In this document: one piece after another, positions 1-64,000 of the stretch
Position numbering within the stretch: the first letter of the stretch is position 1
Layout: every line of letters begins with the position of its first letter
NCBI GenBank assembly: GCA_947494995.1
Contig: CANLWY010000008.1
Span: forward strand, 62,001 to 126,000
Direction: 5' to 3'
Length of the DNA stretch: 64,000 bases
Source of the DNA: an uncultured Campylobacterales bacterium
GTDB taxonomy: Bacteria > Campylobacterota > Campylobacteria > Campylobacterales > Arcobacteraceae
Notes under the pieces: generated by a model
The model's input: the letters and a program-made list of their open reading frames with translations, nothing else
Database searches by the model: none
What the model was told of the DNA's origin: nothing
Program-made: the position numbers and the translations under genes

Positions 1-233
1 TCAATTCTTTCAACATCAGGCTTTCCTACTTTATCTAAAAACTGTCTTGCATATGCAGATAGGGATTCGATATATCTTCTTTGACCTTCTGCATAAAGTG
101 TGTCAAAAGCAAGTGTTGATTTACCTGAACCAGATAGTCCTGTAAATACAACAAGTTTGTTTTTTGGTATCTCTAAATTAATATTCTTTAAGTTGTTTTC
201 TTTTGCATTAAATATCTTGATTTTGTCTTGCAT
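1..233 (-). CDS. uvrA: UvrA excinuclease subunit A, N-terminal fragment (runs off window)
   Basis: This is the first 77 codons of UvrA, the damage-recognition ATPase of nucleotide excision repair; the rest lies left of the window. Translating the minus strand from the ATG at 233 gives a protein that opens with the family's N-terminal strand, a Walker A motif GLSGSGKST at about residues 33-41, and the conserved stretch [18 protein letters not shown]. These are hallmark UvrA residues, so the identification is firm despite the short length. It reads away from the rest of the window, and an extended -10 element lies about 33 bases upstream of the ATG, so it is probably transcribed alone. Confidence 0.95.
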
Positions 234-265
234 TGTAATATAGCCTTTAAAATTTTGAAGCGGAT

Positions 266-274
266 ATTATAACA
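266..274 (-). promoter_or_regulatory. Extended -10 promoter for uvrA
   Basis: On the minus strand these bases read TGTTATAAT, an extended -10 (TGnTATAAT), placed about 33 bases upstream of the uvrA ATG. No good -35 box is visible, which is usual for sigma-70 promoters in Campylobacterota. The assignment is by motif and position only. Confidence 0.5.
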
Positions 275-345
275 TAATATACTATTAAAGACAGAAGTAT
301 TTTATATAAAACATGATTGATGTAAAAAAGAGTAATTTTTAAGTT

Positions 346-1077
346 TTAATTCTTTCCATATTTAATTAAAAGTTTTTCATACATTTTTTCATTATAAATT
401 TCATTTACAATAGTTTTTAGTTTTTCTCTTAATTGCTTTGGCATATTTTTTCTAACTAATATCCATTGTTGTTTTGATTTTTCAATCATTATTACATTTC
501 CAAAATCTTTAGGACTTAAACCTAGGTTTTTCATCCAGAAGTAATATGCTGGTTCAGAGAAGATTCCTCCATCAATTCCTTTTCTTGAATAGATGATTTT
601 TACAATCTGTTTATAGTCATTTACTCTTTCAATAGTAGAAGGAAGTCCTTTTAGTTGAGAATATGAAGCAGAACGATGATAAATTAAACGACTATTTTTG
701 AAATCTTGGATTGTTTGAATATTTGAATCTTTTTTTGTTCCTGCAATAACATTTATCAAAAACTGTATTGATAATTTATCTCCTGCAGTTAGTGAAGCAG
801 AGTGTGCTTGTGATGAAATTAAATCTATCTTTCCATTTTTTAACATTTTTAACATTCTATTAAAAGGTAAGATTGTATTGGTATATTTCATTCCTGATCT
901 TATTCCAATCTCTTCATTGAGTTCATAAATTATACCTTGATTTTTACCCTCCTTATTTTGCCAACCATAAGGTGGTAAATCCATTGTTCCAATTTTTAAA
1001 GTCTCAGAGGCAAAACTTTGTTGTAAAGTGAAAAAAATAATAAAAGAGCAAATAAAAGTTTTAGTAATTTTTTTTAT
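346..1077 (-). CDS. Orphan periplasmic solute-binding protein (SBP_bac_3 type), probable ATA start
   Basis: A secreted amino-acid-type solute-binding protein of about 243 residues. From the proposed start it has a lysine-rich n-region, a hydrophobic core and a probable cleavage site after SFA, then the family pattern LKIGTMDLPPYGW and repeated SBP_bac_3-like segments. No permease or ATPase gene lies nearby, so import is doubtful; a sensory or ligand-presenting role beside the divergent sensor kinase at 1213 is an inference. The frame stays open to a TTG at 1101, but that TTG has no ribosome binding site and sits at the predicted transcription start. An AAAGGGGA Shine-Dalgarno at 1083-1090 points instead to an ATA codon at 1077. 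Next in-frame ATG is after the signal peptide. Function class is firm, ligand unknown, start tentative. Confidence 0.8.
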   Translation of the reverse strand: MKKITKTFICSFIIFFTLQQSFASETLKIGTMDLPPYGWQNKEGKNQGIIYELNEEIGIRSGMKYTNTILPFNRMLKMLKNGKIDLISSQAHSASLTAGDKLSIQFLINVIAGTKKDSNIQTIQDFKNSRLIYHRSASYSQLKGLPSTIERVNDYKQIVKIIYSRKGIDGGIFSEPAYYFWMKNLGLSPKDFGNVIMIEKSKQQWILVRKNMPKQLREKLKTIVNEIYNEKMYEKLLIKYGKN

Positions 1078-1106
1078 GTAATTCCCCTTTAATAATTTCA
1101 AGTGTA

Positions 1107-1115
1107 ATTATAGCA
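1107..1115 (-). promoter_or_regulatory. Extended -10 promoter for the solute-binding protein
   Basis: The minus strand reads TGCTATAAT here, a perfect extended -10. Initiation about 7 bases downstream would fall near position 1100, leaving a leader of roughly 23 bases that contains the AAAGGGGA ribosome binding site. This placement argues against the TTG at 1101 as start codon of the downstream gene. Confidence 0.6.
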
Positions 1116-1212
1116 TAATTCAGTAGGTTTAAAAGGATAAAAAAACTAAAAGTGTTGTACAATTTATAAAAATAATAATAAATTTCTTATTCAAAAGATC
1201 TCAGGAAAATGT

Positions 1213-2853
1213 ATGTATAAAGATTTAAATAAAGTTTTTTCAGCTAGATTAACTAAAGAACTTATCTTATATCTATTTTTATTTAGTTTATTGTTTAGTT
1301 GTATTTATACTGCTTTTGAATTAAGAAATAAGTATGAAAAGAAGAAAGTAGTTTTAGAAAGTAGTTTTATTCATATTGAGAATAGGATGGTAGAACAACT
1401 ATCTTTTTCATTATGGTATTTTGATAATAAACTTTTAGAAATTCAATTAAAAGATATGATGAAACTTCCTGGGGTAAGTTTTGTTGAAATAGTAGATAAT
1501 AATAGAATCTTACAAAGTTTTGGGAAAAGACAAATATCAAACTTTAGTGAACAAAGTATTGTTTTAACTAATAATAGTAATGGTGTTCAAGAGGATATAG
1601 GTACATTGTATGTGCAAGTTTCATATAATAAGCTTGATAAAGAGGTCTTTTCTGATTTAAAAGATGTTATTAAAAAAGAGTTTATTAGATTCTTTTTACT
1701 AACTTTTTTACTTTTATATATAGTTTATAAATTAATTATTAGACATCTTTTACATATGGCAGAGTATACAAGAAAGGTATCTATTGAAACCCTAAGTGAG
1801 CCACTTGTTCTGGATAAAAAAGTAAATAAAAATAGTTTAGATGAATTAGATCATGTAATTAAAGCTATTAATAAAATGCGTAAAAATATTCTTTTAGATA
1901 TTACTTTAAAAGAAGAAGCAAGAAAAGAGCTTCTTGTATCTAATAGTAATATGGAAAAAGAGATTAATGAAAGAATAAAGGTTCAAAAAAAGATTGATGT
2001 TTTAAATGAAGAGTTAGAAAAAAAAGTTTATGAAAGAACTGAAGAATTAGAAGAGTCTAATGAAGAGTTACAAACTACAATTTATAATTTAAAAAATACG
2101 CAGAATCAATTGATTCAATCTGAAAAAATGGCAGGACTTGCAACTATTGTTGCAGGAGTTGCTCATGAAGTTAATACTCCTTTAGGTATAAGTTTAACAG
2201 CGGCTACACATTTAGATGAACTTTCAAGAAAAGTAAAGGAAGATTATAAAAATGAAAACTTGACTGAAGAAGAGTTCATAGAGTTTTTAGAAGAGAGTAA
2301 TAGTTTATCTACTATTATTAATAAAAATATTGAGAGATCTGCAAATTTAATAAGAAGTTTTAAAAAAGTTGCAGTAGATCAGTCAAGTGAAGTAAAACGT
2401 AAATTTGACCTTGTTGATTATATAGATGAGGTTTTATTAAGTATTGGAAATATTACTAAAAAAAGAAAAATTAAAATAGAAGTAGATGCTATTGATAGTA
2501 TTGTAATAAATAGTTATCCTGGTTCTTTTGCTCAGATTATTACAAATTTAGTAATGAATTCATTTAATCATGGCTTTTCAAAAGATGATGAAGGTTTAAT
2601 AAGAATAAAAATTAGAAAAGATAATAATAAATTAAAACTAACATATAGTGATAACGGAAAAGGAATTAAAAAGGAGAATTTAAATAATATTTTTAATCCC
2701 TTCTTTACAACAAATAGGGCACATGGGGGAAGTGGTTTAGGTTTAAATATTATATACAATATTATAAGTACAACTTTAAATGGAACAATTTCTTGTGAAA
2801 GTCAAGAAAATGAAGGTGTTTTATTTAATATAAAAATTGATATAGGTGAATAG
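1213..2853 (+). CDS. Membrane sensor histidine kinase
   Basis: A 546-residue histidine kinase. Two membrane segments (about 17-36 and 158-177) enclose a periplasmic sensor domain of about 120 residues that I cannot assign to a named family. A linker and a long coiled coil (about 230-300) follow, then the phospho-acceptor box GVAHEVNTPLG with His318, an N-box (NLVMNSFNHGF), DNGKGI and a G2 box GGSGLGLNI, so the catalytic core looks intact. The start ATG at 1213 has AGGA six bases upstream; an ATG at 1209 meets a stop at once. No response regulator gene is near. The next gene begins one or two bases after the stop codon, so kinase and aconitase-like protein are probably co-translated. Cognate partner and signal are unknown. 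Confidence 0.9.
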   Translation: MYKDLNKVFSARLTKELILYLFLFSLLFSCIYTAFELRNKYEKKKVVLESSFIHIENRMVEQLSFSLWYFDNKLLEIQLKDMMKLPGVSFVEIVDNNRILQSFGKRQISNFSEQSIVLTNNSNGVQEDIGTLYVQVSYNKLDKEVFSDLKDVIKKEFIRFFLLTFLLLYIVYKLIIRHLLHMAEYTRKVSIETLSEPLVLDKKVNKNSLDELDHVIKAINKMRKNILLDITLKEEARKELLVSNSNMEKEINERIKVQKKIDVLNEELEKKVYERTEELEESNEELQTTIYNLKNTQNQLIQSEKMAGLATIVAGVAHEVNTPLGISLTAATHLDELSRKVKEDYKNENLTEEEFIEFLEESNSLSTIINKNIERSANLIRSFKKVAVDQSSEVKRKFDLVDYIDEVLLSIGNITKKRKIKIEVDAIDSIVINSYPGSFAQIITNLVMNSFNHGFSKDDEGLIRIKIRKDNNKLKLTYSDNGKGIKKENLNNIFNPFFTTNRAHGGSGLGLNIIYNIISTTLNGTISCESQENEGVLFNIKIDIGE

Positions 2854-2854
2854 T

Positions 2855-4714
2855 TTGAATATCATAAATAGTTTTGTAATTGAGAGTGAAAGATTTTACT
2901 ACTATGATATAACGAAAGTTATGGAAGAGCATGAAAAGTTAAAGAGATTACCTATTTCTTTAAAAATAGTTTTAGAAGCTAGTTTACGAAAAGCAAAAGA
3001 TAGTATAGAGTTTGAAAAAATCATTAATATTTTCTCTAATCGAATGGGCTCAAAAATAGAGGTACTAGTTTCAAAAGTGGTTTTAGAAGAGTATTCTTCA
3101 ACTTGTGTTTTTTCTCATTTAGCTTCACTTAGAGATGTTAAGACGAGTATTAATCCTAAGCTTCCTATTGATTTAATCCTCAGTCCAAATTTTGAAGAAG
3201 AAAATAAAGAAAAAAATAGTTTTTTTAAGTGGGTAATAAATAGTTTTTCAAATACTAGAGTCTGTTTTAAAGATAAAAAGAGTTTTAAAGATATAAATTT
3301 AGAAGTTTTATCAACAGTTCTTCATGTAGAAAAAAAAGATGAGGAGTATTATCTTTATCCTGAAACTGTTTTAGGTTTGAACTCTTTTGGAGTATTAGGA
3401 TACCATGTTAATGAAATAGAATTAAAAAGAGCGATTCTAGGAGATACTATATCAATTGATTTACCAAAAGTTGTTGGAATAAATATAAAAAATGATTTAA
3501 AAGAAGATGAATTTTCTTTTACAGTTTTTAAAGCCTTGAGTAAAAAGTTAAAAGAGTATGATCTAAGAGGAAAAATAGTAGAGTTCTATGGAAGTGGATT
3601 GAAGTATATAAGTTTGGAAGAGAGATTTTCTCTTTTTAAAATGACTTCTGATTTTGGAGCATTATCTCTCTTTTTTTCAATTGATGAAAAAACTATTGAT
3701 TATTTTAATATAACTAGGGGAAATAAAGATTTTGGACATTTGATTCAAAAATATTTAGAACTTCAAAGAATGCTTCCTTGTGAAAAGCAAGAGTTAGATT
3801 ATGATGATAACATAGATATTGAAATCTCTTCTTTAGAAAAAGTTCAGAAAGATGAGGAGTTATTTTATTTAAGTTTTGATCAGATAAATGAAAATATTTT
3901 TAAAGAAGATACTTTTTGGCAAAATATAGAATTTCAAGATTCGTTAAATTATCCTTGGGATGAAAACTCTACTTTTATACAAGCTTTGAAAATCTTTGAT
4001 AAATTTGATTTAGATAAAATAGAAATAAAAGATGCTTCAATTTTAGCACTTTTTGAAGACTCTATTTCAAGTGAGATGATATCTTCTTTATCCCAAATTT
4101 CTTTATATTCTCCAACTTCAAAATATTTAGAGTCAAAAGGTATAAGATCTTTTGAATATGGGACTTTTAAAGATAGAGTAATGAACCCTCACGTAATGAT
4201 AAGAGGACTTTTTGATAGTAAAGATATCCATAATCTTATGGTTTCAAAAGAGGGTGGATATACAATGGATTATGATACAAATGAGATAATTCCTATTTTT
4301 AAAAAGGCTTATAGGTTTGAAGAAAAAAATAAAGATTTTGTAATATTTGCAGGTGACAACTATGGAGAAGGAAAATCAAGAGATTGGGCTGCAAAAGGAA
4401 TGAGAGTTTTAGGAATTAAAGCTATTATTGCAAAATCATTTGGAGAGGATTATAGGCAAGATTTAATAAAATATGGAGTTTTGCCTTTAGAGTTTATAGA
4501 TGATGATATAGATACTCTTAAACTAAAAGGGAGAGAGGAAATATCTATTTTAACAGAAGAGATAAAAGAAGACTCTAAAATAGATGCTACTATTTTGAAA
4601 AATGGTATAAATATAAAAATTGAATTAAAATGTAGATTAGATAATCAAGTAGAAGTAGAGTACTATAAAAATGGAGGTTTATATCCTTATCTTTTAAAGA
4701 AAAGTTTTATATAG
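2855..4714 (+). CDS. Degenerate aconitase-A-like protein lacking the Fe-S cluster ligands
   Basis: About 619 residues that align along their length with AcnA/IRP-type aconitases (usually near 890). Recognisable blocks are LKRLPISLKIVLEASLRKA near the N-terminus, the counterpart of the VPVDLVIDHSV region (here LPIDLILSPNF), GVLGYHVNEIELKRAILGD, and the C-terminal swivel domain with MIRGLFD and AGDNYGEGKSRDWAAKG. The segment that carries the SCTNTSNP and GCTTCIGNSG cysteines is absent, the DH of DHSV is replaced, the SH of TDSHTT is deleted, and GDSVTTDHIS has become EDSISSEMIS. A catalytic aconitase is therefore very unlikely; a regulatory or binding role is inference. The TTG at 2855 is preferred because the AGGTG ribosome binding site overlaps the GTG at 2846. 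The 3' end overlaps the convergent exporter gene by 21 bases. Confidence 0.8.
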   Translation: MNIINSFVIESERFYYYDITKVMEEHEKLKRLPISLKIVLEASLRKAKDSIEFEKIINIFSNRMGSKIEVLVSKVVLEEYSSTCVFSHLASLRDVKTSINPKLPIDLILSPNFEEENKEKNSFFKWVINSFSNTRVCFKDKKSFKDINLEVLSTVLHVEKKDEEYYLYPETVLGLNSFGVLGYHVNEIELKRAILGDTISIDLPKVVGINIKNDLKEDEFSFTVFKALSKKLKEYDLRGKIVEFYGSGLKYISLEERFSLFKMTSDFGALSLFFSIDEKTIDYFNITRGNKDFGHLIQKYLELQRMLPCEKQELDYDDNIDIEISSLEKVQKDEELFYLSFDQINENIFKEDTFWQNIEFQDSLNYPWDENSTFIQALKIFDKFDLDKIEIKDASILALFEDSISSEMISSLSQISLYSPTSKYLESKGIRSFEYGTFKDRVMNPHVMIRGLFDSKDIHNLMVSKEGGYTMDYDTNEIIPIFKKAYRFEEKNKDFVIFAGDNYGEGKSRDWAAKGMRVLGIKAIIAKSFGEDYRQDLIKYGVLPLEFIDDDIDTLKLKGREEISILTEEIKEDSKIDATILKNGINIKIELKCRLDNQVEVEYYKNGGLYPYLLKKSFI

Positions 4715-5428
4715 CATAGTTACTAGGATAACAAAGTTTAGAGCTAGAATTGCTTGTTTATAAGACATTGATGGTGTTGCATTTTTTACTTTTATTCCAA
4801 AGTATACACCTATAAGTGATGCTAGACCTACTGTTAAACCTTCATTATATAACATCTGACCATTTATAGAAAGAGCAGAAAATCCTGCAATAGAAGAGAA
4901 TATTACAAAAAATAGGCTAAGACTACTTGCTTTTTTTATTGGATATTTCATAAACCCAACTAAAATAGGTGTTAACATAATGGCTCCACCAACACCAATA
5001 CTCATTGCAATTATTCCAACCATAAATCCAACCATAAATAGTACTAGTTTACTATGAGTTTTTATCTCTTCATCTGATTCTGCCGGAGATACAAAGATTT
5101 TTATAATAGATAGAATAATTATGAGAATAAAAAAATATTGAAGGAATTCATTTGATACTATAGAGTGTACAAAACTATTTTGTAGACCTCCAATAAATCC
5201 ACCAAATCCAATTATAATTCCATCTTTAAAAACCTCTTTTGCTTTTTTTGAGTTTAAAAAAGATCCATAAATAGAAGAAAATACCATTTGCATAACAGAG
5301 ATTGCAATTGCTTCTTTCATTGCAAACCCAGTTGCAACCAGCAATGGTACAAGAACAAGTCCTCCCCCAACGCCAAAGAAGCCAGATACAAAGCCTGTTA
5401 TAATTCCAAATAGTACTAACTCTGTCAT
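4694..5428 (-). CDS. TauE/SafE-family sulfite/sulfur-compound exporter
   Basis: A 244-residue polytopic membrane protein of the TauE/SafE family, which moves sulfite, organosulfonates or related anions across the inner membrane. The two homologous halves each carry the family's glycine-rich motif, GFFGVGGGLVLVPLL near residue 15 and IAMSIGVGGAIMLTPIL near residue 140, and about eight hydrophobic segments can be counted. It is the last gene of a minus-strand run and lies four bases after cysE, which fits a role in sulfur or cysteine metabolism, although the substrate cannot be read from sequence. Its last 21 bases overlap the end of the convergent aconitase-like gene, with no terminator between them. 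Confidence 0.85.
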   Translation of the reverse strand: MTELVLFGIITGFVSGFFGVGGGLVLVPLLVATGFAMKEAIAISVMQMVFSSIYGSFLNSKKAKEVFKDGIIIGFGGFIGGLQNSFVHSIVSNEFLQYFFILIIILSIIKIFVSPAESDEEIKTHSKLVLFMVGFMVGIIAMSIGVGGAIMLTPILVGFMKYPIKKASSLSLFFVIFSSIAGFSALSINGQMLYNEGLTVGLASLIGVYFGIKVKNATPSMSYKQAILALNFVILVTMLYKTFL

Positions 5429-5432
5429 TTAT

Positions 5433-6209
5433 TTACTTTTTGATTGAGTTCATAGCATTTATAAATTTTGTATAATCTTCTTCCAATTTTTTGTCTTTGT
5501 CACTTACATCAATTCCATCTTCTTCTTTTACTGCTTCTTCTAGAATATGAATTCTTTCAATAATATATTTAAACATCTCTTTATTGATATCTGGAAGATC
5601 TCCATGGGCAAGTTTACAATCTTTTTTCTCTTTATGAATTACTTTAGCAGGAACTCCTACTGCAGTTGAGTTTTTAGGAACATCAGAAACTACAACAGAG
5701 TTGGCTCCAACTTTTGAGTTTTTCCCAACAATAATATTTCCTAAAACCTTTGCTCCACTTCCTATAACTGCATTTGCTCTAATAGTAGGGTGACGTTTAC
5801 CTTTATCTAGACTTACTCCTCCAAGGGTTACGCACTGATAAATAAGTACATCTTCTTCAATAACACAAGTTGCACCAATAACAACACCAATAGCATGGTC
5901 AATAAATACTCTTCTTCCTATTGTTGCGGCTGGGTGTACATCTGTTTTTGAAAAGAGTGATACAATTCCTGTTAAAGCACGGGCTAATTTTTTCCAACCT
6001 CTATTGTATAGTCTATTTGTAATTCTGTGAGCTATAATCGCCCAAACTCCAGGGTAGTTAAAAAATAGTTCAAAGTTTGAATCTAAAGCAGGGTCATTTA
6101 ATCTTGGTACAGAGAAATCTTCTTTAATTTGTTTCCATAATCCAATCTCTTTTTGTTTTTTTAATATTCTTTCTTTTATTTGTTCATGTATATCTGTTTC
6201 TTCACTCAT
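5433..6209 (-). CDS. cysE: Serine O-acetyltransferase
   Basis: CysE (258 residues) acetylates serine with acetyl-CoA, the first committed step of cysteine synthesis in the cytoplasm. The N-terminal helical domain contains PGVWAIIAHRITNRLY, typical of the family, and the C-terminal half is a left-handed beta-helix of hexapeptide repeats (HPAATIGRRVFIDHAIGVVIG, with the catalytic Asp-His pair) ending in the GVPAKVI turn. A charged C-terminal tail of about 60 residues is longer than in the shortest homologues. The gene lies one base after speA and four before the exporter gene, so it is transcribed in the long minus-strand run. Confidence 0.93.
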   Translation of the reverse strand: MSEETDIHEQIKERILKKQKEIGLWKQIKEDFSVPRLNDPALDSNFELFFNYPGVWAIIAHRITNRLYNRGWKKLARALTGIVSLFSKTDVHPAATIGRRVFIDHAIGVVIGATCVIEEDVLIYQCVTLGGVSLDKGKRHPTIRANAVIGSGAKVLGNIIVGKNSKVGANSVVVSDVPKNSTAVGVPAKVIHKEKKDCKLAHGDLPDINKEMFKYIIERIHILEEAVKEEDGIDVSDKDKKLEEDYTKFINAMNSIKK

Positions 6210-6210
6210 T

Positions 6211-8007
6211 TTAGCTCCAAGTTGTTTTTAGATAACTATTGTCATGTAAATATTTTTTCAAAATTTTGTAAGTGTTATCATCTAGGTTTTGTTTTAATAT
6301 ATCTTTAATCTCTTTAGTATCATAATCAATATCTTCAAGAATATCAATGATTTTTTGAGACTCTAAAATTTTTTCTAGTTTTACTTCATTATTTTCAAAT
6401 ACAACATTTACCTCAGTTGGATGAGAAAATAGATTATGTCGCATTCCTAATATATCTTGATATGCCCCCACATGGAAAAAGCCAAGATAGTACTCTTCTT
6501 TGTCAAGATTTACATCATGTAAATAAAGAGGTTTTTCTGGGTCAAATTCTATTTCTCCATCACTATCGCAAGTTATATCCCATAAAGAAGCACTTCTAGT
6601 AGGTTTTTTATCAAGATGAGTAATAGGCATTACTGGAAATTGTTGTTTTATTCCCCAGAAATCGGGAAGTGATTGAAAAATAGAGAAATTAACAAGATAT
6701 TTCTCTTGTATTTTATTATCAATTCTTTTTAATTCATCATAATCATCAACTTCAAGTAGCCAGATAGCCTTCTTGATAATTAGATTTGTTAAAATCTCAG
6801 CATTTGATCTATCTTCTAAATCAATATAACCTAAATCAAAAAGTTTTAAAAGTGATTCTAGATGGTCAATACTATCATGCATATACTCTAATGCTGTTTT
6901 AGAGTTTATATCTTGAAAAAGTGCATTTAATTCTTCTATTAAAGGAGGGTTTTTTTCTTTTAGTCTTAAATGTTCTGCTTCATATTCTGCTGAAAATAGT
7001 TCAAGAACAGGAGTAATAAGTACAGTAGAACTAGCAGAAATGAATCTTCCTGATTCTGTAAAAATATCAGGTTCTTCTACACCTTTTTGACGTGCTATAT
7101 TTTTAAGAGTAAAGATTACATCATTTGCAAACTCTTGAAGATGATATTGTGCTGTTCTTTGAAACTGTGAGTATTCAACAGATAGTCCACCACCAATATT
7201 AATAGCACTCAATTTATTTGCACCTAAGTTCTTAAGTTCTGCATATATATGTCCAGACTCTTTTAGTGCATTTTTAAGTGGCTTAATTGTATTCATTGAT
7301 GAACCAATATGAAAATGAATCATAGTTAGAATATCAGTTAGATTATTATCTTCAAGCATTTCAAAGGCTTCAAGGATTTCAGTTGAACTTAGACCAAATT
7401 TTGAATCAATACCACCAGATTTTGCCCAAGCTCCACTTCCTGAGTTAAAAAGTCTAACTCTAATACCTAAATTTGGAGTGGATAAAGAAGTCTCTTTTTC
7501 TACTTCAATCATTGTTTCAAGTTCGTTTAAACCTTCAATAATAACTGTAATATCATGTCCCATTTGTTTTGCAATAAATGCTAAATGAATCATCTCTTTA
7601 TCTTTAAAGCCATTTACAGTAATTGGTGCCCCAATTTTATTATATGTCATAGCTAAAAAAAGTTCAGCTTTACTTCCAGCTTCTAGTCCATATCCATACT
7701 TATGTCCAGATTCTACAAGTGGTAGTAAAAAGTTAGGAAGTTGATTCACTTTCAAAGGGAATACTGCTTTAAATTTACCATTATAGTTATACTCTTTTAT
7801 AGCATTATTATATAGAGTATAAAGCTTGTCAATCTGTTTTTTTGTTAGGTGTGGAAATCTAAAAAGTAAAGGCCCTTTAAAATCTTGAGCTCTTATCTCT
7901 TTTACCATATCAATTAAAGCAGGCTTTGAGGCATAGTTTATTTTTACTACACCATCTTCAATTAAGAAGTTGTCATCTGCCCATATATCAATACCATAGT
8001 TTTCCAA
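6211..8007 (-). CDS. speA: Biosynthetic arginine decarboxylase
   Basis: SpeA (598 residues) converts arginine to agmatine, the first step of the agmatine route to putrescine and spermidine. It is a PLP enzyme of the alanine-racemase fold: the PLP lysine lies in FPLKVNQLP near residue 87, the glycine-rich phosphate loop in INIGGGLSVEYS, and the C-terminal substrate cysteine in WDITCDSDGEIEF. Length is slightly below the 630-660 residues of enterobacterial SpeA. The start is a TTG at 8007 with AGGAG eight bases upstream; no ATG precedes the conserved N-terminal segment. It abuts hisS (2 bases) and cysE (1 base). Confidence 0.95.
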   Translation of the reverse strand: MENYGIDIWADDNFLIEDGVVKINYASKPALIDMVKEIRAQDFKGPLLFRFPHLTKKQIDKLYTLYNNAIKEYNYNGKFKAVFPLKVNQLPNFLLPLVESGHKYGYGLEAGSKAELFLAMTYNKIGAPITVNGFKDKEMIHLAFIAKQMGHDITVIIEGLNELETMIEVEKETSLSTPNLGIRVRLFNSGSGAWAKSGGIDSKFGLSSTEILEAFEMLEDNNLTDILTMIHFHIGSSMNTIKPLKNALKESGHIYAELKNLGANKLSAINIGGGLSVEYSQFQRTAQYHLQEFANDVIFTLKNIARQKGVEEPDIFTESGRFISASSTVLITPVLELFSAEYEAEHLRLKEKNPPLIEELNALFQDINSKTALEYMHDSIDHLESLLKLFDLGYIDLEDRSNAEILTNLIIKKAIWLLEVDDYDELKRIDNKIQEKYLVNFSIFQSLPDFWGIKQQFPVMPITHLDKKPTRSASLWDITCDSDGEIEFDPEKPLYLHDVNLDKEEYYLGFFHVGAYQDILGMRHNLFSHPTEVNVVFENNEVKLEKILESQKIIDILEDIDYDTKEIKDILKQNLDDNTYKILKKYLHDNSYLKTTWS

Positions 8008-8009
8008 TA

Positions 8010-9227
8010 TTAGAACTCCTCTATCTTTATAGTTCTTTCTTCTTGAGTGTTTAGATTTTTAGTATAAATAGTTCCATCGTTTAACTCATTCTCTCCTATA
8101 AGAGCTACCATAGTTGCATTTTGTTTTTCTGCAAGTTTAAAGTGTTTACCAAAGCCTCTTGGCGTGTATTCTATGATAGTCTTAGTAGTTTCTCTTTTTT
8201 TGCTCGCAATTTTTGTTAAACTATTAAGTGCTTCATCACTTAACGCTCCTAAATAGATAATTTCATTGTCATCATCATTCATTTTAATTAGTTCAAGAAG
8301 TCTTTCTATCCCAATTGCAAATCCAATTCCTGGTGTTGCTCTTCCACCTAAAAATTCTACAAGTTTGTCATATCTTCCTCCTCCTGCGATTGCACTTTGA
8401 GCTCCAATTTCATCTGATACAAATTCAAAAGCAGTTTGCGAGTAATAATCTAATCCTCTAACAAGGTTTGTATCAATCTCATACTCTACACCATTAAAGT
8501 CTAAAATCTCTTTTAATTTTTCAAAGTCTGTATCACATTTTTCACAAAGATTATTTGTGATTTTTGGAGCATTGTATAATAGTTTTTGACAGTTTTCGTT
8601 TTTACAATCTAAAACTCTTATTGGATTTGTTTCAATACGTCTATTACAGTCCTCACAAAGCTCATCTTTAAAAGATGTTAAATGCTTAACTAGGTTTTCT
8701 CTATACACTGGCATACATGTTGGACAACCTAAAGAATTTAGTTGCAACTTGAATCCAATTTTGAAAAACTCTAAGATATCTTTTAGCATCATAATGATGT
8801 TTGCATCTTCATAAACTGAACTTACACCAAATACTTCTGCACCAAATTGGTGGAATTCTCTAAGTCTTCCTTTTTGAGGTCTTTCATATCTAAACATTGG
8901 TCCATAGTAGTACCATCTATAAGTTCCACCAGCTCTATCAAATTTGTTTTGTACAAAGCTTCTTACAACTCCTGCTGTTCCTTCTGGTCTTAGACAAACG
9001 TCATTCTCACCTTTGTCTGTGAATTGATACATCTCTTTATTTACAATATCAGAACTTTCTCCAACTGATCTTTTAAAAAGTGCAGTCTCTTCAAGTATTG
9101 GAGTCTCCATATAAGAAAACCCATAGTTTCTTGCAATTCTTGATGCGTTATCTACAAAATAAGTGAAAAGTTCACTATCTTTTCCTAAAATATCATTCAT
9201 TCCTCTTAAGCTTTGAATGTTAGCCAT
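8010..9227 (-). CDS. hisS: Histidyl-tRNA synthetase
   Basis: HisS (405 residues) charges tRNA-His. Class II motif 2 is visible as FRYERPQKGRLREFHQFG near residue 110, the histidine-specific motifs as LVRGLDYYSQTAFEF near residue 258 and GGGRYDKLV, and motif 3 as GIGFAIGIERL. Between motif 2 and the His motif there are several cysteine pairs (CPTC, CEDC, CKNENC, CEKC) in the insertion domain, an arrangement known from many bacterial HisRS. The C-terminal anticodon-binding domain is present though short. The gene start overlaps the end of tmk by 8 bases. Confidence 0.96.
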   Translation of the reverse strand: MANIQSLRGMNDILGKDSELFTYFVDNASRIARNYGFSYMETPILEETALFKRSVGESSDIVNKEMYQFTDKGENDVCLRPEGTAGVVRSFVQNKFDRAGGTYRWYYYGPMFRYERPQKGRLREFHQFGAEVFGVSSVYEDANIIMMLKDILEFFKIGFKLQLNSLGCPTCMPVYRENLVKHLTSFKDELCEDCNRRIETNPIRVLDCKNENCQKLLYNAPKITNNLCEKCDTDFEKLKEILDFNGVEYEIDTNLVRGLDYYSQTAFEFVSDEIGAQSAIAGGGRYDKLVEFLGGRATPGIGFAIGIERLLELIKMNDDDNEIIYLGALSDEALNSLTKIASKKRETTKTIIEYTPRGFGKHFKLAEKQNATMVALIGENELNDGTIYTKNLNTQEERTIKIEEF

Positions 9228-9786
9228 TAATAAATTCCTCTATCTTTTCTGCAATTTCTTCGATACTAAGACTAGCATCTATAAATATATGATTTAAATT
9301 TAACATTTCTACTGTATGTTTCATTCTATTTTGAATATCTATTAGGTAGTCAATCCCTCTAGACTCGATAGAATCATTTGATTTTCCACTTAATCTTTTT
9401 GTTAATTCTTCTGGTGTTAATTCCAATAAAACTATATGTGTTGGTAAAATATTAGATGTTGCAATTAGGTTTAAACTTGTTACAACTTCAAGTGGAAGAT
9501 TTGAAGCATATGAAATACCGCTAATTACACTTCTATCACTAATTACCATCTTGTCTTCGTTTGGTTTAATTATCTCTTCAATATGTTCAGCTCTGTCAGC
9601 TAAGAACAAAAACATCTCTGCTACTTTACTTTTAGCTTCACCATTTAAAGCCATTTGACGAAGCTTTATACCTATTTCAGTACCACCTGGTTCTTTTGTA
9701 AAGATAGCATCTTGATATTTCTTTTGAAGAATATCAAGTTGTGTTGATTTACCTGCTGTATCAATTCCTTCAATTACGACATACAT
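9220..9786 (-). CDS. tmk: Thymidylate kinase
   Basis: Tmk (188 residues) phosphorylates dTMP to dTDP. It begins with the P-loop EGIDTAGKSTQ at residues 6-16, where T-A replaces the more usual G-A; a TKEPGGT motif follows near residue 31 and the DR motif in ISDRSVISGISYA near residue 83. The protein is on the short side for the family but complete. It overlaps hisS downstream by 8 bases and the end of coaD's reading frame upstream by 13 bases, indicating translational coupling inside the run. Confidence 0.95.
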   Translation of the reverse strand: MYVVIEGIDTAGKSTQLDILQKKYQDAIFTKEPGGTEIGIKLRQMALNGEAKSKVAEMFLFLADRAEHIEEIIKPNEDKMVISDRSVISGISYASNLPLEVVTSLNLIATSNILPTHIVLLELTPEELTKRLSGKSNDSIESRGIDYLIDIQNRMKHTVEMLNLNHIFIDASLSIEEIAEKIEEFING

Positions 9787-10274
9787 TTTAATACCTCTTG
9801 GGGAACTAGATGTTTAAATTTCCCATCAAACCTTATGATTTCTCTAACTATTGTTGAAGAAACAAAAGCATTTTCTAGTGTTGGCATAAGATAAAGTGTT
9901 TCAATATTTTTATTTATTGATGAGTTGGCATAACCCATTTGTAGTTCATACTCAAAGTCAGATACGGCACGAAGACCTCTAATAATAGTATTTATCTTCA
10001 TATCTGTCGCTAAATCTACTAATAGTGTATCAAAACCAATAACTCTTACGTTTTTTAGATGTTTTGCTGCTGCTTGAGCAAACTTAACTCTGTCTTCATG
10101 GGAAAACATAGGACCTTTTCTCTCACTTTTAGCTACAGCAATAATTACTTCATCAAATATATTTGCAGCTCTACATACAATATCCATATGGCCATTTGTT
10201 ATTGGATCAAAAGTTCCACTATATATAGCCTTTTTATATGTTCCTTCGATATTCTCTTTTTTGCAGTTTTTCAT
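9774..10274 (-). CDS. coaD: Pantetheine-phosphate adenylyltransferase
   Basis: CoaD (about 166 residues) adenylylates 4'-phosphopantetheine to dephospho-CoA. The nucleotidyltransferase signature GTFDPITNGHMDI, with the T/HxGH motif, lies near the N-terminus, followed by TIIRGLRAVSDFEYELQM and the substrate segment SSTIVREI, where the family usually has SSS. The ATG at 10274 is preferred because GGAAG lies five bases before it; the frame can also be read from an ATG at 10286 that would overlap ubiX by 10 bases. Either way it carries about 12 extra residues before the usual family start. It overlaps tmk by 13 bases. Confidence 0.93.
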   Translation of the reverse strand: MKNCKKENIEGTYKKAIYSGTFDPITNGHMDIVCRAANIFDEVIIAVAKSERKGPMFSHEDRVKFAQAAAKHLKNVRVIGFDTLLVDLATDMKINTIIRGLRAVSDFEYELQMGYANSSINKNIETLYLMPTLENAFVSSTIVREIIRFDGKFKHLVPQEVLKCMS

Positions 10275-10276
10275 AT

Positions 10277-10831
10277 CTACTTCCATCTTTTGTATAAATT
10301 ATGTTCGATTTTAAGTAAATCAAACCATTTCCCTATCATAAAGTTTTCCATCTGTTCTAGTTCAGTTTGTTCAGAATAGTAGGCTAATGTTGGAGGTGCA
10401 ATTGTTACCCCAAGATTTGAAAGCTTTAGCATATTCTCTAAGGCAATTGTTGAAAATGGCATCTCCCTTGGAGCTAGAACTATTTCTCTTTTCTCTTTTA
10501 ACATCACGGTAAACGCTCGTGTGATTAGGTTATCAGAGATTCCAACAGCACATTTTGCTAAAGTATTCATAGAACATGGAATGATTATCATTTTATCAGT
10601 TTTAAAAGAACCAGAAGAAATTGGAGCTTCTATCTGTGTTTCTTTGAAGATTTCAATATTTTTGTTCTTTGATAGAAGGTTCTTAATATTTATACCTTCT
10701 TCAAGTTTGAGAGCTTTTATTGCACTCTTTGAAACTACAACATACGCTGTAATATTTTTTGGTAAATTTTGAATAAATCTTAATCCAAGTTTTGCACCAC
10801 TTGCACCAGTTATAGCAACAACTAATTTCAC
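10277..10831 (-). CDS. ubiX: Flavin prenyltransferase
   Basis: UbiX (about 184 residues) prenylates FMN to give the cofactor of UbiD-type decarboxylases; in this lineage that usually serves quinone biosynthesis. The sequence opens with the family motif VVAITGASGAKLGLRF, contains IPCSMNTLAKCAVGISDNLITRA and the APREMPFSTIALENMLKLS segment that binds FMN and the prenyl donor. A GTG at 10831 with AAAGG eight bases upstream is the best-supported start; a TTG at 10837 is only two bases from that site. It is the first gene of the minus-strand run down to the exporter. Confidence 0.93.
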   Translation of the reverse strand: MKLVVAITGASGAKLGLRFIQNLPKNITAYVVVSKSAIKALKLEEGINIKNLLSKNKNIEIFKETQIEAPISSGSFKTDKMIIIPCSMNTLAKCAVGISDNLITRAFTVMLKEKREIVLAPREMPFSTIALENMLKLSNLGVTIAPPTLAYYSEQTELEQMENFMIGKWFDLLKIEHNLYKRWK

Positions 10832-10996
10832 CTTCAAAACCTTTAATGATATTTAATAAGAAATTGATATTAGCTAAAAAAGGCTTTATTTTCAAAAGTA
10901 TGTTTAAAAATTATAAAATATTCAATAAATTTTGATTGTAATTTAAGTGTTATATAAGTTTTAATTGTATATCATTTTGTATAACTTTTATATGCT

Positions 10997-11002
10997 TATA
11001 AT
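10997..11002 (+). promoter_or_regulatory. Candidate -10 box for the recombinase-like gene
   Basis: A consensus TATAAT lies about 57 bases upstream of the ATG at 11059 in the AT-rich divergent region between ubiX and this gene. No clear -35 hexamer is present at the right distance. Assigned by motif and position only. Confidence 0.4.
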
Positions 11003-11058
11003 TAAACAATATGTTAGTTATAAAATATAAAATAATTAATTTTGTAAAAGGAATAAAG

Positions 11059-11700
11059 ATGTCTAAAATTTTCAGTTTTATCAGAGTAAACAATAACAAT
11101 GAAGCTTATACAAAAGAGCAGAAAAAAGGTTTGGAATCTTATATAAATAAGAACAATATTTCAGTTTATAAAGAGATTCAAATTGAGATAAATACTCCAG
11201 ATGATGAAAAAAATATGTTGGATTTTCTCAAAAGTTGTGAACCTTCATCTACTCTTTTAGTAAATGACTTACATGTTTTTGGTAGAACTATTGAGACAAT
11301 TTTAGAGATAGTTAAATTTTTACTTTCAAATAAAATTAGAATACTTGTAATCAAACAAAATTTAGATTTAGTTGATGATAAGGATATGTTAACTCAAATG
11401 ATTTTAGGTGTTATTTCTATGACAATTGGATTAGAAAAAGATTTAATGAGTCTAAGAACAAAAGAGGCATTAACAGCTAAAAAACTAAAAGGTGAAAGCT
11501 TAGGTAAACCAAAAGGAACTATTCAGAAATCTAAATTTGATAAACAAAGAGATAAAATTGAAGAGTTATTATCTGTTGGATTATCTGTTAGAAAGATTGC
11601 AAAACTTCTAGGATATAACAATCATATTGGTCTTAATAATTATGTAAAGAAAAGAAATATTAGACATAACTTACCAAATACTTTAGATATAGCAAGTTAA
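11059..11700 (+). CDS. Serine-recombinase-like protein without catalytic residues
   Basis: A 213-residue protein with the layout of small serine resolvases/invertases: an N-terminal catalytic-type fold (1-130), a long helix near MTIGLEKDLMSLRTKEAL, and a C-terminal helix-turn-helix (IEELLSVGLSVRKIAKLLGY). Compared with gamma-delta resolvase from memory, the nucleophile region YARVS reads FIRVN, so the catalytic Ser10 is Asn, Tyr6 is Phe, Arg45 is Glu and Arg68 is Val; Arg8 and Arg71 remain. Recombination is therefore unlikely and a DNA-binding or regulatory role is an inference. The ATG at 11059 follows AAAGGA; an upstream ATG at 11011 has no such site. It is followed 12 bases later by a CBS-domain gene. 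Confidence 0.75.
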   Translation: MSKIFSFIRVNNNNEAYTKEQKKGLESYINKNNISVYKEIQIEINTPDDEKNMLDFLKSCEPSSTLLVNDLHVFGRTIETILEIVKFLLSNKIRILVIKQNLDLVDDKDMLTQMILGVISMTIGLEKDLMSLRTKEALTAKKLKGESLGKPKGTIQKSKFDKQRDKIEELLSVGLSVRKIAKLLGYNNHIGLNNYVKKRNIRHNLPNTLDIAS

Positions 11701-11712
11701 AAAAGAGTAAAT

Positions 11713-12351
11713 ATGTTTGCCATTTATAGTAACAATGGATTGAGTTTTAGAAGTACTATTGATAATCTCTATTCTCTTTCCAATGTTGATTCAATTGCAA
11801 GAGCAAGGAATAATCCACAAGAAGGTCTTCCTAAAGATCACTCTGTAAAAAACAAAAAAAAGCTTTATAATAAAAAAGAAGTTGTCGAGGCAACTGATAT
11901 TTATAGAAAAGTAGCTAATATTGATACTAAAGAGCCAGTTTTTCATGTGAAGGATATTATGACTACAGATGTATTCTCTCTAACAAAAGATAATACTGTG
12001 CAAGAAGCTTATAATATTATGGAAGACAATGAAGTTAGACAACTTCCAGTTTTAGATGAAGATAATCAAATAATAGGGCTTGTTACTGAAAAGTTTTTAC
12101 TTGATTTAATTGTAAATGACCTTAGTTATGCAGATACTATAATGCAAAGAGAAATAAGAAGCTTTGATTTTGGTGAAGTAATAACAAGTGATCCCATTAC
12201 AGATATAAGAAGAATTGCTAAAGTTATGGTTGATTTTTCTTTAACAGCAATTCCTGTTGTAGATCAAGATGACAATTTACAAGGTATTGTATCAAGGGCA
12301 AATGTTTTAAAGGCAGTTGCTAATACTCCTCCTTTACAAATATGGGGCTAA
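11713..12351 (+). CDS. CBS-domain pair protein
   Basis: A 212-residue cytoplasmic protein with two CBS domains (about residues 77-135 and 140-205), the second ending in IVSRANVLKAV. The first begins VKDIMTTDVFSLTKDNTVQEA, a typical CBS start. Such Bateman modules bind adenine nucleotides and regulate partners, but no enzymatic domain is attached here. The N-terminal 75 residues are polar, lysine-rich and unrecognised. It sits 12 bases after the recombinase-like gene and is followed by a hairpin terminator, so these two genes form a small unit; what they regulate together cannot be read from the sequence. Confidence 0.8.
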   Translation: MFAIYSNNGLSFRSTIDNLYSLSNVDSIARARNNPQEGLPKDHSVKNKKKLYNKKEVVEATDIYRKVANIDTKEPVFHVKDIMTTDVFSLTKDNTVQEAYNIMEDNEVRQLPVLDEDNQIIGLVTEKFLLDLIVNDLSYADTIMQREIRSFDFGEVITSDPITDIRRIAKVMVDFSLTAIPVVDQDDNLQGIVSRANVLKAVANTPPLQIWG

Positions 12352-12378
12352 TTAAAATTTTAAAAACTTAGATCTTAT

Positions 12379-12408
12379 AAACAAAATGCTTGGGATGCAT
12401 TTGTTTTT
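12379..12408 (+). terminator. Rho-independent terminator after the CBS gene
   Basis: The arms AAACAAAATGC and GCATTTGTTT can pair with one bulged A around a short loop, and the 3' arm merges into a T-rich tract. It lies about 30 bases past the CBS stop codon, before the rplI promoter region. Confidence 0.5.
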
Positions 12409-12543
12409 GCTGGCTACATCTTTAAATTTCAAATACTTTTATCTGTTATTTTAATTGCTATTTTATAATCTTTAATATATTAATACTGACTTCAAACAAT
12501 TTATAGTAAAATATTCGACTTTAAAAGAATTGGAGATATTATT

Positions 12544-12990
12544 ATGAAAGTATTATTAATTAAAGATGTAAAAGGAACTGGGAAAGCCGGTGACATCAAA
12601 GATGTAAAAGATGGATATGGAAAGAATTTTTTAATTGCAAAAGGTTTTGCATTACATGCAACTGATGAAGTAATTGCAAATTATGAAGAAGAACAGAGAA
12701 TAAAAGCTGAACAAGAAGCAAAAGAGATTGCTGCTGCAAAAGAGTTAGCTGAGAAATTAGAATCTACAAAATTAACAATCAAACATAAGATTGGTGCAAA
12801 TGGTCATTTAATAGGATCTGTTACAAACAAAGAAGTTAGTGAGAGTTTAAAAGAGCAGTTTGGTATTGAAATGGATAAAAAAGCGATATCTTTAAAATCA
12901 AAAATTAAATCAGAAGGTTCTTTTGAAGCAGACTGTAAATTAGGTCATGCTATTCATGCAAATTTAACTATAGTAGTTATTGGAGAATAG
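12544..12990 (+). CDS. rplI: 50S ribosomal protein L9
   Basis: L9 (148 residues) is the two-domain protein that bridges the L1 arm region of the large subunit. The N-terminal domain shows [20 protein letters not shown] and [13 protein letters not shown], the family signature; a long charged connecting helix (about 48-75, rich in A, E and K) leads to the C-terminal domain with [15 protein letters not shown]. Length is standard. The gene is preceded by GGAGA and followed after only four bases by hslV, so ribosomal protein and protease genes are co-transcribed. Confidence 0.97.
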
Positions 12991-12994
12991 TTAA

Positions 12995-13534
12995 ATGTTT
13001 GACGCTACTACGATACTTGCATATAAAGGACAAGGTCAAGCTGTAATAGGTGGTGATGGTCAGGTTACTTTTGGTGATACTGTATTAAAAGGCAATGCTA
13101 CAAAAATTAGAAAACTTTATAAAGACCAAATCCTTTCAGGGTTTGCAGGAAGTACTGCTGATGCTTTCAACCTTTACGATATGTTTGAAGGGCATTTAGA
13201 AGCTTGTAAAGGCGATTTACTTAAATCAGTGGTTGCTTTTTCAAAAGAGTGGAGAAAAGACAAGGTTCTTAGACGACTTGAAGCTATGATGATAGTATTA
13301 AATAAAGACCATATTTTTATTTTATCTGGAAATGGTGATGTTGTTGAACCAGAAGATGGAAGTATTGCTTCTATTGGTTCTGGTGGTAACTTTGCAATTT
13401 CAGCAGCACGTGCACTTGCTAAGCATTCAGATTTAACCCCTGTAGATTTAGTTAAAGAGTCATTAATGATTGCAGGTGAACTTTGTATTTATACAAATCA
13501 AAATATTAAAATTTTAGAATTAGAGGACAAATAA
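12995..13534 (+). CDS. hslV: HslV (ClpQ) proteasome-like peptidase subunit
   Basis: HslV (179 residues) is the threonine peptidase of the HslUV ATP-dependent protease. The catalytic threonine lies in [12 protein letters not shown], so a four-residue propeptide (MFDA) must be removed to expose Thr5, unlike enterobacterial HslV where Thr follows the initiator Met. [19 protein letters not shown] and [15 protein letters not shown] are family blocks. It lies four bases after rplI and three bases before hslU, as expected for a protease pair made in register. Confidence 0.96.
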
Positions 13535-13537
13535 CAT

Positions 13538-14866
13538 ATGGATATGACACCAAAGCAAATTGTTACATATTTAGATGATTATATTATTGGGCAAAATGAT
13601 GCGAAGAAGACTATTGCTCTTGCTTTAAGAAATAGATATAGAAGAATGAATGTAGAACCAGAACTACGAGAAGAAATTATGCCAAAAAATATTCTTATGA
13701 TTGGTAGTACTGGTGTTGGTAAAACTGAGATTGCTAGAAGACTTGCTAAGATGATGGGGTTACCATTTATTAAAGTAGAGGCTTCTAAATATACTGAAGT
13801 TGGATTTGTAGGTCGAGATGTTGAATCTATGATTAGAGATTTAGTCTATGAGTCAATTAATCTTGTAACTAAAGAGTTTGAAAATAAAATAAAAGATAAA
13901 ATAGATGAAGAGATAAACAAGCAGATTATTGAAAAACTTGTTCCTCCTCTTCCTGATGGTGCAACAGATGCAGCAAGAGAGTCTTTTATTAAAACATATA
14001 ATAAGATGGAAGAGAAACTATTATCAGGACAACTTGATGATAAAAAGATTGAAATAGAAGTTCCCAAAAAGACTCATGTTGAAATTATAGATTCTTCAAT
14101 GCCAATGGATATGACTTCTATGCAAGAAAGCTTAAATAAAATGTTAGGTGGACTTAATAAAGAGAAGATTAAAAAAGAAGTAACAATTAAAGATGCAAAA
14201 GTTTTATTAAGAGATGTTGCAAGTGATAAACTTCTTGACCAAGAGGCTATTAAAGTTGAAGCAGTTAAAAGAGCTGAAAATGGTGGTATTATCTTCTTAG
14301 ATGAGATTGATAAGATTGCAACTGGTTCAAAAAATCAAAATCAAGACCCAAGTAAAGAGGGAGTTCAAAGAGATTTACTTCCTATTGTTGAGGGAAGTGC
14401 TGTACATACAAAGTTTGGTTCAATTAAAACTGACCATATTCTTTTTATAGCAGCAGGAGCATTTCATGTATCTAAGCCATCAGATTTACTTCCAGAACTT
14501 CAGGGAAGATTCCCTTTAAGAGTTGAGTTAGATAATCTTGATGAAGAAGCTTTATACAAAATTTTGACAAATACTAAAAATTCTCTTCTTAGACAATATA
14601 AAGCACTACTTGAAGTAGAAGAAGTAGAGTTAGAGTTTGAAGATGAAGCGATTCAAGCTTTTGCAAAATATTCTGTTACTGCAAATGAAAAGACAGAAGA
14701 TATTGGAGCAAGAAGACTTCATACTGTTATTGAAAAAGTGATTGAAGATATCTCTTATAATGCAGATGAAAGAAAAGGTGAAAAAGTTATTATCTCTAAA
14801 GCTTTAGTAGAAGAGAAGTTAGATGATATTATAGATAATGAAGATACTGCAAGATATATCTTGTAG
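13538..14866 (+). CDS. hslU: HslU (ClpY) ATPase subunit
   Basis: HslU (442 residues) is the AAA+ unfoldase that feeds HslV. The N-terminal MTPKQIVTYLDDYIIGQ is diagnostic, Walker A is GSTGVGKTE near residue 58, Walker B is GGIIFLDEIDKI near residue 250, and sensor 2 lies in IGARRLHTVIEKV. The intermediate I-domain (about 110-230) is present, so it is not confused with ClpX. The C-terminus ends in ARYIL, the tail type that docks into HslV. A second ATG two codons in would also serve as start. Confidence 0.96.
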   Translation: MDMTPKQIVTYLDDYIIGQNDAKKTIALALRNRYRRMNVEPELREEIMPKNILMIGSTGVGKTEIARRLAKMMGLPFIKVEASKYTEVGFVGRDVESMIRDLVYESINLVTKEFENKIKDKIDEEINKQIIEKLVPPLPDGATDAARESFIKTYNKMEEKLLSGQLDDKKIEIEVPKKTHVEIIDSSMPMDMTSMQESLNKMLGGLNKEKIKKEVTIKDAKVLLRDVASDKLLDQEAIKVEAVKRAENGGIIFLDEIDKIATGSKNQNQDPSKEGVQRDLLPIVEGSAVHTKFGSIKTDHILFIAAGAFHVSKPSDLLPELQGRFPLRVELDNLDEEALYKILTNTKNSLLRQYKALLEVEEVELEFEDEAIQAFAKYSVTANEKTEDIGARRLHTVIEKVIEDISYNADERKGEKVIISKALVEEKLDDIIDNEDTARYIL

Positions 14867-14917
14867 AATTTTTATTATTTTTTCGATACAATAGACAAAA
14901 TTGATAGGGAGAATTCT

Positions 14918-15223
14918 ATGAAACTAGTAACTTTTTGTGAAATTCAAGATTCGGTAATTGATAGTAGGCATACAATTGAGCATTTTCAAAATGGATGCGC
15001 AGGTGATGCACAAGTTGTAATATTGGATATAAATACAATTTTTGATTTTGAAGAGAATAAAGGAACTGCTTGTGCTGAAGAATATGTTTCAATTGCTATT
15101 TTAGAAGATGATAGTGATTATGAAGCTTTTAAAAACTTTGGTATAGATGCATGGATTAAACAGAGTGATTTAGGTGACATTAATAGTTTATTAAACCTTA
15201 TTGAAAAAAGGAACTTTTCATAA
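14918..15223 (+). CDS. Small acidic protein of unknown function
   Basis: A 101-residue acidic protein that I do not recognise. It has no signal peptide or membrane segment and three cysteines in the first half (CEIQ, CAGD, CAEE). The start ATG has GGGAGA upstream. Its stop codon TAA overlaps the proposed ATA start of tatD in an ATAA sequence, so the two are probably translationally coupled. It sits between hslU and tatD, which gives no strong clue to its job. Confidence 0.7.
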   Translation: MKLVTFCEIQDSVIDSRHTIEHFQNGCAGDAQVVILDINTIFDFEENKGTACAEEYVSIAILEDDSDYEAFKNFGIDAWIKQSDLGDINSLLNLIEKRNFS

Positions 15224-16008
15224 TTATTGATACTCACTGTCACTTAGACAATAGACAATATTATGATGATGTAGATGAAGTAATAAATCGTGCATTAAAA
15301 GGTGGGGTTAAAGGGTTTTTAATCCCAGGTGCAGATTTTAATGATTTACCACAAGCTATAAAATTAGCAGAAAAATATGATGAAGTTTTTTTTGCTGTAG
15401 GAATTCATCCATATGATTGTGAGCAATATGATGAAACTATTATGGAAAAATATATAAACCATCCTAAATGTATTGCTGTTGGGGAATGTGGTTTAGATTA
15501 TTTTAGACTACCAGATAATGAAGAAGAAAAAAAAGCTAATATAGCAAAACAGAAAGAGGTTTTTATAGCTCAAATTGAGTTTGCTAAAAAAGTTAAAAAA
15601 CCTTTAATTGTTCATATTAGAGATGCTTCAAATGATTCAAGACAAATACTTATGGATTATGATGCAAAGCAAGTAGGTGGCGTTTTACATTGTTATAATG
15701 CAAGTGAACATCTGCTTCCTTTATCAGATTATGGTTTCTATTTTGGAATAGGTGGAGTTTTAACTTTTAAAAATGCAAAAAAATTAGTAGAAGTTTTACC
15801 AAAAATTCCACAAGATAAACTACTTTTAGAGACAGATGGTCCTTATTTAACTCCTCATCCTTATAGGGGTAAAAGAAATGAACCTTTATATACAACTCAT
15901 GTTGCAGATAAGGTTTCAGAACTATTAAATTTAAGTAAAAATGAGGTTAACAAAATTACCACAAACAATGCAGTTACCTTATTTAAGCAATTTTCTACGA
16001 TTATTTAG
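15220..16008 (+). CDS. tatD: TatD-family metal-dependent hydrolase, probable ATA start
   Basis: A 262-residue TatD/YcfH-type metallo-hydrolase (3'-5' DNase or related). Metal-binding residues are seen in IDTHCHLDN near the N-terminus, VGECGLDYF (Glu), PLIVHIRDAS (His), VLHCYNAS (His) and LLLETDGPYLTPHPYRG (Asp). The conserved N-terminus is in frame from 15220, but there is no ATG, GTG or TTG between the stop at 15202 and codon 75. An ATA at 15220 stands exactly where homologues have Met (M-I-I-D-T-H) and AAGGA lies seven bases upstream. Starting at the ATG at 15442 would delete the first metal ligands. The gene overlaps the previous stop as ATAA. Confidence 0.85.
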   Translation: MIIDTHCHLDNRQYYDDVDEVINRALKGGVKGFLIPGADFNDLPQAIKLAEKYDEVFFAVGIHPYDCEQYDETIMEKYINHPKCIAVGECGLDYFRLPDNEEEKKANIAKQKEVFIAQIEFAKKVKKPLIVHIRDASNDSRQILMDYDAKQVGGVLHCYNASEHLLPLSDYGFYFGIGGVLTFKNAKKLVEVLPKIPQDKLLLETDGPYLTPHPYRGKRNEPLYTTHVADKVSELLNLSKNEVNKITTNNAVTLFKQFSTII

Positions 16009-16045
16009 ATATACTATTAGCTATTTTTAAGAAATAGGATTAAAT

Positions 16046-17452
16046 TTGAGAAAATTAATAGCAATGTTTTTGCTTTTTTCTATCTATTCATACGCTTCAT
16101 TAATTGGGTCAAACTTCTCACAAAGAGATTTACAAATATTAGAGGATCTTGATATTAAATCTTCTTTTATAACTGATTATAAACTTCAAGAATTATATGG
16201 AAAGTATCAAGAAAGAAGAAATTCGCACACTTATATAGCAAACTTAAATGAAGCTTCACTTTTTGTTCCCAGAGTAAAAGATATTCTAAGGCAAGAGGGG
16301 ATTCCTGATGTATTTATTTATATGGCAATGGCAGAATCAAATTTTGATATTGATGCAAGATCTTATGCAAAGGCCACAGGACTTTGGCAGTTTATGAGTA
16401 GAACAGGTAAAAAGTATGGTTTAAAAGTTGATTCTTATGTTGATGAAAGAATGGATTTAGTTAAGTCTACAGTTGCAGCAACAAGATATTTAAATACCTT
16501 AAATAGTATGTTTGGAAAATGGTATTTAGCTGCAATCTCATATAATTGTGGTGAAGGAAGAGTAATTGAAGCATTAACAAGAGCTACAATTGACTTATAT
16601 ATTGAAGCAAATCCAGAAGAAAAAGATAGTAAAAAAATAAAAGCTTTTAGAAAAACAATTAAAGACTATCAAGAAAGACGAGTTTCATTTTATAAATTAA
16701 GTAGAATTTATAAAGAAGTGTCAACATGGAATATAAAGCCTGATATTGATGATATTTTAAGAGAACAAAAAGGTGTTGACAGACAATATATTCCTAAAGA
16801 GAGTAGAGATTATATAAGAAAAATTATTGCTTTAGCCATGATGAATTCTCAAAACTTTATAAAAACAGAAAAAAATTCACACTTATTAAATATTGGAATT
16901 TCAAATACTATTGCAACAGTTCCTGTAAAAGGTGGTTTGCATCTAAGAAATATTGCAAAAACTATTGGAATGAGTTATGAAGAATTATATGGTTTAAATA
17001 AGCATTTAAAGCAGTCAATTATCCCTCCAACTCAAAAGTATTATACAATAAATATTCCATACAGTAGACTTACAAGATACAATATGAATAAAGATAGTAT
17101 TCCTGATACAAAATATGCTATGCATACGGTAAAAAGAGGTGATACTTTATCAGCAATTGCAAGAAAATATAAAACATCAACTAATATAATAAGAAAACAA
17201 AATAAATTAAAGACAGATAGACTGTCTATTAATCAGAAGCTTCTTTTGCCTATTACAAGTGAAATGTTTGCAAAAGTTAATCTTTTTAAAAAAGGTTCTT
17301 TAAAAAGAAATAGTAAAAAACACACTGTAAGAAGTGGAGAGTCTTTATATTCAATTGCAAAAAAATATAGAATTGATATAAAAAAGTTAATGAAAGATAA
17401 TAATTTAAAAAATAACTTACTTAAAATAGGAGATAGACTTGTTATTAGGTAA
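16046..17452 (+). CDS. mltD: MltD-like membrane-bound lytic murein transglycosylase with LysM repeats
   Basis: A 468-residue secreted enzyme that cleaves peptidoglycan glycan strands. It starts with a signal peptide (RKLIAMFLLFSIYSYAS), followed by an SLT domain with the catalytic glutamate in MAMAESNFDIDARS and the GLWQFM motif near residues 100-125. Two LysM domains lie at the C-terminus (HTVKRGDTLSAIARKY near 355 and HTVRSGESLYSIAKKY near 425), and an intermediate diverged LysM-like segment is possible near 290. The start is a TTG at 16046 with AGGAT upstream. It overlaps the next gene, another wall enzyme, by 14 bases. Confidence 0.9.
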   Translation: MRKLIAMFLLFSIYSYASLIGSNFSQRDLQILEDLDIKSSFITDYKLQELYGKYQERRNSHTYIANLNEASLFVPRVKDILRQEGIPDVFIYMAMAESNFDIDARSYAKATGLWQFMSRTGKKYGLKVDSYVDERMDLVKSTVAATRYLNTLNSMFGKWYLAAISYNCGEGRVIEALTRATIDLYIEANPEEKDSKKIKAFRKTIKDYQERRVSFYKLSRIYKEVSTWNIKPDIDDILREQKGVDRQYIPKESRDYIRKIIALAMMNSQNFIKTEKNSHLLNIGISNTIATVPVKGGLHLRNIAKTIGMSYEELYGLNKHLKQSIIPPTQKYYTINIPYSRLTRYNMNKDSIPDTKYAMHTVKRGDTLSAIARKYKTSTNIIRKQNKLKTDRLSINQKLLLPITSEMFAKVNLFKKGSLKRNSKKHTVRSGESLYSIAKKYRIDIKKLMKDNNLKNNLLKIGDRLVIR

Positions 17453-18239
17453 TTCTTTAAAAGTGTCATTGGTTTTAGTTGCTACAGTAGGAGTTTTATT
17501 TACAGGGTGTTCTCAAAAAAGTTCTACTTATAGTGTTGGTACTCCTGTAAGTGGTGGTAAAAAAGTATTTAAGCCTTTAGGTAATCAAAAAATTAAAAAC
17601 TCTAAGGCTATGCATAGAGCTACAATGAGACCTTATAAAATTGCAGGGAAATGGTATTATCCAACACTTGCAAAAGTTGGTGATGAACAAAGAGGTATTG
17701 CTTCTTGGTATGGACCAAATTTTCATGCAAAAAAGACTTCAAATGGTGAAATTTATGATATGTATGCTGATACAGCTGCACATAAAACACTTCCTATGAA
17801 TACTATGGTTAGAGTTGATAACTTAGAGAATGGAAAATCAATTGTTGTAAGAATTAATGATAGAGGACCTTTTGTAAGTGGAAGAATCATTGATTTATCA
17901 AATAAGTCTGCCCATGAAATTGATATGGTAAGAAAAGGAACAGCAAAAGTTAAAGTTACTGTTCTTGGTTTCCATGCAAAGATTGCACAAACTAAGCAAG
18001 AAAGAGAAGAGACAGCAACTGTAGGAAGCTATTATATTCAAGTAGGTGCATTTTCCAGATTAGAGGGTGCAAAAATTACAAAAAGAAAGTTTGAAACAGC
18101 ATTAGAAGATAGATATCATGTTGTTATAAAAAGTACAGATTTAAATAGAGTTTTTATAGCAGGGTTTAGATCAGAAGATGAAGCTAGAGATTATAAAGCC
18201 AATAATGGTTTAAATAGCGCTATGATTATTGCTGAATAG
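17439..18239 (+). CDS. rlpA: RlpA-like lipoprotein (septal-ring lytic transglycosylase) with SPOR domain
   Basis: A 266-residue lipoprotein. The lipobox LFTGC follows a hydrophobic signal; the double-psi beta-barrel has RGIASWYGPNFHAKKTSNGE and VRINDRGPFVSGRIIDLS, with the usual catalytic Asp and His region; the C-terminal 70 residues form a SPOR domain (YYIQVGAFSRLEGAK) that binds denuded septal glycan. The TTG at 17439 has AGGAGA five bases upstream inside the end of mltD. Together the two genes suggest a daughter-cell separation pair. Confidence 0.9.
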   Translation: MLLGNSLKVSLVLVATVGVLFTGCSQKSSTYSVGTPVSGGKKVFKPLGNQKIKNSKAMHRATMRPYKIAGKWYYPTLAKVGDEQRGIASWYGPNFHAKKTSNGEIYDMYADTAAHKTLPMNTMVRVDNLENGKSIVVRINDRGPFVSGRIIDLSNKSAHEIDMVRKGTAKVKVTVLGFHAKIAQTKQEREETATVGSYYIQVGAFSRLEGAKITKRKFETALEDRYHVVIKSTDLNRVFIAGFRSEDEARDYKANNGLNSAMIIAE

Positions 18240-18248
18240 GATATTTAT

Positions 18249-18821
18249 ATGACTGAATTAAATAGAAAGACAAAAGAAACTGATATTAAGTGTAAGGTTG
18301 ATGTTCTAGGAAATGGAACTTCAAATATCAATACGGGAGTAGGGTTTTTTGATCATATGCTAGAAGCTCTTTCAAAGCATAGTGCAATTGATATTGACTT
18401 AAATTGTGTTGGAGATTTACATATTGATGCACACCATACAGTAGAAGATTGTGGAATTGTTTTAGGTAAGGCTTTAAAACAAGAGATTTTTCCAATTGAA
18501 AATGTAGAAAGATATGGTAATGCAACAGTAGTTATGGATGAAGCAGCTACTACTTGTGCTTTAGATTTATCAAATAGACCATTTCTAGTATATGAAGTAA
18601 ATGTAAGTGGAAAAGTTGGAGAGTTTGATGTTGAATTGGCTGAAGAATTTTTTCATGCATTAGTTATGAATACAGGGTTAACAACTCATATTATCCAAGA
18701 AAGAGGAAGAAATAAACATCATATATTAGAAGCTAGTTTCAAAGCTTTTGCAGTGGCTTTAAGAAGAGCTTTAGCTAGGAATGAAAAACTTGGAGTACCT
18801 AGTACAAAAGGTGTTTTATGA
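18249..18821 (+). CDS. hisB: Imidazoleglycerol-phosphate dehydratase
   Basis: HisB (190 residues, monofunctional) dehydrates imidazole glycerol phosphate in histidine synthesis. The manganese-binding His motifs DAHHTVEDCGI near residue 60 and NKHHILEASFKAFA near residue 158 are intact, as are the N-terminal NINTGVGFFDHML block and the C-terminal GVPSTKGVL. No HisB phosphatase domain is fused. The stop overlaps the kdsC start by four bases. It is the only histidine gene here, inside what is otherwise an envelope operon. Confidence 0.96.
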   Translation: MTELNRKTKETDIKCKVDVLGNGTSNINTGVGFFDHMLEALSKHSAIDIDLNCVGDLHIDAHHTVEDCGIVLGKALKQEIFPIENVERYGNATVVMDEAATTCALDLSNRPFLVYEVNVSGKVGEFDVELAEEFFHALVMNTGLTTHIIQERGRNKHHILEASFKAFAVALRRALARNEKLGVPSTKGVL

Positions 18822-19315
18822 TTGAGTTAATTGTTTTAGATGTGGATGGAACTTTAACAGATGGAGGAATAACTTATTCTAATTCTGGAGATGAACTAAA
18901 AACATTTGATGTTGCAGATGGTTTAGCAATTGCAACATGGACAAAAAAACTTGGTAAAAAAGCAGCAATAATAACAGGACGAAACTCTTTAATTGTAGAA
19001 AGAAGAGCAAAAGATTTAAAGATTGAACATCTTTATCAAGGTGTTCATAATAAAGATGAAGTCTTAGAAAATATTTTAAGAGAAGAAGGGATTTCTTGGA
19101 ATCAAGTTGCAGCAATTGGAGATGATTTAAATGATTTTAAAATGCTTAAAAAAGCTGGATTATCATTTACTCCTGCAAATGGTTCAAAGTATATTAAAGA
19201 GATTGTAAATGTAGAGTGTAAAGCTCATGGAGGAAATGGCGCTGTACGAGAGATGGTAGAGTATATTGTAAAAGAAGATGGTATAGAAGAGGATTTTATT
19301 AACGCATGGTTATAA
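18818..19315 (+). CDS. kdsC: 3-deoxy-D-manno-octulosonate 8-phosphate phosphatase
   Basis: KdsC (165 residues) is a small HAD-type phosphatase that makes free Kdo for lipopolysaccharide. HAD motif I is LDVDGTLTDGG at residues 6-16, motif II is AIITGRNS, and motif IV is IGDDLNDFKML. The C-terminal HGGNGAVREMVEYI is characteristic of KdsC. It overlaps hisB by four bases upstream and lptC by ten bases downstream, fitting an LPS biosynthesis and transport group. Confidence 0.94.
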   Translation: MIELIVLDVDGTLTDGGITYSNSGDELKTFDVADGLAIATWTKKLGKKAAIITGRNSLIVERRAKDLKIEHLYQGVHNKDEVLENILREEGISWNQVAAIGDDLNDFKMLKKAGLSFTPANGSKYIKEIVNVECKAHGGNGAVREMVEYIVKEDGIEEDFINAWL

Positions 19316-19845
19316 GAGTTTTTGTTTTAGGTCTTTTAGTTTTAGCATCATTAAGTTACTTTATTCCTGTCGAGAATAAAGATAAAAAGAGTGCACAAAA
19401 TGATATTCCTCTTTTAACATTCTCAGATTCCACAATGTATACACTAACTACTGATAGTATGAACAGAATAGTTCATTCAAAAAGTGCCTTACGATATAAA
19501 GATAGAGATGTGATGCATGAAGGGGCTTTACTAATAAAAGGTGTTGATAAAGAGAACAACGAAATAAGTGATACTCTTACAGCAGATGTTATTATAAAAA
19601 GAGCTGAAGCATATAAGTTTTTAAATGATGTAAAGTTTAGAAGAAATGATTATATAACTTTAAACACTGATGAATTGTTGTATAATGCCGAAACAAAAGT
19701 TGCAACAAACACATTACCATTTGAAGGAACTTATTTTAATAATTATATAAAAGGTAAAAATATATATTTAGATTTAGATAAATATTATATGAAAGCCGAA
19801 GATTCACACTTTGAAATAGAAGTACAAGAAAAAAAAGGAAAATAA
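19306..19845 (+). CDS. lptC: LptC-like LPS export protein
   Basis: A 179-residue protein with a single N-terminal membrane anchor (about 4-20) and a periplasmic beta-jellyroll-like domain, in the position of LptC between kdsC and lptA. LptC passes LPS from the LptBFG transporter to LptA. Sequence conservation in the family is low; the assignment rests on topology, length, and gene order. The ATG at 19306 lies inside the end of kdsC. It is followed after four bases by lptA. Confidence 0.8.
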   Translation: MVIRVFVLGLLVLASLSYFIPVENKDKKSAQNDIPLLTFSDSTMYTLTTDSMNRIVHSKSALRYKDRDVMHEGALLIKGVDKENNEISDTLTADVIIKRAEAYKFLNDVKFRRNDYITLNTDELLYNAETKVATNTLPFEGTYFNNYIKGKNIYLDLDKYYMKAEDSHFEIEVQEKKGK

Positions 19846-19849
19846 GAGT

Positions 19850-20335
19850 ATGAAATTTTTATTAACAGTTTTACTATCATCATCAATGCTTTTTGCAGCA
19901 AGTGAAAAGTTAATTATAGATGCAAAAAATTTTGAAACAAATGATGCTAAAGGTATTACAGTTTTTACTGGAAATGTAAAGTTAAAAAAGGCAAAAGATA
20001 AGTTAAACTCTCAAAAATTAGAGATATTTATGAAGAAAAACTCTAAGGGCAAAGCAAAGGAACCTTTAAAGTATATTGCAACAGGAAATGCAGATTTTGA
20101 GATTCATACAAATGGAAAAATTTATAAAGGAAAAGGTAATAAGATTATCTATGATCCTAAGAAGCAAGAGTATACTGTAATAGGAAATGGTTATATTAAA
20201 GAAGAAGTAGAGCATAGGGAACTATTTGGTGAAACAATTTATATTAATCAAGTTACAGGAAATGCAAAAGTAAAAGGTACTTCTTCTAAACCAGTTAGAT
20301 TTATTATTAATATTGATAATGGTGAAAAAAAATAA
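19850..20335 (+). CDS. lptA: LptA-like periplasmic LPS bridge protein
   Basis: A 161-residue secreted protein with a signal peptide (MKFLLTVLLSSSMLFAAS) and an OstA/LptA beta-jellyroll that bridges LPS across the periplasm. The repeats of the fold are visible in VFTGNVKLKKAKDKLNSQKL and YIATGNADFEIHTNGKIYKG. The gene stands right after lptC and its stop overlaps the engB start by one base (TAATG). Order kdsC-lptC-lptA supports the assignment. Confidence 0.88.
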   Translation: MKFLLTVLLSSSMLFAASEKLIIDAKNFETNDAKGITVFTGNVKLKKAKDKLNSQKLEIFMKKNSKGKAKEPLKYIATGNADFEIHTNGKIYKGKGNKIIYDPKKQEYTVIGNGYIKEEVEHRELFGETIYINQVTGNAKVKGTSSKPVRFIINIDNGEKK

Positions 20336-20937
20336 TGAAAATTGTTGATGCTCAGTTTTTAACTTCTGCTCAAAGTATTGTTGATTCACCAAGTCCTGAT
20401 AAAGCAGAAGTAGCTTTTTTAGGAAGAAGTAATGTTGGGAAATCATCGCTACTTAATACTTTAACAAATAGAAAAGGTTTAGCAAAATCATCTTCAACTC
20501 CTGGAAAAACTCAACTAATAAACTATTTTGATATTAAATTTAAAACGGGAAATGAGGAATTACCATATCTATATGCTAGATTTGTAGATTTACCTGGGTT
20601 TGGTTATGCAAAAGTATCAAAGGGATTAAAAAGAGATTGGAACAGAAATTTAACAGGTTATTTAGAACAAAGACCTTGTTTACAAATTTTTGTTCATTTA
20701 ATTGATTCTAGACATCCAAATTTAGCTATTGATAAAAATGTAGATGAGTTTTTAAAGCAGAATAAAAGAGGTGACCAAATTATTATAAATGCTTTTACAA
20801 AAACAGATAAATTAAAACAAAATGATTTACAAAAACTTAAAAGAGCATATCCCGATGGAATATTTATATCAAATCTTAAGAAGAGGGGTATGATGGATTT
20901 ACAAAATGCAATTACAGGATACCTTTTTGGAAATTAA
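20335..20937 (+). CDS. engB: EngB/YsxC ribosome-biogenesis GTPase
   Basis: EngB (200 residues) is a small GTPase needed for 50S subunit assembly. G1 is FLGRSNVGKSSLLN near residue 30, G2 is in STPGKTQLINYF, G3 is VDLPGFGYAKV near residue 83 and G4 is FTKTDK near residue 148. Length is typical. It is the last of the tight group begun by mltD, and its 3' end overlaps the proposed TTG start of the next gene by about 11 bases. Confidence 0.95.
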   Translation: MKIVDAQFLTSAQSIVDSPSPDKAEVAFLGRSNVGKSSLLNTLTNRKGLAKSSSTPGKTQLINYFDIKFKTGNEELPYLYARFVDLPGFGYAKVSKGLKRDWNRNLTGYLEQRPCLQIFVHLIDSRHPNLAIDKNVDEFLKQNKRGDQIIINAFTKTDKLKQNDLQKLKRAYPDGIFISNLKKRGMMDLQNAITGYLFGN

Positions 20938-21388
20938 ATTTTTTAAACCTGATGTCTCTCATATTTCTATGATGCAAGAAGTAGTAAAAGAAGAAGTGGA
21001 TAATGGAACCATTCTTTTAAGAACTGAAGATGAAATGGCAAACACAATTAGATCATATACAGTTGTTGAAGTAGATGGAAAAATAGCTGGGTTTACAGCC
21101 TTACATATACACTCTGCAAGACTTTCTGAAGTTAGAAGTTTGGTTGTTTCAAAAAAATTTAGAGGTTTAAAGCTAGGAAAAAAACTAGTGGAAGCCTGTA
21201 TTGAAGAAGCAAAAAAATATAAACTTAAACAGATATTATCATTAACCTATCAAAAAGGTTTTTTTGAAAGTCTTGGCTTTTATGAAATAGAAAAGGAAAA
21301 GATACCAGAGCATAAAATATGGGCAGATTGCATTAGATGTAAACATTTTCCTATATGTGATGAAATTGCTATGGTTTTTGACCTATGA
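20927..21388 (+). CDS. Short N-acetylglutamate-synthase-like GNAT acetyltransferase
   Basis: About 153 residues of a GNAT acetyltransferase resembling the stand-alone short ArgA enzymes that acetylate glutamate for arginine synthesis. The acetyl-CoA loop is SKKFRGLKLGKKL near residue 75, and the C-terminal CIRCKHFPICDEIA block is characteristic of this group. The TTG at 20927 with AGGA eight bases upstream is preferred over an ATG at 20906, which has no ribosome binding site. It overlaps engB by 11 bases and the next kinase gene by 4 bases. The substrate is inferred from the family and not certain. Confidence 0.78.
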   Translation: MEIKFFKPDVSHISMMQEVVKEEVDNGTILLRTEDEMANTIRSYTVVEVDGKIAGFTALHIHSARLSEVRSLVVSKKFRGLKLGKKLVEACIEEAKKYKLKQILSLTYQKGFFESLGFYEIEKEKIPEHKIWADCIRCKHFPICDEIAMVFDL

Positions 21389-24228
21389 AAAGAAGATTAG
21401 AATTAATAACTCTATTTATTCTAATCTTTTTAATACCCTCTAATGCTACACCTATTTTTACTAAAGAAGAGCTCTCTTATATAAAAAACAATAAAGTCAA
21501 AATTGCAATGCTTGGCGATTTCCCTCCTTTTTCTACCTATGAAGATGGCAAAATAGAAGGATACTCTTTTGATATTTTGGAACTTATTTCAAAGAAGAGT
21601 GGCCTTCAAATGGAATATATAGTTGATAAATGGCCTACAAATTTGAAAAAGTTTAAAGAAAAAGAGATTGATATAATTGATTCTATCTCTTTTAGGGAGA
21701 GTAGATTAGATTTTACCTACTATACAAAACCATATTATGAAATTCCTTTAGTTGTTTTTTCAAAAAAAGATATTAATAACTATACAGGTTTAGATTCTTT
21801 AAAAGGGAAAAAGCTAGGTATTACAAAAAATATTTTTTATAAACAACAAATTGATGATTTAGATATATTTGAGTTAGTTGAATATGATAGCTTCCAAGAT
21901 AAATTAAAAGCACTTGCTTTTGGAGAAGTAGACGTTATTTTTGGTCATCTTTTAAGTACGCAAATTGCTATAGAAAAAAGTCAATATACAAATATGAGGG
22001 TTTTAGGGGAGTTAAATCTACAGACACTTAGTAAAACAGATTTAAGATTTGGTATTACAAAAGGAAATGAGCTTTTATATAGTATTGTAGAAAAATCATT
22101 TAACTCTATTTCAAAAGCGCAATGGCATGAATTGAATGAAAAATGGATAAGTATATATACAAAGAAAATGGGAGAGTTTGACAATTCAATTGTTCATTTA
22201 ACAAAAGAACAAAAAGAGTTTTTAATAAAAAAAAGGCTTAATTGTGTTATTGGAAACTGGCCACCTTTTAATATAAAAGATTCAGAAGGACTAACTGGAA
22301 TAGCTATTGATTTTTGGGAGCTAATAAGGAAAAAAACATTAATAGAATCAGAATGTAAAGTTTTAGATTCATTTGAAGAGGTTTTAAAGCACATAAGAGA
22401 TAAAAAGTCTGACATAACAATATCAACTGCTATCACTGAAGATAAAATGGCATATGGACGTTTCTCTATACCTTATGTCTCTTATCCAATTGCAATGGCA
22501 ACTACCCTAGATAAAAGATATATCTCAAATACTCAAACATTAAATGGAAAGAGAGTTGGTGTAGGGAAGTCTTATAGTAGTTCAAATTTTTTAAAAGAAA
22601 AATATCCAGAAATTGAATTAATTGAATTTGAAAATAATTTAGCGGCATTAAGAGCTTTGTCAAAGGGAGATGTTTATGCTGTAGTTGATATATTGCCAGT
22701 TTTATCTTATATTATTGGAGAATATGGCTTTAAAAATATAAAAATATCAGGGACGACAGAGTTTAACTTTGATGTAAGAGTTATGGTTAGAGAGGATTAT
22801 AAAGAGTTAATTCCAATAATAAATAAAGGAATTACTGCAATTTCTAAAAATGAGAAACAAGAGATAAAAAATAGATGGATATCTGTAAAATATGAAAATG
22901 TAGTCGACTATACTAAACTTTGGCAAGTAGCTGGTATAGCCATAATTCTTATTTTAATTTTAATTTATAGACAACAGATATTAAACAGTCATAATAGAAA
23001 GTTAAAAGAAGCAAATAATGAAATTGAATTAAAAACACAAGAGCTTGAAGAAAAAACAGAACAGTTAGCTAAACAAAAAAAGCTATTTGAAACGATGTTT
23101 TATGAGTCATCTGATGGAATAGTTCTTATAAAACTTTCTAATCAAGATTTAGTGGACTGTAATGAAGTTGCCTACAGACTTTTAGGATATAAAAATAAAG
23201 AGGAGTTTTTATTATTAAAGCCAATTGATGTTGTACCTTTAAATCAGCCTAATGGTGATATATCATTAGATATAGTTTTTAATATGCTTGAGTTAGCAAT
23301 AAATGAAGGCTCTAGTAACTTCGAGTTATTACATAAGAAAAAAGATGATAGTTTTATTTGGTTAGAAGTATTAGTTACTCCTATAAACCTTGGAGATGAA
23401 GAGTTATTACATATTGTCTGGAGAGATATTCAAAAAAGAAAAATTATGGAAGAGGAACTTAATTTTTTAACTCATTCTCTAGAGGAAAAAGTTAAGTTAG
23501 AAGTTAAAAAAAATGAAGAAAAAACAAAGCAGTTAATTCAACAAAGTAGACTTGCTCAAATGGGAGAAATGATATCAATGATTGCACATCAGTGGAGACA
23601 ACCCTTAACTGCGATATCAGCTACAACAAATAATCTTTTAATAAGAATGTTAATTGATGAAAAAATAGATAAAAAAGAGTTAGAGTTTGAAATCTCTTTA
23701 ATCTCTGATTATTCTCAACATCTCTCTATGACAATTGATGATTTTAGAAACTTTTTTAAAAGTGATAAGAAAAAAACTGTAACATCTTTAGAACGAGTAA
23801 TCGAGAATTCTATTTCAATTGCAAGAAACTCTTTAGAAGCAAATGAGATAAGTTTGTATACAGACTTTAATGCAAATAAAGAATTAAAACTTTTTGCCAC
23901 TGAAGTTAATCAAGTTATTTTAAATTTAATGAAAAATGCAGAAGATGCTATCCTTGAAAATCTTATAGAAAATGGAAGTATTCATATAAAAACTTATGTT
24001 GAAGATTTAAATGTAGTAGTTGAAATAATGGATAATGCAGGTGGAATAAATAAACAGATTATGGATAAAATTTTTGATCCATACTTTTCTACAAAAAAAG
24101 AGAAAGAGGGGACTGGATTAGGGCTTTATATGAGTAAAATTATTATAAATGATCATTGTAATGGAAAACTAAGTGTCTTTAATACTGATTTAGGTGCAAG
24201 CTTTAAAATAGAGATACCTTTTGAATAA
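21385..24228 (+). CDS. Sensor histidine kinase with two periplasmic solute-binding domains and PAS
   Basis: A 947-residue hybrid sensor. After a signal peptide it has two tandem SBP_bac_3 domains in the periplasm (about 28-255 and 279-500), each opening with the pattern VKIAMLGDFPPFS or CVIGNWPPFN. One membrane segment follows (about 515-532), then a coiled coil, a PAS domain (about 567-690), a second coiled coil, the phospho-acceptor MIAHQWRQP with His735, and an ATPase domain with DNAGGI and GTGLGLYMSK. Such proteins usually detect amino acids or small organic ligands. No response regulator or receiver domain is attached or near. The start overlaps the upstream gene by four bases (ATGA). 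Confidence 0.93.
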   Translation: MKRRLELITLFILIFLIPSNATPIFTKEELSYIKNNKVKIAMLGDFPPFSTYEDGKIEGYSFDILELISKKSGLQMEYIVDKWPTNLKKFKEKEIDIIDSISFRESRLDFTYYTKPYYEIPLVVFSKKDINNYTGLDSLKGKKLGITKNIFYKQQIDDLDIFELVEYDSFQDKLKALAFGEVDVIFGHLLSTQIAIEKSQYTNMRVLGELNLQTLSKTDLRFGITKGNELLYSIVEKSFNSISKAQWHELNEKWISIYTKKMGEFDNSIVHLTKEQKEFLIKKRLNCVIGNWPPFNIKDSEGLTGIAIDFWELIRKKTLIESECKVLDSFEEVLKHIRDKKSDITISTAITEDKMAYGRFSIPYVSYPIAMATTLDKRYISNTQTLNGKRVGVGKSYSSSNFLKEKYPEIELIEFENNLAALRALSKGDVYAVVDILPVLSYIIGEYGFKNIKISGTTEFNFDVRVMVREDYKELIPIINKGITAISKNEKQEIKNRWISVKYENVVDYTKLWQVAGIAIILILILIYRQQILNSHNRKLKEANNEIELKTQELEEKTEQLAKQKKLFETMFYESSDGIVLIKLSNQDLVDCNEVAYRLLGYKNKEEFLLLKPIDVVPLNQPNGDISLDIVFNMLELAINEGSSNFELLHKKKDDSFIWLEVLVTPINLGDEELLHIVWRDIQKRKIMEEELNFLTHSLEEKVKLEVKKNEEKTKQLIQQSRLAQMGEMISMIAHQWRQPLTAISATTNNLLIRMLIDEKIDKKELEFEISLISDYSQHLSMTIDDFRNFFKSDKKKTVTSLERVIENSISIARNSLEANEISLYTDFNANKELKLFATEVNQVILNLMKNAEDAILENLIENGSIHIKTYVEDLNVVVEIMDNAGGINKQIMDKIFDPYFSTKKEKEGTGLGLYMSKIIINDHCNGKLSVFNTDLGASFKIEIPFE

Positions 24229-24240
24229 ATCAAAAGGTAT
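24214..24240. terminator. Bidirectional terminator hairpin between kinase and RND genes
   Basis: An 11-bp perfect stem ATACCTTTTGA/TCAAAAGGTAT with a five-base loop. It covers the last codons and the stop of the kinase gene and lies six bases before the end of the convergent pump gene. T-rich sequence follows on the plus strand; the minus side is less T-rich. Confidence 0.6.
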
Positions 24241-24245
24241 TTATC

Positions 24246-25904
24246 TTAGTTTTTAATTATCTTTTTTATTTGATTTCTAATAATAACTGGAACAAAGAAC
24301 ATTGATACTATGTATGAAATTAGTGTTCCTCCAATAAGTGCAACTCCAAGTCCTCCAAATACAGCATCTGTAGCTAAAAGAGAAGATGCAAAGACCATTG
24401 TAAGAACTGTAAGAATAATAGGTTTTGATCTTGTTGCTGTTGCTTTTGCAATTGCTTCATTTATTGTTAGTCCTTTTTCTTGAACTAAAAGTTTTGTAAA
24501 ATCAATAATTAGTGTTGAGTTTCTAGAATTAATTCCAATAAGACCAATAAATCCTATTAATGAAGTTGCTGTTAAATAAAAAGTATCTGCTGTAATCATA
24601 TCCATAATAATATGTGCAAATATTACACCAATAATAGAGATAAAAGAAGCAAGAACAATTCCACCTGAAATAGCAAATGATTTATAATATATAACCATTA
24701 AAAAGAAGATTAAGACTAAAGCAATAATAAATGCTCCTCCTAAGTCTATAAAAGTATCAATTGTTACTTTTAATTCTCCATCCCATATTAGTTTAAATTG
24801 TTCACCTGTAGTTTTATCTGTAAATTCAAGATTTAACATATTAGATTTTTCTACTATAAAGTTTTTATCAAAGTTATTTAGAAAATCGTTTCTTGCATCA
24901 AGAAGAGGATATATTTGACTGTCTTTATTTGTTTCTGCAATCACATTAATCATAGGCTCTAAATTTTTTGATGTAAGTGTTGGTTCTTTTATAACTTTTT
25001 CTATTGTAACTAGTTCACTTAAAGCAATAGTAGAGCCATTTTTATTTACTAGTTTAAGTGTTGATAGTTTATTAATAATATCATCTTTTCTATTTGAGTC
25101 AAAGATTCTTGAATCATCAAGTCTTAAAAAAATTGGTACTTGAGCTTGTGAATTTTTTTCATTTACAACAGAAAGTATAGTTCCTTCGTATGCTATATAT
25201 AGTATATTTTTAACTTGTTCTAATAAAATACCACTTTTGATGATCTTGTTGTTATCAAGACTTATTTCAAATTTTTCAAAAGCCTTATCTGACATTACAT
25301 CAACATCTACAAGAGAATTTTGTTTTTTTAAAACTTTTGCTACTTTATAAGCAAATTCTCGTCTACTTTCAAATGAAGACCCTCCATATATTTCAGCAAC
25401 AATTGAAGCAAGTACAGGAGGACCTGCAGGAAGTTCAATAAGTTTTATATTCGCTTCATATTTTGAACAGCTTTGAAGTTCTTCTCTAATTGAACTAACA
25501 AAATTGTAACTTGAAATATCTCTATTTTTTGCCTTCTTAATATTTACCATTATTTCAGCTTGAGATTGCTTATCTTTTAGGGCACTTTGTTTTACTAAGG
25601 CTGCAAAATCTAAAGGTTGTCCTTCCCCTATAAAGACTGAGATATTTGTTACAAGCTCTTTAGAAATTAGTTTTTTTGAGATGCAAGAAGTAACTTCTTT
25701 TGTTTGAGTTATAGAACTGCCATCTTTTAAATCAACATATACTGAAAAAGTATCAGAGTCTTTACTTGGAAGCATTTTTGCTTTTACAATTTCAGTTGGA
25801 AAAGTAGCTACAGAAAGTGCAAAAAGAGATAGGGTTATTATATATACTAAAATGGATTTAGAAGGTGATTGAATAATATTATAAATAAATTTTTCTAGTT
25901 TCAT
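24246..25904 (-). CDS. RND efflux pump, C-terminal half
   Basis: 552 residues corresponding to the second repeat of an RND transporter: a membrane segment at about 17-36 (TM7), a large periplasmic porter domain to about residue 385, and five further membrane segments. The proton-relay region reads IGLIGINSRNSTLIIDF, with Arg where HAE pumps have Lys. It starts with its own ATG, overlapping the stop of the N-terminal half as ATGA, and AAGGAAG lies nine bases upstream. Together the halves (513 + 552) equal a normal RND protein. Whether they assemble as two polypeptides or are joined by frameshifting is discussed under findings. Confidence 0.88.
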   Translation of the reverse strand: MKLEKFIYNIIQSPSKSILVYIITLSLFALSVATFPTEIVKAKMLPSKDSDTFSVYVDLKDGSSITQTKEVTSCISKKLISKELVTNISVFIGEGQPLDFAALVKQSALKDKQSQAEIMVNIKKAKNRDISSYNFVSSIREELQSCSKYEANIKLIELPAGPPVLASIVAEIYGGSSFESRREFAYKVAKVLKKQNSLVDVDVMSDKAFEKFEISLDNNKIIKSGILLEQVKNILYIAYEGTILSVVNEKNSQAQVPIFLRLDDSRIFDSNRKDDIINKLSTLKLVNKNGSTIALSELVTIEKVIKEPTLTSKNLEPMINVIAETNKDSQIYPLLDARNDFLNNFDKNFIVEKSNMLNLEFTDKTTGEQFKLIWDGELKVTIDTFIDLGGAFIIALVLIFFLMVIYYKSFAISGGIVLASFISIIGVIFAHIIMDMITADTFYLTATSLIGFIGLIGINSRNSTLIIDFTKLLVQEKGLTINEAIAKATATRSKPIILTVLTMVFASSLLATDAVFGGLGVALIGGTLISYIVSMFFVPVIIRNQIKKIIKN

Positions 25905-27442
25905 TTTAAAAACTTCCTTACTAAATATGGTGTAAAAATATATGCAACAATTAAAGATACAATAAGTGCAATAGGTACAAATACGGGAAGAGGATGCATG
26001 AATTGTCCCATCATTCCACCTACAAAAAACATGGGAATAAATGTCATAATAATAGCTATTGTTGCAATATTTGTTGCATTTCCTATTTCATTTGTTGCAT
26101 TTATTGAAAGTGTTTTTATATCTGTTTTTCCTTTATCTTCTTTTTTATGTCTTACAATATTTTCAATTACGATAATTGCTGCATCTACGAGCATTCCTAA
26201 GGATACAATGAGAGCAAAAAGAGTAATTCTATTAATAGTCTCTTCCATCATAAACCCTATAAATAAAGTAAGAGATAAAATCATGGGAACAAGAAGTGAA
26301 ACTATCATAGCTTCTCTAAGACCTAAAGAAAAAATAAGTAAAATAGCAATAATTACAATAGAAATCAGTAAATTTTGTACAAGTGAATTTACAGCATTAT
26401 TAGCTGTATATCCATCATCTCTTGTTATTACTAGTTTTATATTTTTCTTCTCAAGATTAGGTTTTATAGTTTCTATATAGTCAAAAATTTTTTCATTTAT
26501 TGTAACTGAATTTGAACCTTTTAATTTTGAAATAGTTAGTGTCAACTGTTCTGTAGCATTATTTAACTCTTTTGTATATAAAAGAGCTTCTTTTTTGTTT
26601 TGAATGTCATAAGATCTTGAAATTTTAGCAATATCTTTTAAGTATATTGGTGTATTGAAATTATATGAAATGATGATATTTTCTAAATCTTCTTTAGATT
26701 CAATTGCATTTTTAATACTTAATACTGTCAAATTAGCATTTTTGTTATCTGAATTTATATTTGGAGTAGTTAATGATAAAGCTTTTATTTGCTTTGCTAT
26801 TTGACCTATTGATAGTTTATATGCACTTAGTTTATTTGCATCAACCTCAATGTTATATTGTTCTTTTTTTTCACCTTTTAAATCTACTAAAGCTACATTT
26901 TTAATTTTGTTTATTTGAAATGCAATTTTATCAACTTCATTATAAAGTGTTGTTTGTGATATTTTGTTTTGAATTGTATAAAAAGCAATAGTTGCAATAG
27001 GAATATCTGTATCAATATCCATTGTTTTGATAACTGGAGTCATAGCTCCTTTAGGAAGTAAATCCATATTTCTCATTACTTGATTATATAGTTTAAGATT
27101 TGATTCTTCTTTATCTTCTCCAATATAATATTGAACTTGAACTATAGCAATAGACTCTTTTGCATAAGAATATATATGTTCAACACCTTCTATTTCATGT
27201 ATTTTCTTTTCTAATGGTTCTATAATAACTTTTTTTATTTGACTAGGACGTGCTCCAGGAAGGGCTACAATAACTGCTCCCCCACTAACTTTTATTTGAG
27301 GATTTTCCTCTCTAGGCATAAATTCTAAAGATAAGATCCCCAAAGCTAAAATAAAAAGTGAAAGAATAAAAGTAAGAGGATGGTCTATGAATGTTCGAGC
27401 AAGTTTACCTGCAATATTCATTTGATTTGGATTATTTATCAC
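25901..27442 (-). CDS. RND efflux pump, N-terminal half
   Basis: 513 residues with the first repeat of an RND pump: TM1 (about 24-42), the periplasmic PN1/PC1 region (including GARPSQIKKVIIEPLE), and TM2-TM6 up to the end. The TM4 relay is LVDAAIIVIEN, with one Asp followed by Ala as in heavy-metal-type RND proteins rather than DD as in multidrug pumps, so the substrate class is open. It stops right after TM6 with the sequence RKFLK. The start is a GTG at 27442 overlapping the adaptor stop codon (GTGA), with AAGG eight bases upstream. Confidence 0.88.
   Translation of the reverse strand: MINNPNQMNIAGKLARTFIDHPLTFILSLFILALGILSLEFMPREENPQIKVSGGAVIVALPGARPSQIKKVIIEPLEKKIHEIEGVEHIYSYAKESIAIVQVQYYIGEDKEESNLKLYNQVMRNMDLLPKGAMTPVIKTMDIDTDIPIATIAFYTIQNKISQTTLYNEVDKIAFQINKIKNVALVDLKGEKKEQYNIEVDANKLSAYKLSIGQIAKQIKALSLTTPNINSDNKNANLTVLSIKNAIESKEDLENIIISYNFNTPIYLKDIAKISRSYDIQNKKEALLYTKELNNATEQLTLTISKLKGSNSVTINEKIFDYIETIKPNLEKKNIKLVITRDDGYTANNAVNSLVQNLLISIVIIAILLIFSLGLREAMIVSLLVPMILSLTLFIGFMMEETINRITLFALIVSLGMLVDAAIIVIENIVRHKKEDKGKTDIKTLSINATNEIGNATNIATIAIIMTFIPMFFVGGMMGQFMHPLPVFVPIALIVSLIVAYIFTPYLVRKFLK
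25904..25910 (-). other. Candidate -1 frameshift heptamer at the RND split
   Basis: On the minus strand the bases read T TTA AAA in the frame of the N-terminal half, directly before its TGA stop. This fits the X XXY YYZ form. A -1 slip here continues exactly into the frame, and onto the ATG, of the C-terminal half. No stimulatory structure was demonstrated; an SD-like AAGGAAG sits just upstream. Confidence 0.35.
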
Positions 27443-28230
27443 TTATCAAGCCTTAAATTGATTTTTGTGTACATTCCAGGATATATCTTTTTATCTTTAG
27501 TATCAAAAGATAACTTTAGTGTAAAAGAGTGTGTCATATCTTGTAAACTTGGAATTATTGATGCAATCTTACCTACAGTTTGTAAATTTGCAGATTTAAT
27601 ACTTATATCTGCATCTTGTCCAATTTTTATTTTTACTAAATTACTTTCACTAATAGTTGTTTTTATTTTTAAGCTATTTAAATCAGAAAGAATAATTGCA
27701 GGAGTTGAAGGCATTGCCATTTCACCAGATTTGATACTCTTTTTGATAATTAAACCATCATTAGGTGCTACAATTTTTAGATAATTGTATTGGTAATTAA
27801 CCTCTTTTAATTTAGCACGTGCAATTGATATCATATTTTTAATATTTTTTAATTTTAATTCTAATTGTTCAACATCATATTTAGGAACTAAATCCTTTAG
27901 ATATAATCTTTTATATCTTTCAAGATTTGTTTTTACATTGTTTAGATTATTTTGTTGAATTTGAAGGTTTAATTGAGCCTCTTGTCTGTTTGAATCAATA
28001 CTTGAAGAATCAATTTCATAAAGAAGTTGACCTTTTTTTACAAAATCTCCTTCATTTACGTATACATTTTTGATAAATCCCATATATCTACTTGTAATAA
28101 TTTTTTCATTATCTGATATTACTGTTCCACTTAATTCAAGTGCATTTATTGAGATTGCACTTGTAAGTGTAATTAATAGTGTAATTAAATATTTTTTACC
28201 TGTAAACAGGATTTCACGTTGTTTCATCAT
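27439..28230 (-). CDS. RND periplasmic adaptor (membrane-fusion protein)
   Basis: A 263-residue adaptor of the HlyD/AcrA family linking the RND pump to the TolC channel. It has an N-terminal signal or anchor (about 12-30), a biotinyl-lipoyl half-motif GFIKNVYVNEGDFVKKGQLLY near residue 50, a coiled-coil hairpin (about 72-140) and the second lipoyl half IVAPNDGLIIKKSIKSGEMA. It is shorter than AcrA and seems to lack part of the membrane-proximal domain. Its stop overlaps the pump start by four bases and it begins one base after the TolC-family gene. Confidence 0.9.
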   Translation of the reverse strand: MMKQREILFTGKKYLITLLITLTSAISINALELSGTVISDNEKIITSRYMGFIKNVYVNEGDFVKKGQLLYEIDSSSIDSNRQEAQLNLQIQQNNLNNVKTNLERYKRLYLKDLVPKYDVEQLELKLKNIKNMISIARAKLKEVNYQYNYLKIVAPNDGLIIKKSIKSGEMAMPSTPAIILSDLNSLKIKTTISESNLVKIKIGQDADISIKSANLQTVGKIASIIPSLQDMTHSFTLKLSFDTKDKKIYPGMYTKINLRLDK

Positions 28231-28231
28231 T

Positions 28232-29581
28232 TTATTTCCTTAAGCTTTTTCCAGTTACAAGTTTTAATCTTGCCTGAGCTAATGATTTTTCATAGTTTGC
28301 CATAATTAAAGATGCTTCATTTTCTCTATATATTGCTTCTTGTTTAAGAAGTTCAGTCATTGGTATTAGTTGATTTTTATACATTAGTTTTGATTGTTCT
28401 AAAACCTCATATGCTAGTTCTTTCGCTTCTTTTTTTTCTTTAAAGATTCTATTTTTTGCATATAAGTTTAGATAGGTTTTTTCAATCTCTAGTTTTATCC
28501 CATCTTTTAATTGGTTTAGATTTAAAATTGCTTTATTTAGTTTTATTTGACTTTTCTGTAAATCTTTACTTCTTGTTCCATTAAATAAAGAGTATTTAAT
28601 TCCTAACATTCCTATATAGTAATCTTTGTCACTGTCAAAAGTTATTGAGTCATCATTAAATCCATACTCTAAATGAGAATAGACATTTGGATAATATGAT
28701 GATTTTACTAAATCAATATTTTTTTTCATTCCTTTTTTTGAGAATTCAAGTATTTTCAAGTCTTCTCTATTTGTCAAAGCTTTACTATATAGTTCTTCTA
28801 AGCTTATATTAGAAGCTGAGAAAAGCTTTAGGCTTTCAACATCATTTATTTTCATATTTGAGGTCAAAAACTTTAAATAGGCTAAAGCAATATTGAATTT
28901 ATTATTAGCTTCTGTTAGTCTTGATTGTACATTTAGTTCTTGTACTCTTGCTTGTTTTTTATCAATTTTTGTAACAAGACCTTCTTTATGAAATTCTTGA
29001 GCTGAAATAACAAAAAAAGAAACAGCTTCTTTAGCTTTTTTTGTAGCATTAATGAATTCTTTAGCGACAACTGCTGCATTGTATGCTTTTAGAACTTCAA
29101 ATTCTAAAGATTTTTCATCAAGATTTAGCTTTAAAGTCTGAGCCTTGTGCTGTATTTTTAATATATCTTCTTGGCTTTTTAGTTTAAAACCAGTAAATAA
29201 AGGTATATCATAGGTGATTTTAGTAGTGAAGTTATTCCTTGCTTCCGCATTGTTTAGGTTTTTTGGTTCAATATTTAAACTATTTGGTCCAGTATATTCA
29301 CCCGCCCCAAAATCATTAAAACTAGCCTCTCTTGAAGATAATTTTGAGTTAAAAATATGACCACTATGATTTGTTCTACTCATTTCATAACTTAAATTTA
29401 GCTCTCCATATGAAAAAGCTTTAATCTTTTCAATATCAAGTTTAGAAGATTCAATTTCAAGTTTTTGTGTTTTTAGTTTTTTATTGTTTTTTATAGTTAA
29501 ATCTAATGCAACTTCATAGTTGATTGTTTGTGAAAAAGAAAAAGAAAAAACTAATAATAAATATAAGATTATTTTATACAT
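28232..29581 (-). CDS. TolC-family outer-membrane efflux channel
   Basis: A 449-residue outer-membrane efflux protein. It has a signal peptide (about 1-17, ending SFSQ) and two OEP repeats of long helices: the first from about residue 22 and the second from about residue 240 (LEELYSKALTNREDLKILEFSKKG). It is first in the efflux operon, followed by adaptor and the two pump genes; all junctions overlap or are nearly flush, so one transcript is likely. Substrate unknown. Confidence 0.9.
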   Translation of the reverse strand: MYKIILYLLLVFSFSFSQTINYEVALDLTIKNNKKLKTQKLEIESSKLDIEKIKAFSYGELNLSYEMSRTNHSGHIFNSKLSSREASFNDFGAGEYTGPNSLNIEPKNLNNAEARNNFTTKITYDIPLFTGFKLKSQEDILKIQHKAQTLKLNLDEKSLEFEVLKAYNAAVVAKEFINATKKAKEAVSFFVISAQEFHKEGLVTKIDKKQARVQELNVQSRLTEANNKFNIALAYLKFLTSNMKINDVESLKLFSASNISLEELYSKALTNREDLKILEFSKKGMKKNIDLVKSSYYPNVYSHLEYGFNDDSITFDSDKDYYIGMLGIKYSLFNGTRSKDLQKSQIKLNKAILNLNQLKDGIKLEIEKTYLNLYAKNRIFKEKKEAKELAYEVLEQSKLMYKNQLIPMTELLKQEAIYRENEASLIMANYEKSLAQARLKLVTGKSLRK

Positions 29582-29649
29582 GCACCATCCTATCGTATTT
29601 GAAGAATGATTATACTAAAAAAAACAGAAAAAATCTACTTGTAGTATTA

Positions 29650-29751
29650 TTATTTAAACTTATCTTCTATTTTTTTTGTAAGTAGTGCTAGAAGTAACAC
29701 TGCAATAGTAATTATAATAAAGCTTATGATTTCATTTTGTAAAGTTTCCAT
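29650..29751 (-). CDS. Small single-pass membrane protein (33 residues)
   Basis: A 33-codon frame with ATG at 29751 preceded by AAGGGA, encoding an acidic N-terminus, one hydrophobic segment (IISFIIITIAVLLLALL) and a charged tail TKKIEDKFK. The reading frame extends upstream to 29832, but the ribosome binding site favours the internal start. I do not recognise it. It lies between the efflux operon and the divergent cyclase gene, on the efflux strand. Existence as a real gene is plausible but unproved. Confidence 0.45.
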   Translation of the reverse strand: METLQNEIISFIIITIAVLLLALLTKKIEDKFK

Positions 29752-29897
29752 TTTTCCCTTTTTAAATAAATTTAGAGTATATCTAAAAAAAGAAAAGAAA
29801 AATATAATTGAAATATAATTTAATTTAAACATAAAAGTTATTTTTTATATACTATTATGTTATAATCTACCTAAACTATTTAAAAACTTGGAAGTCA

Positions 29898-32800
29898 ATG
29901 TATAGAATTTTATTATTAATGATTTATTTTTCAGTATTTGTTTTTGCTAATGAAAAGGTTGTTTTACAATTAAAATGGTTTCATCAGTTTCAATTTGCTG
30001 GATATTATGCAGCAAAAGAGAAGGGCTTCTATAAAGAAGTTGGACTTGATGTAGAAATTAGGCAAAGAGATTTAAAATATAACAATATTCAACAAGTAAT
30101 AGATAATGAAGCACAATATGGTATTTCAGATTCTGTTTTACTATTATATAAAGCAAAAAAAGAGCCTATTGTTATAATTTCACCAATTTTTCAACACTCT
30201 CCTAGTGTTATTATCTCTTTAAAAGGCAATAATACAGACTCTGTATATGAACTTGATAAAAAAGATATGGTTTTTTATGAAAATGATAATGACGGTTTTT
30301 CAATTTTGGCAATGTTAAAAAAGTTAGGAGTTAAGCCAAATATGATTAGAGGAAGAGAAAAAGACGATTATAAAAAATTAATTGATAAAAAAACAGATGC
30401 TTTTCCTGCATATTTAAGCAATGAACCTTTTTATTTTAGACAAAAAAATATAAATATTAATGTCTTTGATCCTAGAAACTATGGCTTTGATTTATATGGA
30501 GATATGCTTTTTACTAATGAAAATGAAGTAAAAAACAATCCTAATAGAGTAAAAAGATTTAAGGAGGCTACTTTAAAAGGTTGGGAATATGCTTTAGAGA
30601 ATAAGGATGAGATTATTGAACTTATTCATAACAAATACAATAAAAATAAATCTATTGAACATTTAAAGTTTGAAGCAGATGCTATTGAGCGTGTTGTAAG
30701 TAAAGAAACTACACCTTTAGGAACAGTAGATAAGGGTAGAATAAAATATATTCATAGTTTATATAAAGATTATGGTTTAATTAACGCAAAAATTGATGTA
30801 AAAGATTTTATTTTTGATGATTATGGAAGTAAATTTTATAATATTGATTTTACTGAAGAAGAAAAAGAGTATTTAAAGAATCATCCAACACTTACTATCC
30901 CAAATATGAATGCATTTGCTCCTTTTTCTTATAATGAAAATGGAAAGGCTTTGGGATATAGTATTGACTATATGAAGCTAATGGCAAAAAAAATGGGAGT
31001 GAGTTTAAATATCATTCAAGGTAAAACTTGGGTAGAGTATTTATCAATGTTAAAAAATGGAAAACTTGATGTAATCCCTCATATTGCCTTTAATAAACAA
31101 AGAGACAAGTTTGTAGATTTTACAAGTTTTGCACATTTAAGTTTTAGTACTGCAATTGCTTTGAAGAAAAGTAATGATTTTAAAACAATGAAGGATTTAG
31201 AAGAAAGAGTTTTAGCAGTTCAAAATAGAACTTTTCATCATACATTTTTTGAAGAGAATTTACCTACACAAAGACTTCTTTTAGTTTCTTCTTCAAAAGA
31301 GGGTATAAAAGCTGTATCAGAGGGGAAGGCAGATGCTATGATTGGAAACCTTCCAGCTTTAGAATATTATATTCAAAATGAATGGCTAAGTGATTTAAAA
31401 ACAAGTAGAATTGAAGGCTCAGGACTTATAACTCAAACAAGTTTATATATGGGAGTACAAAAAGGTAACTTATTATTAAAGTCTATTTTAGAAAAAGTTC
31501 ATCTTAATATTGAACATAATGAAGAGTTGATTCTTAAGAAAAAATGGCTAAGTTTAGAAAAAAAACATAACATAAATTTAACTTCAGATGAATTATCTTA
31601 TTTAAAAGAGAAAAAAGAGCTCAAAATGTGTATTGATCCAAACTGGATGCCATATGAAAGAATAGAAAATGGTAAACATGAAGGGATTACTTCAGATTAT
31701 ATAAAAATTTTTAAAGAAAACTTATCTATTAATATCAAACTTATACCTACTAAAGATTGGATAGAAACAATATCTTATGGTAAAAGTAGGAAATGTGATT
31801 TTATAACTGTTATGGTTCGAACAAAAGAGAGATTAAATCACTTTAATTTTTCAAGAGAGTATTTAGAAACTCCTTTGGTGATTGCAACAAAAATTGATGA
31901 ACCTTTTATAAATGATGTTTCTTCTGTTAAAGATAAAAGATTTGGAATTGTAAAAGGTTATGCCTATAAACAAGAACTTGAAAAAAAATACCCTGGAATT
32001 AATATTGTAGATGTAAATAATGTTTATGATGGATTAGAAAAGGTTGATAATGGAAAGTTATTTGGTTTTATAGACTCTTTGCCTGTTATTGGGTATGAAA
32101 TACAAAAAGAGTATGCTGGAAATCTTAAGGTTGCAGGTAAAATAAATGGTGATTGGAGTTTTTCTATTGCATCAAGAAATGATGAACCTTTGTTAAATGA
32201 TATCTTTTCAAAAGTAATAAAATCAATACCCCTAGAAGAACATAATAAAATACTTCATAAATGGATATCTGTTAAGTATCAAGAAAGTATTGATTATACA
32301 AAATTTTTGTGGATGCTTTTTGGATTCTTTGTAGTCCTTTCAATTGTGATTTATAAAAATAGATCTATAAATGAATTAAATCAACAGATGACAAAATATA
32401 TAAATATTGTAGATGAGAATATATTAACTTCTACAACTGATTTAAGTGGAAAAATTACATCTGCTTCTGAAGCTTTTTGTAAAATTAGTGGATATACAAA
32501 AGAAGAGTTGTTGGGTAAACCTCATAATATAATTCGCCATGAAGATATGAACTCAGAAGTTTTTGATGAATTATGGAAAACAATTTCCAATGGAAAAACA
32601 TGGAAGGGTGAAATAAAGAATAAAAAGAAAGATGGTGGTTATTATTGGGTTGATGCAACTATTTCTCCAAACTTTGATAAAAAAAATAGAATAATTGGAT
32701 ATACCTCAATAAGACAAGATATTACAAATAAGAAAATAGTTGAATATCTATCTATAACTGATGAGTTAACTACTCTTTATAATAAAAGATACTTTAATGA

Positions 32801-33263
32801 GATTTTTGAAAAAGAGATAAATAGAATAAAAAGGGATGAAAAACGTATAGGCTTTATGATATTTGATGTGGACCATTTTAAACAATATAACGATACTTAT
32901 GGGCATCAAAAAGGTGATGAAGTGTTAAGAGCTATAGGAAGAAGTTTAAAAAAAGTTTCTAAACGTTCTACTGATACTACTTGTAGAATAGGTGGAGAAG
33001 AGTTTGCTGTAATATTTCATCCTCATTTTAAAGAGAGTGCTGTAGAATTTGCAGAAATCATTAAAGAATCAATAGAAAATCTGAAAATAGAGCATAAATA
33101 TAATAGTGCAAGTAAGTATATTACAGTTTCAATAGGTTTGTATACTGCTATACATGATAATATAAAAAGTTCAAAAGAGATATATAAATTAACAGATGAT
33201 GCTTTATATAAAGCAAAAAAAGAGGGTAGAAATAGAATATATCTAGTTGATAAGAATGTTTAA
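29898..33263 (+). CDS. Diguanylate cyclase with three periplasmic binding domains and PAS
   Basis: A 1121-residue membrane sensor that should make cyclic di-GMP. After the signal peptide comes an NMT1/THI5-like binding domain (about 18-295, with LQLKWFHQFQFAGYYAAKEKG), then two SBP_bac_3 domains (about 315-550 and 565-795). A membrane segment (about 803-819) leads to a PAS domain (about 838-950) and a GGDEF domain. The active loop is GGEEF at 1032-1036 and a product-inhibition I-site RSTD lies at 1023-1026, five residues upstream. All domains look intact. It is flanked by the efflux operon and fliP and probably has its own promoter. Confidence 0.93.
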   Translation: MYRILLLMIYFSVFVFANEKVVLQLKWFHQFQFAGYYAAKEKGFYKEVGLDVEIRQRDLKYNNIQQVIDNEAQYGISDSVLLLYKAKKEPIVIISPIFQHSPSVIISLKGNNTDSVYELDKKDMVFYENDNDGFSILAMLKKLGVKPNMIRGREKDDYKKLIDKKTDAFPAYLSNEPFYFRQKNININVFDPRNYGFDLYGDMLFTNENEVKNNPNRVKRFKEATLKGWEYALENKDEIIELIHNKYNKNKSIEHLKFEADAIERVVSKETTPLGTVDKGRIKYIHSLYKDYGLINAKIDVKDFIFDDYGSKFYNIDFTEEEKEYLKNHPTLTIPNMNAFAPFSYNENGKALGYSIDYMKLMAKKMGVSLNIIQGKTWVEYLSMLKNGKLDVIPHIAFNKQRDKFVDFTSFAHLSFSTAIALKKSNDFKTMKDLEERVLAVQNRTFHHTFFEENLPTQRLLLVSSSKEGIKAVSEGKADAMIGNLPALEYYIQNEWLSDLKTSRIEGSGLITQTSLYMGVQKGNLLLKSILEKVHLNIEHNEELILKKKWLSLEKKHNINLTSDELSYLKEKKELKMCIDPNWMPYERIENGKHEGITSDYIKIFKENLSINIKLIPTKDWIETISYGKSRKCDFITVMVRTKERLNHFNFSREYLETPLVIATKIDEPFINDVSSVKDKRFGIVKGYAYKQELEKKYPGINIVDVNNVYDGLEKVDNGKLFGFIDSLPVIGYEIQKEYAGNLKVAGKINGDWSFSIASRNDEPLLNDIFSKVIKSIPLEEHNKILHKWISVKYQESIDYTKFLWMLFGFFVVLSIVIYKNRSINELNQQMTKYINIVDENILTSTTDLSGKITSASEAFCKISGYTKEELLGKPHNIIRHEDMNSEVFDELWKTISNGKTWKGEIKNKKKDGGYYWVDATISPNFDKKNRIIGYTSIRQDITNKKIVEYLSITDELTTLYNKRYFNEIFEKEINRIKRDEKRIGFMIFDVDHFKQYNDTYGHQKGDEVLRAIGRSLKKVSKRSTDTTCRIGGEEFAVIFHPHFKESAVEFAEIIKESIENLKIEHKYNSASKYITVSIGLYTAIHDNIKSSKEIYKLTDDALYKAKKEGRNRIYLVDKNV

Positions 33264-33264
33264 T

Positions 33265-33298
33265 TAAAAAAATAAGCCCGTCACTTAAAGGACTGGGC
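33265..33298 (-). terminator. Rho-independent terminator of fliP
   Basis: On the minus strand GCCCAGTC pairs with GACGGGC (one bulged A) around an eight-base loop and is followed by a run of T. The fliP stop codon lies at the loop/stem border. It is among the few GC-rich stems in the window. Confidence 0.75.
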
Positions 33299-34012
33299 GA
33301 GGTTTCCAATAATCAACGACCAACCATCAATTACAATAAAAAAGATGATTTTAATAGGCAAGGAAATCATTACAGGTGGGAGCATCATCATACCTAAAGA
33401 CATCAAAATAGAAGCTACAATAATATCAATCACTAAAAATGGTAAAAATATTAAAAAGCCTATTTCAAAGGCTGTTTTTAGTTCACTTACTATAAATGCA
33501 GGCATTAATAAAGTTAAAGGAACATCATCAATATTTTTTGGATTCTCTTCTTTTTTGATTCTATAAAATAGAGCTAAATCTTTTTCTCTTGTATTTTTAA
33601 TCATAAACTCTTTGAAGGGTTTAACTCCTCTTTCAAAGGCTACCTCATAAGAGATTTTTTCATCCATATAAGGTTTTACTCCCACTTCCCATGATTTTTT
33701 TGCATAAGGTTCCATAATAAAAATTGTAAGAATTAAACATAATGAAATTATTATCTGGTTTGGTGGAGTTTGTTGAAGTCCAAGTGCTTGTCTTAGAAGT
33801 GAAAATACGATAAGTAGTCTTGTAAAACTTGTAACCATTAAAAGTAAACTAGGTGCAAGTACTAATAGTGCTAAAATTATTGCTATATTAATAGTTTTTA
33901 CAAACTGTGCAGGTTCCTCTAATGCTGCAACTGATAGATTAATAACTGGGGGTGCTGCCTCTTGGGCAAATAAAGAAATAGAAAATATAAGTAAACTAAT
34001 CAGAAGTTTCAA
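33281..34012 (-). CDS. fliP: Flagellar export gate protein FliP
   Basis: FliP (243 residues) is an inner-membrane core protein of the flagellar type III export gate. It has a signal-like N-terminus, and the family blocks TRLLIVFSLLRQALGLQQTPPNQIIISL near residue 67 and LMPAFIVSELKTAFEIGFLIFLPFLVIDIIV near residue 168, followed by GMMMLPPVMISLPIKI. The start is a TTG at 34012 with AGGGA six bases upstream. It stands alone, separated from the following wall genes, which is normal for scattered flagellar genes in Campylobacterota. Confidence 0.95.
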   Translation of the reverse strand: MKLLISLLIFSISLFAQEAAPPVINLSVAALEEPAQFVKTINIAIILALLVLAPSLLLMVTSFTRLLIVFSLLRQALGLQQTPPNQIIISLCLILTIFIMEPYAKKSWEVGVKPYMDEKISYEVAFERGVKPFKEFMIKNTREKDLALFYRIKKEENPKNIDDVPLTLLMPAFIVSELKTAFEIGFLIFLPFLVIDIIVASILMSLGMMMLPPVMISLPIKIIFFIVIDGWSLIIGNLAQSFK

Positions 34013-34078
34013 TCAAAATCCCTAAAGTAATATAAATAAGAGAGCATAATATCCAAAATATAATTAAGGTGCTATGAG

Positions 34079-35854
34079 TTATTTATTTTTTATATAACCT
34101 TTTTCTTGAAGTTTATTAAAGATTTTTGCTACTATTTCTCCTGCTGCACTACCACCATGACCTCCGTGTTCTACTAAAACAGTAACTACATACTGAGGAT
34201 TTTTATATGGACCATAAGTTGTAAGCCATGCATGTGATCTATGATAATATTCTAATTCACTCTCTTTCATTCTAACTTTTTCTTCTTGAGGAATAGTTAC
34301 AACTTGTGCTGTACCTGTTTTTCCAGCAATTATTATATTAGAATTTTTAACATGTCTTGTAGCAGTTCCTTTTTTATGATTTGTAACATCGTACATACCT
34401 TGTCTCATGATTTTCATATGGTTTATGTTAAAAGGTATTTCTTTAGGTTTCTCATAATTATCTTTAGCAAAATGAGGCTTTGGAAGCTTCCCTGAAGCTA
34501 AAAAGGCTGTATATCTTGCCATTTGCATTGGTGTAACTAACATATATCCTTGTCCAATAGAGGCATTAATTGTATCACCTATATACCATGGTTGTTTATA
34601 TTTATCTTTTTTCCATAGTTTATTAGGGTTTGTTGCGTAGAATTCATTTGGAAGTTCAACTCCTGTTTCTACTCCTACACCATATTTTTCAAGAGTTTTT
34701 GAAATCTTATTAATACCAACTTCAAGACTTCCTTTATAGAAAAAGTCATCACAACTCTCTCTAATAGCTTTTCTAAAACCTGTTCTACCATGCCCTGAAC
34801 CTTTCCAGCATCTAAAGTTTCTTCTACCAATTTTAATAGAGCCACTACAGAAAACCTCAAAGTCTGGTTTTATTCCATTTTCTAGAAAGGATAAAGCAAT
34901 TCCCATTTTTATAATAGAGCCAGGTGGATACTTTCCATTTACAAGCTTATTAGTAAAAGGATGATTAAAATCTTTTCTTAGCTTGTCCCACTCTTTTGTT
35001 GAGATACCTTCTACAAAGATATTGTTATCGTACTCAGGATATGATCCTGCTGCTAAAAGTTCACCATTGTTAGAGTCCATTACAATTACAGCACCAGCTT
35101 TACCTTTAAAAATCTCTTGTATATATTTTTGAAGTTTTATATCTATAGAAATATTTAAATCATTGTTTATTGAAGGCTCTTTCTCATCTAATACTTCAAT
35201 CTCTTTATTTAGTGCATTTACTTTGATACTTTTTACACCAAGTTTACCTTGAAGCTTATCATTATAGAACTTTTCTAAACCATTTTTCCCTGTAATTCCA
35301 CTATATTTTGAAAATTCGTTGTTTTTAATATCTCTCTTTGAAGCTTTCCCTACATAGCCGATTATATGTGAACCATTCATTCCATGGGGATATATTCTTT
35401 TTACTTCTGATTCAATTTTTATACTATCATGGGAGTTAAAAAGAGTATATCTATCAAAAAAATCGTCATATGGTATAAAATCAACAATCTTTACAAAATC
35501 ATGTTTATAATTGGAATCATTTTTTTTGTATCTTTTGTACAAGTCCTCTTTTTTATATTTTGGAAAATGTTTATTAATTAAAGTTATGATTTCTTCTAAA
35601 GTATGTTTTTTCTTATATGAACGTAAGTGTGGTTGTATATTAATAGAAAAACCTAATCTATTCATAGCTAAAGCTTCACCATTTCTATCCCTAATAATTC
35701 CTCTATTAGGTACTTTATATATTTTTTTTATATAGTTTCTTTTTGATAATTCTTCATAATAAGTATTTGATTTAATACTAAGGAAGTATACCCTTGAAAG
35801 AAGAGTTAATAAAACAATAAAGATAAAAATAAGTATTAGGTTTAGCCTTGTCAA
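34079..35854 (-). CDS. mrdA: Penicillin-binding protein 2 (rod-shape transpeptidase)
   Basis: A 591-residue class B penicillin-binding protein for elongation-phase wall synthesis. It has one N-terminal membrane anchor (about 4-24), the pedestal domain with PNRGIIRDRNGEALAMNR, and a transpeptidase domain with the catalytic Ser in PPGSIIKMG near residue 313, a second motif in ESCDDFF, and KTGTAQ near residue 515. The start is a TTG at 35854 that overlaps the stop of the MreD-like gene, with GGAG upstream. Gene order matches other Campylobacterota, where a small membrane protein precedes PBP2. Confidence 0.92.
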   Translation of the reverse strand: MTRLNLILIFIFIVLLTLLSRVYFLSIKSNTYYEELSKRNYIKKIYKVPNRGIIRDRNGEALAMNRLGFSINIQPHLRSYKKKHTLEEIITLINKHFPKYKKEDLYKRYKKNDSNYKHDFVKIVDFIPYDDFFDRYTLFNSHDSIKIESEVKRIYPHGMNGSHIIGYVGKASKRDIKNNEFSKYSGITGKNGLEKFYNDKLQGKLGVKSIKVNALNKEIEVLDEKEPSINNDLNISIDIKLQKYIQEIFKGKAGAVIVMDSNNGELLAAGSYPEYDNNIFVEGISTKEWDKLRKDFNHPFTNKLVNGKYPPGSIIKMGIALSFLENGIKPDFEVFCSGSIKIGRRNFRCWKGSGHGRTGFRKAIRESCDDFFYKGSLEVGINKISKTLEKYGVGVETGVELPNEFYATNPNKLWKKDKYKQPWYIGDTINASIGQGYMLVTPMQMARYTAFLASGKLPKPHFAKDNYEKPKEIPFNINHMKIMRQGMYDVTNHKKGTATRHVKNSNIIIAGKTGTAQVVTIPQEEKVRMKESELEYYHRSHAWLTTYGPYKNPQYVVTVLVEHGGHGGSAAGEIVAKIFNKLQEKGYIKNK

Positions 35855-36291
35855 ATGAATACTCCAAAAATTATAAAATCAATAATTAAGTTTATCAAAA
35901 CAATATAGTTTAATTGTGCAGTTATTTCATTGTTTATAATCCAAATAAAATATAATCCTATATAAAATACTGTTATGTAAATATATGGATTTAATGTATT
36001 AAAAGATAAGACTCTTTTAATTTGTGGAGCAATAAAGACATAAACAAATATTGCAAGAAGCGTTATTGAAAAGGCTTTAAAGCCATTATTTAACTCTATA
36101 AATAGAAATGAGATAATTACAAGAGTTAAAGAGTAATAGTATCTTTTTCTTAGACATACAAAAAATGCCATGAATAATATACCTGCTAAAAGTATTGGAA
36201 AAAAATTGACAGAAGAGACTATATTAATTAATACTGTAAAGGTACAGAGTATTATTATAAAAAGTGGATTATCAAGATTGTTGATTTTCAT
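35851..36291 (-). CDS. Small polytopic membrane protein, MreD-like
   Basis: A 146-residue protein with about five hydrophobic segments and little else. It overlaps the PBP2 gene by four bases, and MreD, a rod-shape membrane protein, commonly precedes PBP2 in bacteria. Length and topology fit MreD, but I see no diagnostic motif, so the name is only a contextual proposal. Its start ATG at 36291 is about 60 bases downstream of the flagellar pair on the same strand. Confidence 0.55.
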   Translation of the reverse strand: MKINNLDNPLFIIILCTFTVLINIVSSVNFFPILLAGILFMAFFVCLRKRYYYSLTLVIISFLFIELNNGFKAFSITLLAIFVYVFIAPQIKRVLSFNTLNPYIYITVFYIGLYFIWIINNEITAQLNYIVLINLIIDFIIFGVFI

Positions 36292-36350
36292 ATATTGATT
36301 AATTCTTTGTCTTTTTTGTGGATTCTACTATAAAAGAACTTACATTATTA

Positions 36351-36650
36351 TCAATTATTTTGTTCTTCAAGTTCTCTTTTTTTTCTTTCTATAGTAGTTA
36401 AGTCATAGATAAAAGAGAAAATTTCAGACACAGCTTTGTACATACTTGATGGAATCTCTTTTTCTATATCAATAGCAGATAAAAGTTCTACTAAATCTTC
36501 ATCTTTTTTTATTGGTATTTCATTGTCCTGAGCAATTTTAACAATATTTTTTGCAATTGCTCCTTCTCCTTTTGCAAGGACTTTTGGTGCATGATCTTTA
36601 TCAATGTCATAACCTAATGCAACTGCTTTTTTTATTTCACTTTTTTTCAT
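36351..36650 (-). CDS. flhX: FlhB C-terminal-domain homologue (FlhX/YlqH type)
   Basis: A 99-residue protein equivalent to the small cytoplasmic C-terminal piece of the flagellar export switch FlhB, without the membrane domain. AVALGYDIDKDHAPKVLAKGEG and DLVELLSAIDIEKEIPSSMYKAVSEIFSFIYDL match the FlhB-CC region; the autocleavage NPTH motif is absent. In Helicobacter the equivalent is named FlhX and can replace the FlhB fragment. It abuts the FliK-like gene with no gap, a partnership that mirrors FliK and FlhB in hook-length control. Confidence 0.8.
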   Translation of the reverse strand: MKKSEIKKAVALGYDIDKDHAPKVLAKGEGAIAKNIVKIAQDNEIPIKKDEDLVELLSAIDIEKEIPSSMYKAVSEIFSFIYDLTTIERKKRELEEQNN

Positions 36651-39182
36651 TTATACTCTTATATCCACTCCAAAACCAAAATCTTGATTTTGTTTATAAA
36701 TATTTGCTTGTTTTTTTTCTTTTTTCTCTTCTTCTTGTTTTAAATCGATAATATTAATACTTACAGGAATTAATTCTACGGTGTTTAAGGCTTGTTTTAA
36801 CTTCGTAGAGTTTTCTCTAATTGATTGTTTAAAACTCTCTTTTGAGGCATAAATTGTTAAGTCAAGTTTATTTTTATCATAAAGAGCAAGTAAAAGTTGT
36901 GTTTGCCCAAACTCTTTTAAAGAGAGGTTGATTTCACAATAAAATTTATCTTCATCAACTTTTTTCATAGCAATTGAACCTTCGTCTAACATATCCCAAA
37001 TAAAAGGGATATACACATTGTTGCTATTTGATACAATAGATAATAGCTGATGATATTCAACTTGTGTAATCATTTTATCAATTAGTTTTAATGTATCTTG
37101 TGAAGAAGTATCAGGTTTATTTACTAGTTCACTTTGCATTTGTAGTAAAACAGCTTTCATATCATTTTGTAGAGGGTTCTGAAAAAGTTGTTTATCTGTC
37201 ATTATACTTGGATTTTGAATTACATTACTTAATATACTCTCTAGTTTTTCAACACTTTTAATAATATTTTGTTGAAGGTTTGAACTGTTATTGTTTGATG
37301 ATAATTGTATAATATTCTCTTTTAGATTTAGAATTAAGTTGTTAATATTTGATGAAAAATTACTTTGAAAGCTATTTAAAGAAGAACTACTGCTTAAAAG
37401 AGTTTGTTGAAAGCTCTTCATTTCAAGGGGTATTTCAATTTTAGTAAAAAGATTTTGTAAGTTTAAGAGTCTATCTATTATCTGATTTATTCCTTTTGTA
37501 TCTATATTTTGTATAAATGAAAGCTCGGTTTTTAAACTACTTAGTGTTTGTTGTATATCTTTTGTTACTTGTTGTTTCTCTACAGAGATATTTTGATTTT
37601 GAAGAAGTTTTGTTTCTAAGCTTGAAATATTTTCGTTTTGATTTTTAAGATTACTAACTAGTGAAGCTATATTTGAACTTTGATTAGAAGCTGTTTTTAG
37701 ATCTATTAAATTTGTTAATTGGTTTAATAAAGCTTTTGGTTCTATTAAAGAATTGTTTTTTGAAAATAGATCATTTGATTGAAGTATAGTATCTATTTGT
37801 TTTACAATATTTTGGCTGTTTGGAATATTTTGATTATTTAAAAGTTCACTTTTTAATTGAGTTAATGTTTCAATTGCTTTTGTATTTATAGTCTGTTTTG
37901 CTTGTAAAAGTTCATTATTTAGTTGATTTGTTTGTCCTTGTTGTGTTGTAAGAGTATTTATTTGAGTATTTGTTTGTGTATTTTGAATAAAGCTAGAACT
38001 TAATTGTGTAATTGCTTCATTTTGACTTTTTATATTTGTAAGTAGATTTGAAATAGGGCTATTTTGAAAATTGTTATTTTTTAGTTCAGGGATGTTTGTT
38101 AATTGAGCTAAAAGAGTTTTTACTTGTATTAAGTTTTCAGGTTTTAATAAAAGATCTTTATTTTGTATTAAAGTATCAATTTGTTTTATTATATTTTGTG
38201 TATTTGGAATATTCTTATTAGCTTGTATCTCAACTTTTAGTTGATTGATATTATCAAATAGACTTGTAACTACCTTTTGTAGAGCTTCTTGCGTATTTTG
38301 TATAGAAGTTTGTTGTTGTGCAGCTACTTGATTCCCTTGTTGATTTGGTACTGCTTGATTTCCTTGTAAGTTTTGTACTTGAGTTATATTTCCTTGTGGG
38401 GAACTGTTTTGTACAGGTGAAGAGATACTATTACTAATTTTTGATTCTATTAATTGTGCTTGGCTTGAGATGTTTTTTAATGAGTTCGTCAAGGTTGTAA
38501 GACTTGCTAATTGCTTATCCCCTATATTTTTTGATAAGTTTTGAAGTTGGGAAACAAGATTTTTTAAGTCATTATTATTTTGGGATTGTAAAATAGAGGT
38601 TTGATTTTGTGTTGAAATATTATTACCAACAGCTTTTGTATTATTTTGTAAAATTTTATCAATTAGAGTTTCAACTTTTTTTGCATCTAAACTTGGGATA
38701 TCTTTTAAAACAGTTTTTATTTGATTTAAAATAGTCTCTAACTCTTTTGGAAGAGTAGTTGATGTTTTTAACTGTTCTAAAGCCTTTGACTCTAAAAAAA
38801 CTCCAGATTTGGACATCAAGTCTTTTAGTCCTTTATCATCAAGGGTACTAATATCTTTTAAAAAACTTTGCAATAGAGGTTTATATTTTGACAAGTTTTC
38901 ATCAGCCTGAATTTGAGTAAGGAGTGTTGATATTGATTTTGGGAAGCTCCCCAACTCTTTAAACATATTTGAGTTTTTTAGGATATTTTCAATTGTTGTG
39001 TTATTTTTATCTGCAGTTTTTAAATCTGTAAAAAGATTACTTAAAATATCTTTTACTGAAGTTGTACCTTTCTTTAAACTCTCTAAAGTCTGCGCGTCTG
39101 CATTTTTTAGTGCATCCTTTAAAACCTTGTTATCATTGGGCAATAAAATATTTAAAAGATTGTTATTGTTTGAGACTAACAT
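36651..39182 (-). CDS. Long Q/N-rich FliK-like hook-length control protein
   Basis: An 843-residue protein, highly rich in N, Q, S and L. The C-terminal region (about 720-815, IPFIWDMLDEGSIAMKKVDE to TVELIPVSINI) has the form of the FliK/YlqG substrate-switch domain. The rest contains diverging repeats, most obviously three units starting at about residues 315, 443 and 550 (for example IPNTQNIIKQIDTLIQNKDL and IPNSQNIVKQIDTILQSNDL), and a linker rich in QGNQ near 262-295. No signal peptide is seen. The FlhX gene follows with no gap. A molecular-ruler role is likely from family and context; it could be the main FliK or a second FliK-like protein. Confidence 0.65.
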   Translation of the reverse strand: MLVSNNNNLLNILLPNDNKVLKDALKNADAQTLESLKKGTTSVKDILSNLFTDLKTADKNNTTIENILKNSNMFKELGSFPKSISTLLTQIQADENLSKYKPLLQSFLKDISTLDDKGLKDLMSKSGVFLESKALEQLKTSTTLPKELETILNQIKTVLKDIPSLDAKKVETLIDKILQNNTKAVGNNISTQNQTSILQSQNNNDLKNLVSQLQNLSKNIGDKQLASLTTLTNSLKNISSQAQLIESKISNSISSPVQNSSPQGNITQVQNLQGNQAVPNQQGNQVAAQQQTSIQNTQEALQKVVTSLFDNINQLKVEIQANKNIPNTQNIIKQIDTLIQNKDLLLKPENLIQVKTLLAQLTNIPELKNNNFQNSPISNLLTNIKSQNEAITQLSSSFIQNTQTNTQINTLTTQQGQTNQLNNELLQAKQTINTKAIETLTQLKSELLNNQNIPNSQNIVKQIDTILQSNDLFSKNNSLIEPKALLNQLTNLIDLKTASNQSSNIASLVSNLKNQNENISSLETKLLQNQNISVEKQQVTKDIQQTLSSLKTELSFIQNIDTKGINQIIDRLLNLQNLFTKIEIPLEMKSFQQTLLSSSSSLNSFQSNFSSNINNLILNLKENIIQLSSNNNSSNLQQNIIKSVEKLESILSNVIQNPSIMTDKQLFQNPLQNDMKAVLLQMQSELVNKPDTSSQDTLKLIDKMITQVEYHQLLSIVSNSNNVYIPFIWDMLDEGSIAMKKVDEDKFYCEINLSLKEFGQTQLLLALYDKNKLDLTIYASKESFKQSIRENSTKLKQALNTVELIPVSINIIDLKQEEEKKEKKQANIYKQNQDFGFGVDIRV

Positions 39183-39217
39183 AAATTAAAGTATATCATA
39201 AATATGTAAATTATTAA

Positions 39218-39246
39218 TTGACATCAAATGTGATTTTCAGTAAAAT
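39218..39246 (+). promoter_or_regulatory. Sigma-70 promoter of fliW
   Basis: TTGACA at 39218-39223, a 17-base spacer and TAAAAT at 39241-39246, about 24 bases before the fliW ATG. The -35 is perfect, which is rare in this AT-rich window. AGGAAG follows as ribosome binding site. No sigma-28 or sigma-54 motif was seen, so fliW seems constitutively expressed. Confidence 0.65.
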
Positions 39247-39269
39247 TTTTCACTCAACAAAGGAAGTGG

Positions 39270-39644
39270 ATGAAATTTGAAGTAGTTATACCAATTGATG
39301 GTTGCGAAAATGAAACAGAATTTGAATTATCAGCATTAGATGACTTTTTCTCAGTTATTAGAGGTGTAGAAACTGGTGTTACTCTAAGACTTATGAGTTT
39401 TGGAGCTTTAAAATCACTTGCTTTTGAATTACCTGATGATTTTAAAGAGAAACTTGAAATAGATAGTATTGCAGATATTTCAATTTTCTATATTTTTGTA
39501 CTTCAAGCACATGTTTCAGACTCATCTATGAATATATTTTCTCCAATTATTATAAACAATAAATCTCACAAAATGGGACAAATTCATTTAAACCTTGAAG
39601 AGTTAGGACTTGAGAGTCTTAATGATATTCTTCCTGGAGTTTAG
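39270..39644 (+). CDS. fliW: Flagellar assembly factor FliW
   Basis: FliW (124 residues) binds flagellin and antagonises the RNA-binding regulator CsrA, linking flagellin level to its translation. The sequence carries the family layout: an N-terminal strand MKFEVVIPI, the segment SALDDFFSVIRG, SIADISIFYIFVLQAH and FSPIIINNKSHKMGQIHL. No csrA or flagellin gene is in the window. It is divergent from the FliK-like gene and has its own sigma-70 promoter. Overall identification is good but the family is small and variable. Confidence 0.85.
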   Translation: MKFEVVIPIDGCENETEFELSALDDFFSVIRGVETGVTLRLMSFGALKSLAFELPDDFKEKLEIDSIADISIFYIFVLQAHVSDSSMNIFSPIIINNKSHKMGQIHLNLEELGLESLNDILPGV

Positions 39645-39661
39645 AACATTATAAAAACTTT

Positions 39662-39670
39662 TGATATAAT
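39662..39670 (+). promoter_or_regulatory. Extended -10 promoter of the ArsC-like gene
   Basis: TGATATAAT, a full extended -10, lies about 31 bases upstream of the ATG at 39702. No -35 is evident. It also would drive the following small gene and recD2, which are nearly contiguous. Confidence 0.5.
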
Positions 39671-39701
39671 CACGAAAATTTAGTATTACAGAGGTATTTT
39701 T

Positions 39702-40049
39702 ATGAATGATATAATTATTTGGCATAATCCTAGATGCTCTAAATCAAGAAATGCATTATCATATTTAGAAGAAAAAGGTATTTCCCCTAAAGTTATAAAA
39801 TATATGGATGAAACACCAAGTATTGATGAAATTAAAGAAGTTTTAACTCTTTTAAATATTAATGTAAGAGATTGGATGAGAACAAAAGAAGTAGTTTATA
39901 AGGAATTAAACTTAAAAGATGTAGAAAATGAAGATGAGCTAATAAAAGCAATGTCAGAAAATCCAAAATTAATAGAAAGACCAGTAGTAATAAATACGAA
40001 TAAAGCTGTTATTGCTAGACCTTTAGAAAATATAGATAAGATTTTATAA
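39702..40049 (+). CDS. ArsC-family reductase (Spx/arsenate-reductase fold)
   Basis: A 115-residue thioredoxin-fold protein of the ArsC/YffB/Spx family. The single-cysteine active site IIWHNPRCSKSRNAL at residues 4-18 matches glutaredoxin-dependent arsenate reductases, as do MRTKEVVYKELNL and the C-terminal ERPVVINTNKAVIARP (with the conserved RP). No arsenic resistance genes accompany it, so arsenate as substrate is only a family-based guess. It is followed two bases later by a small unknown gene. Confidence 0.8.
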   Translation: MNDIIIWHNPRCSKSRNALSYLEEKGISPKVIKYMDETPSIDEIKEVLTLLNINVRDWMRTKEVVYKELNLKDVENEDELIKAMSENPKLIERPVVINTNKAVIARPLENIDKIL

Positions 40050-40051
40050 AT

Positions 40052-40414
40052 ATGCCAGAGATTCATGAAAAGCAGTTAAGGATTCGATATATAAGAGTAT
40101 TAGAGAAGTTTTTTACAAGAACTATATCTTTACTAAAGCTTGAAAACTTTAATCCAGAGCTTTTTAAAGAAAGAACTCTTAAAAACTATGAAGATATAAA
40201 AAGAGTTAAGGCAGTTGATCTAAATTCAAAATATTTGACAGACTTAATTGCTTTTATAAATAAGACTCTTTCATATTTAGAGAATCATAGTGAAGATTTT
40301 GAGGATGAAAGGTCGACTCTATTAAAAGATGCAAACACTCTTCAAAAAGAGAAAAACAGAAATACTTATAAAAAAGACAAACACAAAAAATCAAAATTTA
40401 ATGATGGTTATTAA
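40052..40414 (+). CDS. Small basic protein of unknown function
   Basis: A 120-residue lysine-rich protein predicted to be mostly helical. I do not recognise a family. The C-terminal quarter (KEKNRNTYKKDKHKKSKFND) is very basic and probably disordered, suggesting nucleic-acid contact, but that is only inference. It starts two bases after the ArsC-like gene and its stop overlaps the recD2 start by one base, so it is translated together with the helicase. Confidence 0.65.
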   Translation: MPEIHEKQLRIRYIRVLEKFFTRTISLLKLENFNPELFKERTLKNYEDIKRVKAVDLNSKYLTDLIAFINKTLSYLENHSEDFEDERSTLLKDANTLQKEKNRNTYKKDKHKKSKFNDGY

Positions 40415-42723
40415 TGGCTGTTAATAAACAAGAAGAGACTCAAGAAGAAAAACTTTTTAATCTTAGTGGAGTTTTGAAAAAAGTTCTATATAAGAATGAT
40501 GAAACCAAGTATATAATCGCAGTATTAGAAAACAATCAAAAAATATGTGGTACTTACTTTGATACTGATATTGATAAGATGGTTGGGGAAGAGATCCTTT
40601 TAAGAGGAGATTGGACAACCCATAAAAAATATGGAGTTCAATTTGAATTTCAGACTTTAGAGTTAAAAGAAGCAGAGATGTTTTTCTTTTTAACAAAAAT
40701 TGTAAAAGGAATTGGTAAAAAGTTTGCCCATGATTTACTTGAGAAGTATACAGAGGAAGAGTTAGTTGAGATTTTAAATGAAAAACCAAGTGAATTACTT
40801 CAATTTAAAGGTATAAAAGAAAAAAAATTAGAAAAGATAGTCTCTTCATGGCAAAAGTTTAAACACTTAAGAGAACTTGGAACTTTTCTTTCAAAGTTTG
40901 GAGTAACATCAAATTTAATAAACAAAATATATTCTCATTATTCTGAAGTAGATAATTTAATAGATAAAATCAAAAAAAATCCATATATGCTTATAAATAT
41001 AAAAGGAATTGGTTTTAAAAGAGCAGATGAGATTGCAAAATCTTTAGGGATAGATCCTAAAAGTGAGTTTAGAGTAAATGCTTGCATAAACTATACTCTA
41101 AGGGAATTCTGTGATAATAATGGAAATTCCTCTATAGATACTTCTCATTTATATAAACTACTTGATGAAACGCTTCATTTTAAAAATGAAGAGGATTTAT
41201 ATGAAGAAGTAATAACTAAAATGTTAGTTGAAGAAGATATCTTTAAAACAAATGAGTATAGAGTTTCTCCTTCAATGTTATATTTTGCTGAAAGAAGAAT
41301 TTTAGAGTTTTTTCAAAGAAGAGAAGGAGAGTTAAACAAAAAAATAATTGCCTCTTTTGATGAGTATTTAGAAAAAAAAGAGAAATCTCTTGGTTTTCAA
41401 TTAAGTGATGAGCAGAAGAAAGCAGTAGAAATTATAAATGAAGGGAATAAGACTCTTTTTCTAATAGGTTATGCAGGAACAGGTAAGTCAACGTCAAGTA
41501 GGGCGGTTCTTGAACTTCTTGAAGAGATAGTTTCTTATGATGATATTATTACTATTGCCTTAAGTGGTATTGCAAGTCAAAGAATATCTGATACAACAGG
41601 ATATAACAGTTCAACAATACAGTCCCTTTTTGTAAAACATGAAGATAAAGAGTTTTTCCCTCATAAAGTAATACTTTTAGATGAAGCTTCAATGGTAAAC
41701 TCTGTTATGTTTTATAATTTAATAAAAAAGATATCAGATGATACTATATTTATAATTGTTGGGGATGATGGACAGTTACCAGCAATAGGAGCAGGAAATA
41801 TTCTTGGTGATGCAATTAAATTTGAATTAGCACCAATTTGTAAATTAACTAAAATTTATAGACAAAGTGATGACCAAGCTATTGCAGTTATTGCAAATGA
41901 TATAAGGCAAGGTAATGTCCCAGAATATAACGAGGAATATCAGGATTTTAAATTTATAAATGTATCTATTGATAACTATTACGCAGTGAAAAATTCAAGT
42001 TCACAAACAGAATTTTCAAATGTAAGAGCACAAATTAGTGAAAATATTTTAAATACAATTTTAAATATTTCTTCACACTATATTCAACCCTATTATGATT
42101 TCATTAAAGATAAAAACATATCAAAAGCTTTAACTCTTTTTCAAGTTATAACTCCAATGAAAGCTGGTCCTTTAGGAGTTGAGAATATAAATATGCAGAT
42201 GCAGACTCTTTTTAATCATACAAAAGGAAAGGGCTATAAAACAAAACTTTATGAGTATAAAATGACAGATAAGGTTATTCATATAAAAAATGAGAATATG
42301 AAAGCCCAAACTATGCAGATGTATAAAACAGGTTCAAGTGAATTTCTAGAAAAAAGAGTTTTCAATGGGCAATTAGGACTTATAATAAAGCTTGACTTTG
42401 AAGAAAATAGATGTATCGTTTTATATCCAAATGATGATATGGTAGTATTTTATGAGTTTGATGAATTAAGTTCTTTATTATCTTTAGCATATTGTTTAAC
42501 TATTCATAAAACTCAAGGAATGGAGTATGAGAATGCCTTAATTCCTATGACTTTTTCACACTATATAATGCATAATACAAAACTACTTTATACAGCTATA
42601 ACAAGAGCAAAAGAAATGTGTTTTATTGTTGGTGAAGAGGATGCCTTTAAAAGTGCATGTAAAAGAATAGAAACAACAAAGAGAGAATCTGTAATAAATG
42701 ATTTACTCTCAAAAAATACCTAG
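40414..42723 (+). CDS. recD2: RecD2-type DNA helicase
   Basis: A 769-residue superfamily 1B helicase like RecD2. The N-terminal OB-like part (LSGVLKKVLYKNDETKYIIAVLE) and helix-hairpin-helix repeats (GIGKKFAHDLLEKY, NIKGIGFKRADEIAKSLGID) mark RecD2 rather than RecD. Walker A is GYAGTGKST near 352, Walker B is LLDEASMV, and the C-terminal motif is TIHKTQGMEYENALIP, with AITRAK near 730. No recB or recC is near, as expected for RecD2. It probably unwinds DNA 5' to 3' in repair. It overlaps the small upstream gene by one base. Confidence 0.9.
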   Translation: MAVNKQEETQEEKLFNLSGVLKKVLYKNDETKYIIAVLENNQKICGTYFDTDIDKMVGEEILLRGDWTTHKKYGVQFEFQTLELKEAEMFFFLTKIVKGIGKKFAHDLLEKYTEEELVEILNEKPSELLQFKGIKEKKLEKIVSSWQKFKHLRELGTFLSKFGVTSNLINKIYSHYSEVDNLIDKIKKNPYMLINIKGIGFKRADEIAKSLGIDPKSEFRVNACINYTLREFCDNNGNSSIDTSHLYKLLDETLHFKNEEDLYEEVITKMLVEEDIFKTNEYRVSPSMLYFAERRILEFFQRREGELNKKIIASFDEYLEKKEKSLGFQLSDEQKKAVEIINEGNKTLFLIGYAGTGKSTSSRAVLELLEEIVSYDDIITIALSGIASQRISDTTGYNSSTIQSLFVKHEDKEFFPHKVILLDEASMVNSVMFYNLIKKISDDTIFIIVGDDGQLPAIGAGNILGDAIKFELAPICKLTKIYRQSDDQAIAVIANDIRQGNVPEYNEEYQDFKFINVSIDNYYAVKNSSSQTEFSNVRAQISENILNTILNISSHYIQPYYDFIKDKNISKALTLFQVITPMKAGPLGVENINMQMQTLFNHTKGKGYKTKLYEYKMTDKVIHIKNENMKAQTMQMYKTGSSEFLEKRVFNGQLGLIIKLDFEENRCIVLYPNDDMVVFYEFDELSSLLSLAYCLTIHKTQGMEYENALIPMTFSHYIMHNTKLLYTAITRAKEMCFIVGEEDAFKSACKRIETTKRESVINDLLSKNT

Positions 42724-42814
42724 AAAAATATTTTCTAGAAAGAAATACCTTCTTTACCTGTTTGAAAGCATATTTAAAGTAATATATCCAAAAAATTCTA
42801 GAGGATAATATTTT

Positions 42815-44278
42815 ATGATTACTTGGATGCAGAGACATAAAAAATGGCTTGTAATAACAATTTGGATAAGTACAATAGCTTTTGTTGGAGCTGGTTTCGT
42901 TGGTTGGGGTTCGTATGATTACGGTTCAAAAGGTGGAGCTGTAGCAGTTGTTGGTGATAGAGAGGTTTCTGTAGAAGAGTATCAAAGAGAATACTCATCA
43001 CTATATGAACAATATGCAAGAATCTTTGGTGAACAATTCAATCAAGAGATGGCAGATAACTTAAAATTAAGAGATGCGGCATATCAAATGGTTATTCAAA
43101 AAAATTTAATCTTATCTTTTGCTGATGAGTTAGGTTTAGATGTAACTAATGAAGAGATTGCAAAACAATTAGTAGCAATTCCAGGATTTATTAAGGATGG
43201 AAAATTTGATAAAGACACATATATTCAAGTTTTAAATCAAAATAGAACTAATCCTACTACTTTTGAAGACTCTCTAAAAAGAGATTTACTTTTACAAAAA
43301 GTTGAATCAATTTTTCAAGTTCAAGCACAAAAAGGTGAAATTGAAGCTTTAAATAAACTATTATTTTCAGAAGATGATATTTCAATTAAAATTTTAAATT
43401 CAAATGATGTAATTGTAAATGTAACTGATGCAGATGTAAAAAAGCATTGGGATTCAAACAAAGACAACTATAAATCACAACCCGCTGTTGAATTAGAGTT
43501 TGATGAAGTTTCTTTAGTATCTGAAAATTTTACAGAAGAAGAGATTAAAGATAATTACTCTAAATTTAGAATGGATTACAAAAAAGAAGATGGAAAAATC
43601 AAAACTTTAGAAGAAGCAAAAGAAGATATTCTTAAAGCCTTAAATTTAAAAGCTACTAAAAAAGTTGCACTTAAAAAATATTTGAAATTTAAAAAAGGTG
43701 AAGAGAAGTTTGTAAATAAAGGAACAATTTATACTTCAAGTTTATCATATGGTGTTGAAAATAATAAAAAAGTAACTGATGCTATTCCTGGAGATTTAAT
43801 TAAGCCATTCTTAGTTGGTGATAAGTATGTTATTGTAAAAGTACTAAATAAAATTGCTCCTAAAACTTTACCTTTTGAAAAGGCTAAAGAAGCAGCTTCA
43901 AATGACTATCAAAAAATTGCAATGGGATTAGCTCTTGAAAAAGAAGCATCTTCACAGTTAAAAAACTTTGAAGGTACAAACATTGGTTATGTTGCAAGAG
44001 ACTCTTTTGATAAAATTACAGGTTTAAATCAACAAGAGGCATTGACATTTTTAAATACGCTTTTCTCTTCAACTGAAAAAGAGGGTAAAATCTCTTTAGG
44101 AGAAAAAGTTGTATTATATAAAATAAATGATACAAGATTAGCTTCATATGATGCATCAAAAGATGAAGCTGTTAAAACAACTATAAATAATCTATTAAAT
44201 CAAGAATTAATGAATAACTTAGTTAAAAATTTAGAAAATAGATACGAAGTTAAATCAGAAATCAAAATTGAGGAGTGA
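42815..44278 (+). CDS. PpiD/SurA-like membrane-anchored periplasmic chaperone
   Basis: A 487-residue protein with a single N-terminal membrane segment (about 10-28, WLVITIWISTIAFVGAGFVG) and a SurA-N-like periplasmic domain (about 45-175, including VSVEEYQREYSSLYEQYARI). The central region could be a poorly conserved parvulin-type domain; catalytic residues cannot be confirmed by eye. The gene precedes ftsA and ftsZ, the same order as in Campylobacter, supporting orthology to that PpiD-like protein. The stop is three bases before the ftsA TTG. Confidence 0.8.
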   Translation: MITWMQRHKKWLVITIWISTIAFVGAGFVGWGSYDYGSKGGAVAVVGDREVSVEEYQREYSSLYEQYARIFGEQFNQEMADNLKLRDAAYQMVIQKNLILSFADELGLDVTNEEIAKQLVAIPGFIKDGKFDKDTYIQVLNQNRTNPTTFEDSLKRDLLLQKVESIFQVQAQKGEIEALNKLLFSEDDISIKILNSNDVIVNVTDADVKKHWDSNKDNYKSQPAVELEFDEVSLVSENFTEEEIKDNYSKFRMDYKKEDGKIKTLEEAKEDILKALNLKATKKVALKKYLKFKKGEEKFVNKGTIYTSSLSYGVENNKKVTDAIPGDLIKPFLVGDKYVIVKVLNKIAPKTLPFEKAKEAASNDYQKIAMGLALEKEASSQLKNFEGTNIGYVARDSFDKITGLNQQEALTFLNTLFSSTEKEGKISLGEKVVLYKINDTRLASYDASKDEAVKTTINNLLNQELMNNLVKNLENRYEVKSEIKIEE

Positions 44279-44280
44279 TT

Positions 44281-45681
44281 TTGAACAAGACTCTTTTAGC
44301 AATTGATATTGGTTCTTCTCAAGTTACAGCAGTTATTGCACGTAATAATTTAGACTATAAAATCAATATCTTAGGAACAGGTTCATTTAGAAGTGAAGGT
44401 ATAAATAAGGGAGTTATCTCTAATATTGAAGTTGCTTCAAAATGTATAAAAGAAGCTGTTTCAATTGCAAAAAAGAACACAAGTGAACCTATTGAATCTA
44501 CAGTTGTATCTATTTCAGGAGTTTATACAAAAGGTATAAGAAGTTCTGGAAGTGTAAATATCCCAAATGGATTGATTACTGAAAATGAGATTAATCAAGT
44601 ACTTCAAATGGCTCTATATAATGCAACTATAATTCCTGAGTATGAAGTAGTTCATGTAGTGCCAATTTTCTTTAAAATTGATGACTCAGCAGATGTTGAA
44701 AATCCTTTAAATATGAATGGCTCAAGACTTGAAGTATCAGTTTATGTAGTAACAGCAAAGAAAACAGCCCTTACAAATATAAAATCTGCACTTAAAATTG
44801 CGGGTATTTCAGTAAACAACTTTGTTTTAGATGGATATGCAAGTGCAATATCAGTTTTAGATGAACAACAAAAAAAGTTTGGAGCTACTGTAATAAACAT
44901 GGGTTCTACTACTACAGAGTTTGTTTGTTATAAGGGGGCCTCTTTAATATATGATGGTGTTATTCCTGTTGGTTCAAACCATATTACAAATGATTTATCT
45001 GTAATGTTGCATACTCCTCCTATAGCAGCTGAAAAAATTAAGACTGAATATGGTGATTTATTAAAGCCTAATGAAGAGTTAGCAAATAAAAAAGTTAGAA
45101 CTCCAAGAATAGGTGATGAAAAGAACTCTTCTGAAGTATCTTTAGAACATGTGCAAACTATTATTCATGCAAGAGTTGAAGAGGTATTAACACTTGTAAA
45201 AAATGATCTTAAAAAAAGTGGTATTCATGAGAACCTAGGAACTGGAATAGTTATTACGGGTGGAATGAGTAAACTTGGTGGAATGAAAGAACTTGCAACA
45301 CTTGTTTTTGATAATCTGCCAGTAAAAATATCTAACCCAGTAAATATCAAAAATGGATATATGAGCTTTGAAGATCAAAAAATGGCTACAATAGTAGGAC
45401 TTCTTTTTTATTCTCTAGAAACAAATAGAAACTTTGAACTTGATTCAAATAAGAATTTAATTAAAAAAAGAAAAATAGAAGAAGTTGTTCAAAAACCTCA
45501 AGAAGAGGATTTTTCTCAAGTTGTTGAAAATACTAAAGAGAGAGCTCCTATTCAACAAAAAGAACACAAAACTAGAATGGAAGAGAAAAAAGACGAATCA
45601 GGAAGATTACCTACTTTAACAAAAGATGATAAGAGCAAAGGTGTTTCAAAATTCTGGAATGCTATTACGGAGTGGTTTTAA
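44281..45681 (+). CDS. ftsA: Cell division protein FtsA
   Basis: FtsA (about 466 residues) is the actin-like membrane tether of FtsZ. Phosphate-1 motif LLAIDIGSSQVTAVIA opens the protein; the 1C domain, INMGSTTTEFVCYKG (phosphate 2) and VITGGMSKLGGM (adenosine) follow. The extreme C-terminus GVSKFWNAITEWF is the amphipathic membrane helix. The TTG at 44281 has AGGAG five bases upstream; a GTG at 44275 lies inside that site. Its stop shares one base with the ftsZ start. Confidence 0.95.
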   Translation: MNKTLLAIDIGSSQVTAVIARNNLDYKINILGTGSFRSEGINKGVISNIEVASKCIKEAVSIAKKNTSEPIESTVVSISGVYTKGIRSSGSVNIPNGLITENEINQVLQMALYNATIIPEYEVVHVVPIFFKIDDSADVENPLNMNGSRLEVSVYVVTAKKTALTNIKSALKIAGISVNNFVLDGYASAISVLDEQQKKFGATVINMGSTTTEFVCYKGASLIYDGVIPVGSNHITNDLSVMLHTPPIAAEKIKTEYGDLLKPNEELANKKVRTPRIGDEKNSSEVSLEHVQTIIHARVEEVLTLVKNDLKKSGIHENLGTGIVITGGMSKLGGMKELATLVFDNLPVKISNPVNIKNGYMSFEDQKMATIVGLLFYSLETNRNFELDSNKNLIKKRKIEEVVQKPQEEDFSQVVENTKERAPIQQKEHKTRMEEKKDESGRLPTLTKDDKSKGVSKFWNAITEWF

Positions 45682-46817
45682 TGGATAATAGTGATTTATT
45701 TAGAGTGGATGATATAAAAGTGGAAATGCCTAATAAGACATTGTCTGATAATGTTGCAAAAATTGCAGTTATTGGAGTTGGTGGAGGTGGTTGTAATATG
45801 ATCAACCACATGATAAATGAAGGTTCTCATAAAATTGATTTAATTGCAGCAAATACTGATTTACAAGTATTACATATCTCAAAGGCTCCAAAGAAGATCC
45901 AATTAGGTCTTAAGCTTACAAAAGGTCTTGGTGCAGGAATGAAGCCAGATATTGGTAGAGATTCTGCTGTTGAGAGTTATGATGATATTAAAAACTCACT
46001 TAAGGGAGCAGATATAGTATTTATTGCAGCTGGTCTTGGTGGGGGAACTGGTACAGGTGCTGCTGCAATTATTGCAAAAGCTGCAAAAGAGATTGGAGCA
46101 TTAACAGTTTCAGTTGTAACTAAACCATTTACTTGGGAAGGTAAAAAAAGAGCAGGGCTTGCTAATCTTGGACTAGAAGAGATTAAAAAAATATCTGATT
46201 CAATTATTGTAGTTCCAAACGATAGACTTCTTGAAATTATTGATGAGCATGTTGGTATGAAAGATGCCTTTAAAATCATTGATAATATCCTTTATCAAGC
46301 TGTAAATGGTATGACAGAAGTGATTTTAAATCCTGGAAATTCTGATATTAATACTGACTTTGCTGATGTCCAAACAATTATGCAGCATAGAGGTATGGCT
46401 TTAATGGGTATTGGTAAAGCAAAAGGAGAGGATGCTGCGCAAAGAGCTTTAGAAGATGCAATTGATTCTCCTTTACTTGATAAAGTATCATTAAGTGGAG
46501 CAAAAGGTATTCTAATTCACTTTAATACTCATCCTCAAGTATCTTTATTTGCAATTAATGATGTAATGTCAAGAATTCATGATACTATTGATTCAAACGC
46601 TGAGATTATTTTTGGTACAACTTCAGATTCTACTTTAGAAACAGATGAAGTTAAGATTACAATTGTAGCAACTGGATTTGAGTCTAAAAATGATGAGCCA
46701 TTTGAGACTAAGCCACCAGAAGATGAGTCTTCTTCTAAATTAGGTCCAGATGATGAAAATTATTTAGATATCCCACCTTTAATGAGAGATTATAAAGTAC
46801 AATTTCAATTAAATTAA
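45681..46817 (+). CDS. ftsZ: Cell division GTPase FtsZ
   Basis: FtsZ (378 residues) forms the division ring. The GTP-binding loop GGGTGTGAAAIIAKAAKEIG is near residue 100, the N-terminal GVGGGGCNMINHMI near 30, and the T7 loop with the catalytic Asp in NTDFADVQTIM. A linker rich in D, E, P and S leads to the conserved tail YLDIPPLMRDYKV, which binds FtsA. The ATG at 45681 has GGAG eight bases upstream. The gene ends right before a hairpin shared with the convergent hspR. Confidence 0.97.
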   Translation: MDNSDLFRVDDIKVEMPNKTLSDNVAKIAVIGVGGGGCNMINHMINEGSHKIDLIAANTDLQVLHISKAPKKIQLGLKLTKGLGAGMKPDIGRDSAVESYDDIKNSLKGADIVFIAAGLGGGTGTGAAAIIAKAAKEIGALTVSVVTKPFTWEGKKRAGLANLGLEEIKKISDSIIVVPNDRLLEIIDEHVGMKDAFKIIDNILYQAVNGMTEVILNPGNSDINTDFADVQTIMQHRGMALMGIGKAKGEDAAQRALEDAIDSPLLDKVSLSGAKGILIHFNTHPQVSLFAINDVMSRIHDTIDSNAEIIFGTTSDSTLETDEVKITIVATGFESKNDEPFETKPPEDESSSKLGPDDENYLDIPPLMRDYKVQFQLN

Positions 46818-46819
46818 AA

Positions 46820-46844
46820 AGTAGAAGTTTGAAAAACTTCTACT
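46820..46844. terminator. Bidirectional terminator between ftsZ and hspR
   Basis: A perfect 11-bp stem AGTAGAAGTTT/AAACTTCTACT with a three-base loop. On the minus strand it is followed by TTTTTAATTT, a good terminator for the hspR operon, and it includes the hspR stop codon. T-richness on the plus side is weaker. Confidence 0.75.
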
Positions 46845-47220
46845 CTTCAAATATAACTACATCATAAGAGCTTTTTTTAATTACCAAGGCTTTAGAATTT
46901 GGCACTAAGCCAAATTTATTTACATCCTTTAGTTTCCCCTTATATGTTTCTATTTCTTCCTCTAATAAGCTTATTTTATCGTTTAATTGCAATATTAAAT
47001 CAACTCCTGCAAGATTTATTCCTAACTCTCTTGTTAAAGTTAAGACATATTTGATATGATCTATATCTTTTTGTGAATAAAGTCTAATCTTTCCATTTGT
47101 TCTTGAAGGTTTTATTAAACCTTCTCTTTCATATTGTCTTAGGGTTTGGGGATGGATACTTAAAATCTCTGCAACTGCTGAGATTAAGTAAACAGGTTCT
47201 TGATATGCCTTTGTATCCAT
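46840..47220 (-). CDS. hspR: HspR heat-shock repressor (MerR family)
   Basis: HspR (126 residues) represses heat-shock genes by binding HAIR sites. The MerR-type helix-turn-helix reads LSIHPQTLRQYEREGLIKPSR near residue 17, followed by a wing NGKIRLYSQKDIDHIKYV and a coiled-coil dimerisation helix. It lies 11 bases after cbpA, and a HAIR element overlaps the operon promoter, so autoregulation is very likely. This organisation is conserved in Helicobacter and Campylobacter. Confidence 0.95.
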   Translation of the reverse strand: MDTKAYQEPVYLISAVAEILSIHPQTLRQYEREGLIKPSRTNGKIRLYSQKDIDHIKYVLTLTRELGINLAGVDLILQLNDKISLLEEEIETYKGKLKDVNKFGLVPNSKALVIKKSSYDVVIFEE

Positions 47221-47231
47221 AGTCTTTACCT

Positions 47232-48107
47232 TTAGATTGTTTCTGGAAGTTTTTCTTCAAGAATTTTAATTAATTCTTCATCAAGTTCTTCAACTTTTGG
47301 TAAAACTATATTTGCTTTTAAATATAGGTCTCCTTTAGCCTGTGCTTTTCTATTTAATACTCCAAGCTCTTTTACTCTAAACTTTTGATTTTGTTTAGTG
47401 TTTTGAGGAATTTTTAGTGTAATATCTTTATGAATAGTTTTTATTTCAACTTTTCCACCAAATAATGCAGTTTTTAAAGGAATATCAAATGATTTTGTTA
47501 ATGTATCATCTTCTCTAGTATATTCTGGACTTTGGGCTACGTTAATTTTAATGATTAAATCACCCCTTTGACCATTGTAAGATTTTCCTTTTCCTTTTGC
47601 TCTAATTTTTTGACCATCTTTAATCCCTTCAGGAATTTTGATATCAAAAGAGTCACTATTTAAAGAGATATGTTGCTTTCCACCTAAAATAGATATATCA
47701 AAAGGGATAGTGATTTGTGCTTGTGTATCTAAATCTGGTTCATTAAAACCTCCAAATCCACCAAAGCCTTGGCCACCAAAGCCTGAAGAATTAAAGCCTC
47801 CAGCTCCACCACCAAACATTTGTCTTAGAATCTCATCTAAATCAACACCATTTCCTTGACCTCGTGCAAAATCATGGAAGTTTTGACCACCAAACATAGA
47901 GTCACCAAATTGATCATACTGTTGTTTTTTCTCAGGATCTGATAAAACTTCATACGCAGCATTAATCTCTTTAAATTTCTCTTCTGCATCTTTTTCTTTA
48001 TTTACATCTGGATGATATTTTCTAGCTAATTTTCTATAGGCTTTTTTTATTTCATCCGCTGATGCATTTTCATTTACTTCTAATGTTTCATATAAACTTT
48101 TTGCCAT
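47232..48107 (-). CDS. cbpA: CbpA-type DnaJ co-chaperone
   Basis: A 291-residue J-domain protein that stimulates DnaK. The J domain has [20 protein letters not shown] with the HPD motif near residue 32, a G/F-rich linker (about 80-125) and the C-terminal substrate-binding domains ([17 protein letters not shown]). No zinc-finger cysteines are present, so it is CbpA-like rather than full DnaJ. The ATG at 48107 has AAAAGGA upstream, which itself can be drawn into a leader helix. It is first in the operon with hspR. Confidence 0.95.
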
Positions 48108-48123
48108 TTGTTTCCTTTTAAAA

Positions 48124-48141
48124 GTCCCTTTTAAAAGGGAC
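48124..48141. repeat. Palindrome adjoining the cbpA ribosome binding site
   Basis: An exact 18-base palindrome, GTCCCTTTT/AAAAGGGAC. The sequence CTTTTAAAAGG just downstream on the mRNA repeats its core and contains the ribosome binding site, so two alternative helices are possible. See findings. Confidence 0.8.
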
Positions 48142-48244
48142 CAATTTCATATTAAACTACTTTTTGCCTTCACTTCGTTCGTCACAAGACTGCGCTATGA
48201 AGAACAGTGAAAGTAAATTTCACTTAAAGTAGCAAATTCTGAAG

Positions 48245-48262
48245 GGAACAACGAGTTGTTCC
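48245..48262. repeat. Perfect inverted repeat in the cbpA leader
   Basis: GGAACAAC and GTTGTTCC separated by two bases; in RNA a seven-base stem with a four-base loop. It lies about 20-38 bases after the predicted transcription start of cbpA. It lacks a T run and is not a standard terminator. Confidence 0.7.
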
Positions 48263-48289
48263 TAAATATTTTGTTCTTATAATATATAT

Positions 48290-48318
48290 AGTATAGCCAA
48301 AACTTGAGTCGATGTCAA
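48290..48318 (-). promoter_or_regulatory. Sigma-70 promoter of cbpA-hspR
   Basis: On the minus strand TTGACA (48318-48313) and TATACT (48295-48290) are separated by exactly 17 bases. This is close to consensus and unusually strong for this window. The HAIR operator covers the -35 and much of the spacer, so HspR would block RNA polymerase directly. Confidence 0.8.
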
Positions 48319-48323
48319 TCAAG
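48303..48323. promoter_or_regulatory. HAIR operator (HspR binding site)
   Basis: CTTGAGT, seven bases, AATCAAG. The HAIR consensus is CTTGAGT-N7-ACTCAAG, so 13 of 14 arm bases match. It overlaps the cbpA promoter and thereby implies HspR autoregulation. The divergent gene at 48414 could be affected too, but its promoter is not evident. Confidence 0.88.
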
Positions 48324-48413
48324 GTTTAAAAAAACTTTAGCATAGTTGAGTCATATAAGCTAAAATAGAATCATTTTAAGAGTTTTTAATCACTTTTTAG
48401 TCATTATATATTT

Positions 48414-48740
48414 ATGTTTGAAAAAGATGAATGGACACAGCAAGAGCTTTTTAAAAATACGAAAGAGTTAGAAAAAGATGGATTTAATGTTGTATTAGTC
48501 GATACTATATTAAAGCCATTAGATAATATTGAAACGATAACTTTTAACCCATATGAAATGGCACAAATGCCTGAGAATACAATTTTTGTATTTTATTGTG
48601 ATACAGGAAAAATTACAAAAGAGCGTCTCTCTTTTTATAGAAAAAAACTTCCAAAGCATAAATGTATTAGTTTAAGAGGCGGTAGAGGTTATTGGCGACC
48701 AAATTATCAATTACTAGAAGAGATAGAAAAAAATGTCTAA
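48414..48740 (+). CDS. Small protein of unknown function, possibly rhodanese-like
   Basis: A 108-residue cytoplasmic protein. The segment FVFYCDTGKITKERLSFYRK followed by CISLRGGRGYW has the general form of a rhodanese active-site loop and following strand, with Cys63 as candidate, but the N-terminal half does not clearly fit. I therefore do not assign an activity. No Shine-Dalgarno is visible before the ATG at 48414. It overlaps the following FAD oxidoreductase gene by eight bases, so the two probably act together. Confidence 0.6.
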   Translation: MFEKDEWTQQELFKNTKELEKDGFNVVLVDTILKPLDNIETITFNPYEMAQMPENTIFVFYCDTGKITKERLSFYRKKLPKHKCISLRGGRGYWRPNYQLLEEIEKNV

Positions 48741-49911
48741 AGTTTATGATTATGTAATAATTGGTGCAGGTATTGCAGGATGTAGTACTGCCCATTTTCT
48801 TTCAAAATATTCAAAATCAGTTTTGTTAATAGATAGAAACAGTGATGTTGCTTTTGGAGCAAGTGGAGCTGCTGGAGCTTTTTTATCTCCACTTTTGGGT
48901 AAACCAAATAAGTTTAAAGATTTGGTTTCTAGTGCATTAAAGTTTTCAACAGATTTTTATAAAGAGAATATCCCAGAAGAGATTAATAATTGTGGTGTTG
49001 TTAGAATCCCTAAAAACGAAGAAGATAAGCAAAAATTTGAAAGTTATAAACCTTATATGGATTTTCCTTATAAAAAAGAGGAAGATGGCTATTTCTTTGA
49101 TATTGGGTCCCATGTAAAAGTTAATGAAGTTTGCAGGTCTTTAGCAAAAGATGTAGAAAAACTTTTTGATTTTAATGTTTTTAATATTAAAAAAGAGGGC
49201 GAATCTTGGCTTATAAATAGAGAGATTACTGCAAAGAAACTTATTTTAACAACGGGAGCAGATACTTCTTTAATAAAAGAAGAGTATTTCGAAATTAGGG
49301 GAGTTTGGGGACAAAGAATTGATGTTTTTACATCTACTGTTTTAAATAAGAACTATCATAAAGAGTGTTCAATTTCATATTCAAGATATGATAAACAAAA
49401 AAATAGAAATATTGTTTCAATAGGAGCAACACATCATCGAATTGATTGTGATAAAAAAATATGTAACTTATGTGTTGAGGGAGCAAATATAAATAAAACT
49501 TCGTCTCATAGTTATAGTCTTGAACAAAGTAGTAGTGATACAAAGAAGTTATTAAGCCTTGCAGATGATATTTTAAAACTTGATGATGTAGAGCTATGTG
49601 ATTTAAAAGTTGGAGTAAGAGCCTCAAGTATAGATTACTTTCCAATGCTAGGACAATTAATTGATTCAGAAGCTACAATAAGAAAACATCCCCATTTAAT
49701 AAATGGTTCACATGTTAAAGATAATATGTTGGCCACTTATGAAAATATATATGTAATAAATGGAGTTGGAGGAAGAGGGTTTGTTTTATCCCCATATTTA
49801 GCTCATAGTTTAGTTGAAAACATAGTAAATAATCGTAGTATAGATGAATCTATTTTAACTCATAGATTATTTAAACGATGGGTTAAAAAATATAAAGCAG
49901 TTAAAAAATAA
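48733..49911 (+). CDS. FAD-dependent oxidoreductase, MnmC2-like
   Basis: A 392-residue DAO-type flavoprotein. The FAD-binding motif is YVIIGAGIAGCSTAHFLSKY at residues 6-25. The C-terminal block GVRASSIDYFPMLGQ and GVGGRGFVLSPYLAHSLVE, ending in RLFKRWVKK, corresponds to the FAD domain of MnmC, which removes the carboxymethyl group in mnm5s2U synthesis at tRNA position 34. The methyltransferase domain of fused MnmC is absent here. The overlap with the upstream small protein and the convergent kinase 4 bases downstream leave no room for a terminator. Exact function is inferred. Confidence 0.75.
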   Translation: MSKVYDYVIIGAGIAGCSTAHFLSKYSKSVLLIDRNSDVAFGASGAAGAFLSPLLGKPNKFKDLVSSALKFSTDFYKENIPEEINNCGVVRIPKNEEDKQKFESYKPYMDFPYKKEEDGYFFDIGSHVKVNEVCRSLAKDVEKLFDFNVFNIKKEGESWLINREITAKKLILTTGADTSLIKEEYFEIRGVWGQRIDVFTSTVLNKNYHKECSISYSRYDKQKNRNIVSIGATHHRIDCDKKICNLCVEGANINKTSSHSYSLEQSSSDTKKLLSLADDILKLDDVELCDLKVGVRASSIDYFPMLGQLIDSEATIRKHPHLINGSHVKDNMLATYENIYVINGVGGRGFVLSPYLAHSLVENIVNNRSIDESILTHRLFKRWVKKYKAVKK

Positions 49912-49915
49912 AAGA

Positions 49916-51847
49916 CTAAAATAAAATCTTAAATTCGGCACCTTTATATTCTGTATTTTCATAAGTATAGTTAACATTTTTTACAGTTAAGCTTCCTCCC
50001 ATTCTTTCTATTATTTGCTTACTCATATAAAGTCCTATACCTGTACCTTTAGAGTTTGATTTTGTTGTAAAATATGGATTGAAAACTTTATCAATGATTT
50101 CTATAGGAATTCCTCCTGCATTATCTCTTATTTTTATAATATAAGTATCATTTTCTTTTTTAGTAGTAACAAAAATTAATTTTCTTTCATTGTTTTCTTT
50201 TTTAACTAGTTCATCTCTTGCATTTTTAAATATATTTAATAGAACTTGTATAAGTTCATTTTCTAATAAGGTTAAAGTAAAGTTTTCTATATCATTAATT
50301 ATCTCAATTTGATTATCTTTAAATCTTGAACTTAATAAATTTGAAGTTTTTTTAAAAACCTTAGTTACTTCAAACTCTTCTTCTACTTTATTTGGATTAA
50401 AGAAGTTCCTAAAGTCTTCAATTGTTTGTGATAGATATTGTGCTGAGTTGTTAATAGAGTTCATAGCTCTACTAAAATCTTTATCCTTTAGCGTATCTAA
50501 TTCTTTTTGTAATAAAGAACCTGTAGCAGCTGTAGATATAGTAGATAAAGGTTGTCTCCATTGGTGAGATATATTACCAATCATTTCTCCCATTAACGCT
50601 AATTTTGATTGTTGTGTAAGCAGTTTATCTTTTTCTAAAGCTTTTTCTATCTCTTCTTTAATTGTGTCTTTATACTGTTTGAATTTTCCTGAAATAATCT
50701 CTGAAGCATAATAAGATATTATAAGAAGTATAAATGTAATAATAAGACTTAATAAAATTATTTTATTAATTGTTTTTTGATAAGTGATTTTTAATTCTTC
50801 CTCTTTTCTTTCTATACTTTCACTTAATTCTTGAATATAAAAACCTGCTCCAATAACTAAATTCCATTTTTCAAAATGTACTAAATAGGAAATTTTTTTT
50901 CTATTTTCATTTTTTCCACTAGGCTTTGATGTTGCTGTATATGAAAAATAGCCTTTTTTATTTTTAACTGCAAAATCAAAAAAATCTTTAATAAAATAGT
51001 TACCATTATGATCTTTTACTTTGAATCCATTTGTTCCTAATTTCTCTTTTTTAAAATGAGATAAATATGTTCCTGCTTTATCAAATATAAAAATATAACC
51101 ATTTTCTCCAAATCTAATATTATTGATTCTTTTTAGTAATTTATTTTTCAATTCTTTTTCAAAATCAACAATATATTCACCTGTTCCTATTGCTATATTA
51201 TATGGTTCAAAATATTTATAAAAACTAATTTTTTCATAAGCAGTTGAGTCTTCTTTTGATTTATACCAATAATATTTATCATATGCCTCTGTTTTATTTT
51301 TAATGGTATTAACAATTTTTTTTACAAATTTGTAGCCTTTAGCATCTTCATACTCTAAAATATTTTTTCCTTCAAACTCTTTGTTTAAAGGTTGTAGTAA
51401 CTTCGTACCATTAATATCATCTAAAAATATATAACCTCTACCATTATTGTAGATCATTCCATTTAATGCAGATTTAATAGTTCTTAAAATATGAGCTTTT
51501 GAATGAGAATGTCCACTGTTTTCTTCATGACTAGATTCTTCTTTATAAATATTAGTTGCGATACTATGAGCTTCATAGACTTTTGCTTTAATAAATTCTT
51601 TTAAGTGTTCTTCTGATGATTTTATTTCATAGTTTAATGAATTTACTACTCTTTCTACTTCATCTTTTACCATTTTTTTATTTTTTGTTAAAAAGTTTGT
51701 TTTTAATGAAGTTATTTCTTCTTTAAGTTCATAGTTTTTTTGTTCAATTAGTAAATATGTTATTATAAAAGAAAATATAATAATAGGTATAACAGCACCA
51801 TATTTTATTATATTTAATATATTTTTATCTATCTCTAATGCATTCAT
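49916..51847 (-). CDS. Double-Cache sensor histidine kinase with His-rich insert
   Basis: A 643-residue kinase. TM1 (about 16-34) and TM2 (about 360-382) bound a periplasmic double Cache region; the second module reads GYIFIFDKAGTYLSHFKKE to WNLVIGAGFYIQEL. At residues 105-119 lies a histidine-rich stretch (SSHEENSGHSHSKAH). The kinase core has GNISHQWRQPLSTIS with His428, then N, G1 (DNAGGI) and G2 (GTGIGLYMSK) boxes. The core closely resembles that of the divergent kinase at 51998. No response regulator is near. Signal unknown; small organic acids are common ligands of Cache domains. Confidence 0.92.
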   Translation of the reverse strand: MNALEIDKNILNIIKYGAVIPIIIFSFIITYLLIEQKNYELKEEITSLKTNFLTKNKKMVKDEVERVVNSLNYEIKSSEEHLKEFIKAKVYEAHSIATNIYKEESSHEENSGHSHSKAHILRTIKSALNGMIYNNGRGYIFLDDINGTKLLQPLNKEFEGKNILEYEDAKGYKFVKKIVNTIKNKTEAYDKYYWYKSKEDSTAYEKISFYKYFEPYNIAIGTGEYIVDFEKELKNKLLKRINNIRFGENGYIFIFDKAGTYLSHFKKEKLGTNGFKVKDHNGNYFIKDFFDFAVKNKKGYFSYTATSKPSGKNENRKKISYLVHFEKWNLVIGAGFYIQELSESIERKEEELKITYQKTINKIILLSLIITFILLIISYYASEIISGKFKQYKDTIKEEIEKALEKDKLLTQQSKLALMGEMIGNISHQWRQPLSTISTAATGSLLQKELDTLKDKDFSRAMNSINNSAQYLSQTIEDFRNFFNPNKVEEEFEVTKVFKKTSNLLSSRFKDNQIEIINDIENFTLTLLENELIQVLLNIFKNARDELVKKENNERKLIFVTTKKENDTYIIKIRDNAGGIPIEIIDKVFNPYFTTKSNSKGTGIGLYMSKQIIERMGGSLTVKNVNYTYENTEYKGAEFKILF

Positions 51848-51997
51848 GAAAATCTTTTTTAATTTAGTTATGTGTATTTTACCAAGTAATTACTTATTAT
51901 TGTTATATATAATAAAAAAAATTTAATAAATAAGTTTTTTTTATATAATAATATTATAAAAGAGTTATTTTAATATTAAAAAAGATAAAATAATCTT

Positions 51998-54238
51998 ATG
52001 AAAATAAAATTACTATTGCTTATGTTATTTGTTGTTTTAAATATAATAATTTTTATTTTTACAGAAATTAATAAATCACAAAAGATTAATGTTGCATTGT
52101 CTTTACATAAAAAACAACTAAATGTATCATATAAAACTGTTAAATATCATCAAGAAATTGTAGTTAAGAACACTATTCAATATGTTAAAAATACATCAAT
52201 GGATATTTTAAATAAAATTTCTGATGCTTCAGAAAAAGAAAAATATATTTTAAGAAAAAAACTTTTTAATAGATTGTTAGATAGATATAAGGAAGTTAAA
52301 AGCAGTGGAGTATATCAATTTCAATTTACATTACCAGATAATAAAACTTTTTTAAGAATGCATAAACCTAATATGTATGGTGATGATTTGACTGGTGTTA
52401 GATATAGTATAGAAAAAGTTAATAAGACTAAAAAGAGTGTATCAGGGTTTGAAGGGGGTAAGACTACTCATGCATATAGATATGTTTATCCTCTTTTTAA
52501 TGATTTAAATGAATATATCGCTGCAATCGAAGTCTCTTTTTCGAGTGATTATATTCAAAAGTATTTAACTTCAATTGAAAACATTCATTCTCATCTATTA
52601 ATAAAAAAAGAGGTTTTTTCTAAAAAAGAGTGGGAAAAAGAACAAAAAAAAGATAAATATCATGAATCTTCGGAAAATAGTGATTTTATGTTTTTGATTA
52701 CTTCTCAACATAAAGGAGAAGTTTGTATTATTGATAATAAAAAAAAGTTAAAAAATTTTTCAAAGATGATAAAAATTAAAATAGAGGAAGGAAAATCTTT
52801 TAACTTTTATACGAAACATAAAGATAAAGAACATTATATAAATACACTTTATGACGAACATATCGATGTAATCACTTTTCTTCCTATTAAAAATACTGAT
52901 GGAAACATTTCTTCTTGGATAGTCTCTTATACTTTTGATAATTATATATCTGAGACATTAAAATATACTACAATTATAAGATTAGTATTGTTTATTGCAT
53001 TAGCAATATTAATGGCTTTAATTTACAAGATTTTAAGTCAAAGAAATAGATTAGCTATAAAAGTGGAAGAAAAAACTGATGAAATTAATAGATATTTCAA
53101 TTTAATTACAGATGGAATAGCTATTGTTGATACAGATACTAATAAGTTTGTAGATTGTAATAAATCCTTTGAAAAACTAACAGGTTATTCAAAAGATGAG
53201 CTAGTTTTATTAGAAATTAATAAGATTCATCCAAAAGAGTCTTTATCTTATGTAGTAAGAGAGTTTGAAGCACAAGCAAAAAAAGAGAAAATGATTGCAT
53301 TAAATATTCCAATATTACATAAAGATGGAAATACCATTACAATGGTAGATATATCTACCGACTCTTATAAAAAAAACAAACAACATTTGAATATAGGAAT
53401 TTTTAGAAATATTGAGGATAGATTAATTTTAGAGAATAAATTACTTGATCTTAATAAAAATCTTGAAGATAAAGTAAGTTTTCAAATTGAAAAATTAAGA
53501 CAAAAAGATAACCTTTTATTTCAACAAAGTAAATTAGCAGCAATGGGTGAAATGTTGGGAAATATTGCCCATCAGTGGAGACAACCATTATCTGCAATTT
53601 CCTCAATAGCAACAGGAACAAAAATACAAAAAGAGATAAATTGTTTGTCTGATAAAGATCTTATTTCTTCTTTAGATAATATTAATCATACAGTTCAATA
53701 TTTATCTGAAACAATAGAAGATTTTAGAAACTTTTTCAATCCTAATAATGGAGGACTTAGTGAATTTGATGTTGAGTTGATTATTGATAAGACTTTAAAA
53801 TTAATGAGTTCACAATTATCAAAAAATGAAACAGAAGTTATTTTAAATGTAGAAAACTATAGATTATTATCATATGAGAATGAGTTAATTCAAGTATTAA
53901 TTAATATATTAAATAATGCAAGGGACGCTTTACTTAAAAAAGAAGATAATGAAAGAAAGTTAATCTTTATAAATGCTTATAAAAAAGAGAATAGATATTG
54001 TATAGAAATGTTAGATAGTGCAGGTGGTGTTCACAAGGATATTCTTGAAAGAATTTTTGAACCATATTTTACTACTAAACATCAATCTCAAGGTACAGGA
54101 ATAGGCTTATATATGAGTGAGGAAATTGTAAAGAAACATTTACATGGTACTTTAAGTGTAAAAAATGAGAATTATGAGTATGGAAATGAAAAGTTTCAAG
54201 GGGCAAAATTTTCTATTCAAATTCCGATAAATAGATAA
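51998..54238 (+). CDS. Sensor histidine kinase with periplasmic domain and PAS
   Basis: A 746-residue kinase. After TM1 (about 4-22) comes a periplasmic domain of about 300 residues with FQFTLPDNKTFLRMHKP and AYRYVYPLF, resembling double Cache domains of kinases and chemoreceptors. TM2 is at about 325-345, followed by a coiled coil, a PAS domain (about 365-480) and the kinase core with NIAHQWRQPLSAIS (His525), DSAGG and GTGIGLYMSE. It diverges from a kinase with a similar core and a different sensor. The 150-base divergent region between them is extremely AT-rich and holds no gene. Confidence 0.92.
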   Translation: MKIKLLLLMLFVVLNIIIFIFTEINKSQKINVALSLHKKQLNVSYKTVKYHQEIVVKNTIQYVKNTSMDILNKISDASEKEKYILRKKLFNRLLDRYKEVKSSGVYQFQFTLPDNKTFLRMHKPNMYGDDLTGVRYSIEKVNKTKKSVSGFEGGKTTHAYRYVYPLFNDLNEYIAAIEVSFSSDYIQKYLTSIENIHSHLLIKKEVFSKKEWEKEQKKDKYHESSENSDFMFLITSQHKGEVCIIDNKKKLKNFSKMIKIKIEEGKSFNFYTKHKDKEHYINTLYDEHIDVITFLPIKNTDGNISSWIVSYTFDNYISETLKYTTIIRLVLFIALAILMALIYKILSQRNRLAIKVEEKTDEINRYFNLITDGIAIVDTDTNKFVDCNKSFEKLTGYSKDELVLLEINKIHPKESLSYVVREFEAQAKKEKMIALNIPILHKDGNTITMVDISTDSYKKNKQHLNIGIFRNIEDRLILENKLLDLNKNLEDKVSFQIEKLRQKDNLLFQQSKLAAMGEMLGNIAHQWRQPLSAISSIATGTKIQKEINCLSDKDLISSLDNINHTVQYLSETIEDFRNFFNPNNGGLSEFDVELIIDKTLKLMSSQLSKNETEVILNVENYRLLSYENELIQVLINILNNARDALLKKEDNERKLIFINAYKKENRYCIEMLDSAGGVHKDILERIFEPYFTTKHQSQGTGIGLYMSEEIVKKHLHGTLSVKNENYEYGNEKFQGAKFSIQIPINR

Positions 54239-54351
54239 AAAAGTAGCTCTCTAATATTTAGATTAATGATTCCTTAGGTCTTTTAAATTAATCAACAATT
54301 AATTTTTAAAAGATAAAATCTTCAGATTAAACTTAAAAAAGAGGGATGGGA

Positions 54352-54939
54352 ATGGCAAATATTTTGAAAATTGTATTTTTAGGAATAGTAGGTTTTGCGC
54401 TTTTAGTTTTTTTTACGGCAGAAAAGCCTAAGCAAGTAGTTTTGGATGATAATGTAAGAAATATAGTTAAATATACTTCTCTACCCCAAATGTACGAACT
54501 TGTAGGAGAAAATAAAGATGTTAAAAAAGAGTCTTTATTTAAGAAAAATGAACAAGCATTAATAGTTGTAGGAAATCATGACTCTTTAGCAGTAATTAAA
54601 GATCTTCCAAAATTTTTTAAAATTGATATACCTTATGTAATGGTTGCAAATATTTCAACAGCACCATGGTTTGTAAAAAAGATGTTTATCCCTGGAAAAC
54701 TTGAAGAGTTAAATAAAGATTCGAAAATACCTATGATTTATGATTTTAATGGAGATATGATAAACATTTTAAATGTTGTAGATCATTCAAAAACAAAGTT
54801 CATTGCTTATTTGTTAACTAAAGAAGGTACAATCTCAAAAATCTATGAAGGTTTTGTAAAAGAGGGTGCTTTAGATGGTACAATGAATGAAGAAGAAAAA
54901 AAGAAAGCATTATTGCCATTAGTAAAACTTATTAAATAG
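54352..54939 (+). CDS. Membrane-anchored or secreted protein of unknown function
   Basis: About 195 residues with an N-terminal hydrophobic segment (LKIVFLGIVGFALLVFFTA) that could be a signal peptide or anchor, and a globular domain which is predicted outside. The arrangement NEQALIVVGNHDSLAVIKDLP and a later DFNGDMINILNVV suggests a thioredoxin-like fold without cysteines, but I cannot name a family. The ATG at 54352 has AGGG six bases upstream; an ATG at 54346 overlaps that site. A terminator follows, so it is transcribed alone before sodB. Confidence 0.65.
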   Translation: MANILKIVFLGIVGFALLVFFTAEKPKQVVLDDNVRNIVKYTSLPQMYELVGENKDVKKESLFKKNEQALIVVGNHDSLAVIKDLPKFFKIDIPYVMVANISTAPWFVKKMFIPGKLEELNKDSKIPMIYDFNGDMINILNVVDHSKTKFIAYLLTKEGTISKIYEGFVKEGALDGTMNEEEKKKALLPLVKLIK

Positions 54940-54961
54940 TTTATAAAAAACAAAAGGATTT

Positions 54962-54992
54962 AAGCAATGGTAAAACAATCATTGCTTTTTTT
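54962..54992 (+). terminator. Rho-independent terminator
   Basis: AAGCAATG and CATTGCTT form an eight-base stem with a ten-base loop, followed directly by a T run. It lies about 22 bases after the stop at 54939. Confidence 0.75.
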
Positions 54993-55114
54993 ATATTTTT
55001 AAATAGGACAAAAACAGTCTTAAATTAAAAATTTACTAAAATTTTATTAAAATTCTTTTAAGTTTATTATGTATTATTCTATTACGAATTAAAATTTTTA
55101 TATAAGGACAAAAA

Positions 55115-55690
55115 ATGAAACATGAATTAATGAAATTACCATATGAGTTAGATGCTTTAGAGCCGCAAATGTCAAAAGAGACTTTAGAGTTTCATTATGG
55201 GAAACATCATCAAACTTATGTAACAAAATTAAATGGTTTAATTGAAGGAACAGAATTTGAAGATAAAACTTTAGAAGAGATTGTTAAAACTTCAAATGGT
55301 GGAGTATTTAACAATGCTGCACAAGTATTTAATCACGACTTTTTCTGGAATGGTTTAACTCCAGGTGGTTCAGATGTTCCTGCAAATGTTGAAGCAGCTT
55401 TAAGTGAAGCTTTTGGTTCAGTAGCTGAGTTTAAAGAAACATTTACAAATGCTGCAATTAATAACTTTGGTTCAGGATGGACTTGGCTTGTAAAAGATGC
55501 AAATGGTAAATTAGATATTGTATCAACATCAAATGCTGCAACACCAATTACAGATGGTTTAACTCCAGTACTTACATGTGATGTATGGGAACATGCTTAT
55601 TATATTGATGTAAGAAATGCAAGACCAGCTTATTTAGAGAACTTTTGGGCTCTAGTTAACTGGGACTTTGTTGCTAAAAATTTAGCTTAA
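55115..55690 (+). CDS. sodB: Iron-type superoxide dismutase
   Basis: SodB (191 residues) dismutates superoxide in the cytoplasm. Metal ligands are seen in [13 protein letters not shown] (His), FNHDFFWNG (His) and [11 protein letters not shown] (Asp, His). The [11 protein letters not shown] block with Gln in the N-terminal half matches Fe-SODs rather than Mn-SODs. Length is typical. AGGACA precedes the ATG, and a hairpin follows the stop, so it is monocistronic. Confidence 0.96.
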
Positions 55691-55694
55691 TAAT

Positions 55695-55721
55695 ATGAGA
55701 GGAGAACAATACTCCTCTTAT
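55695..55721 (+). terminator. Terminator hairpin after sodB
   Basis: ATGAGAGGAG pairs with CTCCTCTTAT (one G-U) around a seven-base loop immediately after the sodB stop. The following sequence is AT-rich with only short T runs. Confidence 0.65.
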
Positions 55722-55826
55722 TTATAAATATAAAATAAATCTAAATAATTTATCCTAATTAAAATCAATAGGATAACTGAAAAAAAGCTAGTTATAATTT
55801 ACTCAAAAAACTAGGTAATATCAACT

Positions 55827-56894
55827 ATGAACAATATATCAAAACAAGACTCTATAAAAGGTGCATTTTTCTCAGCAATTGTAGCAGATGCTTTATGTTT
55901 AGGAACTCACTATGAGTATGATGCTAAAAAAATTTATAAAGCATATGGAGAAAAACCAATTGAAAAGTTTATGAACCCAGGAGAAATGATGGGTGGAATG
56001 ACTCATGGGATAGGTTGGGGTGAGCAAAATTATCATCCAGGAAAAAAAGCTGGAGGTACGACAGATTATGGAGATTATAATATCTTGGTTCTTGAGCATT
56101 TAGCATCAATTTCAGAGCCACCACGGCCTTTTTTAGTAGAAAGGATACTTCCACATTGGATGAACCGTTTAGAGAATAATTGGGGCTCATGGATATGTAC
56201 AATGACAAAAGAAACATACTCTCAAGTTAAAAATAGAGTACCTGTACAAAATCTTGGAGGTTATTCAAATGCTACAGCAATAAGACATGTTGCAGCTCAT
56301 GGATATTATGAAGATGAAGAAGAGTTAGTTGATGTAGCAAAAAAGTGTATGTTTACTCATAGAGAAATACATGCCTTAGGTGGAGCAGAGTTTTTTGCTA
56401 GAGTTGCAAATAGAGTTATAAATGGAAGTAAACCAAGAGATGCTATAGAAGAAGTTGCAGTTTTAATGGGTGGTTTCTTTGAAGACAAAGTAAGACAAGC
56501 AATTGCAAAATATGAAGAGGAATCAAACCCTGAATCAGATTTATCAAAAGAATTGTTTAGTGATGACTTGGCATTAACATCAATGGCAAGATTATGGGAT
56601 GTTGGAAGAAGTGAACCTATAAAAGTAGGGAAAGCAAGTCCAACTGAGGGTACCTTACCTGGTAGTGTATATTTTATACTGAAGTATGCTAATAAAGATG
56701 ATGGATTAAAAAAAGCTTTGCAGGCAAATGCTATGGTTGGTGGAGATAATGCTTCAAGAGGTATTATGATTGGTATGGTTCTTGGTGCTTATTTTGGGGT
56801 TGACAAAATTCCAAATGAATGGAAAGAATCTCTTGAACAGTGGGATTATTGTGAGCGCTTACTTAATAAGTTGCCATTATTGAAAGATTTTTAG
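55827..56894 (+). CDS. ADP-ribosylglycohydrolase-family protein (J1-crystallin-like)
   Basis: A 355-residue protein with the all-helical ADP-ribosylglycohydrolase fold: KGAFFSAIVADALCLGTHYE at the N-terminus, and AMVGGDNASRGIMIGMVLGA near the C-terminus. In DraG and ARH enzymes the metal-binding motifs are TDDT and GGDTDT; here they read TTDYGDYN and GGDNAS, so one Asp in each is missing or displaced. This resembles the crystallin-like branch of the family. Hydrolase activity on ADP-ribose is therefore uncertain. It is flanked by terminators and probably transcribed alone. Confidence 0.8.
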   Translation: MNNISKQDSIKGAFFSAIVADALCLGTHYEYDAKKIYKAYGEKPIEKFMNPGEMMGGMTHGIGWGEQNYHPGKKAGGTTDYGDYNILVLEHLASISEPPRPFLVERILPHWMNRLENNWGSWICTMTKETYSQVKNRVPVQNLGGYSNATAIRHVAAHGYYEDEEELVDVAKKCMFTHREIHALGGAEFFARVANRVINGSKPRDAIEEVAVLMGGFFEDKVRQAIAKYEEESNPESDLSKELFSDDLALTSMARLWDVGRSEPIKVGKASPTEGTLPGSVYFILKYANKDDGLKKALQANAMVGGDNASRGIMIGMVLGAYFGVDKIPNEWKESLEQWDYCERLLNKLPLLKDF

Positions 56895-56898
56895 TTTT

Positions 56899-56934
56899 AT
56901 ACTATTCTTTTTTATAATTAAAAAAGAATAGTAT
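56899..56934. terminator. Bidirectional terminator
   Basis: A perfect 15-bp stem ATACTATTCTTTTTT/AAAAAAGAATAGTAT with a six-base loop between the convergent ADP-ribosylglycohydrolase-like gene and the CGGC protein gene. AT-rich but long. Confidence 0.65.
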
Positions 56935-56955
56935 ATCTAATTAATATTAGGAGTC

Positions 56956-57249
56956 TTATTCCTTAGATGTTGCAACATTAAATTTCCCAACAGCACAAGA
57001 AACAAAACTCTTGGCAGTTGCAGCAGCTTTATCAAGTCCACTTAATTCATCTGTAGTTAATGGATAACCAAGCCCTCTAAGTTTTACTTTTAACTCTTCC
57101 ATTTTTTCGTCTTCTATATCAAGAGTGATTTTTCGTGGAGTTACTTCTAAATCTACTGTAACTTCACCAAACTCTTCTTTTAAAGCAGTTATTAGTGTAT
57201 TTGCACATCCACCACATTTTACATTATGCACTTCAAATGTCTTTGTCAT
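56956..57249 (-). CDS. Heavy-metal-associated (HMA) domain protein
   Basis: A 97-residue cytoplasmic protein. Residues 1-65 form an HMA ferredoxin-like fold with the metal motif KCGGC at 11-15, and VDLEVTPRKITLDIEDEKMEEL matching the third strand and second helix. CGGC rather than CxxC with other residues is common in copper chaperone-like proteins. The C-terminal 30 residues (AAATAKSFVSCAVGKFN) are an extension with one further Cys. No metal ATPase is close. Copper is the likely metal by family, not shown here. Confidence 0.82.
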   Translation of the reverse strand: MTKTFEVHNVKCGGCANTLITALKEEFGEVTVDLEVTPRKITLDIEDEKMEELKVKLRGLGYPLTTDELSGLDKAAATAKSFVSCAVGKFNVATSKE

Positions 57250-57312
57250 AATTTTAGACCTTTTTATGTTTTTTGGGTATTGTAGCTAAACTATGTGGAA
57301 GGTATGTTGAAA

Positions 57313-57342
57313 AATAATAGTTAGGAAATCCTAACTATTATT
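57313..57342 (-). terminator. Terminator of mdh
   Basis: A 14-bp perfect stem AATAATAGTTAGGA/TCCTAACTATTATT with a two-base spacer (effective loop four or more), followed on the minus strand by a run of T. It includes the mdh stop codon. Confidence 0.8.
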
Positions 57343-58282
57343 GAAAGTATTTTGAATTTAGAGTATCTATAAGTTCTTGAACTGAGTCTACAGAGTTAGC
57401 AAATAGTTCTTTTTGTTCTTTATCAAGCTTAAGTTCTATAATTTTTTCAACCCCTTTTGTTCCAAGCATAACAGGAACTCCTCCAACTATATTTTCATAG
57501 TCATATTCTCCATCAAGCATTACAGCACAAGGGTAGATAGTCCTTTTATTGTCTAATATTGCTTCTACCATAAGTGACGTTGCATGAGCAGGAGCATAAT
57601 ATGCAGATCCTGTTTCAAGAAGTTTTACAATTTGAAGTCCACCATTTTTGGTCTTTTCAACAATATCATTGATATCACTTTTACTTAAAATTTCTGGTAA
57701 AGCAACTCCTGCTACTGTAGAGTAATTAGGAAGAGGAACCATATCATCTCCATGTCCACCCATTACAGATGACTCTATTTGTCCTGCTCCGTAGCCAACC
57801 TTTTCTAGAATAAAGTGTGACATTCTAGCACTGTCTAAAATACCTGCCATTCCTATAACTTGTTCTCTTGGGAATCCAGTTACTTTTAGTGCTGTATAAA
57901 CCATTGCATCTAAAGGGTTTGATACTATGATTAATTTTGCTTTAGGAGCATATATTTTAACATCTTCTAAAACACTTTCCATGATTTTTGCATTTGTTAG
58001 AAGTAAATCATCTCTGCTCATTCCAGGTTTTCTAGGTAATCCTGCTGTTATAACAATTACTTCGCAAGCTTTTAAATCTATTCCTGAAGTAGCTGCTGTT
58101 ACAACAGTATGTGATTTTGCTGCATTTGCAGATTGTGAAATATCAAGTGCCATTGCTTGAACAATATTTTCTCTAATATCTTTTAATACAATATGAGAGC
58201 AAACTCCTTTATGTGCAAGTGTATAAGCTAGTGTTGAACCAACATTTCCTACCCCAATAATTCCAACTTTCTTGCTAAGCAA
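57338..58282 (-). CDS. mdh: Malate dehydrogenase
   Basis: Mdh (314 residues) interconverts malate and oxaloacetate in the citric acid cycle. The NAD-binding motif is VGIIGVGNVGSTLAY at residues 6-20, the substrate arginines are in GLPRKPGMSRDDLLLTN, and the catalytic His in VMGGHGDDMVPL. It belongs to the lactate/malate dehydrogenase family of the Campylobacterota type. The TTG at 58282 has AAGGA six bases upstream. It lies next to icd, but a strong terminator separates them, so the two cycle genes are separately transcribed. Confidence 0.92.
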   Translation of the reverse strand: MLSKKVGIIGVGNVGSTLAYTLAHKGVCSHIVLKDIRENIVQAMALDISQSANAAKSHTVVTAATSGIDLKACEVIVITAGLPRKPGMSRDDLLLTNAKIMESVLEDVKIYAPKAKLIIVSNPLDAMVYTALKVTGFPREQVIGMAGILDSARMSHFILEKVGYGAGQIESSVMGGHGDDMVPLPNYSTVAGVALPEILSKSDINDIVEKTKNGGLQIVKLLETGSAYYAPAHATSLMVEAILDNKRTIYPCAVMLDGEYDYENIVGGVPVMLGTKGVEKIIELKLDKEQKELFANSVDSVQELIDTLNSKYFQ

Positions 58283-58320
58283 AATAAATCCTTTATTTTT
58301 TGATTTTTAATATTTTTATA

Positions 58321-58350
58321 TAAAAAAAGGCAAGACCAAAGTCTTGCCTT
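58321..58350 (-). terminator. Rho-independent terminator of icd
   Basis: A perfect 10-bp stem AAGGCAAGAC/GTCTTGCCTT with a four-base loop followed on the minus strand by seven T. A textbook intrinsic terminator, about 38 bases past the icd stop. Confidence 0.9.
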
Positions 58351-58387
58351 GAATTTTACCCAAAATAGTTTACTTTTAGGTTTACTC

Positions 58388-60601
<2,214 letters not shown>

Positions 60602-60613
60602 TTAAGTAGAGAT

Positions 60614-60622
60614 ATAATATCA
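60614..60622 (-). promoter_or_regulatory. Extended -10 promoter of icd
   Basis: The minus strand reads TGATATTAT, one mismatch from TGnTATAAT, about 33 bases upstream of the icd ATG. AGGAAGAG follows as ribosome binding site. No distinct -35. Confidence 0.45.
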
Positions 60623-60657
60623 GGATTTGAATTTATGATAATTGAATTATGGAATCA

Positions 60658-60683
60658 AAACAGTTACAAAAAAGTGACTGTTT
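60658..60683 (-). terminator. Possible terminator of mltG
   Basis: AAACAGTCAC and GTAACTGTTT can pair, with one mismatch, around a run of six T on the minus strand, followed by TTTG. It lies about 18 bases past the mltG stop. Moderate support because the T run lies in the loop. Confidence 0.4.
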
Positions 60684-60700
60684 CGATACTTCACAGAATT

Positions 60701-61822
60701 TTACTTAACGTTACTCCATAAATCTTTGATTGAGGAAGGTTTTTGTTTAGTTACATCAGTTTTCATGATTTTTTTAGCTTCTTTATCAATTTTTGTCTCT
60801 TTTTCTTTAACTTTTGTGTAACTTTTTTTAACACCTCTATTTGCATTAATATTATTAACATGCTCTTTATATGTATTTGTAAACTTATGTAAACCTGTTT
60901 TATTATCTTTTACAAAATATAAGTAGTTACTTTTTACAGGAAAGATTGCTGCTTTGATTGCATTTAAACTAACTGCAGAGATTGGGTTAGCAGGAAGTCC
61001 TTTATTTTTATATGTATTATATGAACTATTGTCTTCTCTAATTCTTTTTGCCGTTACTTTTACATGGGAATATTTTCCATAGTTTAAGGTTCCATCCATT
61101 TGTAAAGGCATACCTCGTCTAAGCCTATTATAGATTACAGAAGATACTAGAGGCATTTCATTTACATTTGCAGCTTCTTTTTGAATAATTGAAGCCATTG
61201 TTATATAGTAATACCATTTTTTCTTATCATAATAACCAAAAATCTTTTTTGAAAACTCTTCATACTGTTTATTTGTATTTGAGAATAGATAAAAGAGTAG
61301 ATGGTCTTCTTTCATTCCATATGGTAAAGAGTATGTTTCTGCTAAAATATTTCCATCAGCTTTATAGGCATATTGATTATATATTTTTTCCAGTTTACTA
61401 TGAGAAAGATTAAATTTCTTTGCTAATTGTTGTAAGAATATATATGATGTCTCTCCTGGAATTAGAGTGACTTTTTTTAAAGCAGCTTTTGATTTAGTGA
61501 TTTTGTAAAGAAAGTCACCTTTTTTCATATATTGTGATTTTAAATCAATCCAACCACTTTGAGGATAACCTAAACGTCTTATCACAAATAGGTCAATTAT
61601 ATTCATTTCATAACCATTTTTATTTAAATGAGTTATAATACTATTAGTACTACCTTTAGGTATATGTAATACTTTCGTCGAGCTTAATGGTATATTTAAA
61701 TAAAACAGCACTACAATAGATGCTACAAGGAATAATTCGATAATGTTAAAGATTATCAAGGCTACTATTTTACTTTTATTAACTCTTTTTATTGTTATTG
61801 GTTTTTCATTGTTTTCAGGCAT
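60701..61822 (-). CDS. mltG: MltG endolytic murein transglycosylase
   Basis: MltG (373 residues) is an inner-membrane enzyme that cuts nascent glycan strands. It has an N-terminal cytoplasmic stretch with basic residues, one membrane segment (about 19-42), and the YceG domain with the catalytic Glu in MASIIQKEAANVNEMPLVSS near 215, followed by VIYNRLRRGMPLQMDGT and GLPANPISAVSLNAIKAA. An extra lysine-rich tail of about 50 residues follows KEHVNNINANR. Its first 80 bases lie antisense to the start of the AsmA-like gene. Confidence 0.93.
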   Translation of the reverse strand: MPENNEKPITIKRVNKSKIVALIIFNIIELFLVASIVVLFYLNIPLSSTKVLHIPKGSTNSIITHLNKNGYEMNIIDLFVIRRLGYPQSGWIDLKSQYMKKGDFLYKITKSKAALKKVTLIPGETSYIFLQQLAKKFNLSHSKLEKIYNQYAYKADGNILAETYSLPYGMKEDHLLFYLFSNTNKQYEEFSKKIFGYYDKKKWYYYITMASIIQKEAANVNEMPLVSSVIYNRLRRGMPLQMDGTLNYGKYSHVKVTAKRIREDNSSYNTYKNKGLPANPISAVSLNAIKAAIFPVKSNYLYFVKDNKTGLHKFTNTYKEHVNNINANRGVKKSYTKVKEKETKIDKEAKKIMKTDVTKQKPSSIKDLWSNVK

Positions 61823-64000
61823 TAAAATTAATTCATTCTCTTTTGGTAATTTTTCTGTTTCGCAATTGTATTTAAAATTGGATAAAAAGCTTATTTTAGA
61901 GATAGAAGAGATTGCTTTTACTTCAAAAGAATCACAAGTTGAAAGTTCAGCAGATGATATTCAGAAGAATGTTTCAAAATTTCAAGATATTTTAAAATTC
62001 TTTAAAAGAATTGATATAGAGAGTTTAAAAATAAAAGATAATCAGTTTACAATTGTTTTAAATGAGGAACATTTATATTTAGATAATAAGTTTATAAATG
62101 TTTCAGCAGATATACAAATAGCAGGTTCTAAAGTTGACCTTAATATTTATTCTGTATATCTTAAGGATATAGATTTGACTTTTATAGGAAAATCTAAAAT
62201 AGATATTTCTAAAAGAGTTGTAAACTTTTTTGGTTCATATGTATATAAATATGTGGAAGGAAACGTAAATGCTCAGTTAAATGAGAAGCTATTTGATTTT
62301 TATGTTAGCACTACAAAATCTATTCCATCAATAAAATTTTTAAAAGAGCTGTTTAGACTTGATGAAATTGCCGAAGCTTGGATGTATGATAATGTTACTG
62401 GTGATATGAATTTAAACTATCTATATGGAACAATTGATCTAGTTAAAAAAGAACCAATTATGAGTTCAATAAAAGGTCAAGCAGTAATAACAGACGCCAA
62501 AATAAGGTTTCATAAGGATGTCCAGACTGTCGATACTAAAAAGCTTACAATTGATTATGAAGATGATACCTTATCTTTTGATTTAAAAAAGCCAGTTTAT
62601 AATAAAAGTAAAATATATGGTAGTAAAGTTTATATACCAAATTTAACATCTTTAGAAAAGGGTGTTGTATTTGTGGACCTAAAAACTAAATCTATGTTAA
62701 ATAGTGATATTTTAGAGATATTAGAAGCTTATGATATAAAACTTCCTTTGAGACAAAAGAGTGGGAAACTTGATTCTTCATTGGTTCTAAAAATTCCTTA
62801 TCTGCCTTCAAAAAAGATGAGTGTTGATGGATTATTTAAAGCAAACAATGCAGTTTTAAAATTAAACAACTTTGAGTTTTTAGCAAAAAAAGCAGATGTA
62901 ATATTAAAAGATAGTGATGTAATTATTAAAAACTCTCATGTTATTCACAAAGATATGTTAGATGCAAATTTAGATTTGACTATCAATACCAAAACCTCTA
63001 AAGCAGAAGGAAAAGCTAAAATAAATAGTTTTAAAATAAATAGTGAAGGTGAATCTATTGTTAATATAAAAGGTTTAAATACAAAGCTTGATATAGATTT
63101 TAATGATAGTACAAAAATTGATTTAAAAGCATTGGATACAAAACTTGATATAAAAGAAGAGTATATTGAAGTAGATATAAAAGAACTTTCAAAAATAGAT
63201 AAATACTCTAAACTTTTACAAACAACAGGTATTAAAGATGGTAAATTAAAAGTTTATATAATAGATGAAAATAGTATAGATTTTGATATAGATGCTAAAG
63301 GTTTAGATTTTCCTTTTAGAAAAAATGGGAAAAAAATTACAAAACTAAATGCAAAAGGGAAGATAAGAGGAGATAATGTCACTATAAAAACAGATAATAG
63401 TGATATTGAGATTATTTTAAAGAAGAATGAAAATACACTTTTAAAACTTAGAAATATAGATTTAGTTTTGGATGAAAGTGAAGGGAATAACAATAAGAGT
63501 GAAGAGTTTCCAAATATTGATATTAAGTTGAAAAATAGCAATATTATTTTAGATAAGGAGCATAAATATGAAACTTCTTGGGCAAATATTCATATAAAGA
63601 ATTCAAAGATATTTTTTGAAGGAGAGGCTTTAAATTTAGATTTACCTATATCAAAGAATGGTAAAAAAGTAAAAAATCTTAAGCTTTATGGTTCTTATAA
63701 AAATAAAACTTTAGATATAAAAACTGAAGATGAAAAATTAAAGCTTAGATATGAAGTTCCTAAAGAGAAAATCTCTATGAAATTGGATGCTTATGATGTT
63801 CTATATGATACAGACCAAGAGACTGATGAAAAATCTAAGGTTTCATATTATATTGATGGAGTAAACTCAAATATTATTATAAATAAGAAGTATATTGCAA
63901 AAGCTACAAGTTATAACTTTGTATTTGAAGATTATAAAACTGATATTAATCTAAAACATAATAAAACAACTTTTATTTATCATAAGGATTTTTCAGGACA
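61743..64000 (+). CDS. Large AsmA-like membrane-anchored protein (runs off window)
   Basis: A frame open from the ATG at 61743 to the end of the window (752 codons so far). It begins with a signal anchor (LKIIKATILLLLTLFIVIGF) and continues as a repetitive beta-rich, K/D/N-rich periplasmic protein with segments such as GTIDLVKKEPIMSSIKGQA and VDGLFKANNAVLKLN, as in AsmA/YhdP-type proteins of the outer-membrane lipid-transport group. AAGGAA lies ten bases before the ATG. The assignment to the AsmA superfamily is by overall character and not by a clear motif. Its first 80 bases overlap the start of mltG on the other strand. Confidence 0.75.
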   Translation, partial: MLKIIKATILLLLTLFIVIGFSLFSGIKINSFSFGNFSVSQLYLKLDKKLILEIEEIAFTSKESQVESSADDIQKNVSKFQDILKFFKRIDIESLKIKDNQFTIVLNEEHLYLDNKFINVSADIQIAGSKVDLNIYSVYLKDIDLTFIGKSKIDISKRVVNFFGSYVYKYVEGNVNAQLNEKLFDFYVSTTKSIPSIKFLKELFRLDEIAEAWMYDNVTGDMNLNYLYGTIDLVKKEPIMSSIKGQAVITDAKIRFHKDVQTVDTKKLTIDYEDDTLSFDLKKPVYNKSKIYGSKVYIPNLTSLEKGVVFVDLKTKSMLNSDILEILEAYDIKLPLRQKSGKLDSSLVLKIPYLPSKKMSVDGLFKANNAVLKLNNFEFLAKKADVILKDSDVIIKNSHVIHKDMLDANLDLTINTKTSKAEGKAKINSFKINSEGESIVNIKGLNTKLDIDFNDSTKIDLKALDTKLDIKEEYIEVDIKELSKIDKYSKLLQTTGIKDGKLKVYIIDENSIDFDIDAKGLDFPFRKNGKKITKLNAKGKIRGDNVTIKTDNSDIEIILKKNENTLLKLRNIDLVLDESEGNNNKSEEFPNIDIKLKNSNIILDKEHKYETSWANIHIKNSKIFFEGEALNLDLPISKNGKKVKNLKLYGSYKNKTLDIKTEDEKLKLRYEVPKEKISMKLDAYDVLYDTDQETDEKSKVSYYIDGVNSNIIINKKYIAKATSYNFVFEDYKTDINLKHNKTTFIYHKDFSG

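Follow-up and report, generated by a model that had tools for sequence, protein, structure and literature searches.

The 64,000-nucleotide stretch of DNA analyzed here, called the window in the following, carries an RND permease gene that has been permanently divided at the linker joining TM6 to TM7. The division took place once, in an ancestor within the Campylobacterota, and the two halves are very probably co-translated subunits of one RND unit. That the pump is divided between TM6 and TM7, with the two frames overlapping as ATGA, was noted in a first-pass annotation and agrees with both the sequence and the Pfam ACR_tran coordinates.

The operon and the two halves of the permease

The window has a GC content of 28% and comes from a genome of 3.17 Mb, the nearest named relatives of which are Arcobacteraceae, e.g., Malaciobacter halophilus. 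Read directly from the sequence, the operon lies on the minus strand, which the first-pass annotation did not give. The order of the genes is TolC-like channel, HlyD-type adaptor, RND N-half and RND C-half, and neighboring genes are separated by 1 nt or share 4 nt (Table 1). A TolC-like gene is found upstream in many other split loci too. The N-half starts with a GTG at 27442, which overlaps the stop codon of the adaptor gene as GTGA, and ends with a TGA at 25903-25901; the C-half starts with the ATG at 25904-25902 and stops at 24246.

Table 1. Features of the operon and of the junction between the permease halves (positions in the window).
Feature	Position	Strand	Evidence
TolC-like outer-membrane channel, 449 aa, first gene of the operon	28232..29581	-	Pfam OEP 3.4e-45
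Periplasmic adaptor (MFP), 263 aa, stops after the beta-barrel	27439..28230	-	HlyD_D23 5e-28
RND permease N-half, 513 aa: TM1, PN/DN periplasmic domain, TM2-6	25901..27442	-	ACR_tran 2-491/1021, 1e-79
RND permease C-half, 552 aa: TM7, PC/DC periplasmic domain, TM8-12	24246..25904	-	ACR_tran 518-1016/1021, 1.8e-39
ATGA stop-start overlap of N-half and C-half	25901..25904	-	sequence; gap of -4 in 13/89 split junctions
AAGGAAG, Shine-Dalgarno-like, within the 3' end of the N-half gene, 8 nt ahead of the C-half ATG	25913..25919	-	sequence
TTTAAAA heptamer (T TTA AAA)	25904..25910	-	sequence; -1 frame is the C-half frame

Together the two halves cover the ACR_tran profile almost completely, and the limits of the two matches place the break on the cytoplasmic side, in the TM6-TM7 linker, a position which is also backed by AlphaFold models and Foldseek. 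The single-chain models have a pLDDT of 81.9 (N-half) and 84.7 (C-half), and each aligns with the equivalent half of AcrB-type pumps, the N-half finding AdeJ, AcrD, and AcrB and the C-half AcrB and CmeB, with a probability of 1.00 and TMq of ~0.7-0.77. An RND permease is usually recognized as a single chain of ~1000 residues with 12 TM helices; here two ORFs of 513 and 552 aa are found and conserved instead, which makes the pair a two-gene variant of the RND permease. The half-length genes fall below all NCBIfam permease cut-offs. Membership of the SecD/SecF family was considered and rejected, because the N-half scores only 23.5 bits against the SecDF profile (cut-off 723) and AcrB-type permeases give the top matches in both NCBIfam and Pfam.

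The charged positions of the proton relay, which we take to be the equivalents of D407, K940, and R971 in AcrB numbering, are conserved and shared out between the halves, the Asp in TM4 belonging to the N-half and the basic residues in TM10 and TM11 to the C-half. The Asp is present in 93/93 split rows, and the K940-like position is Arg in all 90 readable ones. At the R971-like position 88 of the 90 readable split rows have Lys, whereas 47 of the 53 readable one-ORF rows have Arg. In the window this position is residue 494 of the C-half, and the substitution to Lys tracks the split clade.

Distribution of split and one-ORF pumps

The first-pass annotation proposed a comparison with orthologues, and in this comparison the split proved to be conserved in the genus. 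A search with the N-half found an orthologue in all 16 genomes, each an open frame of 509-526 aa, the 15 others being 79-88% identical to that of the window; the paralogous RND pumps of the same genomes are nearly all single ORFs of ~1000 aa or more. In the family an N-half homologue was found in 87/104 genomes, and all full-length matches are 509-550 aa. In the order the numbers are 275/399 genomes and, among the matches listed, open frames of 509-572 aa; single ORFs (1023-1238 aa) appear only among the more distant matches. In all, ~93 loci across Campylobacterota were examined, and in these the C-half lies directly downstream of the N-half. The conserved split itself, unlike the heptamer at the junction, is far beyond chance.

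A scan of named genomes found split pairs in Sulfurimonas, Sulfuricurvum, Sulfurovum, Sulfurospirillum, Nitratiruptor, Malaciobacter, and others, all of them Campylobacterota or MAGs close to them. Plasmids of Sulfuricurvum kujiense (pSULKU01) and Sulfurovum mangrovi carry both genes, each under the annotation "efflux RND transporter permease subunit". One-ORF homologues were found in Thiomicrorhabdus, Hydrogenovibrio, Mariprofundus, Thiomonas, Nitratidesulfovibrio, Aquificaceae, and others. The one-ORF homologues (L066-L077, L119-L165) are the nearest relatives of both halves and stand in the same type of operon; they differ from the window pair in having a single ORF of ~1000-1350 aa and an adaptor that is longer by 68 aa or more. 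The identity of the N-half to them is 39-49% in Campylobacterota and 32-41% elsewhere.

Three single loci may be mentioned. One genome (G107) holds both a split pair (L061) and a one-ORF homologue (L076), so the two forms coexist there as paralogues or xenologues. An N-half homologue at G420:C4:2806-4314 has five TGA and one TAA codons inside the frame, which could reflect decay of the copy, a MAG of poor quality or recoding of the genome. In a Terriglobia MAG, outside Campylobacterota, the N and C matches lie in two different long ORFs (L153), which could be explained by two tandem genes, by an error in the MAG or by a break that arose independently.

Origin and age of the fission

A first tree comprises 79 proteins, the two halves of each split pair being joined end to end; in it all 46 split pairs fall into one clade (SH-aLRT 100), and a single change accounts for the label "split". 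A mixture-model tree of 41 rows gives the split clade with 100/100 support, and it was recovered in 200/200 bootstrap trees. The single-ORF forms of Campylobacterota are the sister group of the split clade and rooting leaves single ORFs outside it, so that the split form is the derived one. None of the sampled loci showed a re-fusion. Many independent breaks were considered and rejected, since both trees need only one change. Judged from these sequence comparisons the fission is an old and not a recent event, which arose once in an ancestor within Campylobacterota.

At first sight the junction in the window looks like the work of an indel: the offset is one base, the frames overlap, and one-ORF homologues exist. 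It could then be argued that a recent indel, a pseudogene, or a sequencing or assembly error has broken an ordinary single-ORF pump in one strain. This explanation has next to no chance of being right. The pump is split in every one of the 16 genus genomes and in all full-length matches from the family, the split junctions occur with three different frame offsets, and the split pairs form the single clade described above. The dN/dS values between the window and its congeners are ~0.09-0.12 for the N-half and 0.11-0.21 for the C-half; both halves are therefore under purifying selection, and decay was rejected on these values. The first-pass annotation had doubted a recent single-base deletion, rightly so, because the congeners are all split and in different frame offsets.

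Junctions: frameshift or second start

The first-pass annotation drew attention to the T TTA AAA at the end of the N-half, with a -1 frame which is that of the second half, and to the AAGGAAG ahead of the second ATG. Both are present in the sequence, the heptamer being read at 25910-25904. Two options had been offered, separate synthesis of the halves or fusion of a fraction of the product by programmed -1 frameshifting at the heptamer into a permease of ~1064 residues. The form and frame of the heptamer are right for such a fusion, the stop codon is adjacent, and an SD-like motif lies just upstream.

The relatives speak against the fusion option. The heptamer TTTAAAA was found at the junction in the window species only and in no relative examined, including the congeners that are 79-88% identical; these typically have TTT TTA TAA, a short gap of a few bases and then ATG. 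Over 89 distinct split junctions the gap between the halves ranges from -14 to +11, and the second gene has the frame offset 0 (that is, behind a stop), +1 or -1 in 24, 10, and 55 cases, respectively. This leaves 34/89 junctions (0 or +1) which cannot be joined by a -1 shift, and any slippery heptamer in the usable overlap is present in 4 of the 55 junctions with offset -1 (4/89 overall).

Nor does the heptamer stand out from its surroundings. In the 54 genes of the 64-kb window with its 28% GC, from which alone the background was taken, there are 293 in-frame heptamers of the form XXXYYYZ (Y = A/T), 40 of which are TTTAAAA, and 48/54 genes have at least one; so the heptamer at the junction is no more than expected by chance. 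A stimulatory RNA structure was looked for in 105 nt surrounding and following the heptamer, which fold no better than shuffled sequences (z = +0.68). Neither of the dnaX-like hallmarks, a conserved slippery heptamer with the -1 frame kept and a stimulatory downstream structure, was found. A programmed frameshift (FRAMESHIFTING) as a conserved mechanism is rejected on the offsets, on the absence of the heptamer in the relatives examined, on its chance-level frequency in the window and on a fold no better than that of shuffled RNA. That it fuses some of the product in the window species is very unlikely; there may be a weak, low-level frameshift restricted to this species, and most likely TTTAAAA arose by chance in a gene end rich in A and T.

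Separate synthesis is the option that stood. An SD-like match of at least 4 nt precedes the second start in 84/89 junctions compared with 12% of internal ATGs, a difference which is somewhat inflated as the choice of start favors an SD. With a split found Campylobacterota-wide, an SD-like motif as the usual state and purifying selection on both halves, the sequence data strongly support that the two halves are made as separate proteins.

The short adaptor

The adaptor of the window matches TIGR01730 over 15-246/322 with 135 bits (cut-off 94.9), and its barrel-sandwich/lipoyl domain, hairpin and beta-barrel are present (HlyD_D23, HlyD_3, TIGR01730). In all 77 split loci with an adjacent adaptor the protein ends within -3 to +7 aa of the end of the window's, right after the beta-barrel, an association which counts as one co-occurrence and not as 77 because the fission happened once. 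In the alignment the adaptors of 49/49 one-ORF loci, 11 of them from Campylobacterota, run 68-146 aa further. What the adaptors of the split systems are missing and those of the one-ORF systems have kept is the C-terminal membrane-proximal domain of ~70-75 aa, identified by homology to TIGR01730 and by the description in a review; the assessment covers the C-terminal part of the domain.

The membrane-proximal domain is described as a core domain of all RND-associated adaptors and as essential for assembly and function of AcrAB-TolC, and as absent from adaptors whose transporters have no periplasmic domains (PMC8277102). As the split permease keeps its periplasmic domains, its adaptor breaks this rule. 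The EmrA-type (MFS) and DevB-type adaptors share the absence of the domain (PMC8277102; PMC4158417 for EmrA); they differ in serving MFS or MacB-like ABC transporters and not an RND permease with full periplasmic domains.

Some split pairs stand without adjacent adaptor and channel genes (L098, L102, L108, L117, L118, L143). The pair on pSULKU01 of S. kujiense (L167) has neither adaptor nor channel adjacent and lies behind a gene for a TetR-family regulator; upstream of the pairs L098 and L108 there is a histone-deacetylase-like gene. In G107 a long adaptor accompanies the one-ORF copy and none was found in the stretch examined around the split copy.

A proposed two-subunit RND pump

We propose separate translation of the two halves through coupled termination-reinitiation; each would insert into the membrane as six TM helices with both ends in the cytoplasm. 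One N-half and one C-half would pair into a heterodimeric RND unit, and three such heterodimers would form the pump together with the TolC-like channel and the shortened adaptor. The adaptor would then need to dock on the permease through its beta-barrel, because its C-terminal membrane-proximal domain is missing. Both the heterodimer and the trimer of heterodimers are predictions from the genes. The identities of N-half and C-half to those of the window correlate with r = 0.987 over 94 split loci, and this co-variation and the constant adjacency argue for an obligate pair.

One could also imagine that the halves are separate proteins with no joint RND unit, each forming homo-oligomers, or one of them having taken another job. 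The complex is a prediction, and the pairs without adaptor or channel genes would fit such a division. We hold it to be most improbable, as the two genes are adjacent, tightly spaced and co-varying, the relay residues are divided between the halves with each of them conserved, and the folds match the corresponding halves of AcrB-type pumps.

Relation to known systems

The window system shares with the tripartite RND pumps of the HAE/HME type (AcrAB-TolC, MdtABC, CusBA) the ACR_tran sequence and fold, the Asp in TM4, the charged residues in TM10 and TM11, and an operon with an HlyD-type adaptor and a TolC-like channel. It differs from them by the permease being two genes cut at TM6/TM7 and by the adaptor without the C-terminal membrane-proximal domain. 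The usual description of an RND exporter is a single chain that contains both repeats, and SecD/SecF is a heterodimer of 2 x 6 TM within the RND superfamily (PMC8277102). SecD/SecF thus has in common with the window pair the two half-size subunits of 6 TM and is a mechanistic precedent, but it is Sec-associated and works without adaptor or outer-membrane channel, whereas the pair in the window belongs to an ACR_tran family of tripartite pumps. For Aliarcobacter butzleri, the portion of the published description drawn on here gives the RND systems AreABC, AreDEF, and AreGHI one inner-membrane protein gene each. In the open-access literature we found no description of split ACR_tran pumps and only SecD/SecF as a precedent, which does not prove that none exists.

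The split systems probably constitute a distinct class of tripartite RND exporters typical of Campylobacterota. Its members would be trimers of N/C heterodimers, with 2 x 6 TM in each unit, and would have adaptors devoid of the C-terminal membrane-proximal domain; docking and activation would be unlike those of AcrAB-TolC, and the domain loss and the fission would both date to one ancestral branch. In Campylobacterota, half-length RND genes lying next to each other should not be labeled frameshifted pseudogenes. The system is a natural split-protein experiment in a tripartite pump, maintained across the phylum together with a rule-breaking adaptor, and it offers a natural setting in which to ask what the covalent link between the two repeats and the membrane-proximal domain are for.
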